Shown in pieces: positions 1 to 59,965 of a DNA stretch of 59,965 bases. Within the stretch, counting starts at the first letter, position 1. The number at the start of each line of letters is the position of its first letter. The stretch comes from Fimbriimonas sp. GTDB taxonomy: Bacteria > Armatimonadota > Fimbriimonadia > Fimbriimonadales > Fimbriimonadaceae. The translations under genes and the position numbers were made by a program. Location of the stretch: the NCBI GenBank assembly GCA_029866005.1, contig JARXAE010000027.1, positions 64,906-124,870 of the forward strand, in the 5' to 3' direction. The notes beneath the pieces were generated by a model. It had not been told where the DNA came from. It made no database searches and was given only the letters and a program-made list of their open reading frames with translations.

Positions 1-1
1 C

Positions 2-214
2 AACTGGAAGGAGTTTATGAGCCCGCTCATTATTCTCAACAGCCCGCAGAATCAAACTCTGGAGCTCGGTTTGGCGACCTACCGCTCGCTGAACATGAAC
101 CAGTGGGAACTCTTGATGGCTGGTTCGGTCCTGGTCATGATCCCGATCATAATCCTGTTCTTGCTGGGACAGCGTTACTTTGTCAAAGGCATCGTGATGA
201 CTGGAATCAAGTAA
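2..214 (+). CDS. Carbohydrate ABC transporter permease, C-terminal fragment
   Basis: This is the tail of an inner-membrane permease of the MalG/UgpE type, which forms half of the channel of a sugar-import ABC transporter. The reading frame is open from base 2, so the 5' part lies outside the window. The visible 70 residues begin with NWKEFMSPLIIL, which resembles the conserved W-x-D-F-xx-P-L segment of this family. They end in one strong membrane helix followed by the typical short tail YFVKGIVMTGIK. The family is recognised with fair certainty, but the substrate cannot be told. The stop lies three bases from the stop of the convergent gene downstream. Confidence 0.8.
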   Translation, partial: NWKEFMSPLIILNSPQNQTLELGLATYRSLNMNQWELLMAGSVLVMIPIIILFLLGQRYFVKGIVMTGIK

Positions 215-217
215 GGG

Positions 218-844
218 TTAAGCGGCCTTTCGAGCTTGGAGGACAGGTCGTTCTCCAAGCATGTTGACGTCGAATTCAGTTCCGAGCCACTCGGCGGACT
301 GCTTACTCAGATCAATCTGACCGTCTTTCGCTCGATCGGCGAGCGCAAGTGTTTCGCTCCAGAGCTGACTCAGCGCGACGGTGGAGCCAAGGCCGATCGT
401 GGGGACGATATCGGCATGGATCCCGCATCCGCAAGCCATCGGAACCTCTCTGATGGCGGAGTAAAGCATCACTCGGTCTCGCAGGTCAAGGGCCGTTTGA
501 GCCACCGAACGAAGGGCGCTACTAGCAACTCTTTCGTCGGTACCCACAACCATGTAGGTTCCTTGAAAGGCGCCGACCCGGCGTAAGTTGGTTCGGGCAA
601 CAATCTCATCAAGCAGAGGAATGAGGTCAGAGAACCAACCAGTGGGTTCGTGGCCTTTGGGTGTAAGGTCGATCGCAAGGGCGGAGACAACGAGGCCGTC
701 TCGATGGGAAGGCATCGCTTTTTGCAGGGCATCAAGTTCAGCGTTGAAGCGCTGTTTATTCTTCCATGACCAGAAGACCGATGTCGCGGCGGTCGCCACC
801 AACATTCCTCCCAAACCAGTCCACAGAGCCCATGCACTTTCCAT
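218..844 (-). CDS. Membrane-anchored protein with degenerate cyclase-like domain
   Basis: A 208-residue protein starts with one membrane helix (about residues 5-25). A soluble part follows that resembles a class III nucleotide cyclase fold, with a strand VVSALAIDLTPKG near residue 52 and a late segment GCGIHADIVPTIGLGSTVALS where cyclases carry G-I-H-x-G. The second metal-binding Asp, usually in a G-D-x loop, appears replaced in RVGAFQGTYMVVG. If the fold assignment is right, the domain is probably catalytically inactive and may bind a ligand or partner. The fold is inferred by eye from scattered motifs. The gene is divergent from the DUF488 gene, 33 bases away. Confidence 0.55.
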   Translation of the reverse strand: MESAWALWTGLGGMLVATAATSVFWSWKNKQRFNAELDALQKAMPSHRDGLVVSALAIDLTPKGHEPTGWFSDLIPLLDEIVARTNLRRVGAFQGTYMVVGTDERVASSALRSVAQTALDLRDRVMLYSAIREVPMACGCGIHADIVPTIGLGSTVALSQLWSETLALADRAKDGQIDLSKQSAEWLGTEFDVNMLGERPVLQARKAA

Positions 845-877
845 TGCTCAGGGCTTCTTCCATAATGGGATCTGGGC

Positions 878-1396
878 ATGACGGGTGAATTACCAGATAT
901 CTATACGGCTGGGTACGGAAATCGCGGGTTTGGCGCGTTTATTGCTCTGGTCGAGCGGTTCGGCATAACGCACTTAGTGGATGTCCGTTCGGTTCCGCAG
1001 TCGATCTACTGGGAAGACTTTCGACGGCAAAGCTTAGAGATACTGGTTCCTCCAACAGGTTTGAAGTACATCTACATGGGCGACACTCTCGGCGGGGTCC
1101 AGAACTCACCGGTGCTGTGTAAGGACCCCGATTCGGTGGATATCAACCCCTTGTTTGAAATGCCCGAGCTGGCGAAGGGCTTGGACGTCTTGCTCAAGGC
1201 TGCCGCCGTACCGGGAAGAGTGATCTGTCTGATGTGTGGTTGCAAGAAGCCACACTCGTGCCACCGGTCACGTTTGCTGGGCGAGGCGCTTCTTCGGCGA
1301 GGGATCGAGTTGAAGCACATTGACTCGGACGACTCAGTGAAACTCCAGACTTTGGTCGCTCAAGAGCAGTCAGGATTCCAGCAGTCACTTTTCTGA
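878..1396 (+). CDS. DUF488 family protein
   Basis: This 172-residue protein matches the DUF488 family. It opens with the strand IYTAGYGNRGFGAFIALVE, continues with LVDVRSVPQS, and has the Cys/His-rich segment LMCGCKKPHSCHRSRLLGEAL typical of the family. DUF488 proteins are small cytoplasmic proteins of unsettled function, and the conserved Cys-His cluster suggests metal binding or redox chemistry. The stop is only 18 bases before the nucleoside phosphorylase start, so the two genes are probably cotranscribed. Confidence 0.85.
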   Translation: MTGELPDIYTAGYGNRGFGAFIALVERFGITHLVDVRSVPQSIYWEDFRRQSLEILVPPTGLKYIYMGDTLGGVQNSPVLCKDPDSVDINPLFEMPELAKGLDVLLKAAAVPGRVICLMCGCKKPHSCHRSRLLGEALLRRGIELKHIDSDDSVKLQTLVAQEQSGFQQSLF

Positions 1397-1414
1397 GTAT
1401 GCTTTGAGCCTGCG

Positions 1415-2758
1415 ATGGCTCGAAAAAAGAAGGAAACCAGCACGGATATTCGGAGCCTGATCGCGACTCGACGCGACGGTGGCGTTCACTCTCGGGCTGA
1501 TCTCGATTTGCTTGCCAATGCGGCGGCTGACGGCTCCGCTCCAGACTATCAACTGGCTGCTTGGCTGATGGCGGCTTATCTGAAGCCTTTGTCCGACGCT
1601 GAAACTGCGGACTTTACACTGGCGATGGCTGGCAGCGGTCAGCGGCTCGACCTGAGCGGGGTTCCGAGGCCTTGGGTTGATAAGCACAGCACCGGAGGAG
1701 TTGGTGATAAGACCACGCTCGTGCTCGCACCTTTATTAGCGGCTTGCGGTTTGTCAGTTGTGAAGATGTCCGGGCGGGGACTTGGGATTACCGGCGGTAC
1801 CCTTGACAAGCTCAAAGCGATTCCGGGGATGACGACGGAGATCGAGCCGGCAGCGATGATCGAGCAGGCAAAGAAGATTGGGATTGTGCTGGCTGGGCAG
1901 ACTGCCGACCTTGCCCCAGCGGACAAGACGCTTTACTCACTGCGAGACGTGACGGAGACCGTTAGTTCGCTTCCTCTCATCGTGGGATCGATCCTGTCGA
2001 AGAAGATCGCGGGGGGTGCAGAGACCGTTGTGCTCGATGTCAAGTGCGGCTCCGGTTCGTTTAACCCGACGAGAGAACACGCAGAGAAACTGGCCGATGC
2101 GTTGGTGACGGTGGGCAAGAAGGCGGGTCTGAACGTGTACGCCGCGATCACCGATATGGAACAGCCGTTGGGCCGAAGTATCGGCAATGCTCTCGAGGTG
2201 CAAGAGGCAATTGAGGTGTTGAGTAAGCCTGAAGATCAGCTGGGTTCAACCTCTAAGCGGTTTAGAGAATTGGTGCGATATCTCGCGGCACTTACATTGC
2301 GCGTCAGTGGCTTATCGCCTTCCGCCGGGGACGCCTTGGAGCGAGTTGAGGCAACTTTGACTTCGGGAAGGGCCCTGCGTAAGGCGCAGGAGTGGGTTGA
2401 GGCTCAGGGAGCAACGGTGCGGTTGGATGATCCAAGTTGGTTGGTGAGGGCGCCGGAGATTGTCACTGTCAATGCCGCCGTTTCTGGTTGCGTATCGAAA
2501 GTGGATGCGCGGATTTTGGGAGAAATTGCGCTTGAACTCGGAGCCGGACGCAAGACGAAAGATGACGAGATTGATCTCAGCGTCGGTCTGGAAGTGCTGG
2601 TCAAGATAGGTGACTTCGTAACGGAAGGTCAACCATTGATAACGATCCATGCCAAGGATGCAAAAGGCGTTCAGTTTGCCCAGGATCGAATAGGGTTCGC
2701 GGTAAGCGTGGTTTCGACCCCAGTCCCACCGCGACCCATCCTTGTCCGTCCCGCCTAG
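1415..2758 (+). CDS. deoA: Pyrimidine-nucleoside / thymidine phosphorylase
   Basis: This cytoplasmic enzyme splits thymidine, and possibly uridine, with phosphate into the base and (deoxy)ribose-1-phosphate for nucleoside salvage. The 447 residues match the family length. The signature KHSTGGVGDKTTLVLAPLLA, the phosphate-binding stretch KMSGRGLGITGGTLDKL and the substrate segment LYSLRDVTETVSS are all present. The C-terminal domain with GDFVTEGQPLITIHA fits the PYNP/DeoA C-terminal module. Whether it prefers thymidine or all pyrimidine nucleosides cannot be decided here. Its stop shares the four bases CTAG with the stop of the convergent AraC gene. Confidence 0.93.
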   Translation: MARKKKETSTDIRSLIATRRDGGVHSRADLDLLANAAADGSAPDYQLAAWLMAAYLKPLSDAETADFTLAMAGSGQRLDLSGVPRPWVDKHSTGGVGDKTTLVLAPLLAACGLSVVKMSGRGLGITGGTLDKLKAIPGMTTEIEPAAMIEQAKKIGIVLAGQTADLAPADKTLYSLRDVTETVSSLPLIVGSILSKKIAGGAETVVLDVKCGSGSFNPTREHAEKLADALVTVGKKAGLNVYAAITDMEQPLGRSIGNALEVQEAIEVLSKPEDQLGSTSKRFRELVRYLAALTLRVSGLSPSAGDALERVEATLTSGRALRKAQEWVEAQGATVRLDDPSWLVRAPEIVTVNAAVSGCVSKVDARILGEIALELGAGRKTKDDEIDLSVGLEVLVKIGDFVTEGQPLITIHAKDAKGVQFAQDRIGFAVSVVSTPVPPRPILVRPA

Positions 2759-3591
2759 TCAAGGTGCCTTTTGCGGAACTGAAGAGGCGTGTATCCGGTG
2801 ACCTTTTTGAAAGTCGCGTAGTATTGGCTTGCGCACTGGAAGCCTGCCTTGTCGCCGATCTGTTCGACGCTTTCGTTGGAGCGGAGTAGCAGACGTTGGG
2901 CGTGTGCCATGCGACCGTGCACCACATACTCCTGAATTGTCATTCCAGTGAGCCGCTTGAAGAGGCGCATCGCGTAATTAGGGTGCAGACCCGCAACGTC
3001 GGCAACATCGCTCGAAGTGAGTGATTCGCGGAGGTTTGCGTTAATGTGGCGGCACATCACCATGACTGGTTGAGCCTCGGCATTTGCGTTGGTTGACGAT
3101 TTTCGGGCGGGTACCGCAACTTGGGATCGCAGCATCGCGGCTTGCATTTCGAGCAATGCCGCGAGTCGAAGATTAGGATCTTCGGCGGCATACTCCAGAA
3201 GCCACCGATCCATCCGCTGGGGTGTAGTGAGTTCTACCGGCTCAATGATAACCCCGCCCTCAAATATTCCCTCAAAGATTGGCTTAGGAGACTCCCATTT
3301 AAGGTATTCGACAAGAGGGATTCGAAGTGTTGCCAAACGCGCGTTTGGCGAAATATCAATGAGACGGTGCGGGGTTGTTCCCCAAAAGGCGACTAGTCGT
3401 CGTTCGGGCAGGTTCCAGTCGCTACGTCCGAAGAAATATCGAGCTGAACCCTCAAAGAGATAGTTGACTTCAATGTCGAAATGGACCTGAAATTTGCCAG
3501 AGGAACCCCTCAGATCAGAAGAGAGACGGATGCCAGGATCTTGCGAAGATGACGGATTAGTTACCACGAGAATTTCTAGAAGAGTGACCAC
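2755..3591 (-). CDS. AraC family transcriptional regulator
   Basis: A 278-residue DNA-binding regulator with an N-terminal cupin-like sensing part (about residues 20-150) and a C-terminal pair of helix-turn-helix motifs. The family signature is clear at the end, where GRMAHAQRLLLRS is followed by IGDKAGFQCASQYYATFKK and then GYTPLQFRK. The start used is a GTG; no better in-frame start was found. It overlaps the end of deoA tail-to-tail by four bases. Its effector and targets are unknown. It lies downstream of the ARC-like ATPase and could belong to the same transcript. Confidence 0.88.
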   Translation of the reverse strand: MVTLLEILVVTNPSSSQDPGIRLSSDLRGSSGKFQVHFDIEVNYLFEGSARYFFGRSDWNLPERRLVAFWGTTPHRLIDISPNARLATLRIPLVEYLKWESPKPIFEGIFEGGVIIEPVELTTPQRMDRWLLEYAAEDPNLRLAALLEMQAAMLRSQVAVPARKSSTNANAEAQPVMVMCRHINANLRESLTSSDVADVAGLHPNYAMRLFKRLTGMTIQEYVVHGRMAHAQRLLLRSNESVEQIGDKAGFQCASQYYATFKKVTGYTPLQFRKRHLD

Positions 3592-3619
3592 CCCAAATGG
3601 GATGGTCTTGCCCCCAACG

Positions 3620-5299
3620 TCAGACTATGCCTTTATTCCGGCGTGTTCCAAAAGACTTGTCTCGACTTTTTGCCTCGTCAGTACGCCGAGTCTTAACCGC
3701 CACGCAGTTTTCTGCCTTGACATCCAGCAATTGAACCCAATCCTCAACCTGGTCTGACTTCGGCAAGATATCATTCTCGGCAAACTCTTGTTGAACCGCA
3801 TCAGTGATATCTTGGGACTTTAGACCCGTAGGAACTTCACGGTTTTCCAGCGAGCGACGTATCGCAATTTCCTTCGCTCGGTCGATGATACTTTCAAGGA
3901 TCGCACCTGAAACGAGATCGCTACGATGGAGGATTTCGTGGTTACCGTTTCGCAAGTAGATGGTGGCGATCTCCTCATTGGCGGTTTTTCTCCATACCTC
4001 GTCCATTGCGATCTCAACGAGCGCCCGACGGGCGCACTCTGGTTCATTGTCATTGGCGGCAAGAACTTCGGGGTCGAAAGGAAGAGTTGAGGAGAGATAA
4101 ATGTTGAGGATCTGCCGACAGGCATCCTTGTCGGGTCGCTCCACCTTTACTTTTCGGTCGATTCGGCCAGGGCGAAGGATCGCTGGGTCAATGTAGTCCG
4201 GACGGTTGGATGTCAGCATCAGGACCACGTTTTCGAGCTCAACCAGACCGTCTAACTCGGCGCAGAACTGGGGGACAACCGTATTGCTCATCGAGAAATA
4301 GCGACCCGAAGACCTTGTGCGCAGGAGGGATTCGGCCTCGTCCATGAAGACAAACACCAGCAGCCCTTCCTTGGCTCGAGCGCGGGCAGTTGCGAAGATT
4401 TCTCGCACCATCCGCTCCGTTTCGCCGACCCACATGTTGAGGATTTTGGGGCCAGAGATGCTAAGGAAGCACTCCTTCACTTCGCGGCCGAGTCTCTTGC
4501 TGTACTCCTTGGCGAGGTTGTGAGCGGTTGCCTTCCCGAGAAGAGTCTTCCCGCAGCCCGGAGGTCCGTAAAGGAGAATCCCCTTGATCGGCTTCTTGCC
4601 ATACGCCTCAAAGATTTCTGGGTAGAGAAGTGGTTGCTCAATGGTCTCGCGGATGAGTCGGATCGCCTCTTTCTGCCCACCAACTTGCTCCCAGCTAATC
4701 TCGGGGACTTCTTCCACGAAGTAGTCCTTGTTATCCGATTTTTGCAGGAGCTCAACCGCAAAGCGCCCAGTGGGGTCGAGTCTGATCCGATCACCCGGCT
4801 GGAGTTCTTGGCCTGTGAGAGCTTCGGCTCGGAAGACAAGTCGGGTGCCTTCGCCCGGTTGGTCCCCTCCGATTTGAATCCGGTTTTCGTCAACAATTTC
4901 GGAGACCTTGGCGATCGAGCCGAGGTCCGCCGAAGGCGCGAATCCGACTATGGCATAGGCCTCGTTCAGCCTCACCCTTGTTCCCAACAGGAGTTGATCT
5001 GGGTCAATCTTTGGATCCCAAGTGACAACGTATTCGCTATCGCCGAGTAAAACGAATGCCAGAGGGCCAACGTCTTTGGTCTCGATCCACTTGAGAAAGA
5101 CACCGATGCGGTTTGCAGGCTGAGTGAGCTTCTCGTAGGCAGCGCGGAACTGGGCAAGTTCTTCCTCACTAGCAATTGCCTCTCGCTCTTCGGCTTCGAT
5201 GGATTGGCGCAGGGCACCGATGTACGCTCGAAGTTTCGGCTGATCCGAAGGAAGTTCGCCTTCGATGAGGGTGAGCATTTCGAGCGATTCGCGAGGCAT
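3620..5299 (-). CDS. ARC/Mpa-type proteasome-associated AAA ATPase homologue
   Basis: This 559-residue protein has the ARC/Mpa layout: an N-terminal coiled coil (about 20-60), tandem OB-like domains (about 65-195) and one AAA domain (about 205-460). Walker A GPPGCGKT is at 245-252, Walker B ends in FVFMDEAESL near 316-325, sensor-1 Asn is in TSNRPD and the arginine fingers are in RPGRIDRK. The pore loop has WVGE. Actinobacterial Mpa/ARC ends in a GQYL-type tail that docks on the 20S proteasome; this one ends RRNKGIV, so the docking motif is missing. No proteasome subunit, Pup or Pup-ligase gene is in the window. It could act as a stand-alone unfoldase or with a UBact-type system elsewhere. 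Confidence 0.88.
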   Translation of the reverse strand: MPRESLEMLTLIEGELPSDQPKLRAYIGALRQSIEAEEREAIASEEELAQFRAAYEKLTQPANRIGVFLKWIETKDVGPLAFVLLGDSEYVVTWDPKIDPDQLLLGTRVRLNEAYAIVGFAPSADLGSIAKVSEIVDENRIQIGGDQPGEGTRLVFRAEALTGQELQPGDRIRLDPTGRFAVELLQKSDNKDYFVEEVPEISWEQVGGQKEAIRLIRETIEQPLLYPEIFEAYGKKPIKGILLYGPPGCGKTLLGKATAHNLAKEYSKRLGREVKECFLSISGPKILNMWVGETERMVREIFATARARAKEGLLVFVFMDEAESLLRTRSSGRYFSMSNTVVPQFCAELDGLVELENVVLMLTSNRPDYIDPAILRPGRIDRKVKVERPDKDACRQILNIYLSSTLPFDPEVLAANDNEPECARRALVEIAMDEVWRKTANEEIATIYLRNGNHEILHRSDLVSGAILESIIDRAKEIAIRRSLENREVPTGLKSQDITDAVQQEFAENDILPKSDQVEDWVQLLDVKAENCVAVKTRRTDEAKSRDKSFGTRRNKGIV

Positions 5300-5325
5300 G
5301 ACTACTACTACGCCTCGTTCTTAGG

Positions 5326-6546
5326 CTATTCAGCGAAGAAGGCAGAAATTACCGCACTGGCGACCGATTCGGCAAGGTCGTCATTTGCTTCGACTTCGGC
5401 GGTAACCGAGCGTTGAAAGCCATCTCGGACGACAGTTGTTTCTATGGTTACAAGCTCTGTGGATCCGGCCTTGCTGACCTTGAGGTTGTCCACTTGGATA
5501 CTGGACTCCGGATGGGCTTTCTCTAAAGCTTTGGCGGTTGCCATCGCGACTGACTCGGCGACAGAGCGCCCCATCTTGAGGGAAGTGCCGACCGCGAGCC
5601 CGTTCTCACTCCGCAACACGACATAGGTCAGGCTGTTTGGGTCCTCGTCTGCTTGGATGGTCTCAACGACGGGAAAATTGGTTAGAGGCGTAACGGGAGT
5701 TGGACTCGGCGCATCAGCTGGGAATGCGATTCCCGATTTCGAGGCAAGGCAGTTTTGGCTCGCCAGGTTCACCAGGTTATCTAGGTTCGCTTGGACATGG
5801 ATGTCGTTTCGGACCTTGGAACGACGTCCGCCGTGGATGCCGACTGAGAAGTTGATCGGGGCTGGAACACCAGGAACGACTAAATCTGTCCCGAGCTTGC
5901 GCAGGCTTTCGACGAGCAAGTCGGCTTCATCCCGATCTCGCAGTGTGCCGATCGCAAACTCATCACCACCGTACCGGACCAGAAGGTCGGTTGAAGAATC
6001 GATTGATCCCTTTAGCGCCTGCACGACGCCTTGTAGGACCTTATCGCCAATAACATGACCGAACTGTTTATTGAAGGCGCCGAACTTGTTAAGATCAATA
6101 AAGATGACCGCAATTTCGTTTGAGTGACGCAATTGTTCCGCACCCCAGTCTCTAAGTGCATCGCTCCATGGTAACTCGGTCATAGGGTCGAATGACTGTC
6201 GAAGCTGACCGAGAAGGGACTTTGCCGATATCACTCCGAAGAACTGACCGTTCTCAACGACAGGAAGGAAGTCTTCTGTCGATTCCTGAATCTGCTTTGC
6301 TGCCTCACGAACACTCGCTCGAAGGTGAATCGCTTCTCCGGCATGGGTGAGGAACGAGGCAAGTTCAGCCTCGTCGGGTGCGCTTTGCAGAGAAGTGGCA
6401 GTTGCAAATCCAACAAGGCGGCGGTTGGGATCCACCACTCCTAGCGCGGGCAATCTGTGACCAGCTAGCAACAGCTTTGCTGTCGAAACGAGATGCTCCG
6501 GTTGCAACCAAACCCTAATGATCGGCAGTCCGCCCGGTTCATTCAT
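5326..6546 (-). CDS. CBS-pair / GGDEF diguanylate cyclase with extra C-terminal domain
   Basis: A 406-residue cytoplasmic signalling protein. Residues 5-115 look like a CBS pair, a nucleotide-sensing module. Residues 120-260 are a GGDEF domain with an intact active-site motif RYGGDEF at 191-197, so synthesis of cyclic di-GMP is likely. The usual inhibitory RxxD site just upstream reads SSTD, so product inhibition may be lost. Residues 300-406 form a further domain rich in Ala, Val and Glu that I do not recognise. The gene is 26 bases upstream of the ARC-like ATPase on the same strand, so the two may be cotranscribed. Confidence 0.88.
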   Translation of the reverse strand: MNEPGGLPIIRVWLQPEHLVSTAKLLLAGHRLPALGVVDPNRRLVGFATATSLQSAPDEAELASFLTHAGEAIHLRASVREAAKQIQESTEDFLPVVENGQFFGVISAKSLLGQLRQSFDPMTELPWSDALRDWGAEQLRHSNEIAVIFIDLNKFGAFNKQFGHVIGDKVLQGVVQALKGSIDSSTDLLVRYGGDEFAIGTLRDRDEADLLVESLRKLGTDLVVPGVPAPINFSVGIHGGRRSKVRNDIHVQANLDNLVNLASQNCLASKSGIAFPADAPSPTPVTPLTNFPVVETIQADEDPNSLTYVVLRSENGLAVGTSLKMGRSVAESVAMATAKALEKAHPESSIQVDNLKVSKAGSTELVTIETTVVRDGFQRSVTAEVEANDDLAESVASAVISAFFAE

Positions 6547-6612
6547 GCGTCAAAGGCCCACAAGGATTGTAACTGCAAAAGAGAGACCCTTTAGTTCGTA
6601 AGAGTACGAGGA

Positions 6613-7596
6613 TTAGCGAAGAAGTCGGTCAAGGACCAGCTCCACAAATTGGTGATGCGCTTGAGCGACAGAGGGATCAGTGCGGCGCAGGTCAGAAAAT
6701 TTCGCAGCGCGTTGGTAACAGTTTCCGGGGGTATCGCCTAGGAACTGGGCAACGGAGTGCTCGCACAAAGCTGCCGTGCGGATCAAAGTGTAGCAAGCCA
6801 TCTCGTCGGAATTGACAGTTGGGAAAATTGGCTGACAAGCACCCGACGTCTTTATCACTCGGTAGCGCAAATCCCAGTTGGGATTTCCAGAGAAGTAGGC
6901 GTCGAGAATTCCGCAAGCCCGTAGACAGTCGCGAGAATTTGTCCAGATGGTCTGCTCCAGTTTCAGCCGATGGAGGGCGCCAAGGATTCCACGGCCAGTA
7001 CCGCCTAGCCATTTGGCAAGAAGCTGCGAAAGAACAGGGCTGATTGTCATCTGTTCCTGCTTGGCAACGTGGGCAATGAGTTGTAGTCTCTCCTCAAAAT
7101 TGGGTGCTTCGATTCCGTATTTTGCCCATCGCTTACTTTGGGGGATCACGACAAAACCAGATTTCGGTGCTTGGTCGCAGGTGAAACTAAGCATTGTCGG
7201 GCAACCGCCTCGAACGCGACGATCGAGAGCACTTCGGAACATCACCATTCGACGGGGTTTCCCCAGAAGTTCTTGGCAGTCGTCAATGATGAGCGGCTGG
7301 CGAGGGCTCAGGCGAGTGCGAACGTTTAGGTAGTGCTCCGCACTCATAAGAGCAGCGTCTTCACAGTGCGCTTTGGTGGCGGCGAGAATCTCACTTTTCC
7401 CGACTCCGCTGGGACCGCAGATACTGACAAACGATTGGAGTTTCCGGCTGAACAGGAGTCCGGCTTCGATGGCTTCGACGTTGCTGGGCAAGGGTGCTAG
7501 GGTCGAGAAAGACGGCTTCCGGACGCACGAAAACACCTCGCTGAGCGTGCGAGTGTCCTCAAGAAGCTGTTGCCGATTGTCCGAAATGAATGCCAC
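6613..7596 (-). CDS. DnaA/Hda-like AAA+ ATPase
   Basis: A 327-residue AAA+ protein with Walker A GPSGVGKS at 61-68 and Walker B LIIDD at 102-106. The segment GGTGRGILGALHRLKLEQ resembles the DnaA sensor-2 region (R-E-L-E-G-A-L-N-R-L). The C-terminal part (about 260-327) looks like a worn DnaA domain IV, and the DnaA signature for box recognition is not intact. DnaA domain I is absent. It is probably a DnaA paralogue or Hda-like regulator rather than the main initiator. The start is a GTG. A perfect DnaA box lies about 180 bases upstream of its start. Confidence 0.7.
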   Translation of the reverse strand: MAFISDNRQQLLEDTRTLSEVFSCVRKPSFSTLAPLPSNVEAIEAGLLFSRKLQSFVSICGPSGVGKSEILAATKAHCEDAALMSAEHYLNVRTRLSPRQPLIIDDCQELLGKPRRMVMFRSALDRRVRGGCPTMLSFTCDQAPKSGFVVIPQSKRWAKYGIEAPNFEERLQLIAHVAKQEQMTISPVLSQLLAKWLGGTGRGILGALHRLKLEQTIWTNSRDCLRACGILDAYFSGNPNWDLRYRVIKTSGACQPIFPTVNSDEMACYTLIRTAALCEHSVAQFLGDTPGNCYQRAAKFSDLRRTDPSVAQAHHQFVELVLDRLLR

Positions 7597-7733
7597 GATT
7601 GTGAGCCAAAAATGATGGATTGAAACTGTAACGTTTCTATAGACAGTGTAAAGTGTTCACGTTAAGAACGCAACCTAGTTATATCCCGTCATTGTGCCTA
7701 GCTGATATGTATTTACTACGGTTTTCTGCTGTT

Positions 7734-7752
7734 TTTGGCAAATATCGCCAAA
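7734..7752. repeat. Inverted repeat upstream of DnaA-like gene
   Basis: TTTGGC and GCCAAA form a 6-base inverted repeat around an AT-only-rich 7-base centre. It lies in the AT-rich spacer between the DnaA-like gene and the end of the cytochrome gene. It has the shape of a repressor operator or an origin element, but no function can be assigned. Confidence 0.4.
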
Positions 7753-7777
7753 TACAGATTATTCAAATATTAACAAG

Positions 7778-7786
7778 TTATCCACA
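7778..7786 (+). promoter_or_regulatory. Perfect DnaA box TTATCCACA
   Basis: The nine bases match the DnaA-box consensus exactly. The box sits in an AT-rich spacer (7597-7795) upstream of a DnaA-like gene. I saw no second clear box in this spacer, so it is not enough to call a replication origin. Confidence 0.55.
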
Positions 7787-7795
7787 ATTTGCCCA

Positions 7796-8923
7796 CTAGC
7801 GGTGTTTGATTTTTGTCCAATTCTTCACAAAGTTGAACGCTGGGCTGGTGCGTGTGGTATGGCACGAAAGGCACTTTTTTTCGCCCACTTTTTGGAGTTT
7901 AAACTGCTTCGGTTTGGCTGCGTGATCCGCTGAGGCACCGTGGCAAGACTCGCATCCGACTTCGGCAAATTTCTTTGGTTGCAGAGGTGAATAGCCGCCC
8001 TTGGCTTCAAAGCCGACCGAGTGGCAACTGATACAGTCAGGGTCGTTGTCATGCTTGACCGATTTAAGGGTTTCTATCGCGTGGGAGTGGGCGGACTTGA
8101 AGTGGACCTTGGCGGCGGTGGGGTGGCATTTGGTGCAACTGGATGACCCGGCGAAACGACCCTTGTCGGTGCGGAGAACTTTCTCCGCAAGTCGCTCTGC
8201 ATTCAGACGGTTAAGATAGCTGTTGTAGGCCCTGGTCGCTTGTGCGTCATCAGCCACTCGAGGCTCGAGGGGTATGGCTCGCGACTCTTTCAGCTCGCCT
8301 CCGAGGAAGCGAAGCAGAACAAGCCCCCGAAGTGCCTCGCCTGGGGAAACGAGAGTTCCGTTTGCTTGTGCGGCACCTCCAGATGGAAAGATTGTTGTTG
8401 CGTTGAGATCGCGATGATTCGGGTCTCGGGAGATGATGATGTCCGCTTCGGAATGAGGCAGTCCCGGGATGTCGACTGCGATTTTGAGCCCCTTGACGCT
8501 TACTGAATCTCTCTCGGTGGGGTCTAGGGGGATTCCCTTTGCGAGCGACTTCATCGAGAGGATAATTCCTTCTCCAAGTGCACGCTCTGATGGGGTAATC
8601 GCGTAGACGTCAACTCCGAGTTCCCCCATCACTTGAGCGTAAGTTTCGACTTTGAGCTCAGACTGGCGTCCGGGTGCGTTTGTGATGTCACCGGCGTCGA
8701 TCCAGATGGCGCCGTTGTAGCGAGACTTCAGTTCCCTCACCATGTTCGCCATGCGCTTGAGTCCTCCCGTCATAGGTTTTGTGCAACCGCAGGGAGCCAA
8801 ACTTCCCCTCGCCCCGCCCGTTACAATCACATAAGTGCTTTCTTCGGACGGCTTACTCATCCCGAAGCCAAGCAGGGAAAGGCACATGAGGGGAAGGAGC
8901 CCTTTCTTGCTCAGGCGAATCAT
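7796..8923 (-). CDS. Secreted tetraheme cytochrome c with metallophosphatase-like N-domain
   Basis: A 375-residue exported protein with a signal peptide (residues 1-22). Residues 30-140 resemble the N-terminal part of 5'-nucleotidase-type metallophosphatases, with GSLAPCGCTKPMTGGLKR and WIDAGD. The metal-binding Asn-His motif is replaced (ITPSERALGEG), so phosphatase activity is unlikely. The C-terminal third has four heme c motifs: CTKCH 263-267, CISCH 297-301, CESCH 324-328 and CLSCH 351-355. It probably carries electrons in the periplasm in the cytochrome c554-like multiheme style. Its start overlaps the DUF1573 gene by four bases, so the two are translationally coupled. Confidence 0.85.
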   Translation of the reverse strand: MIRLSKKGLLPLMCLSLLGFGMSKPSEESTYVIVTGGARGSLAPCGCTKPMTGGLKRMANMVRELKSRYNGAIWIDAGDITNAPGRQSELKVETYAQVMGELGVDVYAITPSERALGEGIILSMKSLAKGIPLDPTERDSVSVKGLKIAVDIPGLPHSEADIIISRDPNHRDLNATTIFPSGGAAQANGTLVSPGEALRGLVLLRFLGGELKESRAIPLEPRVADDAQATRAYNSYLNRLNAERLAEKVLRTDKGRFAGSSSCTKCHPTAAKVHFKSAHSHAIETLKSVKHDNDPDCISCHSVGFEAKGGYSPLQPKKFAEVGCESCHGASADHAAKPKQFKLQKVGEKKCLSCHTTRTSPAFNFVKNWTKIKHR

Positions 8924-10545
8924 GATTGGGCCGTAATCAGAGGGATGAGGACAATCGGTTGTTTCGGATCGTCCGTCGTGATCCTTATCTGGGTATCAAG
9001 TCGGTGCTCCGGTGCTTTACCGTCGTACTTAGCCGAGATGGTGTATTCCGCTCCGAGCTTTGAGGATGTGACGCTGACGGTAACGTGCTTGGAGTCGGAA
9101 CTCGCACTCAGAATTTTGAAGGGCTTGCCGGTGCGCATGAGGACAAAACTAGATTCTGTTGGTCCGGTTGGAGCGCCAAGGTAGATACGCTCCGGCTGAG
9201 CGACAATTCCCTTCTGGACAAAGAGGTTTGCCCTAACGAGCTTTATGTTCTTGTTGTCGAGCGCGACATAGACGGTGAACATGTTTCGGCCAAAAACTTC
9301 GCTTTCACGAATCGCCGAGAGATCGGCAGTGAGCCGATACCCTTTGACATGCCTGATCTGTCCACCATTCTTCCAGTCTTTGACATCTCCTTCGAAAGGT
9401 TCGTAAAGGACGGTGCTGTTGAGTGGAACCATTTGTGCGCCGAGAACCTTCCACTCGATTGGCTCTGAAGAGTGAACATAAAAGGTCAGCTTTCTTTCCC
9501 CTCCATCAAGAACGAGAGTGTCAGAAGTTGGAAAAACGACTTCGGCTCGAGGCTCCACTCGGATTTTCGCAGAGAACTTTTGGGAGGGTCGCTCCGGGTC
9601 GTTTGAGACGAGAACGACGTTGTGCTCGATCTCTCCGACAAGTTCTTCGGTTCGGTACCGCGCTTTGAGTGCGGTCGATTCACCGGGCTTCAGGGTGGAC
9701 AAGACATCACCAGAAATGCAGGAGCAATCTCCAAAGGCACGCATCTGAAGAGTCGCGTCACCTTTGTTGGTGACGGTCATAAACTCATAGACTGTATCGC
9801 CCTGGAACGCAGGCTTAAAATCGAAGGACTGGGCTGAGACCGCAAGTTGCGGGCGGGTTGGCTTGACGACTGTTTTGGCGAGTGCTGCGACCCGAAGAGC
9901 TTTCGAGAGCCTCAAATTTGCCTCGGCTAGTAAGGCTTCTTGCCGACTGACCAAATTGAGGCTGATCATCTTCCCGTCGACTCTTCCCATCGCCGTGCCT
10001 GGGATTGCAGAAGGCGCGAGTCCAAAGTAACTACCGATACCGAACATGATCTCGTTAAAGACCTCGGCGGGTGATGCATCGGTGAGCTGAGCAGTTCTCG
10101 CAAGTCCTATGACGGCCTCAACTCGCGGCTCTTGGCCACCTGCTCCGTAGAAAACCGCAACTCCCGGAATTTCGCCGGTATCTGCCGACTTTTGGAGTTG
10201 CCTCTCAAAGCTAACCAAGATGTTTGGAATTCCCTTCTTTGCCTCAACGAGCGTTGCCTTGCCATCGAGATTTTTCTGCCATGAGTCGATTGCGAAGGAA
10301 GCGGATTGCTTGTAGGAATCCAGTCGGTCTTTGGGGACGTTAGTGAAGTTAAATCGGTAGCTGACAACTGACTGGGGTAGTAACTTGGCTCGCACGGCTG
10401 CGCCGCCAAAGTCCTTCGCAGTAAGCATCGTCTTCACATCGTGGACAACTTCGTGGAACGCCGAAGAGGCTCCCATCGTGACTGAGTAGTCAACGGCAGG
10501 AGCCTTTTGATTGAGTGCTGCAAAGCAAACGAGTGCAGAGATCAT
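8920..10545 (-). CDS. Secreted DUF1573 protein with degenerate matrixin-like domain
   Basis: A 541-residue protein with a short export signal. Residues 60-190 resemble a matrixin-type metalloprotease core: a strand resembling adIxISF, and the segment NEIMFGIGSYFGLAPS where an HExxGHxxGLxHS zinc motif would be. The zinc ligands are gone, so this domain is probably inactive. Residues about 245-345 form a DUF1573 (Ig-like) domain, with VTNKGDATLQMRAFGDCSC and VLVSNDPERPSQKFSAKI. The rest is beta-rich and unassigned. It lies between prfB (8 bases upstream) and the tetraheme cytochrome (4-base overlap). The matrixin relation is inferred by eye. Confidence 0.72.
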   Translation of the reverse strand: MISALVCFAALNQKAPAVDYSVTMGASSAFHEVVHDVKTMLTAKDFGGAAVRAKLLPQSVVSYRFNFTNVPKDRLDSYKQSASFAIDSWQKNLDGKATLVEAKKGIPNILVSFERQLQKSADTGEIPGVAVFYGAGGQEPRVEAVIGLARTAQLTDASPAEVFNEIMFGIGSYFGLAPSAIPGTAMGRVDGKMISLNLVSRQEALLAEANLRLSKALRVAALAKTVVKPTRPQLAVSAQSFDFKPAFQGDTVYEFMTVTNKGDATLQMRAFGDCSCISGDVLSTLKPGESTALKARYRTEELVGEIEHNVVLVSNDPERPSQKFSAKIRVEPRAEVVFPTSDTLVLDGGERKLTFYVHSSEPIEWKVLGAQMVPLNSTVLYEPFEGDVKDWKNGGQIRHVKGYRLTADLSAIRESEVFGRNMFTVYVALDNKNIKLVRANLFVQKGIVAQPERIYLGAPTGPTESSFVLMRTGKPFKILSASSDSKHVTVSVTSSKLGAEYTISAKYDGKAPEHRLDTQIRITTDDPKQPIVLIPLITAQS

Positions 10546-10553
10546 GCTAATAA

Positions 10554-11670
10554 CTATTCAACATAACTGTCTTCCGAGGGAGCCTTTTTGAGGAACGCCT
10601 CGATAAAACCGTCAATGTCGCCGTCCATTACACCAGTGACGTTTCCGGTCTCGTGACCGGTACGGTGGTCTTTAACCATCGTGTAAGGTTGCATGACGTA
10701 GCTACGAATCTGCCTTCCCCACGCTGCAGGTCCCCCGTCACCTTTGAGATCGCTCAGCTTGTCAGCAGTGTTCGCCTTCTCGAGCTCCATGAGCTTGCCT
10801 AGGAGAACGGACATCGCCGAAGCCCGGTTCTTGTGCTGGCTACGTTCGTTTTGGCAGTTGACCACGATACCAGTTGGAAGGTGCGTGATTCGCACCGCCG
10901 ATTCGGTCTTGTTGACGTGCTGTCCACCCGCGCCTCCAGCCCGAAGGGTTTCCACTTTTAGGTCGTCGGGGTTGATGTTGACTTCGGTCTCATCAATCTC
11001 CGGCAGAACTTCGACCTTGCAGAACGAAGTATGCCGTCTTGATGCTGAGTCAAAAGGTGAAATTCGCACGAGTCGGTGAACCCCCGCTTCACACTTCAGG
11101 TAGCCGTAGGCATTCATCCCGCTAACAAGAATCTGTACCGTTCGGTAGCCGGTCACGTCCCCAGGGTTCTCTGTGATTAAGTCACACTTGAAACCGTGAC
11201 GTTCCGCCCATCGGAGGTACTGGCGATAGAGCATGGATGCCCAGTCGCAAGCTTCCGATCCACCTGCACCAGCATTGACTTCGAGGAGCGCGTTCCGCCC
11301 ATCATATTCGCCGTTCAGGAGGGTCTGAAGTTCGTAATTGTCCAAGTCTTTGCAGAGCTTGATAGCCATCGTGTCAGCCTCTTTTTCAAGGGACTCATCC
11401 GGCTCGAGTTTCAGCATTTCGTAGAGCTCGGCGATATCTCTTTCCGTTTTATCTAGGACCGCAAACGGGGTAAGGATTCCTCGGAGGCGACTCAGTCTTT
11501 GTTGGACTTTGTTCGCTGCCGTAGGATCGTTCCAGAAATCTTGTTGTGCCGACTGCTCTTCGAGCTGGTTTATTTGGGATTTGAGTGAAGGTAGGTCAAA
11601 GATGACCTCCAATAGCGTCCAGGCGCGGGCGAGCCTTAGACAGCGCTTCATGCTGTTCGATAGATAGCAT
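10554..11670 (-). CDS. prfB: Peptide chain release factor 2 (programmed +1 frameshift)
   Basis: RF2 ends translation at UGA and UAA codons. The body has the tripeptide region [14 protein letters not shown] and the catalytic GGQ in [18 protein letters not shown]. The first 24 codons (11670-11599) read [12 protein letters not shown]... to HL and then meet an in-frame TGA at 11598-11596. A +1 slip at CTT-TGA-C joins them to [11 protein letters not shown]... in the next frame, giving about 371 residues. The slip site is preceded by GGAGGT three bases upstream, as in the Escherichia coli prfB autoregulatory site. Opening the second frame at a start near 11651 would give a non-homologous N-terminus, so the recoded form is preferred. 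It is first gene of a likely operon with the DUF1573 and cytochrome genes. Confidence 0.95.
11595..11610 (-). promoter_or_regulatory. prfB programmed frameshift site
   Basis: On the minus strand GGAGGT (11610-11605) is followed by CAT, then CTT TGA C (11601-11595). This is the canonical RF2 recoding arrangement, with an internal Shine-Dalgarno-like element, a slippery CUU and a UGA stop followed by C. Low RF2 slows termination at the UGA and raises frameshifting, so RF2 controls its own synthesis. Confidence 0.95.
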
Positions 11671-11717
11671 CGCCAAACTGTACCTTTTTACCTATCGAAT
11701 TATTGACGCTTTGTGCG

Positions 11718-11723
11718 TATAAT
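11718..11723 (+). promoter_or_regulatory. Candidate -10 element TATAAT
   Basis: A perfect TATAAT lies 33 bases upstream of the ATG at 11757 in the divergent spacer between prfB and the secreted propeller-like gene. The matching -35 is weak: a TTGACG at 11703 is too close to pair with it. Confidence 0.4.
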
Positions 11724-11756
11724 GACGTACGACGGCTCGCCTCCTCGGTGAACATC

Positions 11757-13748
11757 ATGCCCCATTCAAAAATCTTCAAAACGGCCCTTTCGTTGGCAAT
11801 TGTTGCCTCGATTTCTGCTTTCGGTCTTGGTCAAAAGATCGATGGCGTTACCGCTCCTCCCGTAGTTGGTAAATCTCTGAATATTTCTAGTTTTAGCAAC
11901 CTGATCAACAAGACTATTCGGACGAAACCAAGTACACCTCCACACCAGCGCCCGACACCAATAGTCGGAACTCCAAACAACTTGGTGGCGGGTGAGGGAG
12001 TTACGAGTACGAATCCCCGATTAGCCGGATTCTACTTCCCGACGATCGGATACACCGGAGCGGAGCCGCCAGATCCAGATATTGCAGTTAGCGAGTCCCA
12101 CGTTGTCGTGACTGTTAACTCGTCGATTGCGTTCTACTCCAAGACAGGTACCGAACTCTTCCAACAAGATTCCACCGAATTTTTCAAATCGGTCAGCACT
12201 GTCAAATTCCAATTTGACCCGAAGGTGATTTACGATCATGTAGCTAAGCGCTTCACGATCGTGTTCCTTGCGCTTGATCGGGAAGGAAGCAAGTCTGCTC
12301 TCCTCGTTGCGGTTTCCAACAGTGCGAATCCGATGAGCGGATGGAAGCTTTACAGCCTGGACGTTACGCAAACTGAAGGTAGCTCAAGCTTCTGGCTGGA
12401 CTATCCGGGTCTCGGCTTTGACAGCAGGACCATTGCATTCTCCGGAAACATGTTCGGCTTCACTTCAGGTTACAACGGAGTTCAGTTCATTGCATTGGAC
12501 AAGGCAACCTTGTACGGCGGAACCGCGACCATGGTCAAATTCAAGGCACCTGGTGGAACCGCGCAACTCGCCAAGCAGACTGGAGCTCTTGGAGACGTTC
12601 TGTACGCAATGCAAAGCGAAACAACTTCGTCGCTGAGAATTTCAGCCATTACCAACTCGGGTTCAATCGCACTGCAACAGATGACGATCCCAACGCCAAA
12701 CTGGCCCCGAGCTGCCGGTGGAATTGCTGGGCCGGACGGCAAACTGGTTGATACGATCAATGACGGTCGAATCTTCACCGGATCTTGGCGAAACGGTCGC
12801 TTGGTAGGCGGTCACGTCATCGGATCCAACGGAAACGGCTCGCTACCCTGCTCGCGCTGGTACGAAGTCCGAACCAACAACTGGCCACTTAGTCCAGCGA
12901 CTCCTCCAACGTTGTTCCAATCAGGCAACATCGTCGCACCAGCCGGTCACGGTTACACGTTCCCAGCTCTGTCGATTGACAAGAACGGAAGCATCGGAGC
13001 CACGTTCTCGAAGATTGGTGCAACTACTTCCGGCGACGTGATGGTCGCTGGACGAAAGAACTCTGATCCTCCCGGAACGATGGGTGCTCAGATTGTGCTC
13101 GAGAAGGCAAAAGTCAACCAGAACAATAACGATTTCGACCGATGGGGCGATTACTTCGACCTAGAACTTGACCCTGTCGATAACACGTCGATGTGGGCGG
13201 TTGGAATGGGTCCTAACTCCCAAGGCCGATGGCAGACCTACGTTAAATCGTTCATGGTCGCTGTTCCCGATTCCTCTCTCGACAAGACTGTGCCGAGTGC
13301 AGCGTCTGTATCTGGCGGAAGGTTGCAGTTTGGCGATCGAACAAGTCTGTTCTCCGACGATTCGAACAACTTTGTCGTCCGAAGTGAGCCCGTTCGTGGG
13401 CTCGGACAGGTCGCGGGTATCAACGCCTTGTTCACATTGCCATACACAAACATTGACTCGCTCAGGGTGAGTTACTCGGTGGCGGGTGTGGTCGGTGCAA
13501 CGGCAAACGTCTTCGTTCTCAACAACTTGACGGGTGGCTACGAACTGCTTGATTCGTTGGGCTTGTCGGCGACGAGACAGACTCGTTCCGTTGACATCCC
13601 GCTGGCATCTCGAGCGAAGTACATTTCCAGTTCAGGAACCATGACTCTGACGGTGCGAGGAACGCTACCAGTACGATCCGGTCGCATGCCAGGAGCCTTC
13701 TCACTGGCAGTAGATCGAGTCAGCGTTCTAACATCGCAGCTCAACTAA
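11757..13748 (+). CDS. Large secreted protein, probable beta-propeller
   Basis: A 663-residue exported protein starting at the ATG at 11757, which gives a good signal peptide (MPHSKIFKTALSLAIVASI to about residue 26). An in-frame TTG at 11703 would bury the signal, so it is not used. The segment PPDPDIAVSESHVVVTVNSSI and repeated blocks such as FDPKVIYDHVAKRFTIVFL suggest a beta-propeller of the kind found in secreted proteins of environmental bacteria. The C-terminal 130 residues look like a separate beta-sandwich. No catalytic motif was recognised. A strong terminator follows. Confidence 0.72.
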   Translation: MPHSKIFKTALSLAIVASISAFGLGQKIDGVTAPPVVGKSLNISSFSNLINKTIRTKPSTPPHQRPTPIVGTPNNLVAGEGVTSTNPRLAGFYFPTIGYTGAEPPDPDIAVSESHVVVTVNSSIAFYSKTGTELFQQDSTEFFKSVSTVKFQFDPKVIYDHVAKRFTIVFLALDREGSKSALLVAVSNSANPMSGWKLYSLDVTQTEGSSSFWLDYPGLGFDSRTIAFSGNMFGFTSGYNGVQFIALDKATLYGGTATMVKFKAPGGTAQLAKQTGALGDVLYAMQSETTSSLRISAITNSGSIALQQMTIPTPNWPRAAGGIAGPDGKLVDTINDGRIFTGSWRNGRLVGGHVIGSNGNGSLPCSRWYEVRTNNWPLSPATPPTLFQSGNIVAPAGHGYTFPALSIDKNGSIGATFSKIGATTSGDVMVAGRKNSDPPGTMGAQIVLEKAKVNQNNNDFDRWGDYFDLELDPVDNTSMWAVGMGPNSQGRWQTYVKSFMVAVPDSSLDKTVPSAASVSGGRLQFGDRTSLFSDDSNNFVVRSEPVRGLGQVAGINALFTLPYTNIDSLRVSYSVAGVVGATANVFVLNNLTGGYELLDSLGLSATRQTRSVDIPLASRAKYISSSGTMTLTVRGTLPVRSGRMPGAFSLAVDRVSVLTSQLN

Positions 13749-13766
13749 GAGCTTGAGATATCAATT

Positions 13767-13799
13767 AGCCCACGGGAGTCTTCTCTCGTGGGCTTTATT
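13767..13799. terminator. Bidirectional intrinsic terminator
   Basis: AGCCCACG (13767-13774) pairs with CGTGGGCT (13787-13794), and the intervening GAG and CTC can extend the stem. TTTATT follows on the plus strand. It sits between the propeller-like gene and the convergent FliT-like gene and can serve both. Confidence 0.85.
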
Positions 13800-13801
13800 G
13801 T

Positions 13802-14092
13802 TTATGCCGAAGCCTTGTAAGAGTCGACTGCCAGTCTACGCTGAGTGCTGGCCTTCAAATTGCTACCTGCTTTGTCTCTGAGCTTCACCATCGCGGCAAG
13901 AAGTCGGTTCTCGGCAGTCTCGATGTCCGTTTGTTGGCGCCTGGTAAATGTCACCTGATTCGCATCCCATTGAGCCAAAATCTCCTCTCTTCGACGGAGG
14001 AGTTGGTCGAGATGCTCAAAGTCTTCGTCGGTGGCCGCTTGCTCGGCGGATAGGGTGAGGACAAACCAGTTTGAAACTTCGTTAGGCTGCAA
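13802..14092 (-). CDS. FliT-like small protein downstream of fliS
   Basis: A 96-residue helical protein that starts inside the last codons of fliS (11-base overlap), so it is probably translated by coupling. Size, helical heptad character (DEDFEHLDQLLRRREEILA) and position directly after fliS match FliT-type flagellar chaperones. Sequence signatures are too weak to prove this. No other flagellar gene is in the window. Confidence 0.5.
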   Translation of the reverse strand: MQPNEVSNWFVLTLSAEQAATDEDFEHLDQLLRRREEILAQWDANQVTFTRRQQTDIETAENRLLAAMVKLRDKAGSNLKASTQRRLAVDSYKASA

Positions 14093-14471
14093 CTTGCGCT
14101 CCTTGGCTCTGGATCATTGCCCATGCTTCTCGTAGTTCTCGCATCGTATGTTGCGCGTTCTCGATCCGCTTCGGGTCGTCGGTGATGTTTGCTTCCACCA
14201 TTTCAGAGAGAACATATTCGTACAGTCGCAGAAGGTTCTTGGCTACTTCGCCGCCCTGAGCAAAATCAAGGGAGCCCATCAGCTCCATCACGATCTTTTG
14301 GGCACGTTGGAGTTTGGCGTTCTGAACTTCGTAGTTCTTTTCCTCCATCGCTCGTTTGCCCTCTTCCATGAACCGGATGGCTCCATCGTAGAGCATCACG
14401 ACAAGTTGGACAGGAGACGCCCCCATAGCGGCGTTCTTTCGATATGCATTGGCTCCGTTTGCGTAACTCAC
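14082..14471 (-). CDS. fliS: Flagellar export chaperone FliS
   Basis: FliS binds the C-terminus of flagellin in the cytoplasm and stops it from polymerising before export. The 129-residue length is normal. The N-terminal NAYRKNAAMGASPVQLVVMLYDGAIRFMEEG is the family signature, and LLRLYEYVLSEMVEANITDD is the conserved later helix. It lies apart from other flagellar genes, next to a small FliT-like gene. Confidence 0.93.
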   Translation of the reverse strand: MSYANGANAYRKNAAMGASPVQLVVMLYDGAIRFMEEGKRAMEEKNYEVQNAKLQRAQKIVMELMGSLDFAQGGEVAKNLLRLYEYVLSEMVEANITDDPKRIENAQHTMRELREAWAMIQSQGAQVAA

Positions 14472-14502
14472 TGCGACCTAGCAAGAATATCGGCAGACCG
14501 AA

Positions 14503-14940
14503 CTAGGAATCCTTATGCTTCAATCGCGGATTCTTGAACATTGGGACAAAACTGACAATGAAGCCGATCAAGGTCCACGCTACGGGGACCAGCCAGATCG
14601 TTGAATCGGGATACTCGGTCGGTGTTCCATTCTGGGCTATAGAACGGGCAACCATCTGCTGAAGGTGCATGAACCAGTACGCGGCACCGCAGAGAAAGCC
14701 ACCAAAGGAGCCAAACGAGCCGGCAAGGCCGCCAAGTCGGGAGAGTACGATGCCAAAGACACCCGACGCAGCCACGCTCCACCCAAACAACAGGCGCAGC
14801 CCATCGCTTGTGTAAACACGCATCGGAGCCTCCTTCTGGTCAAGCAGGCAGATGACGATGGGAGGCAGGATGACCGCGATTGAGGCGATTGCCACGAAAA
14901 GGCACCCTCCCAAAAACTCCTTGTCCGCATCGTTTGCCAT
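14503..14940 (-). CDS. Membrane protein of unknown function
   Basis: A 145-residue protein with four predicted membrane helices: about residues 9-30, 48-68, 75-95 and 115-135. It has a short loop MRVYTSDGLRL between the first two. No family was recognised. It lies on the same strand as fliS, 31 bases upstream, with a hairpin on its own 5' side. Confidence 0.6.
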   Translation of the reverse strand: MANDADKEFLGGCLFVAIASIAVILPPIVICLLDQKEAPMRVYTSDGLRLLFGWSVAASGVFGIVLSRLGGLAGSFGSFGGFLCGAAYWFMHLQQMVARSIAQNGTPTEYPDSTIWLVPVAWTLIGFIVSFVPMFKNPRLKHKDS

Positions 14941-14950
14941 AAGAACGCCC

Positions 14951-14967
14951 CGCGTAGAGTCTACGCG
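14951..14967. terminator. Hairpin between two minus-strand genes
   Basis: CGCGTAG and CTACGCG form a perfect 7-base stem around AGT. It follows the stop of the secreted propeller-like gene that ends at 14993. The T-run after it on the minus strand is poor, so termination is possible but not certain. Confidence 0.5.
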
Positions 14968-14992
14968 AGGCGAGTTGTTTTAGGTTGCGAGT

Positions 14993-16039
14993 TCAGTCTT
15001 TGGTAAGGGCGTCGATTTCCTTCTTCCCATCCCACTTCAGCATTCCGCCAAGGTAATCCGCTCCTTGAACATCACCATAAACCCCACCGATGATGAAGGC
15101 GCCGCCAAACGGAATCATCGCAATGTGTCGGGCATATCGGATCTCTGGAATCGTTGTAACGTTCTTTCCGTCAACGATTGCGAGTTGATGCGTCTCCTTG
15201 CCGTTGACTTTGGTGAAGTCTCCACCAAGGTAGAGTTTGCCCTCTTCGATGTGAAGGCCGAAAACTTGGCCGCTGGTCTCAACAACCTTACTCCACTTCG
15301 CTCCATCTAGCTTGTACACGTTGCCTGCGGAAGGAGCGGCATAGAGATCCTTGCCGTCGGTTCGCATTCGGTAGCAGCTGCTTGGCATCCCTGGCACTTC
15401 AGCCCATGCCTTTCCGTCCCAGACGGCGGTGTTGAGGCACTCGTCATCGCCGTTCTCCTTAAAGATGCCGCCAACGTAGAGCTTGCCATTGAACCAAGCC
15501 ATGTTCATTACGCCTCTGTCGAACTGACCGCCCATGGCCGTGATCTTGGTGCCGTCGTACTTTGCAACAGAACGAGTTTCGGTCGTGTCGTTTATCTTCT
15601 GGAAGTTTCCACCGAGGTAGAGGTTCTTGCCGTCGGTTGCAAGAGCGAAAATTTCGCGATCCACGACACGGGCCGCAAGTGCGGACCACTTCGTCCCATC
15701 CCACTTCGCGACTCGGTTCGCAGGGGTTCCTTCGTCATTTTTGCCCTTGTTTGCGTAGCTGAATTCGCCACAGACATAGATGTCCTTGCCGATTGCGCAG
15801 ATGTCGTGCACTGGACCGTCAACGCCTTTGCCAAGGGTTGACCACGCAGTTCCATCCCATACGGCGATGTTATTGGCGAGCTTGCGGTTGGCTCGCTCGA
15901 ACCTGCCTCCGACGTAGAGTTTGCCATCGAAAACTCGCATGACTCGAACCTCGGCGCTATGCTCGAAGTCGGACATTGGCGCTGTGCGCGGGGACAAAGT
16001 CGCCTTGATGGCGATTGCTGAAATCAGAGTCGTGATCAT
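14993..16039 (-). CDS. Secreted propeller-type repeat protein
   Basis: A 348-residue protein with a short signal-like N-terminus (MITTLISAIAIKATLS). It carries about six repeats of a motif such as FDGKLYVGGRFERAN, KDIYVCGEFSYANKG, KNLYLGGNFQKIN, GKLYVGGIFKENG and GKLYLGGDFTKVNG. Each is followed by a strand of the type VAKWDGTKWSAL. This pattern fits a secreted beta-propeller of the Kelch or galactose-oxidase-like kind. No enzyme signature was seen. It is divergent from the XRE-cupin regulator, with four GGGAC-type sites in between. Confidence 0.7.
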   Translation of the reverse strand: MITTLISAIAIKATLSPRTAPMSDFEHSAEVRVMRVFDGKLYVGGRFERANRKLANNIAVWDGTAWSTLGKGVDGPVHDICAIGKDIYVCGEFSYANKGKNDEGTPANRVAKWDGTKWSALAARVVDREIFALATDGKNLYLGGNFQKINDTTETRSVAKYDGTKITAMGGQFDRGVMNMAWFNGKLYVGGIFKENGDDECLNTAVWDGKAWAEVPGMPSSCYRMRTDGKDLYAAPSAGNVYKLDGAKWSKVVETSGQVFGLHIEEGKLYLGGDFTKVNGKETHQLAIVDGKNVTTIPEIRYARHIAMIPFGGAFIIGGVYGDVQGADYLGGMLKWDGKKEIDALTKD

Positions 16040-16092
16040 GGTTCAAAATTCCCAATCAGGTGGGATAACTGAGAACAGTTTCCTTATCCAAA

Positions 16093-16193
16093 TTGGGACG
16101 GGCAACGCGGGAATATTGGGACAGTCCATACATCATGGGCTGATACGCTCAAAATGGCACCTGTCCCAACCTTGATATCTTTTTCTGTCCCAT
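16093..16193. promoter_or_regulatory. Cluster of four GGGACAG-type sites
   Basis: TTGGGACGG (16093-16101), TTGGGACAG (16116-16124), CTGTCCCAA (16161-16169) and CTGTCCCAT (16185-16193) make two forward and two inverted copies of one motif. They fill the divergent spacer in front of an XRE-type regulator and look like operators. Autoregulation is an inference from position. Confidence 0.5.
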
Positions 16194-16232
16194 AGTTTGA
16201 GGTTATGCTCCGTTCCTGATGATTCGGGGTGA

Positions 16233-16988
16233 ATGTTGAAGCGGAAGCAACGCATAATCTCTCCTCGGATGAGTCAACGCAAAGGCAGGAAGCCCACATT
16301 GCAGGAGTTGGTAGATCAAGCAGGGCTTGACGTCATCGGTCACAGAATTCGGAGGCTCCGAACTCGGCAGAACTATTCGATCCGTGATCTTGCGGATGTT
16401 GCCCAGGTAAGCAAGAACACGCTCCTGAGGCTCGAACAGGGGCATCCAACTCACTTGAGTACCATCGTTGCGGTTTGCAAAGCCCTTAAGGTCAAGACTA
16501 GTTCAGTGGTGGGGTCGGAGACTCCACAGAGCTCGATTCGTGCAGTCCATAGGTTCTCGGACTACTGCTGGATGGACATGAACAACTTCTTGGGGAACGG
16601 GCAGGATGTTCCGTTGGACCCGGCGTTAGTGGCGGAGAACAAGCTTGGATCGGAAGTGACTCCCTTCTCGAACATGAAGGCTCGGTTTAGTGACGGAGCG
16701 TTCAATCCTAATATCATTTTGCTCACGCAGCCAACTCCTCGTCGTTCGCACCGCGGAGATGAGTTCGTCTGGGTCGTGTCAGGCAAGCTCAAGGTCGTTT
16801 TTGATGACCAGGAAATTGTTCTCGAAGAAGAGGAAGCCTGTATGTTTTGGGCCGCTGAGATGCACCACTATGAGCCAGCAAATGAGGGGGAGTCAGTGAA
16901 GGTGCTTTGCATCATTATTGACCCGTTTCCTGGGCAGCCCGTTCGTTTGCACATTGGCAAGGCAAAGCCGACGGATGAGGAAGAGTAA
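16233..16988 (+). CDS. XRE-family transcriptional regulator with cupin domain
   Basis: A 251-residue regulator. Residues about 33-90 form an HTH-XRE domain (IGHRIRRLRTRQNYSIRDLADVA, then VSKNTLLRLEQG). Residues 165-240 form a cupin (HRGDEFVWVVSGKLKVVFDDQ, then EACMFWAAEMHHYEPAN), which usually senses a small ligand. Start is the ATG at 16233; the ATG at 16269 is a possible alternative and keeps all domains. It lies 125 bases upstream of the first ribosomal gene. Confidence 0.9.
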   Translation: MLKRKQRIISPRMSQRKGRKPTLQELVDQAGLDVIGHRIRRLRTRQNYSIRDLADVAQVSKNTLLRLEQGHPTHLSTIVAVCKALKVKTSSVVGSETPQSSIRAVHRFSDYCWMDMNNFLGNGQDVPLDPALVAENKLGSEVTPFSNMKARFSDGAFNPNIILLTQPTPRRSHRGDEFVWVVSGKLKVVFDDQEIVLEEEEACMFWAAEMHHYEPANEGESVKVLCIIIDPFPGQPVRLHIGKAKPTDEEE

Positions 16989-17000
16989 AAGTCGCAAACT

Positions 17001-17020
17001 TTTGAGGTATCATTTCTCGT
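17001..17020 (+). promoter_or_regulatory. Promoter-like motif upstream of rpsN
   Basis: TTTTGAGGTATCATTTCTCG contains TATCAT, a plausible -10. It nearly repeats the segment CTTGAGTATCATTCTC found upstream of rpmJ (from 23057). The -35 here is poor. Shared occurrence in front of both ribosomal units is the main support. Confidence 0.4.
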
Positions 17021-17113
17021 TGGCTGCCTCGGCAGTCACTACAACCTAACCCCGAGTATCGCAAGGCCGGTTCGCCGCCGCGACTTGTACCTACTCGACA
17101 ACGGTGGTCACGT

Positions 17114-17407
17114 ATGGCGAAAGAATCATTAATCCAAAAGCACAGAGTGCAGTCGGCCCAATGGGCGCGCCTCATTGCGGAAGAAAAGGCAATCCTTGAA
17201 CTTCCCAAAGAGAAACGCGAAGAGGCTTTGGCTGCTTTCAAAGCGAAGCGAATCAAGAACCGAATGTTCAAGACGCGACGCTACAACCGATGCAACCTTA
17301 CTGGTCGCGCACACGGTTACATCGGCTTCTTCGGCCTCTGCCGACAGTCCTTCCGGGAGAAGGCTCACCGCGGTGAACTTCCGGGCATCACCAAGTCCAG
17401 CTGGTAA
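17114..17407 (+). CDS. rpsN: 30S ribosomal protein S14
   Basis: S14 is a small-subunit head protein. At 97 residues it is the long form, ending in the conserved [10 protein letters not shown]. The [10 protein letters not shown] and [10 protein letters not shown] segments keep only two of the four cysteines found in zinc-binding S14, so it groups with the zinc-free long form. It is the first ribosomal gene of this block, with the usual preceding genes (rplN, rplX, rplE) not upstream in the window. Confidence 0.95.
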
Positions 17408-17424
17408 TCAGCAAGGTTTCTAAT

Positions 17425-17820
17425 ATGCACAGCGATCCAATTGCAGATCTACTCACGCGAATTCGAAACGGATGCCAGGCGCGGATGATTAGCGTCGATG
17501 TTCCTCACTCGAAGATCAAAGTTGAAATTGTCAAACTTCTTCAGGCCGAGGGATACGTCGAAAGCTACGAAGTCACGACTGAATCCAAGTTTCCCAACAT
17601 TCGTGTTGTTCTCAAATACGACAACCGACGACGACCGCTCATTCATGAGCTGAAGCGGGTTTCCAAACCAGGTCTTCGCGTCTACTCGGACGTCACCGAA
17701 CTCAAGCCCATTCGTAACGGTCTTGCCACGCGCATCATCACCACGAATATGGGATTGATGACCGACCGCGAGGCGCGCCGACGCAAAATCGGCGGCGAAG
17801 TCCTCTGTGAGGTGTACTAA
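17425..17820 (+). CDS. rpsH: 30S ribosomal protein S8
   Basis: S8 binds the central domain of 16S rRNA and often controls the spc operon by binding its mRNA. The 131-residue protein starts DPIADLLTRIRNGCQARM and ends with NGLATRIITTNMGLMTDREAR and GGEVLCEVY, all family hallmarks. It follows rpsN by 17 bases. Confidence 0.97.
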   Translation: MHSDPIADLLTRIRNGCQARMISVDVPHSKIKVEIVKLLQAEGYVESYEVTTESKFPNIRVVLKYDNRRRPLIHELKRVSKPGLRVYSDVTELKPIRNGLATRIITTNMGLMTDREARRRKIGGEVLCEVY

Positions 17821-17822
17821 CC

Positions 17823-18389
17823 ATGTCACGAATCGGAATTAAGCCAATCGAAGTCCCAGGTGGAGTCACGATTTCTGTGGAGGAAGCAACCAACACAGTC
17901 GTCGTCAAAGGCCCGAAGGGTGAGCTTCGACAGCCAATCTCCCGCTTGCTTTCACTGAAGCAAGAGGACGGAAAGGTCAATCTTGAGCGTCCAAACAACT
18001 TGCGAGAAGCGCGAAGCCAGCACGGCCTCGCTCGAACGCTCGTCTTCAACATGGTTGAAGGCGTGACGAAGGGTCACACCAAGCAGCTCGACATCATCGG
18101 TGTCGGTTACCGCGCCACCATGGAGGGTCGAGGCCTCAACCTCGCAATGGGCTATTCGCACCCAGTTAAGGTCGAAGCTCCCGAGGGAATCACCCTCGAG
18201 ATCAAGGCTGATGACAAGGCTCGAACCCAAAGCATCATCGTCACTGGTATCGATAAGGCCCTCGTGGGTCAGGTCGCTGCCGACATCCGAAAGGTCCGAA
18301 AGCCAGAGCCGTACAAGGGCAAGGGAATTCGCTACCAGGGTGAAGTGGTCAAGCTGAAGGCCGGTAAGCGCGCCTCGGCTAAGAAGTAA
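17823..18389 (+). CDS. rplF: 50S ribosomal protein L6
   Basis: L6 sits near the factor-binding site of the large subunit. The 188 residues begin MSRIGIKPIEVPGGVTIS and end with RKPEPYKGKGIRYQGE, the family C-terminal signature. It starts two bases after the rpsH stop. Confidence 0.97.
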   Translation: MSRIGIKPIEVPGGVTISVEEATNTVVVKGPKGELRQPISRLLSLKQEDGKVNLERPNNLREARSQHGLARTLVFNMVEGVTKGHTKQLDIIGVGYRATMEGRGLNLAMGYSHPVKVEAPEGITLEIKADDKARTQSIIVTGIDKALVGQVAADIRKVRKPEPYKGKGIRYQGEVVKLKAGKRASAKK

Positions 18390-18399
18390 GGAGTAACAC

Positions 18400-18753
18400 A
18401 TGGCAAAGAAAACAAGACATGAACTTCGCCTTGCACGGCACGCTCGCCTTCGAAAGCGAGTCACCGGAACTCCGGAAAAGCCGCGCCTGAGCGTCTATCG
18501 TAGCCTGAAGCACATTTCAGCGCAAATCATCGACGACACAACGGGTCGAACCCTCGTTGCAGCTAGCTCCCTTGAAAAAGAGCTGAGTGCAACCGGGAAC
18601 ATTGAAGGTGCTAAGTTGGTTGGCAAGGCAATCGCCGAGCGAGCCAAGACCGCTGGCCTTTCAGCCGTTATTTTTGATCGTGGAGGCTTCCAATACCACG
18701 GCCGAGTCGCATCCCTCGCGGATGGAGCTCGAGAAGCTGGGTTGGAGTTCTAA
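18400..18753 (+). CDS. rplR: 50S ribosomal protein L18
   Basis: L18 binds 5S rRNA. The 117-residue protein has [18 protein letters not shown] and ends in [19 protein letters not shown], the conserved tail. A good GGAG ribosome-binding site precedes the ATG. Confidence 0.97.
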
Positions 18754-18756
18754 ACC

Positions 18757-19332
18757 ATGAGAATGATGAACCGATTGAGCGGAAAGCGAGAGAGCCGGAA
18801 TACCGAAGGCCCTCAGCTCGACGTTCGAGTTATCCGAACAAACAAGGTCTTTAAGACCCACAAGGGTGGAAAAACTGCTAGCTGGTCGATCCTTGTCGTT
18901 GTTGGAGACAACAAAGGCAGTGTCGGCGTTGGTCTCGGAAAGGCTCGGGGAATTCCCGACGCCATCCGCAAGGCTGAAGAAGCTGCTCGAAAGGCAATGT
19001 TCAAGGTCCCAATGATTGGCCAAACGATCCCTCACGAGATCGTGGCTGTCAGCGGAACCGCTCAGGTCATGCTCCGACCAGCTGCGCCAGGATCTGGTGT
19101 TAAGGCTGGTGGTGCAGTCCGAGCTTGCCTTGAAGCATGCGGAATCCACAACGTTCTCGCTAAGTCGCTCGGTAGCCGAAACGCCATCAACATGGCGTAC
19201 GCCACCATCGAAGCGTTCAAGTCTTTGTCTAACCCCGAAGACGTTGCGGCTCGACGTGGTATCGAAACCAAGCAACTTGTACCTTGGCTTGAAAAGGCTC
19301 GCAAGGAGGAAGAATTCAATGCTTCGCATTAA
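18757..19332 (+). CDS. rpsE: 30S ribosomal protein S5
   Basis: S5 helps decoding accuracy. The 191-residue protein has the double-stranded-RNA-like N-domain (KGGKTASWSILVVVGDNKG, GLGKARGIPDAIRKAEEAA) and the second domain with APGSGVKAGGAVR and NVLAKSLGSRNAINMAYATI. The last 14 bases overlap rpmD, so the two are probably coupled. Confidence 0.96.
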   Translation: MRMMNRLSGKRESRNTEGPQLDVRVIRTNKVFKTHKGGKTASWSILVVVGDNKGSVGVGLGKARGIPDAIRKAEEAARKAMFKVPMIGQTIPHEIVAVSGTAQVMLRPAAPGSGVKAGGAVRACLEACGIHNVLAKSLGSRNAINMAYATIEAFKSLSNPEDVAARRGIETKQLVPWLEKARKEEEFNASH

Positions 19333-19654
19333 ACTCATTCGATCTACGGTAGCTCACCAGTGGCGAACCCGCCGCGTGGTTGAATCTCTCGGTCTTCGCA
19401 AGATCAACCAAGTGGTTGAGCACGATGATACCGCTGTGATTCGAGGAATGATCCACCGCGTTAAGGAGCTCCTTGTCGTTGAAGAAGTAGAAGGAACCCC
19501 GACTAAGAAGAACAAGCCAGCCAAGGCTGCTACTGCTGTCGCCGAAAAGCCTGTCAAGAAGGCAGCGGCGAAGAAAGAAGCAACGGTTGCAGAAGCTCCG
19601 GCGTCGGAAGAAAAGCCTAAAAAGAAGGCAACTAAGAAATCGGAGGATAGCTAA
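19319..19654 (+). CDS. rpmD: 50S ribosomal protein L30 with long basic C-terminal extension
   Basis: The start is the ATG at 19319, overlapping rpsE by 14 bases. An upstream in-frame start would lie inside rpsE and is rejected. Residues 1-59 are L30 (MLRIKLIRSTVAHQWRTRRV, LGLRKINQVVEHDDTAVIRGMI). Residues 60-111 are an added tail rich in Lys, Ala, Glu and Pro (KKAAAKKEATVAEAP). L30 is normally about 60 residues, so the protein is almost doubled. The tail looks disordered and could contact rRNA. Confidence 0.93.
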   Translation: MLRIKLIRSTVAHQWRTRRVVESLGLRKINQVVEHDDTAVIRGMIHRVKELLVVEEVEGTPTKKNKPAKAATAVAEKPVKKAAAKKEATVAEAPASEEKPKKKATKKSEDS

Positions 19655-19656
19655 AC

Positions 19657-20100
19657 ATGGGTCTGCATAACTTTTCACCAAGCCCCGGCTCCACTCGTCC
19701 AAAGCGACGTGTAGCTCGTGGCATCGGCTCGGGAATGGGTAAAACCGCAACCCGAGGTACCAAGGGACAGAAGGCACGACGCCAGATTCACCCTAACTTC
19801 GAAGGCGGCCAGAGCCCCATCTTCCGCCGACTTCCGGTGAAGAAGGGCTTCCGAAACGTCAATCACCTCGAGTTTTCGGTGGTGAACCTGGACGATCTTG
19901 AGAAGCATTTCAGCGCGGGTGACGAAGTCACCATCGAAGCGTTGATCGCTAAGGGCGTTGTTTCGCTCGCAAAGGTCGACGGAGTCAAAGTCCTCGCCTT
20001 TGGCACGCTCAGCAAGAAGCTGACGGTCAAGGCACATCGCTTCAGCGCGAAAGCAAAGGAAGCGATTGAGGCCAACGGAGGCCAGGCAGTCTCACTGTGA
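19657..20100 (+). CDS. rplO: 50S ribosomal protein L15
   Basis: L15 is a late-assembly large-subunit protein. The 147 residues show the Gly/Arg-rich N-terminus (RRVARGIGSGMGKTATRGTK, then GFEGGQSP-like GGQSPIFRRLPVKKGF) and the conserved C-terminal AHRFSAKAKEAIEANGG. Its stop overlaps the GTG start of secY. Confidence 0.96.
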   Translation: MGLHNFSPSPGSTRPKRRVARGIGSGMGKTATRGTKGQKARRQIHPNFEGGQSPIFRRLPVKKGFRNVNHLEFSVVNLDDLEKHFSAGDEVTIEALIAKGVVSLAKVDGVKVLAFGTLSKKLTVKAHRFSAKAKEAIEANGGQAVSL

Positions 20101-21500
20101 GCTTCGGCGGCTTCGGCGGCGGCTATTCAGGCGGCGGAGGGGATAAATCCCTTTCGCTGCCTTTGACGCAAATCTTTAAGCTTGCTTGGGAGGACGAGGA
20201 TCTTCGCGCTCGCCTGAAGTTCGTCTTGCTCATGTTTGCTGTGTTCGCTCTTGGCGTTCACATTCCGGTGCCTGTGCCCGGGTTCTCGGAAGAGCGAATG
20301 CTCGAAGCTCTTGAAAAGAGCCAAGTTTTCCAGCTGATCGACGCATTTGGCGGCGGTGCTTTGCGCCGGCTGTCCATCTTTGCGCTCGGCATGAACCCTT
20401 ACATTACGGCGTCAATCATCATCCAAATTCTCACCACGGCGTTCCCCGCCATGAAGAAGGAGATGGAAGAGGGCGGCGAGTATGCGCGGAAAAAGCAGAA
20501 TCAGCGCACACGCGGTCTCACGATCCTCATGTGCATCCTGCAGGGATGGGGATACATTACGATGCTGGAGCAAGCCGTTCAAGGCCTGCCTCTCGGCACA
20601 AAGCTAATGATCTTGACCTTCTGGACCGCAGGTTCAATGTTCACCCTCTGGCTCGGCGAGCAGATTTCTGAAAGAGGAATCGGAAACGGCGTTTCCTTGA
20701 TGATCTTCGCCGGAATCATGATCGCTCTGCCTTACCAAGGCCAGAAGTTGCTGCAAGGCCTTCGAGATGGAGCAGTTTCACCATTCAGCGTCATCACTCT
20801 GATTGCGTTGTTCCTTGCTTCAACTTGGTTGATCGTCCACTTTACCGCCGCTCAGCGCCGAATTCCGGTTCAGCACATGCGACGGATGGTTGGAACCAAA
20901 GCGGTTGGCGGAAAGACCAGCTATTTGCCGTTCTCGCTTTTGATGGCGGGAGTTATCCCGATCATCTTTGCGTCGGCAATCATCTACCTGCCACAGCAGT
21001 TTGGAACCATGCTTGGCGGCGAAGCTGCTAAGCCGGAAGGAATTGCGAAGCTTGGTTCGATGCTGATTTCCCTCGGGAACTACATCAACCCTTCGCCATC
21101 TGGTCCTCTGTTCGGCATCAACTTCATCATCAACCCGATAGGTTGTTTGGTGTACGTGGCGATGATCTTCTTCTTCAGCTACTTCTGGACCGCAATCCAG
21201 TACAACGTCGAAGATATCAGCAACAACCTCAAACGAGGCGGTTCGATCATCCCCGGTGTCCGACCTGGAAAGCAGACGAAAGACTTCCTCGACGACGTGA
21301 TCTCCAAGATCACCATCGTTGGGGCTGGGTTCATCTCGCTCGTTGCTCTGCTCCAGTACATCACCCCAGCGGTGACCAAGCTGGACTACCGCTACGGTGT
21401 CGGTATGGTCGGCGGAACGTCGCTTCTGATTCTTGTGAGCGTTGCTCTCGAGACGATGCGCCAAATTGAAGCCAACCTGCTGATGAAGCAGTACGACTAA
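20097..21500 (+). CDS. secY: Protein translocase subunit SecY
   Basis: SecY is the channel of the Sec export system in the inner membrane. The 467-residue protein has ten hydrophobic helices and the hallmarks LGMNPYITASIIIQILTTAFP, QGWGYI, GEQISERGIGNGVSLMIFAG and RIPVQHMRRMVG. It starts with a GTG that overlaps the rplO stop by four bases. The N-terminus before the first helix is unusually glycine-rich (residues 2-15). A strong stem-loop follows the stop. Confidence 0.97.
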   Translation: MSFGGFGGGYSGGGGDKSLSLPLTQIFKLAWEDEDLRARLKFVLLMFAVFALGVHIPVPVPGFSEERMLEALEKSQVFQLIDAFGGGALRRLSIFALGMNPYITASIIIQILTTAFPAMKKEMEEGGEYARKKQNQRTRGLTILMCILQGWGYITMLEQAVQGLPLGTKLMILTFWTAGSMFTLWLGEQISERGIGNGVSLMIFAGIMIALPYQGQKLLQGLRDGAVSPFSVITLIALFLASTWLIVHFTAAQRRIPVQHMRRMVGTKAVGGKTSYLPFSLLMAGVIPIIFASAIIYLPQQFGTMLGGEAAKPEGIAKLGSMLISLGNYINPSPSGPLFGINFIINPIGCLVYVAMIFFFSYFWTAIQYNVEDISNNLKRGGSIIPGVRPGKQTKDFLDDVISKITIVGAGFISLVALLQYITPAVTKLDYRYGVGMVGGTSLLILVSVALETMRQIEANLLMKQYD

Positions 21501-21512
21501 ACCCAATCAGAG

Positions 21513-21547
21513 CCTATCAGTCTTATCGATCCGATAAGGCTGATAGG
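21513..21547 (+). promoter_or_regulatory. Long stem-loop between secY and adk
   Basis: CCTATCAGTCTTATCG pairs with CGATAAGGCTGATAGG. The 16-pair stem has one G-U pair and a 3-base loop. No T-run follows, so it is not a standard terminator. It may mark an RNA-processing site or an attenuator that separates secY and adk expression. Confidence 0.7.
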
Positions 21548-21562
21548 ACAGAGACCTCAACG

Positions 21563-22207
21563 ATGAGACTGATCTTTATTGGCCCCCCAGGAGTTGGGAA
21601 AGGAACTCAGAGCGCCCTATTCGCAAGTCGAATGGGGATTTTCACTTTGTCTTCGGGTGAAATCTTCCGTAAAGAAATTGAGGCTCAAACCGATCTCGGG
21701 CGTTTGGCCCAAAGCTATATTCGACACGGCGACCTTGTCCCGAATGGAGTTACTATCGAGATGATGGCGAAGCGTCTTCGCGAGCCAGAAGTTCGAAAGA
21801 AGGGCTTCATCCTTGACGGGTTTCCCCGAACGATTCGCCAAGCTGAAGCACTGGAAGAGATTCTGACTGAGCTGGATATGCCGCTTGAATCGGTTGTTTC
21901 CTTAGAAGTAGATGTCCAACTTATCGTCGATCGGCTCAAGGATCGCTTGGGCTGCACAAAGTGCGGCGAAAACTACAACAGTAAATCGAAGCCACCAACG
22001 CGAGATGGGTTCTGTGACAAGTGTAATAGCCCGCTCATGGTGAGATCTGACGACCAGCCAGACGCGATTCGCAATCGACTCGAAAGCTTCCGAGCTGAAA
22101 CTGCTCCCGTAGTCGACTTCTATGAAAATCTGGGCCTCTTACGCCGAGTGGACTCCAGCCGTGACCCGGAGCAGGTTTACCAAGAGATTTTGAAGAGTAT
22201 TCAGTAA
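21563..22207 (+). CDS. adk: Adenylate kinase
   Basis: Adk interconverts AMP, ADP and ATP in the cytoplasm. The 214-residue protein has the P-loop GPPGVGKGTQ, the AMP-site segment LDGFPRTIRQAEAL and a long LID with CTKCG and CDKC, so the zinc-binding cysteine set is present. The stop is immediately followed by the map start. Confidence 0.97.
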   Translation: MRLIFIGPPGVGKGTQSALFASRMGIFTLSSGEIFRKEIEAQTDLGRLAQSYIRHGDLVPNGVTIEMMAKRLREPEVRKKGFILDGFPRTIRQAEALEEILTELDMPLESVVSLEVDVQLIVDRLKDRLGCTKCGENYNSKSKPPTRDGFCDKCNSPLMVRSDDQPDAIRNRLESFRAETAPVVDFYENLGLLRRVDSSRDPEQVYQEILKSIQ

Positions 22208-22963
22208 ATGGCAACTATCAAGAAGGCATCAGAAATCGCGAAAATCAAGGAGTCCGGACGCATCGTCGCACGGACGCTTCGTCTCGTTTCCGAAACGATC
22301 GTGCCGGGCAAAACGACACCGAAGCAACTCGACCAACTTGCTGAACGCCTCATCCGAGAGTCAGGAGGAGTCCCTTCTTTCCTCAACTATCGTGGCTTCC
22401 CCAATGCCGCCTGTATCGCCGTGAATAACGTTGTCGTCCACGGAATCCCGACCAACGAAGTTCTTCAGGAAGGGGATATCGTTACGCTCGACTTTGGAGT
22501 TTACAAAGACGGTTGGCACGCCGATAGCGCCTGGACATACCCGGTAGGACAGATCTCACCCATCGCTCAAAAGCTCCTCAACGTCACCCGCGAGTCTCTT
22601 TATCAGGGCATCGCCAAGGCCCGTCCCGGAAACTACACAGGCGACATTGGTCACGCAGTGCAGAAGTATGTGGAGAGCCATGGCTTTGGGGTCGTACGCG
22701 AACTTGTCGGCCACGGGATCGGCGAGAAGCTGCACGACGAACCTTCGAACATCCCCAATTTTGGCAAGCCTGGTAAGGGCGACAAGCTGAAAGAAGGCAT
22801 GTGCATCTGCATTGAGCCGATGATCAACGAAGGCACCTATAAGGTGAAAACCCTTGATGACGGCTGGACTGTCGTCACCGCGGACGACAAGCTTGCGGCG
22901 CACTTCGAGCATACAATTGCCATCTTGAAGTCTGGGCCTGAGATTTTAACCACTGAGGACTGA
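22208..22963 (+). CDS. map: Methionine aminopeptidase type I
   Basis: This enzyme removes the N-terminal Met from new proteins. The 251 residues have VVHGIPTNEVLQEGDIVTLDFGVYKDG and the metal-ligand segments GHGIGEKLHDEPSNIPNFG and CICIEPMINEG, all family landmarks. It starts directly after the adk stop. Confidence 0.97.
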   Translation: MATIKKASEIAKIKESGRIVARTLRLVSETIVPGKTTPKQLDQLAERLIRESGGVPSFLNYRGFPNAACIAVNNVVVHGIPTNEVLQEGDIVTLDFGVYKDGWHADSAWTYPVGQISPIAQKLLNVTRESLYQGIAKARPGNYTGDIGHAVQKYVESHGFGVVRELVGHGIGEKLHDEPSNIPNFGKPGKGDKLKEGMCICIEPMINEGTYKVKTLDDGWTVVTADDKLAAHFEHTIAILKSGPEILTTED

Positions 22964-23036
22964 GGATAGAACCTGATCAGGCGCGGCGACTTGATTGCTA
23001 AAGAATCGCGCCCGAAACAGACAAAGACGGTTTGAG

Positions 23037-23054
23037 GTTGCAAAATGGTGCAAC
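23037..23054. repeat. Inverted repeat overlapping rpmJ promoter
   Basis: GTTGCA (23037-23042) and TGCAAC (23049-23054) form an inverted repeat with a 6-base centre. It overlaps the candidate -35 box of the rpmJ promoter, so it could be a binding site for a regulator. Confidence 0.4.
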
Positions 23055-23067
23055 ACTTGAGTATCAT
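23039..23067 (+). promoter_or_regulatory. Candidate promoter of rpmJ-rpsM-rpsK-rpoA-rplQ
   Basis: TTGCAA (23039-23044) and TATCAT (23062-23067) are separated by exactly 17 bases, a good sigma-70-type spacing. It lies in the 197-base spacer after map where infA would be expected. Confidence 0.6.
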
Positions 23068-23160
23068 TCTCTATTGCGTCAGCCTTGGTTGATGGTGAAG
23101 CAATCCGCCGTTTCGGCGACCCGTATTCATCATAGACGACCGACGATGGACATTCAGATC

Positions 23161-23274
23161 ATGAAAGTGAGAGCAAGCGTTAAAAAGATTTGCGATAAAT
23201 GCAAGATCATCAAGCGGAACGGAGTCGTTCGCGTGATTTGTAGTGTTCCTAAGCACAAGCAACGACAGGGTTAA
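23161..23274 (+). CDS. rpmJ: 50S ribosomal protein L36
   Basis: A 37-residue protein starting [20 protein letters not shown] and continuing to [15 protein letters not shown]. It keeps the C-x2-C...C-x4-H zinc pattern of L36. An in-frame ATG at 23146 would add five residues, but MKVR is the family start. It is followed by rpsM after 11 bases. Confidence 0.96.
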
Positions 23275-23285
23275 GAAGAGAATTT

Positions 23286-23663
23286 ATGGCACGTATTGCA
23301 GGTATCGACCTTCCGCGCGAAAAGATGGCGCAGTATGCCCTTCCCGTACTCTATGGGATTGGTAAGCACAACGTTATTGAGCTTTTGGAGAAGACTCAGA
23401 TTGATCCTCGAAAGAAGATCAAGGATCTCGATGAGAACGAGATTCAGAGACTTCGAGAAGTTCTCGATGCGGACTACCAAATCGAAGGCGACCTGCGCCG
23501 AGAAGTCCAAACCAACATTCGCCGACTGATGGAAATCCGCTGCTACCGCGGAATCCGCCACTCGCGAGGCCTGCCGACCCGTGGTCAGCGCACCCGAAGC
23601 AACGCCCGAACTCGAAAGGGTAAGGCAAAGACCGTTGCCGGAAAGAAGAAGGCCAAAAAGTAA
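23286..23663 (+). CDS. rpsM: 30S ribosomal protein S13
   Basis: S13 sits at the subunit interface. The 125 residues begin [20 protein letters not shown] and include the helix-hairpin region [14 protein letters not shown] and the C-terminal [22 protein letters not shown] signature. Confidence 0.97.
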
Positions 23664-23673
23664 GAGTTAAAGA

Positions 23674-24066
23674 ATGGCACGCAAAACAACGACCCGAGGA
23701 AAGCAGAAAGAAAAGAAGAACATTCCAATTGGAGTGGCTCACGTTCATGCTTCGTTCAACAATACGATCATTACGATCACCGATCCAAACGGTAACACGA
23801 TCAGCTGGGCAAGTGCAGGCAACGTGAACTTCAAGGGCAGCCGAAAGGGCACCCCGTTCGCCGCGCAGGTCGCAGCCGATAAGGCTTCGCGAATCGCTCA
23901 GGAGCACGGACTCAAGCAGATCAGCATTCAAGTCAACGGTCCAGGATCTGGACGAGAAACTGCAATGCGTGCCCTTGCCGCTTCTGGCCTTGAAGTCACC
24001 CACATCGTTGATGTGACCCCGCTTCCGCACAACGGATGCCGACCTCCAAAGCGACGCCGAGTCTAA
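23674..24066 (+). CDS. rpsK: 30S ribosomal protein S11
   Basis: S11 is a platform protein of the small subunit. The 130-residue sequence has [21 protein letters not shown] and the closing [17 protein letters not shown]. In many bacteria rpsD follows; here rpoA follows directly after 9 bases. Confidence 0.97.
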
Positions 24067-24075
24067 GAATCACCC

Positions 24076-25065
24076 ATGCCTGCTATTTCCTCTCTTCAAC
24101 TCTCTGCCGATTACGGAAAGTTTGTATTCGAGCCGCTTGATCGCGGCTATGGACAAACCGTTGGTAACGCCCTTCGCCGCGTTCTCCTTAGCTCGATTCA
24201 AGGCGCAGCGATTGCTGCCATCCGAATCGATAAAGTCTTCCACGAGTTCGCTCCAATCGTTGGTGTGAAGGAAGACACGACTCAGCTCATCCTCAACTTG
24301 AAGGACATCGCGGTCAAGGTGACCAGCGAAGAACCGATCGACGAGATCGTCCTCAAGATCGAGGCAACCGGCCCAGGCCGAGTCACCGGAGCAGACATCG
24401 TCTGCCCCGAAGGTGTCGAGATCGTTAACCCTGAGGCTTACATCGCAACTCTATCCGATCCTAAGGCAACCCTTTCGATCGAGCTGTTTGTTAATTGGGG
24501 CGTTGGATACGTTCTTCCTGATAAGCAAGAGCGATATCGAGGCGTCATCGGACTTCTTCCCGTCGGATCGCAGTTCACGCCAGTTCGAAAGGTGAACTAC
24601 ACCGTCGAAGCAACTCGCGTTGGAACCCGGACGGACTACGAGCGACTGGTGATCGAAATCGAGACCAATGGTTCGATTGCTCCGAACGACGCTCTTTCGC
24701 AGTCGGCTCACATCCTTGACAAGTACTTCCGACTCTTCTTCGAACTTGGAGCCGCTGGCTTCCAGGCCGAAATCGGAACCGAAGAGCAGAGCACGGACGA
24801 GATTCTTAAGAACGTTCCTGACGTGAAGATCGAAGAACTCGACTTCTCGCAACGAACCTTCAACTGCCTCCGCCGAGCCGGAATTCTTAACCTCCGCGCC
24901 CTCGCTCTCGTCACCGAGGCCGACCTTACCGCCATTCGTGGATTCGGTAAGAAGTCGCTCCTCGAAGTGCGAGACAAGCTACAAGAGCACGGCCTCGAAA
25001 TGAAGCCAAGCAAGGGCGGCTACCGATCCATCGACCTGCTCGATGACGACGACGACGATTTCTAA
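24076..25065 (+). CDS. rpoA: RNA polymerase alpha subunit
   Basis: Alpha starts polymerase assembly and contacts upstream promoter DNA and activators. The 329-residue protein has GYGQTVGNALRRVLLSSIQGAAI in the N-terminal domain and NCLRRAGILNLRALALVTEADL plus GFGKKSLLEVRDKLQEHGL in the C-terminal domain. A linker of about 20 residues and an acidic tail DDDDDDF are visible. Confidence 0.97.
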   Translation: MPAISSLQLSADYGKFVFEPLDRGYGQTVGNALRRVLLSSIQGAAIAAIRIDKVFHEFAPIVGVKEDTTQLILNLKDIAVKVTSEEPIDEIVLKIEATGPGRVTGADIVCPEGVEIVNPEAYIATLSDPKATLSIELFVNWGVGYVLPDKQERYRGVIGLLPVGSQFTPVRKVNYTVEATRVGTRTDYERLVIEIETNGSIAPNDALSQSAHILDKYFRLFFELGAAGFQAEIGTEEQSTDEILKNVPDVKIEELDFSQRTFNCLRRAGILNLRALALVTEADLTAIRGFGKKSLLEVRDKLQEHGLEMKPSKGGYRSIDLLDDDDDDF

Positions 25066-25077
25066 GGATATAAAACC

Positions 25078-25527
25078 ATGCGACATAAAGTAGACCATCG
25101 TAAACTTGGCCTGCCATCCGATCAGCGGATGCACCTTCTCACGAACCTTTCACGGCAGTTCGTCACGCACGGTTATGTGCGAACGACCTTCGGGCGGGCA
25201 AAGGAAGTGCAACGCATGGTTGAGAAGCTAATCACCCTCACCAAGCTCGAGGACGGAATCGAAGCACGCCGACGCGCTCGCAAGATTCTTGTTGGCCACA
25301 GCAGTAGCAATCTTGTCTCGGCAAAGCTGGTTGCCGGTAAGACTGAACTCGAGGTCACACAACTCAAGGCTCAGTTCAACAAGCTGACCGGAGAAGACTT
25401 GGTAAAGCACCTGTTCGATAACATCGGTCCACGATACAAGGATCGAAATGGCGGATACACCCGAGTTGTGAAAACTGGGAACCGACGTGGCGACGGAGCA
25501 CAAACCGCCGTCATCGAACTCGTCTAA
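25078..25527 (+). CDS. rplQ: 50S ribosomal protein L17
   Basis: The 149-residue protein begins MRHKVDHRKLGLPSDQRMHL and includes TTFGRAKEVQRMVEKLITL and YTRVVKTGNRRGDGAQTAVIEL, which are family landmarks. A short palindrome follows before truA. Confidence 0.97.
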   Translation: MRHKVDHRKLGLPSDQRMHLLTNLSRQFVTHGYVRTTFGRAKEVQRMVEKLITLTKLEDGIEARRRARKILVGHSSSNLVSAKLVAGKTELEVTQLKAQFNKLTGEDLVKHLFDNIGPRYKDRNGGYTRVVKTGNRRGDGAQTAVIELV

Positions 25528-25534
25528 CGATTTC

Positions 25535-25554
25535 TCCCCGACAAGGGTCGGGGA
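25535..25554. terminator. Stem-loop after rplQ without T-run
   Basis: TCCCCGAC and GTCGGGGA form a perfect 8-base stem with loop AAGG. Downstream DNA is A-rich rather than T-rich, so it is unlikely to be a complete terminator for the plus strand. It lies 10 bases before the truA start. Confidence 0.45.
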
Positions 25555-25563
25555 TCAAGAAAA

Positions 25564-26343
25564 ATGAGGATCAAACTCACCGTTGCCTACGATGGCACGG
25601 ACTTCAGAGGTTGGGCCTTACAAAAAGGACAGAGGACTGTCCGAAGCACATTGACAGAAGCTGTTCGCCTAGTTTCGGGCGAGGAAATCGAAATCACTGG
25701 AGCCAGCCGCACGGACAGCGGGGCACACGCGAAAGGTCAGGTTTGCCACTTGGATTGGGATTGCAAGATTCCGATTGAGAGGTTGCCGTATGCCATCAAT
25801 CGCCGACTGCCACACGACGTTGCCGTGCTCAAAGCTCAGAAGGTAAGTGATGACTTCAATTCACGTTTTAGTGTCTTGGATCGTTACTACCGCTATCGCA
25901 TCGTTACCAAAGAACGAGATCCCCAAAAGGAGCGCTTCGCGCACTTCTGCGGAGTGAAGCTTGACTTGGAAAAGATGCAACAAGCGGCAAGCATCCTTGA
26001 AGGTGAACACGATTTTCGAGCTTTTACCGAGGAGTTGGAGCCTACGGTAACTAACACCATTCGAACCCTGTTCAGTGTTGGTGTTAGGGAAGTACGAAAC
26101 GAGGTGTGGGTGGACATTGTGGGTACGGCATTTATGCGCGGAATGATGCGAAGAATGTCGGGTGCGATCCTAGAAGTAGGACGTGGAAGCCGCGATGTCG
26201 TAGAGGTCAGTAGACTCCTCCAAACAGAGGAGCGGCTCAAGTACCAGTGGCCAGAGGTGCTACCGGCGAAGGGACTTTGTCTCATGAAAATTCGCTATGG
26301 AAGACATCCTCGGGATCACCGGCTCAACCAAGAGGGTGAGTAG
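25564..26343 (+). CDS. truA: tRNA pseudouridine synthase A
   Basis: TruA makes pseudouridine at positions 38-40 of the tRNA anticodon arm. The 259 residues have the catalytic Asp in GASRTDSGAHAKGQVCHLD and the family segments VAYDGTDFRGWALQ and GTAFMRGMMRRMSGAILEVGRG. It lies between rplQ and rplM, a common arrangement. Confidence 0.96.
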   Translation: MRIKLTVAYDGTDFRGWALQKGQRTVRSTLTEAVRLVSGEEIEITGASRTDSGAHAKGQVCHLDWDCKIPIERLPYAINRRLPHDVAVLKAQKVSDDFNSRFSVLDRYYRYRIVTKERDPQKERFAHFCGVKLDLEKMQQAASILEGEHDFRAFTEELEPTVTNTIRTLFSVGVREVRNEVWVDIVGTAFMRGMMRRMSGAILEVGRGSRDVVEVSRLLQTEERLKYQWPEVLPAKGLCLMKIRYGRHPRDHRLNQEGE

Positions 26344-26405
26344 GTGTGCCACGTTAACAGCTTCGATCAAGACAAGACGATTTAAATAAAGATAGGAACG
26401 AAAAA

Positions 26406-26849
26406 ATGAACCGAACATTTACGAATAAAGGAGACTCGCTTGATCACAAGTGGTACGTTGTGGATGCTGCAGGCATCCCAGTAGGCCGCCTCGCTGGACA
26501 AGTCGCACAGCTTCTGCGTGGGAAGAACAAACCCACATTTGAATACAACCGAGATTGCGGTGACTTCGTCATCGTTATCAACGCCGAACAAGCCGTTCTT
26601 ACCGGAAACAAGAAGGATGAGCTGATCTACTGGCACACCATGTGGCCCGGCGGACTCCGAAACGTTGCTCGAGGCGAAATGCTCGAGAAAGATCCAGCTA
26701 AGCTCGTCGAAAAGGCGATTTGGGGAATGTGCCCAAAGACTAAGCTGGGCAAGCAGATTTTCAGTAAGTGCAAGGTCTACGCCGGCTCCTCACATCCGCA
26801 CGAGGCGCAGAATCCAGTTGCTTACGACATCACGAAGGAGAAGAAATAA
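26406..26849 (+). CDS. rplM: 50S ribosomal protein L13
   Basis: L13 is an early assembly protein of the large subunit. The 147-residue sequence has WYVVDAAGIPVGRLAGQVA, LRGKNKPTFEYNRDCGDFV and AIWGMCPKTKLGKQIFSKCKVY, all family marks. rpsI follows after 3 bases. Confidence 0.97.
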   Translation: MNRTFTNKGDSLDHKWYVVDAAGIPVGRLAGQVAQLLRGKNKPTFEYNRDCGDFVIVINAEQAVLTGNKKDELIYWHTMWPGGLRNVARGEMLEKDPAKLVEKAIWGMCPKTKLGKQIFSKCKVYAGSSHPHEAQNPVAYDITKEKK

Positions 26850-26852
26850 CGC

Positions 26853-27245
26853 ATGGCTACAAGTCAAAACTATGGAACAGGTCGCCGCAAATGCGCGATC
26901 GCTCGCGTATGGCTCAAGCCAGGCGAAGGAAAGATCACCATCAATGGCAAGGACTTCAAGGGATACCTTGGACGACCTGTCCTTGAGATTCTCGTCATGA
27001 GCCCGTTCGTCGCGCTTGGCCTTGAAGGCAAGTACGACGTGGTTGCTACCACCAAGGGTGGCGGAATCACCGGTCAAGCCGGCGCAGTCCGACTTGGCAT
27101 CTCACGAGCTTTGGTCACCGTGGACGAAGAGTTCAAGAAAGAACTCCGAGCTGCCGGCTATATGACCCGAGACTCACGAGTTAAGGAACGAAAGAAGTAC
27201 GGTCGCAAGAAAGCACGACGTGGCTTCCAGTTCGTTAAGCGCTGA
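26853..27245 (+). CDS. rpsI: 30S ribosomal protein S9
   Basis: S9 reaches the P-site with its C-terminal tail. The 130-residue protein has YGTGRRKCAIARVWLKPGEG and GGGITGQAGAVRLGISRAL and ends RKKYGRKKARRGFQFVKR. The last ribosomal gene here, followed by a strong terminator. Confidence 0.97.
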   Translation: MATSQNYGTGRRKCAIARVWLKPGEGKITINGKDFKGYLGRPVLEILVMSPFVALGLEGKYDVVATTKGGGITGQAGAVRLGISRALVTVDEEFKKELRAAGYMTRDSRVKERKKYGRKKARRGFQFVKR

Positions 27246-27272
27246 GAACTCAGATTCAGAATCATCGAGCAG

Positions 27273-27300
27273 AAAAGTGCCCCCTTGTGGGGCACTTTTT
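27273..27300 (+). terminator. Intrinsic terminator after rpsI
   Basis: AAAAGTGCCCC and GGGGCACTTTTT form a GC-rich stem with a 5-base loop and a T-run. It closes the ribosomal protein block. Confidence 0.93.
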
Positions 27301-27404
27301 CATTCAATTACTAGGTTTTTCCTAACATCTCTTAACTTTTCCTCAATCCGGGTATCCAAGAAATAGACTAGTAGCAACCCTGAGAAATGACTCAAGGTTT
27401 GGAC

Positions 27405-28004
27405 ATGACTATGAATACTAAATTGGCAATGAGTGGCCTTGTAGGGGCTTTGGGAGTGCTGGCAAATGCACAGAACCTGGTAACTAACGGCAACTTCGAA
27501 TCAGGAACTGGTTCCCTCGGGGCAAATGGGTGGGCAACATTCACCACCGCGTCACCCCTCACCGGTTGGACTGTGCTACCTACTGGAAACGTGATCGTCG
27601 TCGGGCAAGGTTCCACATTTACATGGTTGACGCCAAGCCCTTCAAAGGAAATGGACTTGAGCGGCGTTGCCGACACCGTCGGAAGCGGCATTAAGCAAAC
27701 ACTCGCAACCGTCGCTGGACAAACCTACGACCTGAAGCTGGATGTCTACAGCGTCACTGGTTCCATCGAAATCAACGCAGGCAGTAGCACTTGGACCCGC
27801 ACGAACGTCAGTACTCGATCGCTAGGCGAGACCTTTACTTTCACGGCGAATTCAGCCAGCACAGATATCTCGTTCATCAGCCGTGCGGGTATCTGGAATC
27901 ACATTGACAACGTTTCTGTTGTGGCGGCGGTTCCAGAGCCAGCCACCATGGCTGCGCTTGGTCTGGGCGTTGTTGGACTGTTCCGACGAAAGCGAAGCAA
28001 GTAA
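27405..28004 (+). CDS. Exported PEP-CTERM protein, DUF642-like
   Basis: A 199-residue exported protein. The ATG at 27405 has AAGG seven bases upstream and gives a signal peptide (to about residue 23). Earlier and later in-frame ATGs at 27387 and 27411 are possible. The body opens with NLVTNGNFESGTGSLGANGW, which resembles DUF642-type carbohydrate-binding folds. The C-terminus is a sorting signal: VPEPATMAALGLGVVGLF followed by RRKRSK. Such tails are cut by an exosortase; no exosortase gene is in the window. Confidence 0.88.
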   Translation: MTMNTKLAMSGLVGALGVLANAQNLVTNGNFESGTGSLGANGWATFTTASPLTGWTVLPTGNVIVVGQGSTFTWLTPSPSKEMDLSGVADTVGSGIKQTLATVAGQTYDLKLDVYSVTGSIEINAGSSTWTRTNVSTRSLGETFTFTANSASTDISFISRAGIWNHIDNVSVVAAVPEPATMAALGLGVVGLFRRKRSK

Positions 28005-28020
28005 CCGAACAGTTTAGTCG

Positions 28021-28049
28021 AGCCCGTTGTTATTCAGCGGGCTTCTTTA
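28021..28049. terminator. Terminator overlapping end of convergent gene
   Basis: AGCCCG (28021-28026) pairs with CGGGCT (28038-28043), followed by TCTTTAT. It serves the PEP-CTERM gene. It also contains the stop codon of the convergent formylglycine-enzyme-like gene, so the two ends are fused. Confidence 0.7.
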
Positions 28050-28794
28050 TGTCTCGGGCGACCCGAAAGCCCTGGTTGCTGAAACTTGCGTGTATATTGA
28101 CGGTTCCCACGTCCACGGAGTTAAAGAAACAGCAGGAGTTCTTACTGCACCACCACGAGCCGCCACGTGAGTGGCGTTGGGTATCTCGAGTATCGGAGCG
28201 CAGGCGACCAGAGCAGAACTCGAAGACGTTTCCGTACATGTCGTACAGCCCGATTGGATTCGGTCTGAAAGTGCCTACAGGGGCCGTCGTCAAGAATGGA
28301 TCGGACTTGTCCGGTTTGAGATGGTCTCGACCACCCCAGATGTTTGCATACTGACGTAGCTCAGAGGGGTCACAGAAGTAACGGCCATCTGTACCGCCAC
28401 GAGCGGCAACTTCCCATTCGTCTAGGGTTGGCAATCGTACACCTGCCCATCGACAGAAAGCCTCGGCATCCCGGAAGGAGATGCGGGTGACCGGATGGTT
28501 CATCTTGCCTTGGATTCCACCTCGCGAGTGACCATTCGGGAAGTGCCAGTTGGCGGTCTTATCACTGATCCAGCGGAACTCTTTCAGGCCCGGCTCGAAG
28601 ACACGCCCATTGCGGGAGTGCTCGGCGTCTGTGACATACCCTGTCGCCTGAACGAAAGCATAGAACTGTTGGTTGGTCACCTCGTACTTCGAGATTTCAA
28701 ACGCCCTAACAGCAACGTTCCGGCGAGGATTATCTATGAGTTCGGTCGCCCCGACCTGATAGCTCCCTGCCGGAACGGTTACCCAAGAGATCAT
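28030..28794 (-). CDS. Formylglycine-generating enzyme (SUMF1) family protein
   Basis: A 254-residue FGE-sulfatase fold protein. Marks are TVPAGSYQVGA, EVTNQQFYAFVQATGYVTDAE, HPVTRISFRDAEAFCRWAG, RLPTLDEWEVAARGG and the end NQGFRVARD. True FGE enzymes use two cysteines in a C-x4-C motif near RGGSxxC. Here RGGSWWCSKNSC keeps this spacing, so it may be active on sulfatase-type substrates. Many family members have other roles. It overlaps the secreted protein gene upstream by four bases. No sulfatase gene is seen nearby. Confidence 0.87.
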   Translation of the reverse strand: MISWVTVPAGSYQVGATELIDNPRRNVAVRAFEISKYEVTNQQFYAFVQATGYVTDAEHSRNGRVFEPGLKEFRWISDKTANWHFPNGHSRGGIQGKMNHPVTRISFRDAEAFCRWAGVRLPTLDEWEVAARGGTDGRYFCDPSELRQYANIWGGRDHLKPDKSDPFLTTAPVGTFRPNPIGLYDMYGNVFEFCSGRLRSDTRDTQRHSRGGSWWCSKNSCCFFNSVDVGTVNIHASFSNQGFRVARDIKKPAE

Positions 28795-29522
28795 TTTCGC
28801 TTCGAGGCGTAGAAAGCCGTCGCGCGCGACATGATCAGATCCTGGTTCTCCTTGTTGGCAACAAGAAACGACTGGTAAGAGGACTCTTCATCGGCGTACA
28901 GCTTCTTGTACGAAGCAGATTCTAGGAACGGCTTGAATTTGCCTTCCTTCATCAAGATCATCATAACCGAGAGAATGTCGTGGTCATATCGCTTGCGCTT
29001 GTAGACCTCACACATCGTGGGGATCAGCTCGAATGCTTCCAGCTCAAGAATTGCCTGCTTCAGATTGCATCCGATCTTGCCCTTCAGGATGGTTTGTTGA
29101 AGCAGCGGCAGAAACGCATTTCGGTTCCTCTTGATCTCAGCCATCTGAGCATCACTCCAGCCGCGCTCGTCTTGGAACGCTCCGGGAGGATAGGCGTAGA
29201 TATGCTTCTCCTCGTCGACAAAAGTTGGCATCGCATCGCAGTTCTGCGAAGAGACTTCACCATAGATCATATGGTAAGAAAACTTCTCTTTTGAGCTAAG
29301 TTTCTTGTACTCTGCGGCAGGGAGCGGACCCTCCTCTTTGTCGCGCAACTTGTACTTTTTGATCAGTGCCTCAACCTTTGCCAAGCCGAAGCTGGGTTTG
29401 GTGATCAGCTCGCGATGAGCTCGGTAGGCTTCACTGGCCTTACCTGCTTTCGCCATGTCGTCCTGGCCCGTGGCTAACGTCGTACCGAGAAGACAAATGA
29501 CCGCAATCGTTGCGTGCTTCAT
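28791..29522 (-). CDS. Secreted protein of unknown function, FGE partner
   Basis: This 243-residue protein starts best at the ATG at 29522 (MKHATIAVICLLGTTLATGQ, signal peptide); a start 7 codons upstream would bury it. The mature part is helical and Lys/Glu-rich. It contains three cysteines, in SSQNCDAMP, KIGCNLK and PTMCEVY, that could pair. No family was recognised. The stop overlaps the FGE-like start by four bases, so the two are translated together. It could be a substrate or partner of the FGE-like protein. Confidence 0.65.
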   Translation of the reverse strand: MKHATIAVICLLGTTLATGQDDMAKAGKASEAYRAHRELITKPSFGLAKVEALIKKYKLRDKEEGPLPAAEYKKLSSKEKFSYHMIYGEVSSQNCDAMPTFVDEEKHIYAYPPGAFQDERGWSDAQMAEIKRNRNAFLPLLQQTILKGKIGCNLKQAILELEAFELIPTMCEVYKRKRYDHDILSVMMILMKEGKFKPFLESASYKKLYADEESSYQSFLVANKENQDLIMSRATAFYASKRK

Positions 29523-29599
29523 ACATCCTAGTCTAGCTCTCATATCACTGATTCAAGACGGTTTAGCCCTCAGTTCGTTTCCTGTAGACTGCAAATGTG

Positions 29600-30157
29600 A
29601 TGGAGTCCAATTATCCGAGGGGGAGGGTACTCACTTCGCCGCCGCCCCAGTTCGAGACCAAGCCATTTCGGCTGAATGAGGACATTCTGCGCCGAGCAAC
29701 GTTTCGAAACCTCAACTACAGGTCGCTACTCGGAATCTGTATTGGAGTCGTCGTTGCCGCTTGCGCCATCCCAATTCTCGCCGGGACTCCTGATAACCTC
29801 TGGTTTGTGGCCGGGTTCGCCTTTATCGTTTCGTTGTTTCTGATCGCAGTTGTTTTAGGGATGATTGCGGTAAAGTAGCGGCAAACCGTCCGGAATCGAG
29901 TTAATGCTCCGTTGTATGATGATCAGCGAATTGTCCTCGCGAACGCGGAAGGCATCCGTCAGCGGTTGGAATGTGGAGTCGACTCATTCATTCCCTGGAC
30001 CGTGATTTCGAGAATCTCCGTCAAGAGTGATTGGGTCGAATTCTGGTTTATGACAGGTGCCTACTTTATGGTTCCCGTCGACGCATTTGCCAGCAAAGAG
30101 ACGGTCTCTCTGATCGGAGAGTTCGCCCGCCGAGAATCCCTGGAAGCAAAAATCTAA
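29600..30157 (+). pseudogene. YcxB-like membrane protein interrupted by in-frame amber codon
   Basis: Reading one frame from the ATG at 29600, two membrane helices (near residues 43-65 and 70-92) are followed by TAG at 29876-29878. The same frame then continues without a break through RQTVRNRVNAPLYDDQRIVL to FIPWTVISRISVKSDWVEFW and MVPVDAFASKETV. That second part is a YcxB-like soluble domain. The family normally has both parts in one protein of about this length. One base change explains the split. Alternatives are a genuine two-gene arrangement, with a start at 29912, or stop-codon readthrough. The stop at 30155-30157 shares its last base with the next start. Confidence 0.7.
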
Positions 30158-30810
30158 TGTCCAAATCATTCATTTCCTCTGACCTGCAAGCCTACGTTTC
30201 TTTCCATTCTGTACAAGAAGCCGATATCCTTCGCCGCCTTCGCGAAGAGACCGCAACTCACGAGCAGGCCAGATATCAAATCAGTCCCGATCAGGGGTGG
30301 TTCATGCGACAGTTCGCGGCGATGATCGGAGCCAGAAGATATCTCGAGATCGGTGTTTTCACTGGCTACTCTTCGCTGAGCGTGATGCTCGGAATGGGCG
30401 AGGATGGTTACACCAAGGCATGCGACGTGAGCGAAGAGTACACATCAATCGCCCGTAGGTACTGGAACGAAGCAGGCGTCGCTGACAGAGTAGACCTCAC
30501 CCTTGCACCCGCTTTGGACACTCTTGATCATCTCATCGCAGAAGGCGTCGAGCCTTTTGACCTTGCCTTTATCGACCCGGACAAGCCGAACATGCCCAAC
30601 TACTTTGATCGCTGTCTCAAACTCGTTCGAAAGGGCGGAGTGATCATGAGCGACAATGTACTCTGGGCGGGTCGAGTAATCGACCCGGCAGAGCAAGACT
30701 CCGAAACGGATGTCATTCGCGCCTACAACCAAAAGCTGTTCAGCGATCCCAGAGTGGAAACTGTAATGCTCCCGATCGGAGACGGATTAAGTTTGTCAAG
30801 AATCCTTTAA
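30157..30810 (+). CDS. SAM-dependent O-methyltransferase
   Basis: A 217-residue class I methyltransferase of the catechol/caffeoyl-CoA type (family 3). The start ATG at 30157 overlaps the upstream stop as TAATG. The SAM-binding motif is YLEIGVFTGYSSLSVM, with DLAFIDPDKPNMPNYFDRCL and GGVIMSDNVLWAG also present. It is likely cytoplasmic and metal-dependent. The substrate is unknown. It is translationally coupled to the YcxB-like frame. Confidence 0.9.
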   Translation: MSKSFISSDLQAYVSFHSVQEADILRRLREETATHEQARYQISPDQGWFMRQFAAMIGARRYLEIGVFTGYSSLSVMLGMGEDGYTKACDVSEEYTSIARRYWNEAGVADRVDLTLAPALDTLDHLIAEGVEPFDLAFIDPDKPNMPNYFDRCLKLVRKGGVIMSDNVLWAGRVIDPAEQDSETDVIRAYNQKLFSDPRVETVMLPIGDGLSLSRIL

Positions 30811-30839
30811 GGCAACATCCTGTCAGATATGCTGGCATC

Positions 30840-33347
30840 ATGATCGTATCCGCTCTCAGCACGATGCTTGCCTTGCAGATGGCAACACCCCAGCAATTGG
30901 TGAATGGCAAACTCATCACGCCAATCGGTGAGCACACTTCGGTGGGAAGCTATCCGGTCAACATGATTCTTTCGCCGGACGGAAAATCGATTAGCGTTAC
31001 GGACTCTGGATATCGGCAGCACTTAACCACTGTCGAAACCGCAACTGGCAAAGTCCTCAGCGACCTTGATATGGGCAAGAAGAATTCCACGCCGAAGGAA
31101 GCCCTTTATTACGGTCTCGCCTATCAGCCAGGAACCGGCAAGCTCTTCGCTAGCCGAGGATTCCAAGACAAGGTCACCGTACACCCAGTATCCGCGAGTG
31201 GTGCCGTCGGTGAGGGCACTCAAGACATCAAGGGTGAGCAGCGTTCATTCTCTGCGGGAATCGCGTTCAATTCGAACGGGTCCAAACTTCTGTTGGTCAA
31301 TAACCAGACGACCACCGCAACTTACTATCGAGGTTCGGTCAGCATTCTTGATGCGAAAACCGGTGAAGCAGAAGGCAAGGTCGAAGTCGGCGGATTCCCG
31401 CTGGCAGTCGTTGCTCTCACAACCGGTCCCCAAAAGGACAAGGTTGCCTACGTCACTAACGAGCGCGATGATGAAGTCTCGGTGATCGATTTGGATCGAA
31501 AGACTGTGATCCGGACGATTCATACGGGTGCGAATCCGAACGGCTTGGTGCTCAGCAAGGATCAATCCAAGCTCTATGTGAGCAACTACGGCAGCGATAC
31601 CATTTCGGTCATCAACACCCGCACCGACTCGGTAGTCGACACGATCATTCTTCGGCCAAACGAGATGCGCGGTCTCCCTGGTGCAGGACCGAACTCGGTC
31701 TCGATTAGCCCCGACGGGAACACTCTGTACGCAACCCTTATGGACATGAACGCGGTTGCCGTGGTGGACACCAAGAGCAACACGTTAAAGGGTCTGGTGC
31801 CAACTGGTTGGATTCCTACAAAAGCAGTAGCAACCGACACCGACCTCTACGTCACTTGCGCCAAGGGTGTTAAGGCAATGAACCCGAATCACAAGCCCGT
31901 CGGCTCGTGGGGACAGTACGGCCAAGACATTATTGATGGCAGCCTGACCCGGATTCCTTTGACGATGCTGAAGGACATGAAAAAGCTCTCAGCTCAAGTC
32001 GCAAAGAACAACTTCTTGCGTTCGAACTTGAGCACGGCAAACCATCCAAATTTCAAGAATCCAGGGATCAAGCACGTAATCTACGTCGTGAAAGAGAACC
32101 GAACCTATGACAACGTTCTTTCCGACCTCCCGCAGGGCAATGGCGATAAGAGCGTCATTATGTTCCCTCGCGAAATCACGCCGAACCAGCACGCGATTGC
32201 CGAGCGATTTGTGCTGATGGATAACTTCTATGTCTGTGCCGAATGTAGCCAAGATGGCTGGTCTTGGTCGACGGCAGGCATGGTCAATGCCTACGCCTCG
32301 CGAAATACTCCAACCAACTATTCTGGTCGTGGCCGAGCCTACGATACTGAGGGCTCCAACAATGGAGTGCCGATCGATCTTCTCGGAATGAACGATGTGA
32401 CCCGACCACCAAGTGGTTACATCTGGGAGCACTGCGCGAAGCACGGCGTTTCCTACCGCAACTACGGCATGTTCATGCAGTTCTCTGACCCTGAAGACAA
32501 GCGGTTCAACCCGCTGCCAAGCACAGTTGATAGCCGCCCGACGAAGAAGCTGCTCGAAGGGAATTCTGATCTCGACTTCCTCCGTTACGACCTCAGCTAC
32601 GCTGACTCGGAAATCTACGACGAATACGAATGGAGTGCGCCACGACGCAGAAAGACATACGGATCGAAGGGTTCAACGAGCAGAATTGGCGAGTTCAAGA
32701 AGGAGTTCGCCGAATTTGTTGCGAGGGGCGAAATGCCGAACTTCATGATGTTGCGACTAGGGAATGATCATACGTCGGGCACCTCGAACGGGCAGCCGAC
32801 GCCGCAATCGATGGTTGCTGACAACGACTACGCTGTCGGTCAACTGGTTGAGCTCATCTCAAACAGCCCGTTTTGGAAGGACACCGCGATCTGCATCCTC
32901 GAGGATGATAGCCAAGCGGGGTACGACCACGTCGACTCACACCGCTCAACCGCCTACGTGATTTCGCCCTTCATCAAGAAAGGAACTGTGGATTCGCGTT
33001 TCTACAATACAGACTCGATGTTGCGGACAATGGAGTTGCTGCTCGGAATGCCTCCGATGAGTCAGTTCGACGCCGTCGCGCCTCCGTTCCAGTTCTTTGG
33101 ACCCGTCGCCTCGAACCTTGAGCCATATAAGGCGATCAAGCCGTCGCGCGATATCGTCTGCAAGGCGAATACGAGATCGGCGTACCGTTCGAAAGACTCA
33201 GATCGGATCCCGTTGGACGCCGAGGAGAGCGAGATTGACGAGCATCTCAACGACATTCTCTGGGGAGCAGTGCGAGGTGTGAAAACCGCGCGTCCCAAAG
33301 GTGGACGCAGTGGTCTGTTCCCAGAACTCCTGACTGAACGGGATTGA
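30840..33347 (+). CDS. YVTN beta-propeller / phosphoesterase fusion protein
   Basis: An 835-residue exported or periplasmic protein. The N-terminal 400 residues contain YVTN repeats (VAYVTNERDDEVSVIDLDRK, LYVSNYGSDTISVINTRT, TLYATLMDMNAVAVVDTKS), a seven-bladed propeller pattern. Residues 415-800 form an alkaline-phosphatase-superfamily phosphoesterase with IKHVIYVVKENRTYDN, FYVCAECSQDGWSWSTAG, NDHTSGT and AICILEDDSQAGYDHVDSHRST. The combination is a known architecture in environmental bacteria. The substrate is not evident. The signal peptide is weak. Confidence 0.9.
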   Translation: MIVSALSTMLALQMATPQQLVNGKLITPIGEHTSVGSYPVNMILSPDGKSISVTDSGYRQHLTTVETATGKVLSDLDMGKKNSTPKEALYYGLAYQPGTGKLFASRGFQDKVTVHPVSASGAVGEGTQDIKGEQRSFSAGIAFNSNGSKLLLVNNQTTTATYYRGSVSILDAKTGEAEGKVEVGGFPLAVVALTTGPQKDKVAYVTNERDDEVSVIDLDRKTVIRTIHTGANPNGLVLSKDQSKLYVSNYGSDTISVINTRTDSVVDTIILRPNEMRGLPGAGPNSVSISPDGNTLYATLMDMNAVAVVDTKSNTLKGLVPTGWIPTKAVATDTDLYVTCAKGVKAMNPNHKPVGSWGQYGQDIIDGSLTRIPLTMLKDMKKLSAQVAKNNFLRSNLSTANHPNFKNPGIKHVIYVVKENRTYDNVLSDLPQGNGDKSVIMFPREITPNQHAIAERFVLMDNFYVCAECSQDGWSWSTAGMVNAYASRNTPTNYSGRGRAYDTEGSNNGVPIDLLGMNDVTRPPSGYIWEHCAKHGVSYRNYGMFMQFSDPEDKRFNPLPSTVDSRPTKKLLEGNSDLDFLRYDLSYADSEIYDEYEWSAPRRRKTYGSKGSTSRIGEFKKEFAEFVARGEMPNFMMLRLGNDHTSGTSNGQPTPQSMVADNDYAVGQLVELISNSPFWKDTAICILEDDSQAGYDHVDSHRSTAYVISPFIKKGTVDSRFYNTDSMLRTMELLLGMPPMSQFDAVAPPFQFFGPVASNLEPYKAIKPSRDIVCKANTRSAYRSKDSDRIPLDAEESEIDEHLNDILWGAVRGVKTARPKGGRSGLFPELLTERD

Positions 33348-33350
33348 CGC

Positions 33351-33803
33351 CTACCAGGCACCCATGTTGGAGCCATCAAGGGCTAACAAATTCGTATTGA
33401 GGCGGAGCGTGCCCACGCCCGGCTGAGTCGTGTCGTAAGTATAACGAATGCTCCTTACTCTGGGATGCAGGACAGTGGAGTTATTGCTGGTTATGAGCAG
33501 CAGATACGGTCCGCGCCAGTTCGACGCGTTGATCGACACTGAGGTGCCTTGATCATCTAGTCCTGTCGCAGGCGCAGATGAACTACCAACATCATTGATC
33601 GAAGCCGGCCATACTCCAGTATCTGCACGGAAGCGCTCAATAGCTCTCCGGCGCTCAACTAGCTGCGCCTTCCACCGAGACTCGCTGGCGAATCGCCATC
33701 GGTCACTAATTTTTGGAATGGCGATAGCCGCTAACACCGCAACCAAAATGATTACGATGAGAAGCTCTACCAACGTAAATGCCCTAGCGCGAATTCGCCC
33801 CAT
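33351..33803 (-). CDS. Type II prepilin-like protein (pseudopilin)
   Basis: A 150-residue protein with a prepilin signal: RARAFTLVELLIVIILVAVLA. The leader is short and basic, is cleaved before Phe, and the fifth mature residue is Glu. The helix runs on for about 45 residues to an Arg-rich coil. The C-terminal part is a small beta domain with no known match. It is probably a minor pilin or secretion pseudopilin. The next minus-strand gene upstream is another one. Confidence 0.87.
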   Translation of the reverse strand: MGRIRARAFTLVELLIVIILVAVLAAIAIPKISDRWRFASESRWKAQLVERRRAIERFRADTGVWPASINDVGSSSAPATGLDDQGTSVSINASNWRGPYLLLITSNNSTVLHPRVRSIRYTYDTTQPGVGTLRLNTNLLALDGSNMGAW

Positions 33804-34003
33804 CCTGATCTATCTCTACCTGGAATAGGTGCGGCGGCACATCTGTTGTCTTACGAGGTAACGGGCCGCAGCTACTGACTGCCTTCTCCTCCTTTGATCC
33901 CCCGACCCTGTCATCCGAGATCATGAACATCGGAGTCCAAATGGGAGCAATAGCGAGAAACATGGCGGCGACCATGCGTCTCGTAATGCTTCAGCAATTC
34001 AAA

Positions 34004-34861
34004 TTAGCGGAATCGCCAGATGACTTTGCCGAAGGTGTTCAACGCGTTAGCCGTTAGCGATTTAGCATGACTGTCGGCAAAGACGACCGGGGTTGAACCA
34101 TCGTTCCTACCCGTTCGGCCGTAGCGAGCGTAAACGGGCTTGAGGGCACCGGCCGCAAGGGTCGTGCAATTGAAGAATCCAGGTTGAGAAGCAACTGCGG
34201 TGCAACCCGAAACGGGCTGAGGGACGATCCCGGCTTGCTTGACAAGGTTGACATCGGCGATGAGCGGAAGGCCGTTTGTGTAGTCTGCGGCTGGATCTGC
34301 CGTTGTTGGCCTAGCGCCGTTGTAAGGATTAAAAACGTACCCTCGTTCTTTCTCTGTAGTAACTGCGGTGTTGGGGGTCGTCACAATCAAGCCCGTTCGG
34401 GCAGTCTCTTCTGCCGATGAGAAGTTGGCGGCTGACCTAAAGCCTTCAGTTCCGGGAGCAGCCGCCCCAGGAACGGCCAGGCTAAGTGGATCCACACCGG
34501 TTGCGTCGGAGTAGCCAATGCTCTGGTTTCGGCGACCATTCCAGTCAACAGCAAATGTTGATCCTGGGGCATCAGGAGCAACAAAAATTTCAGTGTTCTT
34601 GACGTATGGGAAAAGCCCTTGAGTCCAGATGATAGGGTTGTTGGCAGTCCCGTCCCGAAGGGATGCGGGGACCAGATAGTCGTCCGAATCTGCCGCATAG
34701 ATGAAGAGTGACGTGCCGAGTTGCTTCATTTGCGAAAGCGCTTTTGTCTTCTTCGCCGCTTCTTTTGCCTGCGAAAAGACAGGAAACAGAATTGCCGCAA
34801 GAATGGCAATAATTGCGATCACCACCAGAAGTTCTATCAACGTAAATGCGCGGCGCACCAA
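34004..34861 (-). CDS. Prepilin-type N-terminal cleavage domain protein
   Basis: A 285-residue protein with the cleavage signal [20 protein letters not shown] followed by [15 protein letters not shown]. The C-terminal half has [14 protein letters not shown], which resembles the FxDGHxK motif of DUF1559/H-X9-DG-type pseudopilins found in planctomycetes and armatimonads. It is probably a surface or secretion pilin. The intervening 200 bases hold only a weak short reading frame that I reject. Confidence 0.87.
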
Positions 34862-34924
34862 GACATGATAACCGAAGATTGCTGTAACCGGGCTAACTGC
34901 CGGGATGACCCAGTAAACTCATGG

Positions 34925-35806
34925 ATGCCCATGCCGCGAATCACCGTCCCCGAAGCCGAAGCCCTTCTTGATCAAGAGATCAAAGTTCTGGATAAAGGGT
35001 TTGTAAGGCTGGTGGACTACATGGGCGGTGACCAGCGGATAGTGCAGTCGGCCCGCGTGAGCTACGGCGAAGGGACGAAGACGGTCCGACAGGATCGAGC
35101 GCTGATTCACTACTTGCTCCGAAACTGGCACACCTCGCCGTTCGAGCAAGTGCAGCTGACTTTTCATTGCAAAATGCCGATTTTCATCGCTCGGCAGTGG
35201 ATCCGCCACCGGACGGCCCGACTGAATGAGATCAGCGGTCGCTACTCGGTTATGAAGGACGAGTTCTATGTGCCAGAGCCTTCCAAGGTTTCTTATCAGA
35301 GCTCGGATAATAAGCAAGGTCGGGGCGGGGTTTTGCCGCTCGATGAGGCTATGGCCGTCATCGCACAACTTGAGAGGGAGCAGAAGGAAGCTTACGCGGG
35401 TTACACGTCGATGCTCGATCAGGGAGTCGCGCGCGAACTGGCTCGTACCAATCTTCCTTTGTCCCTATACACCGAGTGGTATTGGCAAATCGACCTCCAC
35501 AACCTCTTCCACTTTATTCGCCTGCGCGCCGACTCGCACGCTCAGTACGAGATTCGCGCCTATGCCGAGGCGTTAGCTCAATGCGCGAAAGCTGTCGCTC
35601 CCATGGCCTATGAGGCCTTCGAGGAGCACATAGTTGGTTCGATCTCTTTCTCCCGTGCGGAGTCAGCCGCATTGGCTCGCATGCTCGTGGGTGGTGAGGC
35701 CGGACTAGAAGAAAGGCCGATGAAGATTTTTGAAGAGAAGCTTGCTAAGCTTAAGGCCGCTGCTCCGGCAGAGGCTCCTGATGACTTCGTTCCGCCTTCT
35801 ATTTAG
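34925..35806 (+). CDS. thyX: Flavin-dependent thymidylate synthase ThyX
   Basis: ThyX makes dTMP from dUMP with FAD and methylene-tetrahydrofolate. The ThyX signature RHRTARLNEISGRYS is intact, where the motif is RHRxxSxNExSxRY (here Ala in place of Ser in the first part). At 293 residues it is of family size. The N-terminus is set at ATG 34925; ATG 34931 is equally possible. A start in frame 200 bases upstream would lie in the prepilin gene on the other strand. Confidence 0.95.
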   Translation: MPMPRITVPEAEALLDQEIKVLDKGFVRLVDYMGGDQRIVQSARVSYGEGTKTVRQDRALIHYLLRNWHTSPFEQVQLTFHCKMPIFIARQWIRHRTARLNEISGRYSVMKDEFYVPEPSKVSYQSSDNKQGRGGVLPLDEAMAVIAQLEREQKEAYAGYTSMLDQGVARELARTNLPLSLYTEWYWQIDLHNLFHFIRLRADSHAQYEIRAYAEALAQCAKAVAPMAYEAFEEHIVGSISFSRAESAALARMLVGGEAGLEERPMKIFEEKLAKLKAAAPAEAPDDFVPPSI

Positions 35807-35821
35807 TGAACCGTCCATGGA

Positions 35822-35849
35822 ATAACTTCGTATATACTATGTAGATACG
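35822..35849. promoter_or_regulatory. Operator-like palindrome at the toxin-antitoxin promoter
   Basis: CGTATATAC (35829-35837) and GTAGATACG (35841-35849) form an inverted repeat with one mismatch around TAT. The element contains TATACT, a plausible -10, 20-25 bases before the antitoxin ATG. Such a site would let the AbrB-type antitoxin repress its own operon. The 13 bases at 35822-35834 equal one loxP arm by coincidence. Confidence 0.55.
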
Positions 35850-35859
35850 GAGCGAAACA

Positions 35860-36075
35860 ATGATTCGGCAGATGACCAAAATTGGAAATAGTAAAGGACT
35901 GGTGCTCTCAAAGGATGTCCGAGACTACATGGGTCTAACTTCAGATGAGTTAGAAGTCACGCTAGAAGGTGGAAAGGTTGTTCTTTCAGCTCCGGTTCGG
36001 CGACAGTGCTTCGAGGAAGCCCTTGCCGATACGCTCGTGCAATTTGACGAGGCATTCACAAATCTCTCCAAGTGA
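35860..36075 (+). CDS. AbrB/MazE-type antitoxin
   Basis: A 71-residue protein with a SpoVT/AbrB-type swapped-hairpin DNA-binding domain (MIRQMTKIGNSKGLVLSKDV, then LEVTLEGGKVVLSAPVR). The C-terminal helix (CFEEALADTLVQFDEAFTNL) probably wraps the toxin. A GGAG ribosome-binding site precedes the ATG. It overlaps the toxin start by four bases and should neutralise it and repress the operon. Confidence 0.88.
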   Translation: MIRQMTKIGNSKGLVLSKDVRDYMGLTSDELEVTLEGGKVVLSAPVRRQCFEEALADTLVQFDEAFTNLSK

Positions 36076-36473
36076 ACGGAGCAATGGATATCGTGTTCCT
36101 AACGATAGATGAGGTCTATCGCATTCATGAAGCGCTCATGCGCAAAGATGGTGGGAGGCCCGGTGTTAAAGATCGCGGACTCATCGAGTCAGCACTTATG
36201 AACGTTGAGCAGACTTTCGGAGGTCAATACCTGTACGCGAACCTGCCCGAAATGGCCGGGGCACTCTGGTTCGGACTCGTCATGAATCACGGATTTATAG
36301 ACGGTAACAAACGAGTGGGCCTCGCTTGCGCCTCTGTTTTTCTGCGCAAGAATGGCCACTATCTTAATCTTTCGAAACTGGAAGTCGAACGAATCACACT
36401 TTTGATCGCCTCTTCTCAGCTCACCCGAGATGAAGTGATCAAAATTGTTACTGCAAACGTCGCGAGGCTGTAG
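36072..36473 (+). CDS. doc: Fic/Doc-family toxin
   Basis: A 133-residue Doc-type toxin. The catalytic motif HGFIDGNKRVG matches HxF[D/N]x-type Fic motifs HxFx[D/N][A/G]NK[R]. Doc phosphorylates EF-Tu in the studied example. The reading frame opens at GTG 36072, overlapping the antitoxin stop; ATG 36084 follows a GGAG at only two bases. Either is possible. Confidence 0.88.
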   Translation: MNGAMDIVFLTIDEVYRIHEALMRKDGGRPGVKDRGLIESALMNVEQTFGGQYLYANLPEMAGALWFGLVMNHGFIDGNKRVGLACASVFLRKNGHYLNLSKLEVERITLLIASSQLTRDEVIKIVTANVARL

Positions 36474-36502
36474 CGGCTCAAACGGGTACCCTCTAGGGGA
36501 AA

Positions 36503-36913
36503 ATGGAGACGACACTTGTACTCATTAAGCCAGGCGGAGTAAGCCGGAATCTGATCGGAGAAATCACCGGTCGAATCGAGGCTCGCGGCCTCAAAGTCAC
36601 CGGGCTCAAGCTAATCAATGCCGAGCGCGCAACCGTCGAGGCACATTATGCCGAGCACAGCGAGCGACCTTTCTTCAAGGATGTCTGCGACTACCTTGTC
36701 AGCGGCCCAATCGTCGCATTGGCGGTCAGTGGCACCAACGCAACCAAGGCTATTCGAGCCATGATGGGCGCGACCAACCCAATCGAAGCCACCCCCGGCA
36801 CAGTCCGAGGCGACCTTGCGCTGACCATCGACGACAACCTCGTCCACAGTTCTAGCGATCCCGAAGCGGCCGCCGCTGAACTCAAACTCTGGTTCCCTGA
36901 AGGAACCGTCTAA
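36503..36913 (+). CDS. ndk: Nucleoside diphosphate kinase
   Basis: Ndk moves the gamma-phosphate between nucleoside triphosphates. The 136-residue protein starts ETTLVLIKPGGVSRNLIGEI and has the catalytic His in NLVHSSSDPEAA. The other family marks SGPIVALAV, AMMGATNPIEA and PGTVRGDLA are present. A bidirectional terminator follows. Confidence 0.97.
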   Translation: METTLVLIKPGGVSRNLIGEITGRIEARGLKVTGLKLINAERATVEAHYAEHSERPFFKDVCDYLVSGPIVALAVSGTNATKAIRAMMGATNPIEATPGTVRGDLALTIDDNLVHSSSDPEAAAAELKLWFPEGTV

Positions 36914-36934
36914 GCTACCGTACATAGATCAAGA

Positions 36935-36971
36935 ACGCCCCAAAGGATTTCCTTCGGGGCGTCCTTGTTTT
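36935..36971. terminator. Bidirectional terminator
   Basis: ACGCCCC (36935-36941) pairs with GGGGCGT (36956-36962), with a possible inner AGGA/TCCT stem, followed by CCTTGTTTT. It separates ndk from the convergent sugar isomerase-like gene. Confidence 0.85.
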
Positions 36972-36978
36972 GAGAGAC

Positions 36979-37719
36979 TCAGAGCAAAGCTTTCAGGTTG
37001 TTCAAGCTGACGGCGCAACTCTCAAGAGGAGTTCGTGAGCCATACTGCTCCTGCTCAATCACGATCCACTCCGCGCCAGCCGTCGGGAGCGCCTTGAGAA
37101 CCTCTGTAAACGGAACCTGTCCTTCGCCAAGCGCCGACCCGTCAAACGGATACTCTTTCAGGTGAACCGTCACACCTCTGCCAGGCCAATCTAGCAGCGG
37201 CTGAACTGGATCGCTTCCGCCGTGCATCGAGTTTGCGGTGTCGAACTGCAGGATAAACGTCGAAGGTGTGTTTTCGCCCAAGATGTACCAGGTCGAGCGC
37301 CCGTCGTCCAATGGCTTCATGTCCGCATCGTGAGCGTGGAAGCCAAGCCGGAACCCGGCTGCCTCAACCTTGTGAGTCATTTCGGTGAGAACCTTTGAGA
37401 GTTCCAAGGTGGCCTCAGCGGTGGAGTGGAGTTCCAGAGGCAGCCAAGGAATGATAATGTTCTTGGTCCCAAGGGATGCGTGGATTTCGAGAGTGCCATC
37501 GAAGTCATCCTCGAGCGCCTTCAGCATCGTGTGAGTTCCTGAACATTGGAGTCCATTTTCATCCAAAACAGATCGCAATTCTGAAGCGGAATGCCCGTGA
37601 TAGCCGGCAAACTCAACCGCCTCGTAGCCCATCTCCGCCACTTTCGCGAGGATTCCGGGGAAGTCTTTCGGCGCGTCATCGCGCAAGGAGTAAAGCTGGA
37701 GGCTGATCGGAAGGCTCAT
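36979..37719 (-). CDS. Sugar phosphate isomerase/epimerase-like TIM barrel protein
   Basis: A 246-residue xylose-isomerase-like TIM barrel. Marks are SLPISLQLYSLRDDAPKDFPG, EMGYEAVEFAGYHGHSA, GFRLGFHAHDADM and FILQFDTANSMHGGSDPVQ. These are the metal-site stretches of the family. Such proteins act on sugars, often as epimerases or isomerases; the substrate is unknown. ispE starts upstream on the same strand after 58 bases. Confidence 0.87.
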   Translation of the reverse strand: MSLPISLQLYSLRDDAPKDFPGILAKVAEMGYEAVEFAGYHGHSASELRSVLDENGLQCSGTHTMLKALEDDFDGTLEIHASLGTKNIIIPWLPLELHSTAEATLELSKVLTEMTHKVEAAGFRLGFHAHDADMKPLDDGRSTWYILGENTPSTFILQFDTANSMHGGSDPVQPLLDWPGRGVTVHLKEYPFDGSALGEGQVPFTEVLKALPTAGAEWIVIEQEQYGSRTPLESCAVSLNNLKALL

Positions 37720-37777
37720 GGAGAGATAGTTTTACCCGGAGCGCTGAGCCTTGCTCCGCTTCACCCGTTAAGCGATG

Positions 37778-38560
37778 CTACAGACTGTGGGCAACCGTCA
37801 CAAACGGAGCCTCAACGTCCAGCTTTCTTGCCGCCAAGAGAGCATCCTCTTCCGAAACAAACCGCCCTAATACCGCCGACCCGGATCCTGTTAACCCCGA
37901 GTCCTTCGCGCCATGAACGAGTAACCGCTCCATGAGTTCAAGCGAACCGCAAGGAGCTGCCCGCTCGAAGTCGTTGTACAAAACATCCTCCGTAGGGAAG
38001 TCTCGCCATTCGTAACTCAGCGAGTCAAGCTTGGCGTATGCCTCCGCAGTCGAACAACGATCAGCAGGCTGGGCAACCACGTACCACTCAACCGGATCGG
38101 GAGAAGGAATCTTGGTCACAAGCTCTCCATAACCTTCTGCTTTTGCCCGACCTCCGGTTAGGAAGAACGTAACGTCCGCGCCGATTGCCTTGGCGATCGC
38201 CTTTTGCTCGTAAAGCGGCATCGCCATTGTCATCAGCTGCTTCGACAGGCGTAAGACGCCTGCCGCATCGCTGCTGCCCCCACCGAGGCCAGCCTCGCTC
38301 GGGATTCGCTTGGTGAGTTTAGCGTGAACAGGAGGAAAATCGACGACTTCCATCAGGAGCCGACACGCTTTGGTGACCGTGTTCTCGGCGGGAACCGACG
38401 AATCGTCGCATTCGAACGTCAAAGCACTTGACGGTGTGAGTTCAAGCTCATCGTATACCGAAATGGCTTGAAAGATCGAGCGGATCGGATGGTACTTCCG
38501 ATGGTCAATCGGTCCGACCGCAAGAAAAAGATTGAGTTTGGCGGGGCAGAGGATTTTCAT
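37778..38560 (-). CDS. ispE: 4-diphosphocytidyl-2-C-methyl-D-erythritol kinase
   Basis: IspE phosphorylates the intermediate CDP-methylerythritol in the non-mevalonate isoprenoid pathway. The 260-residue GHMP kinase has CPAKLNLFLAVG at its start, the ATP loop RIPSEAGLGGGSSDAAGVLR, and the C-terminal GSGSAVLGRFVSEEDA. It overlaps the maf gene by four bases, so the two are coupled. Confidence 0.94.
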   Translation of the reverse strand: MKILCPAKLNLFLAVGPIDHRKYHPIRSIFQAISVYDELELTPSSALTFECDDSSVPAENTVTKACRLLMEVVDFPPVHAKLTKRIPSEAGLGGGSSDAAGVLRLSKQLMTMAMPLYEQKAIAKAIGADVTFFLTGGRAKAEGYGELVTKIPSPDPVEWYVVAQPADRCSTAEAYAKLDSLSYEWRDFPTEDVLYNDFERAAPCGSLELMERLLVHGAKDSGLTGSGSAVLGRFVSEEDALLAARKLDVEAPFVTVAHSL

Positions 38561-39165
38561 GACTCGAATGGATAGTCTAGCTGTTGGAGCATCTCTCGAA
38601 CCAGGTCAGTAGGTAGGCCAACAACCGTCTCGAAGTCCCCACGAAGCTCCTTGACCAGGAATGCGCCCATGCCTTGCGCGCCATACGCGCCGGCTTTATC
38701 CATTGGCTCTCCGGTATGCACGTAATCATTGAGCTGGGCTTGGCTGACAACATGGAATTCAACCTCGGCGACAGCGTGGGTAGAAACCGACTGGAACGGC
38801 GTCACTAACGCAACTCCGGTTATAACGAGATGGGTTTTGCCGCAAAGCTCATTCAGGAAGTCGAACGCTTCATCGAAATCCCTCGGCTTTGAAAACTGCT
38901 TAAAGCCACCGCCATCCAGAGGCAGAGCCACAACCGTGTCGCTGCCAAGGTACCAGTCAGAATTTCTGTGCCTCAGCGCGACGGACTCAGCCTTAGCAAA
39001 CGCCAATTTCTCGGCGGTTCGGAACGGATCTTCGAGAGTTAACGCGTCCTCATCCAGATCGGCTGGATCAACAAGGAACTCCGCGACAACCTTCTTCAAA
39101 AGCTCCTGCCGCCGGGGCGAGGCACTAGCCAAAACGATACGAGGAGCCACAAAGAATTTTGGCAC
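38557..39165 (-). CDS. maf: Maf family nucleotide pyrophosphatase
   Basis: Maf proteins hydrolyse non-canonical nucleoside triphosphates. The 202-residue protein has the signature IVLASASPRRQELLKKV, LGSDTVVALPLDG (usually SDTVV), and GKTHLVITGVAL. The end has GAFLVKELRGDFETVVGLP. The precise base preference is unknown. Confidence 0.93.
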   Translation of the reverse strand: MPKFFVAPRIVLASASPRRQELLKKVVAEFLVDPADLDEDALTLEDPFRTAEKLAFAKAESVALRHRNSDWYLGSDTVVALPLDGGGFKQFSKPRDFDEAFDFLNELCGKTHLVITGVALVTPFQSVSTHAVAEVEFHVVSQAQLNDYVHTGEPMDKAGAYGAQGMGAFLVKELRGDFETVVGLPTDLVREMLQQLDYPFES

Positions 39166-39179
39166 AGTAAACTAAGCCC

Positions 39180-40400
39180 ATGTCTCTCCGGCCAACTTAC
39201 GACGAAGTAGTTGCCGCCGCCGCTCGGATTTCGGACGGCATCGTGCGCACCCCTTGCAGCCACTCCCCCATTCTGTCCCAGATGTTTGGCTGCGAGGTCT
39301 ACACGAAAATGGAGTACCTCCAAGAGACAGGCTCTTTCAAAGAGCGGGGTGCTCGAAATGCTCTGCTCTTGCTCAGCGAAGATCAAAAGAAGAAGGGCGT
39401 GATCGCGGCGTCGGCAGGAAACCATGCGTTGGCGCTTGCCTATCACGGAAAGCTCCTTGGGATTCCAGTGAGAGTCGTCATGCCGACGATTGCGCCCCTT
39501 GTCAAGCAAGAACGCGCTCGACAGTTTGGGGCAGAAGTTGAGCTTTTCGGAGCCAACATCGCCGAAGCCAAAACCCGAGCCGACGAGTATGTCGATCGGG
39601 ACGGAATGACCTACGTCCATGGGTTCGACGGTATCGACGTGATCGCCGGCGCGGGGTCAATGGGCCTTGAGATTTTAGAGCAGATGGCGGTGACCCCAGA
39701 CGCGATCGTTCTCCCGGTTGGCGGGGGAGGACTGATCGCTGGTCTCGCTCTTGCGGTCAAAACAAAAGCACCGAGCGTAAAAGTGATCGGAGTTGAACCC
39801 GACCAATGCGCCTCGTACTTAGCCGCTGTTGCCAAGGGCGAGCCGGTCTTGATCGAGATGGGCGACTCATTAGGCGATGGACTCGCGGTTCCGAGAGTTG
39901 GAGATAATGCCTTTGCGCTCGCCCGCCAGCACGTCGATAAGGTTGTGACTGTTTCGGAGCAGGAGATTGCGCTTGCGATCCTTCGGGTGCTTGAAGTCGA
40001 AAAGGGTGTGGTCGAAGGCGCTGGAGCAGCCGGTCTCGCGGCTTTGGTCGGTGACAAGCTTCCCGAACTGCGCGGGAAGACGGTTGTGATCGTTCTCTGC
40101 GGTGGCAATATCGACCCGGCAGTGCTGGGTCGGGTCATCAACTACGGACTGCGCTGCGACTGGCGTCTCGTTCGCTTCCGGACGGTGATCTCGGATCGCC
40201 CTGGAGGCTTGGAGAAGTTCACCAAGGCGATCGCCGAGAAAAAGGCAAGTGTAAAACAGATCTCGCACGAGCGGACGTTTGGTCAGCCAAACTTCAGCAA
40301 AGTCACGATCTCCTGCATCGTCGAGACCAAAGACAAGACCCACGCCTCCGAATTGATTGCTCATCTTGAGGAGTCGGGAATGCCTTGCGACCTATTCTAG
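39180..40400 (+). CDS. ilvA: Threonine ammonia-lyase
   Basis: This PLP enzyme converts threonine to 2-oxobutanoate, the first step of isoleucine synthesis. The PLP lysine lies in ETGSFKERGARNALLLL, the glycine loop is LPVGGGGLIAGLALAVK, and an ACT domain is at about 325-406. The length of 406 residues matches the TdcB-plus-ACT form. Four bases separate it from the Rieske gene. Confidence 0.94.
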   Translation: MSLRPTYDEVVAAAARISDGIVRTPCSHSPILSQMFGCEVYTKMEYLQETGSFKERGARNALLLLSEDQKKKGVIAASAGNHALALAYHGKLLGIPVRVVMPTIAPLVKQERARQFGAEVELFGANIAEAKTRADEYVDRDGMTYVHGFDGIDVIAGAGSMGLEILEQMAVTPDAIVLPVGGGGLIAGLALAVKTKAPSVKVIGVEPDQCASYLAAVAKGEPVLIEMGDSLGDGLAVPRVGDNAFALARQHVDKVVTVSEQEIALAILRVLEVEKGVVEGAGAAGLAALVGDKLPELRGKTVVIVLCGGNIDPAVLGRVINYGLRCDWRLVRFRTVISDRPGGLEKFTKAIAEKKASVKQISHERTFGQPNFSKVTISCIVETKDKTHASELIAHLEESGMPCDLF

Positions 40401-40404
40401 TGCT

Positions 40405-41487
40405 ATGAACTACCACGTTGATCCGGAAATCCGAAAGGCTGAGACTCTGCCTTCGAGCTACTACACCGATACTTCAGTTTGGAGCCAGGCGAAAGACAAG
40501 TACTTTGCCAAGAGCTGGCAGTTTGTTGGCGATGACTCGATGGTCAAGGTTCCCGGGCAGGTTTACCCATTCGAACTTTTGCCAGGTTATTTGGATGAGC
40601 CGTTGGTTCTCACGCGGGATTCTAAGGACGAGATTCGGTGCCTGAGCAATGTCTGCACTCACCGGGGGATGCGGCTTTGTGAGGGGGCGGGAAATGAGCG
40701 GTTTTTGCGGTGTCGGTACCATGGACGCCGGTTTGGGTTGGACGGGCAGATGCAACACATGCCCGAGTTTGAGGGGGTCGAAGGATTTCCAAGGGCTGAG
40801 GATCATCTGACTTCAGTTCCACTTCACAAGTGGGGACCGCTTTTGTTTGCCTCGCTCAATCCTGCAAAGTCGTTTGAAGAGGAGTACGCACCGATGCTCG
40901 ACCGAATTGGTTGGCTCCCTCTCCACGAGTTTCGACATGATCCGGCGAACTCGCGCGACTATGTGGTGAAGTGCCACTGGGCACTGTATTGCGATAACTA
41001 CCTGGAAGGCTTCCATATTCCTTTCATTCACGCTTCGCTGAATGACGTACTGGAATATGAGAACTACAACACGTACTGTTACGACTCGTTTAACTTGCAA
41101 CTCGCAGAAGCAAAGGGAACCGAGGGCTGTTTTGATCTTCCGGCGTCCTCGCCGGATTTCGGTAAAAATATCTCGGCCTACTACTATTGGCTCTTCCCGA
41201 ACCAGATGCTCAACTTCTACCCCTGGGGTCTGAGCGTTAATGTTGTGCGTCCCATCTCGCCGGAGCTCACGCGGGTCTCGTTCATTCGGTACGTCTGGGA
41301 CGAATCGAAGGTTGGCGTGGGCGCCGGTGCGGAGCTTGATCGGGTGGAGCGAGAAGACGAACAAGTTGTTGAACTCGTTCAGCGAGGCATGAAGTCGCGG
41401 TTCTATTCGACGGGCCGATTCTCTCCGAAGCGCGAGATTGGGACGCATCATTTTCATCAGTTGTTGGCAGAGCGGCTTGGACCGTAA
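40405..41487 (+). CDS. Rieske ring-hydroxylating oxygenase alpha subunit
   Basis: A 360-residue protein starting at the ATG at 40405, because an upstream frame start would lie in ilvA. Residues about 35-135 hold the Rieske 2Fe-2S centre (CTHRGMRLC and CRYHGRRF). The catalytic domain has mononuclear iron ligands in DNYLEGFHIPFIHASLND. Related enzymes dihydroxylate or demethylate aromatic or aliphatic substrates. No reductase, ferredoxin or beta subunit is next to it. The substrate cannot be told. Confidence 0.93.
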   Translation: MNYHVDPEIRKAETLPSSYYTDTSVWSQAKDKYFAKSWQFVGDDSMVKVPGQVYPFELLPGYLDEPLVLTRDSKDEIRCLSNVCTHRGMRLCEGAGNERFLRCRYHGRRFGLDGQMQHMPEFEGVEGFPRAEDHLTSVPLHKWGPLLFASLNPAKSFEEEYAPMLDRIGWLPLHEFRHDPANSRDYVVKCHWALYCDNYLEGFHIPFIHASLNDVLEYENYNTYCYDSFNLQLAEAKGTEGCFDLPASSPDFGKNISAYYYWLFPNQMLNFYPWGLSVNVVRPISPELTRVSFIRYVWDESKVGVGAGAELDRVEREDEQVVELVQRGMKSRFYSTGRFSPKREIGTHHFHQLLAERLGP

Positions 41488-41860
41488 GCAGATTTGAGAG
41501 AGAACTGCGACGCGTTTTGGTTGGGTAGTCAGGTTCAATGCAAATCGTTGTTTCGGTTGAAGTTGGGTAGGGTTGGGTAGCCGGAAAGAAGACGGATTGG
41601 TCGGAGAGTTCACTAACGACAGAATTCGGTCGGAGGCATGGTGCGGAGGTTCTTCGATGCAGCAAGCAAAAGCGCGAGCTACTTCGTGCGGTCCATATAT
41701 GACCATCACTCTATAGTTGAAGTTTCGGAGCAAAAGTCAACCAACTGAGGTCTGAAACATCGTGGACTTTACAGATGAAAAATTGCGCCGGTGCGTGCCC
41801 CGAAGGCGGACCGGGGCAGGCCATGCCATGCCAATCCCCTCCCGAGAAGAGTCGGAGCCG
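41488..41860. other. Intergenic stretch of 373 bases
   Basis: No supported gene was found on either strand. It contains three GTTGGGTAG copies (about 41522-41583). Short frames here overlap each other and show no family features. Confidence 0.6.
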
Positions 41861-42274
41861 CTAGATTTGTCCGGGTGGGCGATTTGTCGGCGCGACCGGT
41901 TTGGACTTTGCTGCATAATCCGCACGTTCCGCAAAGAAGAAGCAAAGCGCGAATATGAGCCAATGCGCTAGCAGACCAAGGGGCATCATTCCCAGAAAGA
42001 CATTTGCTGCGAACGAAGCGAGTATAGCGAGGAATAAGAACAAGTATCGCCGTTTGAAAGTAGTGTCGCCAAACAGCGAGATTGGGACGACGAGAAAGAC
42101 TGCCGCGGCATCCATGGTAATCGGTCGTTCTGATCCTGTCGTATGCTTTACGGCGAGCTGAATCAGTAGCCAGCTTCCGATTCCTGCAGCCGAAAAAATG
42201 CCCGCTGCGAGGATCGCGTTCTTAGATTCACTCCGGTCGAAGTAGAGGTTGACCACGTCAATATTTTTCTTCAC
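41861..42274 (-). CDS. Small membrane protein
   Basis: A 137-residue protein with four hydrophobic helices (about residues 18-38, 50-66, 75-92 and 97-117). The N-terminus MKKNIDVVNLYFDRSESKN is soluble. The end is basic. No family was recognised. It follows another small membrane-protein gene on the same strand after 72 bases. Confidence 0.62.
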   Translation of the reverse strand: MKKNIDVVNLYFDRSESKNAILAAGIFSAAGIGSWLLIQLAVKHTTGSERPITMDAAAVFLVVPISLFGDTTFKRRYLFLFLAILASFAANVFLGMMPLGLLAHWLIFALCFFFAERADYAAKSKPVAPTNRPPGQI

Positions 42275-42346
42275 TTTCGGTAATCGGGCGCTTAAGAACT
42301 GACATCAACCGTTTCGACATCGGAGCCAGTTGAGCCGTATTCCAAA

Positions 42347-42751
42347 TTACCGTTGGTGCCGACAAGGAGTCGTTCTGGTTATCAGCGGCATGCAATAGCG
42401 AAGCACAACAATGGTCCCGAGTGCGGTTGGGAGGCAGTCGGCCCATCCGAACCTCCAACAAATCACACTGATTAGGAACGCGCCGATTGCGCCAAGCGCG
42501 ATCAAGCCTAGGCTTCGCCGGACAAAATTGCCAGGCAATATTCGGATGAGCGCTCTCGATTCGTTCCATGCCCCAATCGCGAGCAAAACAGGGATGAATG
42601 CCAACGGGATTGTGGATTGAGTCTTCATAATCACGCAAACTACGGAAATTACACCGGCGAACAAAAGGTGAATCATCGGAGCAACGATAATGGATACCGC
42701 CCATATCGCCTTCGATTCCTGAATCTCACGCATTCGCGGAGTTGTGACCAC
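42347..42751 (-). CDS. Small membrane protein
   Basis: A 134-residue protein with four hydrophobic helices (about residues 18-40, 46-65, 77-99 and 105-122). A competing frame at 42258-42704 overlaps it but lacks such structure. No family was recognised. It may be cotranscribed with the next membrane protein. Confidence 0.58.
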   Translation of the reverse strand: MVTTPRMREIQESKAIWAVSIIVAPMIHLLFAGVISVVCVIMKTQSTIPLAFIPVLLAIGAWNESRALIRILPGNFVRRSLGLIALGAIGAFLISVICWRFGWADCLPTALGTIVVLRYCMPLITRTTPCRHQR

Positions 42752-42803
42752 TTTTGAAGTATATCAAAACGAAAATGGACTTTGGCGGTCGCGTGTGAAG
42801 AGA

Positions 42804-42841
42804 CCCTTCCTCCCCCTCCGGAGAGGGAGAGGGAGAGGGGG
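42804..42841. repeat. Pyrimidine/purine-rich stem downstream of typA
   Basis: CCTTCCTCCCCCTCC is followed by GGAGAGGGAGAGGGAGAGGGGG, an imperfect palindrome of near-pure strand bias. It lies eight bases after the typA stop. It resembles dispersed stem-type repeats and could end typA transcription. Confidence 0.5.
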
Positions 42842-42849
42842 AACATAGC

Positions 42850-44682
42850 TTAGACCAGAACTTCGGCACGCCGTTCGGAGACGCGGCGCTCGGAGTGGTC
42901 GAGGACCTTCTTTCGGAAACGAAGCTGCTTCGGCGTGACTTCGAGAAGCTCATCGTCACGGAGCCAAGCGAGGGCTTGCTCGAGCGAGAAGTCCTTGTGG
43001 GCATCCAGAACCGAGGTCGCTTCCGAGTTTGCCGACCGGATGTTGTTGGCGGCCTTTTCCCTTGTGCAGTTGACGATCATGTCTTCGTCTCGGCTGCAGG
43101 CTCCGACAATCATTCCGGCGTAGACCTCGGTTTGAACGGGGTAGAACAGAGTTCCTCGTTCCTGTACGTCTTCGTAGGCGTATCGCGTGATCTTGCCCGG
43201 ATCCTTGCTGATGAGCGAACCTTGGGTTCGGCTGGCAACTTCGCCCTTATATGGCTTGTAGCCATCGAAAAGGGAGCTGATGAGACCGAGACCCCGCGAG
43301 AGGGTCAAGAAGGTGGATCGGAAGCCAATGAGACCACGAGTCGGGACTGAGTACTCGAGCGACTGGGTACCGTTATCGTTGACGCGCAAGTCGAGAAGGT
43401 CGCCCTTTCGGCGGCTCATCTCTTCCATAACGCCACCAACGGCATCCTCAGGGACTTCAAGGGTTGCGATTTCGTAAGGCTCTTCGATCTTGCCATTCTC
43501 GTCCTTTTTGTAGATAACCTGAGGACGCGAGATCTGCATCTCGAAGCCTTCGCGGCGCATGGTTTCGATCAGAATTGCAAGCTGGAGTTCGCCTCGGGCT
43601 TGGGTTTTGACGGTGTCGGACGCCGCAGTTTTGTCGATCTTAACCGATACCGAAACGGCTTCTTCCTTCTCGACTCGCTCGCGGATTTTGTGGATGGTAA
43701 GGAACTTGCCGCCGTCCTTTCCGCTGAGCGGAGAGTTGTTGGCGTAGAAGTTCATCGACAGGGTGCTTGGCTCGACCTTGATGGCAGGAAGTGCTTCGCT
43801 GGTGTCGTTGTGAGCGATGGTGTCGGAGATCAGAACGTTGTCGAGACCAGCAAGCATCGCGATTTCGCCTGCGGATACCGCTTCGATTTCTTTGAGCTGG
43901 ATTCCTTCGTATGTCCAGAGCTTGGTGACGTTAAACCCGGCTTTCTTGGTTTGGCCTTCGCGCAGCATTTCGACGCGGTCTCCGACTTTGACGGTGCCTC
44001 GAAGGACCTTTCCGCCGAACATTCGACCAAGGTATTCGCTGTAGTCGAGGTTATTGACTTGGAGTCGGAATGCACCTTCGTGCTCTACGCGTGGCTCGGG
44101 GACGTTTTCGACAATCATGTCGAACAGGAGTTTCATGTCGGTCTCGGTTCCTTCCGGAGTTGCGCGGGCATAGCCGCCGGCACCGGAGCCGTAGAGGACG
44201 GGGAATTCGAGGTCGACGTCATCTCCACCGAGGTCGATGAAGAGGTCAAGCGTCTTGTCGTAAGCGTATTCTGGTCGAGCGTTTTCGCGGTCGATTTTGT
44301 TAATGAAAACGAGTGGCTTCAGGCCATTTTGGAATGCTTTTTTCAGAACGAACCGGGTCTGAGGCATGGGGCCTTCGTTTGCATCGACGACGAGGAGGAC
44401 GCTATCGACCATGCTGAGGACTCGCTCAACTTCGCCGCCGAAGTCGGCGTGACCCGGAGTATCGACGATGTTGATCTTGGTGCCAAGATACTGAACCGAA
44501 GCGACCTTGGAAAGAATGGTAATGCCCTTCTCTCGCTCGAGGTCGTTGCTATCCATGACACGGTTTGCCATGTGCTGGTTCTCTCGGAACAGGCCGGCCT
44601 GTCTGAAGATGGCGTCGACGAGCGTCGTCTTGCCGTGATCGACGTGCGCGATGATGCCAATGTTCCGAATTTTGGGGGACAT
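42850..44682 (-). CDS. typA: Translational GTPase TypA/BipA
   Basis: A ribosome-associated GTPase of the EF-G type that acts in stress and ribosome assembly. The 610 residues carry G1 AHVDHGKTTL, G3 DTPGHADFGGEV, G4 NKID and the switch NDLEREKGITI. The C-terminal domain with SVPTRGLIGFRSTFLT is specific to TypA. The start codon follows a short spacer before the divergent ABM-fold gene. Confidence 0.97.
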   Translation of the reverse strand: MSPKIRNIGIIAHVDHGKTTLVDAIFRQAGLFRENQHMANRVMDSNDLEREKGITILSKVASVQYLGTKINIVDTPGHADFGGEVERVLSMVDSVLLVVDANEGPMPQTRFVLKKAFQNGLKPLVFINKIDRENARPEYAYDKTLDLFIDLGGDDVDLEFPVLYGSGAGGYARATPEGTETDMKLLFDMIVENVPEPRVEHEGAFRLQVNNLDYSEYLGRMFGGKVLRGTVKVGDRVEMLREGQTKKAGFNVTKLWTYEGIQLKEIEAVSAGEIAMLAGLDNVLISDTIAHNDTSEALPAIKVEPSTLSMNFYANNSPLSGKDGGKFLTIHKIRERVEKEEAVSVSVKIDKTAASDTVKTQARGELQLAILIETMRREGFEMQISRPQVIYKKDENGKIEEPYEIATLEVPEDAVGGVMEEMSRRKGDLLDLRVNDNGTQSLEYSVPTRGLIGFRSTFLTLSRGLGLISSLFDGYKPYKGEVASRTQGSLISKDPGKITRYAYEDVQERGTLFYPVQTEVYAGMIVGACSRDEDMIVNCTREKAANNIRSANSEATSVLDAHKDFSLEQALAWLRDDELLEVTPKQLRFRKKVLDHSERRVSERRAEVLV

Positions 44683-44750
44683 GGGAAGCAGTTTACCTTT
44701 TTCGCATTTTTGAACCTGTTAAGCGGGCGTAATCTGGAGTAATTAGGAGT

Positions 44751-45059
44751 ATGGAAAAGCCGGAAATCACATTTGCCGTTCTTTACCGCTGGCGTCTCGT
44801 TCCAGGGTCGGAGGCTGAGTTTACAGAGTCGTGGACGGCCGTCACGGAAGCATTGAAGACTCGTGGTGGGCGTGGCTCAAGACTCCACAAAGCTGAAGAT
44901 GGAACCTATTGGGCATATGCACAGTGGCCATCGGCTGAGGCGCGTGAAGGAGCGTTTAGGGAAGCTGTTGAGGTGACATCGGTGCGGCCGATGTCCGAGT
45001 CAATCGCTGAGCGTTTTGACGAGATTCGGCTCGAAGTGATCGCCGACCTACTTGACTAA
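44751..45059 (+). CDS. Antibiotic biosynthesis monooxygenase (ABM)-fold protein
   Basis: A 102-residue alpha-beta barrel protein with FAVLYRWRLVPGSEAEFTESW and SRLHKAEDGTYWAYAQWPSAEAREGAFRE, the pattern of the dimeric ABM superfamily. These are small oxygenases or heme-binding proteins. The stop shares CTAA with the convergent gene's stop. The substrate is unknown. Confidence 0.72.
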   Translation: MEKPEITFAVLYRWRLVPGSEAEFTESWTAVTEALKTRGGRGSRLHKAEDGTYWAYAQWPSAEAREGAFREAVEVTSVRPMSESIAERFDEIRLEVIADLLD

Positions 45060-45472
45060 CCCTCGCTCAAAACTCTTTCGGCGAGGACGAGCGCAGCGAA
45101 GTCATCGTAAGGCTCCGGCGGTACCTGGAGGGAGGCGGGGAGGAGCCGGCGCCAGCCGGTGCGCGGGTTGGCTTCCCAGTAACGCTCGCGGGCTTGGATG
45201 GTGGTTTCCTTCTCGTCAATGACAAGAAGACCCATTGATGGCAGGTGACGGCGGATGGCTGTTTTGACTTGTTTGGAGCCAGTTGAGTCGCCGAGGATAA
45301 CGAGGTGGAATTCGTTGACGATATAGGCTTCGTGGAGTTTGACGAGGACGCTGTCGATGGGCACAACATCGTGCCAAAGCATTTTGATGTTGCCGTTTTG
45401 TTCTCGCTGGACCAGGGCCAGGCCACATTTGCTGGTTCCGGGGTCGATACTGAGAACGGTTTTGGAGGTCAT
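45056..45472 (-). CDS. YqgF/RuvC-fold RNase H-like protein
   Basis: A 138-residue protein with KTVLSIDPGTSKCGLALVQ at the start (RNase-H-fold strand with catalytic Asp) and VILGDSTGSKQVKTAIRR and VIDEKETTIQARERYW. This is the YqgF-type (RuvX) fold. It directly follows a DUF3084 gene, an arrangement also known in cyanobacteria. The role could be nucleic-acid processing. The gene is separated from the upstream stop by a few bases. Confidence 0.78.
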   Translation of the reverse strand: MTSKTVLSIDPGTSKCGLALVQREQNGNIKMLWHDVVPIDSVLVKLHEAYIVNEFHLVILGDSTGSKQVKTAIRRHLPSMGLLVIDEKETTIQARERYWEANPRTGWRRLLPASLQVPPEPYDDFAALVLAERVLSEG

Positions 45473-47032
45473 CTAACGCACCACTAGGTCGAATTCCAGT
45501 TTATCCCCGGCGCGAGTGTCTTTGCGGGCAACAGCCTGCAGGCGAAGAAGGCGGTCCGTGGATCGTATGGTTCGGATGGTACTGAGAAGTTGGCCCGGGT
45601 CCAGTTCCCCGAAAGTTTCACCATCTCGACCCTGGAAGGGGATCATTTTGACCCGCTTGGCTTTGGCGTTGACATAGGTCCGTACGAAGTCTCGGATTTC
45701 ACCAAAGACGCTGATGTCCGAGTTCCGACCATCGACTCGCCCCTCGGCAATGATGTCGCCTTCTTGGAAAACAATTGGATTTGGATAGAAGGCGAGGTCT
45801 AGCGTGACAGGCTCACCGACGAATCGGTTGACGGTTGATCGAGCGACCAGCACCCTCGTGGCTGAGGAGGGAGTGATCTGCTTGATCCAGAAATCTTCGA
45901 CTTCGCTCTGGGGGATTTCGAGTCGGTTCACAACTCTCAACAGACCAGCCTCGCCTGGGAAGGGATAGTCAGGGTCTGGCAACGCACCCTTACCCGCGGC
46001 GGCAGTTCTTGCTGATCTGACGAGGGAGCGGAGGAGATTGCGGGCTTCGTCGGTCGTAAGGCTGGACGGAACGATAATCCGGGCAAGCTCCTCGCCTTTA
46101 CTGAACATGGGTGCTGAAGTGCGTGAGAACGCAGCGTAGGTGCTGTTTTCTTTTCGCACACGCTCGAGGACGTTTGTTTGATCTTCGATCTGGTGGAGCA
46201 GGTCGGTTAGATCCCCTTTTGCATTGTCACGATCCCCCTTCATGGTCTCGATTTGTGCGATGAGCGAGGGGAGTTGTGTGCGAAGCTCGTTGAGGTTTTT
46301 CGTCAGCTCATCGTTGTTCTTTTGAATCTCTAAGTTCCGGGCATTGAGGCTGTTATAGTCGCTGAGGGCTTGGGTTTTTGCTGCATCGGCAGCTACCAGG
46401 CTGCTTCGTATTTCCTTGAGCGAAGTTTGCTCTTTTGCAAGGAGTTGCTTTGTTGAATCTAACGTTTTGCGAGCCGCCGCACTTTCTTTCCGGAAGGATG
46501 CACTTTCGGTTTGAAACTTCTTGATTGAGGCTTCGGCGCGGTTGACTGCTTGGCTTAAGCGCCCGAGCTGTCCTTGCTGGGTGTCGATGGTTTTTTTCAG
46601 CTGATCCGCACGACTGCTCTGCGCTTCGGCTTCCTTCTTTTTCTCTTCGAGAGTCTTGTTGAGCTCGTCTTGCCTCTTCTTGTTAGTCAACAGAAGGTCT
46701 TGGCTGCTCTTGAGCGATCGGTTCGTTTTACGCAAGAGCGTGTTCTTCGCCTGAACCTCTTCTTCCTTTTGCTTGAGTTCTTGTACGGCTTTGCGACCTC
46801 TGGTGACCCAGGTTCGGAATTCTGCACTTGAGGCGGCGAGGAGCAGAACGGTGATGAGCGGGATCAACATTCCGGTGATCGTGACGCTACCGCGGGCGAT
46901 GTACTTGGGGCGGATGTGCCAGAGCGAGAGGCGTTTTTTGCCGATTTTATATCCCAGAATGTCGGCGACAAAGGCGGATATTCCACCTAGCGCGATCATC
47001 AGAACTATGAAGCCGGTTGCGACGCCGTCCAT
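45473..47032 (-). CDS. DUF3084 coiled-coil membrane protein
   Basis: A 519-residue protein with two N-terminal membrane helices (about 5-27 and 45-68). The segment GYKIGKKRLSLWHIRPKYIA lies between them. A long coiled coil spans about 78-295, and a C-terminal domain follows. The layout matches DUF3084 proteins. It may organise envelope or cell-division proteins. It is 3 bases downstream of the Lpt permease stop. Confidence 0.83.
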   Translation of the reverse strand: MDGVATGFIVLMIALGGISAFVADILGYKIGKKRLSLWHIRPKYIARGSVTITGMLIPLITVLLLAASSAEFRTWVTRGRKAVQELKQKEEEVQAKNTLLRKTNRSLKSSQDLLLTNKKRQDELNKTLEEKKKEAEAQSSRADQLKKTIDTQQGQLGRLSQAVNRAEASIKKFQTESASFRKESAAARKTLDSTKQLLAKEQTSLKEIRSSLVAADAAKTQALSDYNSLNARNLEIQKNNDELTKNLNELRTQLPSLIAQIETMKGDRDNAKGDLTDLLHQIEDQTNVLERVRKENSTYAAFSRTSAPMFSKGEELARIIVPSSLTTDEARNLLRSLVRSARTAAAGKGALPDPDYPFPGEAGLLRVVNRLEIPQSEVEDFWIKQITPSSATRVLVARSTVNRFVGEPVTLDLAFYPNPIVFQEGDIIAEGRVDGRNSDISVFGEIRDFVRTYVNAKAKRVKMIPFQGRDGETFGELDPGQLLSTIRTIRSTDRLLRLQAVARKDTRAGDKLEFDLVVR

Positions 47033-47035
47033 GTG

Positions 47036-48151
47036 CTAGCCGTTATTCCTCCTCCACATGATAACTCCTGCGGCGAACAATCCGAGGATCAGAGGTACAA
47101 ATGCCGCGAGTGCAGGCGGAATCGCTCCGCCCATTGCCCACGTCGCTCCAAAGTTGGAGATGACTTGGTAGGCAAACATGATACCAATACTGAGTGCGAA
47201 TCCGGTTCCAGTTCCGGCGCGATGGCTTCGAATGCCAAGCGCGGCGCCGAGGATTCCGAAGACGAACGCGGCAAGTGGGATCGTAAATTTCGTCCAGAAC
47301 CAGAACTCACGGTTACGAACATCGGACGGTGTCATGCTCTTGGTGATTGCCGCTTGACGGATTTGCTCGCGAAGCTCGCTGGTTGTGAAATAGTTGGGGT
47401 CGGAAATCTTCTGGGCCGTCAGCTCCTGGGGAGTGGCGTTGATCTTTGGGATTCGGCCGGGCCAGAGTCCGTCTCGAAGGATTGAGCGGTCACGACCATC
47501 GTAACTCATTAAGGTTGCCTCGCCGATGATCCTCCAATCGGTTTTATTTCCGGTGTACTTGAGCTGCTTGGCGAAGAGCAGGAATGTCGGTTGTCGCTCA
47601 GAGTCAATTCCGGTGATGATCACGTCGTTGAGGGTGCCGCTTTGGAGCGAAAAGTCGAGGGCCTGGATGGTGGCAGTGACTCTCTCGTCATCGGTTTGGA
47701 CGCTGAAGGTCGGTTGAACTGCCTTCGCTTTCGTGGCTTTTGTGACCTCTCGAATCAAACTCTCTTTCTGCTTTGTAGAATAGGGAACGAGCGTGTCGTT
47801 GAGGACGAAGGTGACGGCCGCGACGACCATCGTGAAGAATGCGACCGGGGTGAGGATGCGGTAAATGCTGGCGCCTCCGGCTCTCAAAGCAACAATTTCC
47901 GAGTCTCCCGACAGCCGGCCGAAGGCCAGAAGGGCACCTAAGAGAGTTGCCATCGCAAAGGTGCTGATGAGGGTTGGTGGAAGCACGAGCGCAGTGACTT
48001 TGACGACGGTTCTAAACGGTACTCCGTCGACAATGAGGCCGGTCAGGGTTCCGAGATAGGTTGCTGCCAACAGCAGGGTCGAAAACATTGCGACCCCCAT
48101 GAGCCAGGGGCCGAAGAGTTCGGAGATGATGAGGCGATCAACCTTTTTCAT
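47036..48151 (-). CDS. LptF/LptG family permease
   Basis: An inner-membrane subunit of the lipopolysaccharide exporter. The start is ATG 48151 (MKKVDRLIISELFGPWLMGV), overlapping lptB by 14 bases; a longer upstream start is rejected because it lies in lptB. The 371 residues have six membrane helices and the periplasmic domain typical of YjgP/YjgQ. LALRAGGAS-type motif appears as IVALRAGGASIYRI. Only one of the LptF/LptG pair is seen here. Confidence 0.9.
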   Translation of the reverse strand: MKKVDRLIISELFGPWLMGVAMFSTLLLAATYLGTLTGLIVDGVPFRTVVKVTALVLPPTLISTFAMATLLGALLAFGRLSGDSEIVALRAGGASIYRILTPVAFFTMVVAAVTFVLNDTLVPYSTKQKESLIREVTKATKAKAVQPTFSVQTDDERVTATIQALDFSLQSGTLNDVIITGIDSERQPTFLLFAKQLKYTGNKTDWRIIGEATLMSYDGRDRSILRDGLWPGRIPKINATPQELTAQKISDPNYFTTSELREQIRQAAITKSMTPSDVRNREFWFWTKFTIPLAAFVFGILGAALGIRSHRAGTGTGFALSIGIMFAYQVISNFGATWAMGGAIPPALAAFVPLILGLFAAGVIMWRRNNG

Positions 48152-48902
48152 CAGTTTTATCGTCTTTGTAGTCTTCCGAGAGGTCGTCGCTGAGCTGGTT
48201 TCCGAGGTAGTGCTTGCGAACCATGGGGTCTTCGGCGACCTGCTTACGGTCGCCTTCGGCGACGATTTGCCCGTCAATGAGGATGTAGTTTCGGTCGGTG
48301 ATGCGCAGGGTCGCGGCTACGTTATGATCGGTGATCAGGATTCCGATACCCCGCTCTTTGAGGCGGAAAAGGATGTGCTGGATTTCTTCGATTGTGACGG
48401 GATCAATGCCGGTGAACGGCTCGTCAAGGAGAATGAACTTCGGCTCAGTAGCCATCGCGCGGGCGATTTCGACTCGGCGTCTTTCGCCGCCTGAAAGGAC
48501 ACCTGCCGGCGAATCGAGGATGTGGTTGATGTGGAGCTCGTCCGCCAGCTCTTTGACTTTGTCAATTTGCTCCTTGCGGCTCTTCCCGGCGAGTTCGAGG
48601 ACGAGCAAAATGTTGTCGCGAACGCTAAGCTTTCGGAAGACGGAGGTCTCTTGGGGGAGGTAACCAACTCCAAAACGGGCTCGTTTGTACATCGGCCACT
48701 TGGTGATGTCGTGGTCGTCAAGCGAGACCTTGCCACCGTTAGGTTTGACGAGGCCAACGGTCATGTAGAAAGAGGTCGTCTTACCGGCTCCGTTGGGACC
48801 GAGCAGACCGACGATTTCCCCCGTGGAAACTGAGAATGAAACGCCTCGCACAACTGTGCGCCCTTTGTACTTCTTTTGTAAGTTTTCAGCCGTGATCTTC
48901 AA
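48138..48902 (-). CDS. lptB: LPS export ABC transporter ATP-binding protein
   Basis: LptB powers lipopolysaccharide extraction from the inner membrane. The 254 residues have Walker A GPNGAGKT, signature LSGGERRRVEIARAM, Walker B FILLDEPFTGIDP, and the LptB mark GYLPQETSVFRKLSV. It overlaps lptA by four bases and the permease by 14, so the set is a tight operon. Confidence 0.96.
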   Translation of the reverse strand: MKITAENLQKKYKGRTVVRGVSFSVSTGEIVGLLGPNGAGKTTSFYMTVGLVKPNGGKVSLDDHDITKWPMYKRARFGVGYLPQETSVFRKLSVRDNILLVLELAGKSRKEQIDKVKELADELHINHILDSPAGVLSGGERRRVEIARAMATEPKFILLDEPFTGIDPVTIEEIQHILFRLKERGIGILITDHNVAATLRITDRNYILIDGQIVAEGDRKQVAEDPMVRKHYLGNQLSDDLSEDYKDDKTDEKG

Positions 48903-49705
48903 GCCCGTTCGCCACCTTTCTTCTTGATCTTGGTGACGATCTTTCCGATCCCTTCGCTCGACATTCGGATTCTAACGACTTCCTTGGATTTGTTCAGGGT
49001 GAGAGTCACGCTTTGGGCACCGGTGACGTCAGCCGAATCTTCATCTTCGGGCCCTTTTTGGTCAAAGTAGATGTTGCCAGAGAGTTTCATTTCGGCGCCT
49101 TCGCCTTTGGTCTCGTAACTCATTCGGTCAGCGCGGGCTGTGATCGTCGATTTGCCCTTTTCGCTGACGCTGATGCCGGTGTAGCTCACCGGTCCGGTCA
49201 CGTTGAAAGCAACAAGAGAATCTTCGTCCTTCCCGGGCTTACGTTTGAATATGGCTTCCAGAGATTTTGCCGTTACATCCGAGTTGCCCGATTTTTCGGG
49301 TGTCGCCAAAAAGTCGAGGCTTAAGTTACCTCGCATGGCTAGTTTGGCAAGGGTTGCATCCACCAAGTCGTAGTCAGCTTCGGCGGCCTTCACGGTCAAG
49401 TTGCCGTTTTTTTGCTCTTGAACTAACTTGACGGCGCCGCGTGCTCGTATGTGGTCGGCGACGGTTTTCTTGTTCTCCTTTGCCAAGTCACCGCTGACTC
49501 GGTCGCCAGTCAGGACGAATTTGTCAGTCTTGGACTCAAGCTTGACGCCGCCGGTGACTTCGAAACTCTTGTCAAGCTCAACCCATCCGCTCTTACCAGT
49601 TATGATCAGTCTGGGGTCAAGTTTTGGGCTGCGGTAGGTGAAGCCGGTCTGGGCAATTACAATCCCCCCTAGTCCTGCGGCTACCAAAAGAGTCAATGCT
49701 TTCAT
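48899..49705 (-). CDS. LptA/OstA-like periplasmic protein
   Basis: A 268-residue exported protein (signal peptide to about residue 18) with an OstA-like beta-jellyroll: repeated segments such as FEVTGGVKLESKTDKFVL and TADRMSY-like TARADRMSYETKGEGAEMKLSG. In the Lpt system LptA bridges the periplasm. It overlaps both neighbours by four bases. Confidence 0.82.
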   Translation of the reverse strand: MKALTLLVAAGLGGIVIAQTGFTYRSPKLDPRLIITGKSGWVELDKSFEVTGGVKLESKTDKFVLTGDRVSGDLAKENKKTVADHIRARGAVKLVQEQKNGNLTVKAAEADYDLVDATLAKLAMRGNLSLDFLATPEKSGNSDVTAKSLEAIFKRKPGKDEDSLVAFNVTGPVSYTGISVSEKGKSTITARADRMSYETKGEGAEMKLSGNIYFDQKGPEDEDSADVTGAQSVTLTLNKSKEVVRIRMSSEGIGKIVTKIKKKGGERA

Positions 49706-50319
49706 TTCTTAAAGAAGGTCTCCGACGTCCCCACCTTATCTAGTATTGCCTTTCCTGCTTTGTCGGTGTGCGAGGAAGCATATAGAGAGTCGATTGGCCC
49801 GACGATTCCGCTTTCGCTTTCGAACGTAACTTTACCAATGGCTTTGTAAACGCTTTGCTTTCCGTCGAACTCCACTTGGTCAGCGAACATCGTCCCATTG
49901 GAAGCTGTGATCTTAACGTTCCCCTTGAGAATCAGACGGTTGACCTTGTTGTCAGCTTCGGCAAAATCTGCTTCGAACTGACTGGAAACATTCTCTTTTT
50001 CGTAGGTTTCACCCTTGATCCCCGCCATGTTGCCGACTTTGGCTGCTCCGGTCGCGACGACTTCCGCAGCCTTCCAAGTGATCCGCCACATTTTCTCGTT
50101 CTTTTCGCTGAGGTGGGTCGTTTCTCCAGCGGCGGTTGCGACCGCAATCGGCTCGGCGGTTTTTGGCTGGGGCTTCCCGTCGGGCTTGGGTGCTTCAGGT
50201 TTGGTCGAGCCGCAGGCCATGAGGAGCAGGCTCAGGGCGCAAGCGGCAGCGGCTTTAATGGCTCTCCCTGCTCGCGCTTCGCGAACTTGCCTTTGTGTTG
50301 ACCCGCGAGTTGTCCGCAC
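49702..50319 (-). CDS. LptC-like lipoprotein
   Basis: A 205-residue protein with a lipobox LLLMAC near residue 36 and an LptC-type beta domain in the C-terminal half (RLILKGNVKITASNGTMFADQVEFD). The GTG at 50319 starts inside rlmN and gives a long leader before the hydrophobic stretch. A later start would lose the signal, so this start is kept but is uncertain. It is adjacent to lptA, which supports a role in LPS transport. Confidence 0.75.
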   Translation of the reverse strand: MRTTRGSTQRQVREARAGRAIKAAAACALSLLLMACGSTKPEAPKPDGKPQPKTAEPIAVATAAGETTHLSEKNEKMWRITWKAAEVVATGAAKVGNMAGIKGETYEKENVSSQFEADFAEADNKVNRLILKGNVKITASNGTMFADQVEFDGKQSVYKAIGKVTFESESGIVGPIDSLYASSHTDKAGKAILDKVGTSETFFKK

Positions 50320-51317
50320 GCAGCCGCGATGTCGTGGCCACGCTCCACTCTTTGGGTTACATTAACCCCGCCGTTCTGGAGAATCCCCCGGAACGTCCTG
50401 ATTCGCTCGTTGGAAGGGCGCGAGAATCCTTGCCCAGTATCCACCCAGTTAAAGGGAATCAGATTCACGACGTTTGGCATTCCTTTCAGAAGGGGGATCA
50501 GCGCCCTTGCCTGTTCAGGAGTGTCGTTAACTTCGTTGATCAGTAGGTACTCAAAGGTGACCTTACGGCCGGTTGCTGCCTGGTAGTCGCGCATGGCACT
50601 GACAACTTCTCGGACTGGCCATTTGTGATTAACCGGCATGAGCTTGTCTCGTACTTCATCAAGGGGCGAGTGGAGGCTGAGCGCGAGATGAATCGGAAGT
50701 TTTTCTTTTGCGAGTTCGCGGATCTGGGGCACGAGGCCAACCGTGGAGACGGTGATGTGACGATAGCTGAGACCAACTTCATCGTGCAGAAGACGCATCG
50801 ACTTGAGGAGATTCTTGAGGTTAAGCAACGGCTCGCCCATACCCATGAAGACGACATGAGAGATACGCTGTTGGGTCAGCCGTTGGAGCATCAGATACTG
50901 TCCAACAATCTCGCCAGCAGTCAGGTTCCTGTCGAACCCACCGAGACCAGTCGCGCAGAATGTGCAACCCATCGGGCAGCCAACCTGGCTGCTAAGGCAG
51001 CACGAGACCCGCCCCTCATAGGGGAGCAGGACGCACTCGTAAACCTGATGATCACCGTTGTGGACTAGGAGTTTGTCCACACCATCAGTTGAGGTCTTGT
51101 GGGTGGCGACTTCGAGTGGTTGAACGAGGAAGTTTTGGCTTAGATCTGCCCGGAGCTCAGCGGGGAGGTCAAGCATGGCATCAAATGAATCTACAGCGCG
51201 CTTGTAAAGATGTCCCCCGATCTGCTTTGCTCGGAGCTTCGCATTGCTTCGGTCACCTAGGAGGTCCTGAATTTCGGTGCAAGTATTGCCAACCAAACAA
51301 GTTCGTTTTGCCTCCAT
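50232..51317 (-). CDS. rlmN: 23S rRNA (adenine-C2)-methyltransferase RlmN
   Basis: RlmN methylates A2503 of 23S rRNA and A37 of some tRNAs. The radical-SAM motif GCPMGCTFCATGLGGFDRN (C-x3-C-x2-C) is clear, together with HVVFMGMGEPLLN and LALSLHSPLDEVRDKLMPVN. The last 88 bases overlap the LptC-like gene. The 361-residue length is normal. Confidence 0.96.
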   Translation of the reverse strand: MEAKRTCLVGNTCTEIQDLLGDRSNAKLRAKQIGGHLYKRAVDSFDAMLDLPAELRADLSQNFLVQPLEVATHKTSTDGVDKLLVHNGDHQVYECVLLPYEGRVSCCLSSQVGCPMGCTFCATGLGGFDRNLTAGEIVGQYLMLQRLTQQRISHVVFMGMGEPLLNLKNLLKSMRLLHDEVGLSYRHITVSTVGLVPQIRELAKEKLPIHLALSLHSPLDEVRDKLMPVNHKWPVREVVSAMRDYQAATGRKVTFEYLLINEVNDTPEQARALIPLLKGMPNVVNLIPFNWVDTGQGFSRPSNERIRTFRGILQNGGVNVTQRVERGHDIAAACGQLAGQHKGKFAKREQGEPLKPLPLAP

Positions 51318-51400
51318 AAGATATGTGAAGTGTACTTGTTTCGGTTTAGGTCCTTTGTCAAGCCGGGAACTCGTACCGATTTTTGACGTTTATAACAATC

Positions 51401-52573
51401 ATGAAACGAACAACGTTCATCGCGACTCTCGCCGCTTGCTTTGTAGGCGTTCTTGGGGCACTCCAGGTTGACCGGATGGTCACGGCTCGGAATAAGCCGG
51501 ATGACATCTTTGCGGAATCAAAGCCATTTTTCAGTTCATTGCGCCCTGCCAACGCAGAGACGCTGACGGCTCCGGCTTTTGATTTTCGGGAAGCGGCTAA
51601 GAAGGTGATGCCCAGCGTGGTCTCCGTTGATCGATTCGACAAAGTTCGCGGCTTCTTCGAGTCTCAAGCATCGGAGCGAGAGACGGGCACAGGAAGCGGA
51701 GTGATCGTCAGCAAGGACGGAATCATCGTGACCAACAATCACGTTGTTGAAGCGCAAGCCTTTGGTCGCCGGCAGGCAGCGACGGCTCCAAGAGTGCAAG
51801 TGCGACTTTTTGATGGACGAAAGGTTGAGGCAAAGATTCTTGGCACCGATCCCCGAAGCGATCTTGCCGTCTTGAAGATCGAAGCTCAGAACCTCCAACC
51901 TATTGAGCTGGGCTCAAGTTCCACCCTCGAAGTGGGTGAGTGGGTCATGGCGGTTGGTAATCCGCTCGGATTTGACAACACAGTCTCGGTTGGAGTGGTC
52001 AGCTCGAAGAAACGAAACTTACCCGTCGGAGAAAATGGTTTGGTAGAAGGGATTCAAACCGATGCCGCGATCAACCCTGGAAACTCGGGAGGAGCGCTCT
52101 GCAATGCACAGGGGCAGTTAATTGGGATTAACTCCGCGATTGCTTCGAGCACGGGTCAGTCGGTGGGGATTGGCTTCGCCATTCCAATTGATCGCGCCAA
52201 AAAAGTTGTCAATGACATCGTAAAGTTTGGAGCTCCGCGGTACGCCGGGCTAGGAGTCAGCTACGATCCTAGGCTAGCCGGGCAGCTCGACAACCCTTAC
52301 GCTCGGCAGTTCGTTGCAGAGCAGTTGAAGCGCGAAGATTTTCCTAACCATGGGATTTGGCTGAACGCTGTTTCAGGTCCATCGGAGGCCGCTGGAATCA
52401 AATCCGGCGACTTCATTTTGGAGATTGAAGGTCAGAAGATCGAGTCAACGTTCGACCTGAACAAGGTAGTTTTGACCAAGAATGCAGGCGACAAGGTTAA
52501 GGTTAAGTTCTGGCAAGCAGGGCAAACCAAGGAAACCACGATCACCTTAACAGAAATTAAACCTTCGATCTAA
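51401..52573 (+). CDS. HtrA/DegP family serine protease
   Basis: A periplasmic, membrane-anchored protease and chaperone. Start ATG 51401 gives the N-terminal anchor (MKRTTFIATLAACFVGVLGA). The trypsin-like domain holds His114 (TNNHVV), Asp154 (SDLAVLKI) and Ser229 (NPGNSGGAL). One PDZ domain is at about 295-385. It is divergent from rlmN and is of the S1C family. Confidence 0.94.
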   Translation: MKRTTFIATLAACFVGVLGALQVDRMVTARNKPDDIFAESKPFFSSLRPANAETLTAPAFDFREAAKKVMPSVVSVDRFDKVRGFFESQASERETGTGSGVIVSKDGIIVTNNHVVEAQAFGRRQAATAPRVQVRLFDGRKVEAKILGTDPRSDLAVLKIEAQNLQPIELGSSSTLEVGEWVMAVGNPLGFDNTVSVGVVSSKKRNLPVGENGLVEGIQTDAAINPGNSGGALCNAQGQLIGINSAIASSTGQSVGIGFAIPIDRAKKVVNDIVKFGAPRYAGLGVSYDPRLAGQLDNPYARQFVAEQLKREDFPNHGIWLNAVSGPSEAAGIKSGDFILEIEGQKIESTFDLNKVVLTKNAGDKVKVKFWQAGQTKETTITLTEIKPSI

Positions 52574-52627
52574 AATTCTCTTAATCAAGCGGTGCAAATC
52601 GCCGAGACAACGCGTCAAATAAACTAT

Positions 52628-52665
52628 CGAAGGCCCCTCAACCAAACCTGTTTGAGGGGCCTTCG
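52628..52665. terminator. Strong stem-loop after htrA-like gene
   Basis: CGAAGGCCCCTCA (52628-52640) pairs with TGAGGGGCCTTCG (52653-52665). The 13-pair stem has a 12-base loop and no T-run after it on the plus strand. It may still end the HtrA transcript or act in leader control of the next gene. Confidence 0.65.
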
Positions 52666-52680
52666 GTGCATTGAACTAAC

Positions 52681-54297
52681 ATGGCAAGACATTCTGACGG
52701 CATCGTCGAATTTCTCAACGTTCTCCCCAGCATCGTGCGCCAGCGCATCGAAGATAACGGGGTTCATGGTCTGATCGAAGTGGTGCTCGACTACGGGCGC
52801 CCGGCGGAGGCGAGGTTTATCGACCGCGTTGAACGCTTCCCAGACATCATGGTTGGCGAACACGATATGGAGTTCGTTTCTAAACAACTCGGCGAGTTCG
52901 GTACGGATAACCGAGCGGGCATAGAGCGGACACTCCACCGAATTTCGGCAATCCGAAATCGTCACCACAAAATCGTGGGTCTGACCTGCCGCGTCGGAAG
53001 AGCCATGGAAGGGACGATCGATATCATCGACGACATCGTCCGATCTGGCCAGTCCATTCTGATTCTCGGTAAGCCGGGTGTTGGAAAGACGACCAAGCTA
53101 CGAGAGGTTGCTCGAGTCCTCGCCGATGAAGTCATGAAGCGAGTCGTCATCGTTGATACTTCAAACGAAATCGCGGGTGACGGAGATGTGCCGCATCCTG
53201 GGATTGGCTTTGCACGGCGGATGCAGGTTCGGATTGCGGAGGAGCAGTACAAGATCATGATTGAGGCGGTGGAAAACCACATGCCGGAGGTCATTATCAT
53301 CGACGAGATCGGCAATGAGGCCGAGGCTCATGCCGCACGGACGATTGCCGAGAGAGGCGTTCAGCTCATTGGAACGGCCCACGGTCAGACCCTTGAGAAC
53401 CTGATGCTGAACCCGTCTCTGGCGGACTTGATTGGCGGAATTCAAGCAGTCACATTGTCCGATGCCGAAGCACAACGGCGGGGGACTCAAAAGACAGTTC
53501 TCGAGCGCAAGGCTCCTCCTACATTTGACGTGATCGTCGAGCTTCTGGATTACGACCGACTAGCGGTTCACCACAATGTGCAGAAGACAGTGGATATGAT
53601 CCTTCGTGGGGTTCCACCTCGACCGGAGATTCGGGTTCGAACTGGTCAGGGAGAGGTTGAAGTCGTTCAAGAAGAGCAAACGGCGGAGATTGCCGATCCA
53701 GCGTTCAACCAACGCTTCCCGGCTTTGGCGCGGGCATCGAGGGCGAAGGCGAACCATCCAGATGGACCGGTCGCTCCGAAGGAGGTTGAAATAGCTCGTC
53801 CGCCGGAATCGACCGTTGTGGTCAAGATTTTCCCTTATGGCATTGCGCGAACCCGGCTCGAGCGAGCGATTCGCGAGAAGCGGGCTCCGGCAATCGTGAC
53901 TTCAGACATCGAGGGTGCCGATGCCGTCATGGCGATCCGATCGACCTACCAGAACAAGCCACGCAAGATCAAAGAGATGGCGGGAAAGAACGTCCGGACG
54001 GTCGTTGTTCGGTCGAACACCTTTGCTAACATTGCCTCCGCTCTAGAGGAGCTCATCAAGAACCCGGGTGATGCTGGGTCCCCGCAGCAACTCAAGATGG
54101 ATGAAAAGGCTCTGGCGGAAGTTCAGGCCGGGATAGATACGGTTTTAGCGAGCAACAAGCCGTTCGAACTGGGGCCTCAGTCGGCCACAGTCCGTAAGGC
54201 TCAATTCCAGATCATCGAGTCTCGGCGGTTAGCTTCGGAGGCAATTGGTGAGGATCCGAATCGCAGAGTTCGGATTTTGCCCGTCAAGATGGCGTAA
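52681..54297 (+). CDS. Ycf45/SpoIIIAA-like R3H ATPase
   Basis: A 538-residue nucleotide-binding protein related to cyanobacterial Ycf45 and sporulation SpoIIIAA. P-loop is ILILGKPGVGKTTKLREVA (about 121-139), Walker B VIIIDEIGNEAEA, and RQVEIARP-type linker follows. The C-terminus is an R3H single-stranded nucleic-acid domain with QIIESRRLASEAIGEDPNRR. The role in this organism is unknown. It is convergent with jag, another R3H protein. Confidence 0.88.
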   Translation: MARHSDGIVEFLNVLPSIVRQRIEDNGVHGLIEVVLDYGRPAEARFIDRVERFPDIMVGEHDMEFVSKQLGEFGTDNRAGIERTLHRISAIRNRHHKIVGLTCRVGRAMEGTIDIIDDIVRSGQSILILGKPGVGKTTKLREVARVLADEVMKRVVIVDTSNEIAGDGDVPHPGIGFARRMQVRIAEEQYKIMIEAVENHMPEVIIIDEIGNEAEAHAARTIAERGVQLIGTAHGQTLENLMLNPSLADLIGGIQAVTLSDAEAQRRGTQKTVLERKAPPTFDVIVELLDYDRLAVHHNVQKTVDMILRGVPPRPEIRVRTGQGEVEVVQEEQTAEIADPAFNQRFPALARASRAKANHPDGPVAPKEVEIARPPESTVVVKIFPYGIARTRLERAIREKRAPAIVTSDIEGADAVMAIRSTYQNKPRKIKEMAGKNVRTVVVRSNTFANIASALEELIKNPGDAGSPQQLKMDEKALAEVQAGIDTVLASNKPFELGPQSATVRKAQFQIIESRRLASEAIGEDPNRRVRILPVKMA

Positions 54298-54299
54298 GC

Positions 54300-54333
54300 A
54301 AAAAGGTCGAGCACTGATGTGCTCGACCTTTTT
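54300..54333. terminator. Bidirectional intrinsic terminator
   Basis: AAAAAGGTCGAGCAC (54300-54314) and GTGCTCGACCTTTTT (54319-54333) form a perfect stem with loop TGAT and A/T tails on both sides. It ends the Ycf45-like gene and the convergent jag operon. Confidence 0.95.
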
Positions 54334-54354
54334 GTGTCAAATGAAATCGCCCAA

Positions 54355-55251
54355 TCAATCAACTGGGGCGATGACTACTCGGCGATCTGGCTCTTCGCCT
54401 TCGCTGTAAGTCACAACGCCTTCGATTTCCTGGAGAGCCTTGTGGATGACTCGTCGCTCGAATGCCGGCAGAGCTTCGAGGACGGCTTCTTCGCCGCGCT
54501 CCTTAACCTTGTCCGCAATCTTCTCAGCGAGAGCGGTGAGGGACTCAGCGCGCTTCTTGCGGTAGTCGTTACCGTCGAGGGTAACGCGGACTCCGTTGCC
54601 GAGCTGTTGCTTGGCGATCAGATTGATGAGGTACTGAAGCGAGTTTAGGACTTCGCCGTTCTTGCCGACCAGGTAGCCAGCTTCCTTTCCGTCGATTGAG
54701 AGGTTGATGTACTTACCTTGGAGCTCTCCTACGACGATCTCGGCTTCGAGGCCAGATTGCTTGGCAAGGAGTTCAAGAATGTCACCAAGCTTCGCTGCAT
54801 CTTCAGGAGTTGCGGCGATCTCTGGACCGGCATCCTCTTCTTGTTCGGCAGCAGGAGCTGACTCTTCGGCTGGGGTCTCGGAGGCGACTGGAGCGACTAC
54901 CGGAGCGGCGGCGGGAGCATCATCAACTTTCTTCTTTGCCCCGAGCTTCTTCGGAGCCGCGGCCTTCTTCTCCTCAGCTGCAGGTGCGGCAGGAGCTTCC
55001 TCTGCAGGAGCAACTTCGGCTTTCTTCGCCTTGGCTGGAGCCTTCTTCTTCTCTTCAGCAGGAGCGGCAGGTGCGGCGGCGGCAGGAGCATCAGGGGCTT
55101 CGGCCTTCACCTTGTATGAGACTTTACCGAAGAGCTTTTTGGACTCTTCGATGACGGTGATCTTTACTTGATCGGCGGAGACGCCTAGTTGTTCGGCAGC
55201 GGTAGCGGCGGCTTCGTCGAGGTTTTTAACGGTCAGTTCAATGGATGGCAT
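54355..55251 (-). CDS. jag: RNA-binding protein Jag/KhpB
   Basis: A 298-residue protein with the Jag N-terminal domain (1-50), an Ala/Pro/Lys-rich linker (about 51-140), a KH domain (NLSIDGKEAGYLVGKNGEVLNSLQYL) and a C-terminal R3H domain (LPAFERRVIHKALQEIEGVVTYSEGEEPDRRVVI). In several bacteria Jag/KhpB acts with KhpA on cell-envelope control. It is the last gene of the rpmH-rnpA-yidD-yidC cluster, 8 bases after yidC. Confidence 0.94.
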   Translation of the reverse strand: MPSIELTVKNLDEAAATAAEQLGVSADQVKITVIEESKKLFGKVSYKVKAEAPDAPAAAAPAAPAEEKKKAPAKAKKAEVAPAEEAPAAPAAEEKKAAAPKKLGAKKKVDDAPAAAPVVAPVASETPAEESAPAAEQEEDAGPEIAATPEDAAKLGDILELLAKQSGLEAEIVVGELQGKYINLSIDGKEAGYLVGKNGEVLNSLQYLINLIAKQQLGNGVRVTLDGNDYRKKRAESLTALAEKIADKVKERGEEAVLEALPAFERRVIHKALQEIEGVVTYSEGEEPDRRVVIAPVD

Positions 55252-55259
55252 TGGTGATC

Positions 55260-56654
55260 CTACTTTTTCGGTTTGTGTTGTTGTGGCTTACCGGTCTTCG
55301 TTGACGTTTTGATATCGGTTTTGCCGTTTTTGGGGGTGCTCTTTGCATCCCCAGTGGTGCCGCTCGGAGGAGGTGGCGTCATATTCTTGAGCCACTTTCC
55401 GAAAGGCGTATCGTTGGGGACTGCTCCCCCGTGAATCGTGTTCACCTTTTGCAAAGGAGGTAGCGGCAGGCGGTAGGCCCGAAGCGACTGGAAGGTCGCC
55501 AGGATGTTGGTAAACGTCCAATAGAGGACGAAGCCGCTGACCACCGGGAATGCACCGGTGAACATGAAGAATGTGAACAATACGGAGATTCCAATTCCCA
55601 TCAACCGCATCTGTTTGACTTGGCTGGGGTCACTCACCGGGGTGAGGAACTGGGAAATGATCATTGAGATTCCGTAGATGATGATGAGAATTGCGTCTTG
55701 CTGACCGAGGTTCGGCGCGATAAAGCCGCTGGTGGACTTGCTCAGCGCTTCGTTAATCCAGAGGAATTCGCCTTTCTGGAACTCGAATTGATAAAGCAGC
55801 ATCGCCTGGTAGACGGTCAAGAACAGGGGCATTTGGACGAATGCGGGTACGCAGCCGGCCATTGGGTTGAGCCCGTACTCCTTGTACAGCTCCATGGTCT
55901 TGATCTGCATCTGCTGTGCGTCGTTGCCGTACTTCTCTTTGAGATCTTTGGTGAGAGGCGCGAGCTGGGACATCATGCGCGAGTGCATGATGGTCTTCTG
56001 CGTAAATGGGAAGACGATAAGCCGGACGACGAGCGCGAGCAGGAACGCTCCGAAGGCGTAGCTGAATCCTTTGACAGCGCCGGTCATTTTGACAAGGGCA
56101 TCGATCGCCTGATAGCCACCGGGCATGAATCCCCAGATCAGCTCGCTCTTGTTCCGCGCGCTGATGACTTCGCTTGCCTTCTCGAACATCTCCTGACCAC
56201 TGGCGGTTTGAGGAACTTCAGGAAATCGCGAATCGGCAGCGGCAGTGAACTTGGTGTCTTTCCATGCTGGCGTATCGATGAGCTTTTTCTGGAGCGGCCA
56301 AAGCGTGTTGTAGGCGGTTCGGATTCGCTGAGTTTCATTTCGCATGAGACCCGCTCGAAACTCTGTGTTTGCAACCAGGAACACCGCTTCATGCTTCTTG
56401 GTCGTGGCTTCAGCCTCAGTCAGTTTCGACTCGGAGACAGCTTTATCAAGAAGTCCCTCGTACTTGGATCTCAGGCTGGCAGCGGTGACGTCTTTAGTCT
56501 CGACGTTAGCCTTCTGAAGTTCTTTGTAGACTTGGTCGTAGGTCGACTTGTCCTGCGGTTGGTTCTTCTGCATCACGATGAGCAGAACTAATGAACCGAG
56601 CCAGAGCACCCAAAATGTTGGGGGAAGTTTCTTACCGGGTTGAGCTTTAGCCAT
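55260..56654 (-). CDS. yidC: Membrane protein insertase YidC
   Basis: YidC inserts inner-membrane proteins alone or with SecYEG. The 464 residues have an N-terminal anchor, a periplasmic domain of about 160 residues, and the five-helix core with PFTQKTIMHSRMMSQLAPLT and YKEYGLNPMAGCVPAFVQMP. A basic tail follows. It lies between yidD and jag. Confidence 0.95.
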   Translation of the reverse strand: MAKAQPGKKLPPTFWVLWLGSLVLLIVMQKNQPQDKSTYDQVYKELQKANVETKDVTAASLRSKYEGLLDKAVSESKLTEAEATTKKHEAVFLVANTEFRAGLMRNETQRIRTAYNTLWPLQKKLIDTPAWKDTKFTAAADSRFPEVPQTASGQEMFEKASEVISARNKSELIWGFMPGGYQAIDALVKMTGAVKGFSYAFGAFLLALVVRLIVFPFTQKTIMHSRMMSQLAPLTKDLKEKYGNDAQQMQIKTMELYKEYGLNPMAGCVPAFVQMPLFLTVYQAMLLYQFEFQKGEFLWINEALSKSTSGFIAPNLGQQDAILIIIYGISMIISQFLTPVSDPSQVKQMRLMGIGISVLFTFFMFTGAFPVVSGFVLYWTFTNILATFQSLRAYRLPLPPLQKVNTIHGGAVPNDTPFGKWLKNMTPPPPSGTTGDAKSTPKNGKTDIKTSTKTGKPQQHKPKK

Positions 56655-56674
56655 AAAAACTTTCTTTTGACCGT

Positions 56675-56884
56675 TTACGGAACGGGGTCATGTCCGCCGG
56701 GAGTCCACGGGCCGCATCTCGCGATTCGCTTCATTCCCATCCAGCTTCCTCGAAGAAGACCGTATTTTTCGATTGCTTGGAGAGTGTAGTGGGAGCAACT
56801 CGGAGTGAATCTGCACGTCGGTGGTTTCCACGCGGTACCGCGTTGATAACACCGGATCATGAAGATGCCGAAGCGTCGTCCCAT
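56675..56884 (-). CDS. yidD: Membrane protein insertion efficiency factor YidD
   Basis: A 69-residue protein with the YidD signature [21 protein letters not shown] and [17 protein letters not shown]. It helps YidC-dependent insertion. It overlaps rnpA by 28 bases. Confidence 0.94.
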
Positions 56885-57177
56885 ACCTTCAACACTAATT
56901 TCGCCAGATCCGCGCTGAGCGTTGCAAAGTCGGCGTCTTTTGCTTTGATTCCGATCACAACCACCCAGTCTTGATGCGGGTTGGTGGAAAGTGACTGGAG
57001 AATTGCTTTGACTCTGCGTTTCTGATAGTTGCGAGGCGGTTTTTCGCCTAGCTTGCGGCTGGTGGCAATCCCTACAAGTCCGGTTCCTTCGTGGGTAATT
57101 AACGTTAAAAAGTCGCCACGGTAGCGGCGACCTTCGTTAAACACTTTGTCGAACCGGTTCTTGCTTGGACCTTTTAT
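56857..57177 (-). CDS. rnpA: Ribonuclease P protein component
   Basis: RnpA binds the RNA of RNase P to process tRNA 5' ends. The visible core is [20 protein letters not shown] and [17 protein letters not shown] at 57144 gives 95 residues but would drop the conserved NRFDKVF segment. The same frame continues upstream as [12 protein letters not shown] to an ATA at 57177 that overlaps the rpmH stop. No ATG, GTG or TTG lies in that stretch before an in-frame stop at 57201. The start is therefore unsettled, and 57177 (ATA) is listed as the best fit to homology. Confidence 0.82.
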
Positions 57178-57308
57178 GCGCTGAGTTTGTGGCGACCCTT
57201 AGCTCGGCGTCGCGCGAGGACGTTCTGACCATCGGTGGTCTTCATGCGGATGCGAAAACCGTGGGTTTTGCTCCGTTTGCGGTTATTTGGCTGAAAAGTT
57301 CGCTTCAT
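57174..57308 (-). CDS. rpmH: 50S ribosomal protein L34
   Basis: A 44-residue protein beginning [20 protein letters not shown] and ending [12 protein letters not shown], the full L34 pattern. In most bacteria dnaA is the neighbour; here a secreted-protein gene follows instead. Confidence 0.97.
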
Positions 57309-57343
57309 TTTGCGGCCTTCATTCGTCTCGGAATGAACTTTGG

Positions 57344-57349
57344 ATTGTA
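57344..57349 (-). promoter_or_regulatory. Candidate -10 of the rpmH cluster
   Basis: TACAAT on the minus strand lies 35 bases upstream of the rpmH ATG. The -35 counterpart is weak (TGACTT at 18 bases). Confidence 0.35.
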
Positions 57350-57369
57350 CCCGATGAAAAGTTGGGAAG

Positions 57370-57804
57370 TCAGGCTTTTGCTTTGACGCCAGCTTTTGCC
57401 AGTTTTGACTCGGTCTTTTGCAGTGTCTTCTGCATCTCCCCGAACTGTTTCGTATCGAACCCAGTCAGCTGTTTCAATACCGCCGGTTCAAGAAGGGACA
57501 TCAAGTTTATCGCTGACCGCATGTGCCAGAGCTCGGTCACAAGCTTTTTCTTCTCCTCGATAGATTTGGCAACGTCGCCTCTTTCAACTCGCTTGGCAAA
57601 GTCTGTAAGCGATTTCTGGATCCCTTTGTAGTAGGCGGGAGCTTGTTTGATTGTCTTCTCAGCAAAAGGTCTGCCCTCTTTTTCAGCTCGCTTCCAAAGC
57701 CCAATCGCCCAATCGATTCCTTTGTCAATAACGTTTCCCTCATCCTTCTTCTGAGCGAGAATCGGCAGAAGGCAGATAAGAATGCAAATCCCTTTTCGCA
57801 TCAT
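57370..57804 (-). CDS. Secreted protein of unknown function
   Basis: A 144-residue exported protein starting best at ATG 57804 ([20 protein letters not shown], signal peptide); a start upstream in the TfoX-like gene would bury it. The mature part is helical and Lys-rich ([23 protein letters not shown]). No family was recognised. It occupies the place upstream of rpmH where dnaA often lies. Confidence 0.6.
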
Positions 57805-57832
57805 GACAGTATCTTTGACGTGAATAGTAGAT

Positions 57833-58162
57833 TCAGGGTTTCGGTTTCTTGGGTTTTGGAGCAGGCAAAGAATGTGCTGAGTCAATAACCGACTTGGTGA
57901 TCCAGGCTTTGTCCGACCAGTAAGCCTCTGGAACAATGAAACTCGGCTTCGCCCCGGGATACGGCGGAGCCTCGTCGAAGCCAGCGATATGAGCCGCTAC
58001 TCCTTTCGAAGGCTTCAGAAACAAAAGGTCGTCGCAGATGAGCCCGACGATCTTGCCCTCAACCCAAATCCCATACTCGCCAAACATCGGCTTAATGACA
58101 ACATCTTCAACACCCGAAAGGGCCTGCCGGATTGCATCGGCGAATTCGGGACGGGTTGCCAT
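57833..58162 (-). CDS. TfoX N-terminal domain protein
   Basis: A 109-residue protein with the TfoX/Sxy fold: VVIKPMFGEYGIWVEGKIVGLICDDLLFLK and EAPPYPGAKPSFIVPEAYW. The C-terminal TfoX domain is absent, as in many small relatives. It begins on the stop of leuC (TGATG), so translation is probably coupled. The role is unknown. Confidence 0.88.
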   Translation of the reverse strand: MATRPEFADAIRQALSGVEDVVIKPMFGEYGIWVEGKIVGLICDDLLFLKPSKGVAAHIAGFDEAPPYPGAKPSFIVPEAYWSDKAWITKSVIDSAHSLPAPKPKKPKP

Positions 58163-59547
58163 CAGACCATCTCGCGAGGATCAGCGAAACTGCCCTTGAT
58201 CGCCGTCGCAGCGGCGGTGCTTGGCGAAACGAGGTGGGTTCGGGATCCTGGTCCCTGGCGACCCTCATAGGGTCTGTTCGAGGTCGAAGCCGATCGCTCG
58301 CCAGGACGCAAAATATCTCCGTTCATGCCGAGACACATCGAGCAGCCCGCCATATGCCATTCGAATCCGGCAGCCTTGAAAACTTCGCTGAGTCCTTCCT
58401 TCTCGGACTGGGCCTTGACTGCCTCGCTGCCAGGAACGACCATTGCGCGAACTCCGGATGCAACAGTCCGACCTCGAACTACGGAGGCCGCTTCACGCAA
58501 ATCTTCAATCCGCGAGTTAGTGCATGAGCCGATGAAGACGGTGTTGACGCGCTGATCGGACATCGCATCTCCCGCCTTCAGTCCCATGTACTTCAAGGCT
58601 CGCTCCTCTGCCGCGTCGCGCGGCTCGGGAATCACCCCGTCCACATCCACCGTCATCGCCGGGGTAGTTCCCCAGGTGACTTGCGGCTTGAGGTCGCTGG
58701 CATCCAAAATTTCGTGGCGGTCAAACGCCGACTCATGATCAGTCCGCAAGTCGGCACACGAAGCAACCATGGCGTCAAAGTCAGCGCCTTTGGGAGCAAA
58801 TGGACGGTCCTCGGCAGAGATGTAATCAAACGTGACCTGATCCGGGGCAATCAATCCAGCCCGGGCACCCATCTCGATCGACATATTGCAGATCGTCATT
58901 CGTCCGCTCATCGGCAATTTGGAAATAGCGGAACCGTAGTATTCCGCAACGTATCCCGTTCCCCCGCTCGCGCCGAGTTTGCGGATGATGGCCAAGATGA
59001 CGTCCTTTGCAGTCACTCCTAAGCCAAGCTCCCCATCGATCCGAATTCCGAGCGACTTTCCTTTTCCAGGAGTGCGAAGAGTCTGAGTCGCCAAGACGTG
59101 CTCGACTTCAGTCGTACCAATTCCAAAGGCTAACGCGCCGAAGGCACCGTGAGTCGAGGTGTGGCTGTCGCCGCAGACAATTGTTAGACCTGGCAATGTG
59201 ATTCCAAGCTGTGGCCCAATGACGTGAACAATGCCCTGTTTCGCGTGTCCGTAGCCGAACAGCGGAACGCCGAACTCTTTCGCATTCCGAGCCAGAGCCG
59301 CCAGTTGCTTACCGCTGAGCGATGACTCATCAATCGCTCGTCCATCGGTCGGAACGTTGTGGTCAACCGTCGCAAATGTAAGATCAGGGCGACGAACACT
59401 CCGACCTTGCTCGCGCAAACCATCGAACGCCTGAGGTGAGGTGACTTCGTGGACGAGGTGCCGGTCAATGTAGATGAGGGTTCCCCCGCCCGGAAGATCA
59501 GCAACCACATGCCGATCCCAAACCTTGTCGAAAAGCGTCTTTGCCAC
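58162..59547 (-). CDS. leuC: 3-isopropylmalate dehydratase large subunit
   Basis: LeuC with LeuD isomerises 2- to 3-isopropylmalate in leucine synthesis using a 4Fe-4S cluster. The 461 residues have cluster cysteines in [18 protein letters not shown] and [14 protein letters not shown], plus [21 protein letters not shown]. leuD is not in the window after leuC on this side; TfoX follows instead. Confidence 0.96.
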
Positions 59548-59565
59548 GCTTCTATTCTACTAGGA

Positions 59566-59965
59566 TCACAAGTAGTCGGCAGGATCGACCTGCTTGCCGT
59601 TCACCCGAACTTCGAAGTGCAGGTGAGGACCCGTCGACATCCCTGAGGAGCCAACCTCGCCGACTTTGTATCCCGCTCCGATCCGATCTCCCACTTCGAC
59701 ATTCAGCTGTGAGAGGTGGGCGTACGCGGTTTCAAATCCCTCGCGGTGTTCGATGATCACAATGTTTCCGAATCCGTTGAGCTCTCCAGAGAAGGTGACC
59801 TTTCCGGCAGCCGCGGCACTGACTCGGGTGCCGTAAGGTCCAGCGAAGTCCATGCCCTTGTGCATCCGCTCCTCGTTATGAATCGGATGCATTCGCATTC
59901 CAAACGAGCTCGTTTGACGCGTATCGATTGGCCTCAAAAGTGGCGCGCTGCGAGAGGGTGTCAGC
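59566..59965 (-). CDS. M23 family metallopeptidase, partial
   Basis: The end of a secreted peptidoglycan-cutting or LytM-type protein; the reading frame stays open to the window edge. The visible 133 residues have the zinc ligands in RMHKGMDFAGPYGT and the HLH motif in TGPHLHFEVRVNG. The catalytic pattern is complete. It lies 18 bases before the leuC start on the same strand. Confidence 0.93.
   Translation of the reverse strand, partial: LTPSRSAPLLRPIDTRQTSSFGMRMHPIHNEERMHKGMDFAGPYGTRVSAAAAGKVTFSGELNGFGNIVIIEHREGFETAYAHLSQLNVEVGDRIGAGYKVGEVGSSGMSTGPHLHFEVRVNGKQVDPADYL

Follow-up and report, generated by a model that had tools for sequence, protein, structure and literature searches.

An exported tetraheme protein with a PCGC site and its DUF1573 neighbour point to a possible electron route between thiols and cytochromes

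Selenoprotein tables have listed the UshA-like and OS_HP2/DUF1573 families since 2008 (PMC2398784), and both are catalogued in the available parts of PMC2398784 and PMC13188914. In the portion of PMC2398784 at hand, the discussion omits UshA-like from the families with Cys-based redox motifs, while its table lists CxU; in what was available of PMC10434189, DUF1573 is merely named in one table row. Among the excerpts of the literature on UshA-like, DUF1573, OS_HP2 and multiheme proteins with selenocysteine, no study was found that joins or explains a pair formed by the two families.

The window is a 59,965-nucleotide stretch of Fimbriimonas sp. DNA in which such a pair is encoded by two genes, A and B. 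Protein A combines the fold of SoxB and the 5′-nucleotidases UshA and CD73, from which it differs by loss of the metal ligands and catalytic His and by a PCGC motif instead, with the tetraheme module of Nitrosomonas cytochrome c554 (PDB 1bvb, 1ft5), here fused to a phosphatase-fold thiol domain. Protein B shares the DUF1573/OS_HP2 domain with its Cys pair, and has in addition more immunoglobulin (Ig)-like domains and a domain with the fold of the matrixins MMP8 and MMP1, but without their full zinc motif. In the DsbA/DsbB and VKOR systems, protein thiols of the thioredoxin type are linked to the electron chain; the link proposed for A differs in being a cytochrome c rather than a quinone. The best explanation of the pair, to which we give about an even chance, is an exported thiol-to-heme electron relay.

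The best NCBIfam match of A is NF041198 (UshA_like_PCGU, ‘UshA-like (seleno)protein’), with 140.1 bits against a cut-off of 275. Both features of that family, the PCG[C/U] motif and the C-terminal hemes, are present, but the model spans 519 positions and A only 375 residues, with Cys in place of Sec; A is thus a shortened, below-cut-off variant of NF041198. All eight relatives scanned also score under the cut-off (134–249 bits), which is passed in 1 of 237 genomes of the phylum, by the single-chain fusion L121. Matches of any strength occur in 229 of the 237 genomes and also in 8 of 14 controls; we do not use this figure as a count of A, because the controls also match (ordinary nucleotidases). 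For B, NF041425 (OS_HP2 (seleno)protein) gives 41.5 bits against a cut-off of 100, and DUF1573 (PF07610) 43.1 bits against a gathering score of 26.1. The earlier note on this DNA named DUF1573 correctly; its description of the complex as of unknown kind does not stand, both families being already catalogued.

Table 1 Features of the A/B locus (window coordinates)
Feature	Position	Strand	Basis
Gene A, tetraheme protein	7796..8923	-	375 aa, exported, UshA-like PCGC plus C-terminal tetraheme cytochrome
A residues 255–375, cytochrome c554-type tetraheme domain	7799..8161	-	PF13435 2e-12; profile vs 1bvb 2e-20
H374, invariant, proposed distal heme ligand	7802..7804	-	sequence alignments
Heme motif 4, C351–H355	7859..7873	-	CxxCH, aligned sequences
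H334, invariant, proposed distal heme ligand	7922..7924	-	sequence alignments
Heme motif 3, C324–H328	7940..7954	-	CxxCH, aligned sequences
Heme motif 2, C297–H301, predicted open-coordination heme	8021..8035	-	distal His count (inference)
H279, invariant, proposed distal heme ligand	8087..8089	-	54/54; invariant in 72 sequences
Heme motif 1, C263–H267	8123..8137	-	CxxCH, aligned sequences
A residues 26–247, 5′-nucleotidase/SoxB-type fold without metal ligands	8183..8848	-	AlphaFold model and structure search
PCGC motif P44–C47, proposed redox site	8783..8794	-	54/54 aligned sequences
ATGA stop/start overlap, B/A	8920..8923	-	read in sequence
Gene B, pseudo-matrixin/DUF1573/Ig protein	8920..10545	-	541 aa, exported
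B residues 334–541, further Ig-like beta domains	8923..9546	-	model secondary structure and structure search
B residues 229–333, DUF1573/HYDIN-PapD-type Ig domain	9547..9861	-	PF07610 4e-11; Z 12.2 to 2ys4
C274-x-C276	9718..9726	-	only cysteines of mature B; 46/46
B residues 24–213, matrixin fold without zinc ligands	9907..10476	-	Z 11.9 to MMP8 1bzs; motif 0/46
prfB with programmed +1 frameshift, upstream neighbour	10554..11670	-	read in sequence

The two reading frames and their four-base overlap are as the earlier note gave them (Table 1). Gene starts picked by script put the same overlap at 32 of 43 loci, counting that of the window. Ahead of B on the same strand, separated from its start by 8 bases, ends prfB, a linkage that also holds as claimed. 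The true ATG of prfB is at 11670 and its slip site CTTTGA at 11601; the listed start is an artefact of the +1 frameshift. Proximity of prfB to the pair is seen in 24 of 47 stretches, on the strand of the pair in 23 and opposite in one. A tie between RF2, the prfB product, and UGA/Sec usage was considered and dropped; the 24 loci with prfB nearby carry PCGC.

Of 61 genomes across the order, 57 have A and 60 have B, and the two are adjacent in 47 of 61 stretches. The earlier note would have abandoned its reading had the pair not been conserved or the folds proved unrelated; neither is the case. Among 75 A loci from many phyla, DUF1573 lies upstream in 37 (position −1 in 35, −2 in 2, none elsewhere) and a thioredoxin-like protein downstream in 16, with no locus having both and 22 having neither by the search used. 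The thioredoxin-like matches fall at +1 (16, of which 7 are the search seeds) and +8 (1). Pfam assigns DUF1573 to 24 of the 47 upstream neighbours, including one entered from position −2, and DSBA to 7 and Thioredoxin to 10 of 40 downstream neighbours. Single-chain fusions join the same parts, as DUF1573–UshA–c554 in L121 and as UshA–thioredoxin-like–UshA–tetraheme in L238 and L239. As a recurrent neighbour or fused partner, A has one of two kinds of protein: a DUF1573 Ig protein bearing C-x-C, or one of the thioredoxin/DsbA fold. Fisher's test of their mutual exclusivity gives 4e-6, a value we set aside as unfair because the tree needs only about two switches (quick method).

The AlphaFold model of A (pLDDT 85.7, pTM 0.85) places the UshA/CD73/SoxB phosphatase fold in its N-terminal domain, with a Z-score of 19.4 and r.m.s.d. 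of 2.8 to UshA (2ush), 18.6 and 2.7 to SoxB (2wdc), and Z-scores of 18–19 in most rows of the structure search. This domain is shortened in the clade of the window. In the A-family consensus alignment the metal ligands and the catalytic Asn-His are gone, the nucleotidase motifs GNHEF and GGHT being aligned with GEKDL and sgsv. By profile, A matches SoxB at 3e-13; at E ≤ 0.1 there was no metallophosphatase Pfam match and the SoxB model TIGR04486 was not among the matches, and a full-length relative (L067) matches TIGR04486 at 2e-8 with 32.9 bits against a cut-off of 550. The degenerate metallophosphatase-like domain of the earlier note is thus borne out, but the note overlooked its key feature. 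Where the phosphatases bind metal, the loop that follows strand 1 carries the PCGC motif, conserved throughout the 54 aligned A sequences, window included. These sequences were selected for their heme motifs and length, without regard to PCGC. Apart from the heme motifs and the presumed signal peptide, A has no cysteines but C45 and C47. One variant, L210, has ACNC, retaining C-x-C with P and G altered.

At the position of C47, relatives L125, L127, L188 and L232 carry UGA, making it a Sec position in these proteins. An in-frame UGA falls exactly there in the same-phylum genomes G186 and G187, as in L188; a second A copy in G187 reads SCGU and its G186 counterpart SCGC. Counting only matches above cut-off, since selB matches below it occur in all 6 genomes searched, selA and selB are found in G185–G187, and neither is found in the genome of the window, G001 or G025. 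For L188, selA was not found in its genome despite the UGA. In G185, a TGA-bearing copy was flagged in the phylum search; the script used gave no in-frame reading of it. The A protein of the window is not a selenoprotein, because both codons are Cys and selA is absent from the genome. We reject Sec for the TGA of G025 (L040/L160): PCGC is intact there, the TGA comes 22 residues past its second Cys, and the genome is without selA, so that a frameshift, error or pseudogene is likelier.

The resemblance to SoxB, including that of the disulfide-linked SoxB–SoxYZ complex 4uwq (Z-score of 17.9), together with the profile match, raises a Sox-like system for sulfur (or selenium) conjugates, in which a persulfide or similar adduct on the C-x-C of B would enter the cleft of A, PCGC would take the sulfur and the hemes would remove electrons. 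The carrier SoxYZ binds Sox intermediates through a Cys (PMC5336275, in the part available), which we counted in favour. We nevertheless consider it unlikely: 5′-nucleotidases match A equally well or better, the metal site of SoxB is missing, and the thioredoxin partners are left unexplained.

The C-terminal domain of A matches Cytochrome_C554 (PF13435) with 48.3 bits against a gathering score of 20.8. Its four CxxCH motifs, at residues 263, 297, 324 and 351, confirm the cytochrome of the earlier note, with the signal peptide presumed; shuffling the protein gave four in 0 of 10,000 trials. Genes for cytochrome c assembly are present. One relative (L164) has three motifs. Cytochromes c554, MccA and NrfB are among the profile matches of this part; c554 is absent from the structure matches listed for the whole model, where the N-domain fills the listed rows, which is not counter-evidence. 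Invariant across 72 sequences are the heme Cys and His and just three other His. In cytochrome c554, one heme is five-coordinate and three are bis-His; the three non-motif His agree with this pattern, and the heme–His order of A is that of c554. Judged from sequence, A probably has three bis-His hemes, with heme 2 open.

An open heme 2 could instead make A a reductase of a small molecule such as NO, peroxide or sulfite, with PCGC and the partner only supplying thiol electrons. Three invariant His for four hemes and the company of c554, MccA and NrfB favour this; the coordination is itself predicted and the neighbourhood offers no substrate clue, and we think it as unlikely as the Sox-like system.

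The N-terminal domain of B superimposes on MMP8 (1bzs) over 152 aligned residues with a Z-score of 11.9 and r.m.s.d. of 3.2 (AlphaFold model, structure search), although its likeness to matrixins by sequence profile is weak (E of 0.24 and above). None of the 46 B sequences, that of the window among them, has the full motif HExxHxxGxxH, in keeping with the lost zinc ligands of the earlier note; one sequence (L054) retains HETAHAIG without the third His. Also overlooked by that note were C274 and C276, the two cysteines left in B once the presumed signal peptide is removed, which form a C-x-C kept in all 46 sequences. Such a motif is also able to bind copper.

Handling of copper or another metal, with C-x-C and PCGC binding Cu(I) and the hemes oxidizing or reducing the metal, would suit the cysteine pairs being the only free thiols of A and B, and the placement of C-x-C in an Ig-like domain, as in Cox11, where C-x-C lies in an Ig fold. 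Sec at the C47 position and the thioredoxin/DsbA-type neighbours and fusions better suit thiol chemistry, however, and the ten window genes scanned include no copper family, making this reading slightly less probable again. The pair might instead serve in the periplasm as a sensor, which the earlier note allowed, or as a scaffold, with no redox turnover. The two dead enzyme folds and the several Ig domains speak for this reading, but it is very improbable given a PCG[C/U] and heme set conserved across several phyla, no linked receptor or kinase among the window neighbours, and a CBS-GGDEF gene two genes away that, in the 80-locus set, occurs only at Armatimonadota-type loci.

In the thiol-to-heme relay, a dithiol or disulfide of the partner would dock in the old substrate cleft of A and exchange with C45/C47, or with a selenenylsulfide, and electrons would pass via the four hemes to or from a further partner. 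In the window, the partner that docks would be B, with its dead matrixin domain serving as a binding module; thiol oxidation towards the hemes is slightly favoured as the direction. Of the electron-transfer or sensing complex suggested earlier, an exported electron-transfer pair on two dead folds remains, and nothing supports sensing. All 31 genomes searched have VKOR and 30 of them DsbD_TM, that of the window having both, and the pair is therefore no stand-in for a missing general Dsb system.

More tentatively, at somewhat below even chances, A and its relatives may form a widespread new class of exported enzymes, thiol:cytochrome c oxidoreductases. In these, a phosphatase fold would have exchanged its dinuclear metal site for a Cys/Sec redox site and been wired to a tetraheme chain, and DUF1573 C-x-C proteins would be a non-thioredoxin counterpart of DsbA/thioredoxin partners. 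The pair, or its thioredoxin-type substitute, in several phyla points to an unstudied route for electrons between thiols and cytochromes. If correct, extracytoplasmic thiols would have a further coupling to respiratory cytochromes besides the quinone-linked DsbB and VKOR. The partnership, its thioredoxin-fold substitutes elsewhere and the fusions make the function of both families testable. Separately, DUF4159/GCCCCG proteins lie upstream of A in 10 of 47 cases.

Beginning eight bases beyond the end of prfB is the gene for protein B, whose end shares the bases ATGA with the start of the gene for protein A. Protein B has a putative signal peptide followed by an N-domain that Pfam does not match, a DUF1573 domain (Pfam, 43.1 bits) and, after it, Ig-like domains. 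Protein A, too, has a putative signal peptide, then a ~220-residue domain and four CxxCH motifs, and matches Cytochrome_C554 (Pfam, 48.3 bits) and the NCBIfam model NF041198, 'UshA-like (seleno)protein' (8e-41; 140.1 bits, under the 275-bit cut-off).

Features of the window and of two loci encoding single-chain proteins related to A
Feature	Stretch	Coordinates	Strand	Length (aa)	Remarks
Mpa/ARC-type proteasome ATPase	window	3620-5299	-		446.9 bits, under the 504.75 cut-off
CBS-GGDEF protein	window	5326-6546	-
DnaA/Hda-like AAA protein	window	6613-7596	-
A	window	8923-7796	-	375	ORF
B	window	10545-8920	-	541	ORF
prfB (RF2)	window	11670-10554	-		ORF; programmed +1 frameshift, CTTTGA at 11601 after GGAGG; start misplaced to 11651 by mechanical ORF calling
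Apparently exported protein	window	11703-13748	+	681	no Pfam/NCBIfam match at E <= 0.1
Fusion	L238	6386-10252	-	1288	UshA-like (CNC), thioredoxin-like (CPHC), UshA-like (CGC), four hemes
Fusion	L239	5179-8868	-		same build with CDC, CGYC, CRC (read by eye)

Both enzyme folds that the earlier note had described as degenerate were confirmed. Modelled with AlphaFold (pLDDT 85.7, pTM 0.85) and compared with known structures, A resembles E. coli UshA (Z 19.4), CD73 and SoxB (Z 18.6) over residues 26-247, and a profile built from 15 N-domain sequences matches nucleotidases (6e-21) and SoxB (3e-13), with the GNHE of nucleotidases replaced in the alignment. A role of the pair as a Sox-like sulfur carrier is nevertheless unlikely. 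In the window clade (G000, G001, G018, G002, G003, G009 and G010), A is 369-393 residues long, against 396-478 at the other loci compared, and lacks much of the latter half of its phosphatase domain. Residues 24-213 of the B model (pLDDT 87.0, pTM 0.69) resemble MMP8, MMP1 and others (Z up to 11.9), and residues 229-333 HYDIN/PapD-type Ig domains (Z 12.2); the sequence-profile match to matrixins is weak (E 0.24 and above). The full matrixin zinc motif occurs in none of 46 B sequences, and remnants, as expected for a decayed matrixin, persist as HLTGHALG in L085 and as HETAHAIG in L054 (genome G022), the closest to an intact motif, with the third ligand gone.

Outside the heme motifs, only His 279, 334 and 374 are invariant among 72 A sequences, an order that would fit a c554-like set in which heme 2 is open; reduction of a small molecule at that heme is, in our judgement, improbable. 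Located in the loop after the first strand, where the first metal ligands would be, is a PCGC motif that the earlier note overlooked, present in all 54 aligned A sequences, the window's included (selected by heme motifs and length). In the window, mature A has ten cysteines, of which eight lie in heme motifs and the others are C45 and C47. The only cysteines of mature B are C274 and C276, whose C-x-C is kept in 46/46 sequences. Copper handling by the pair seems quite unlikely. Exceptions among A proteins are L210 (ACNC), L164 (three CxxCH) and L085 (fourth motif spaced one residue wider).

Across 61 genomes of the genus, family and order, the window's own counted, A occurs in 57 and B in 60. 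The pair is kept in other genomes: of 61 stretches, the window plus 60 retrieved by their A matches, 47 hold both genes on one strand. Near the pair, prfB was found in 24 of these and shares its strand in 23; the exact four-base overlap is found at 32/43 loci, with starts picked by script. In some families of the order, B has a separate location in the genome (G041 and G043 are examples).

The second cysteine of PCGC is a selenocysteine site in relatives. Two genomes of the same phylum (G186 and G187) encode PCGU through an in-frame UGA and keep the full set of four heme motifs, a second copy reads SCGU in G187 and SCGC in its G186 counterpart, and L188 ('Candidatus Tharpella') has PCGU. Both selA and selB exceed the cut-off in G185, G186 and G187, and neither does in the window's genome, G001 or G025; selA was not found in the L188 genome despite its PCGU.

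A scan of GTDB genomes gave at least 343 relatives, of which the best 80 were kept; they span Armatimonadota, Planctomycetota (including anammox lineages), Nitrospinota, Nitrospirota, Verrucomicrobiota, Myxococcota and others. Among the 75 of these in which A was recovered (ORF and profile step), DUF1573 matches lie only at gene position -1 (35) or -2 (2), with C-x-C in 34/37 of the proteins, and thioredoxin-like matches at +1 (16, of which seven were seeds of the search) or +8 (one). No locus has both partners, and neither was detected in 22 by the same search. Member-wise Pfam assignment gives DUF1573 in 24/47 upstream neighbours (one taken from -2), nearly all outside Armatimonadota, and, in 40 downstream neighbours, Thioredoxin (10), DSBA (7) and Thioredoxin_7 (7), counts that overlap. 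The tree requires two switches of partner type, one to DsbA/Thioredoxin_4 and one to Thioredoxin_7 proteins, so that partner exchange counts as roughly two independent events rather than sixteen. Fusions join the parts in one chain: L121/L237 (802 residues; DUF1573-type Ig domains, UshA-PCGC and tetraheme), the sole match in the phylum over the NF041198 cut-off, and L238 and L239, the thioredoxin-like part being found by search in L238 only.

Anatomy, conservation, selenocysteine exchange, a recurring partner and fusions are the basis for proposing a thiol-to-heme relay, a reading that the parts fit and to which we give an even chance. The partner dithiol would pass to PCG[C/U] in the former substrate cleft of A, from there on to the tetraheme and then to a further partner; export, docking, electron flow, its direction and the open heme are what we infer. 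Cytochrome c assembly genes in the genome make holo-cytochrome formation plausible, and the presence of VKOR and DsbD_TM makes a specialised role likelier than general disulfide formation. The earlier note's observation stands and its interpretation was partly right; a sensor without catalysis is very unlikely.

Both protein families are already known: PMC2398784, PMC13188914 and PMC9312934 tabulate two distinct families of selenoproteins, UshA-like with CxU and DUF1573/OS_HP2 with UxC or UGC, and the discussion in PMC2398784 omits UshA-like from families with Cys-based redox motifs. The literature searched, mostly non-subscription papers, yielded no description of how they pair or of the exchange of partners, and we rate the relay as a good and testable hypothesis.

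Upstream of A in Planctomycetota and Verrucomicrobiota is a protein with GCCCCG (L181, L187, L189, L192, L199, L208, L211, L212, L217 and L223), and a thioredoxin-like gene follows A in seven of these ten; DUF4159 matches 10/47 upstream neighbours. The proteasome ATPase, CBS-GGDEF and DnaA/Hda-like genes come after the pair in the window, and of the 75 loci, 6, 7 and 10, respectively, carry relatives of these genes downstream of A, mostly in the same order.
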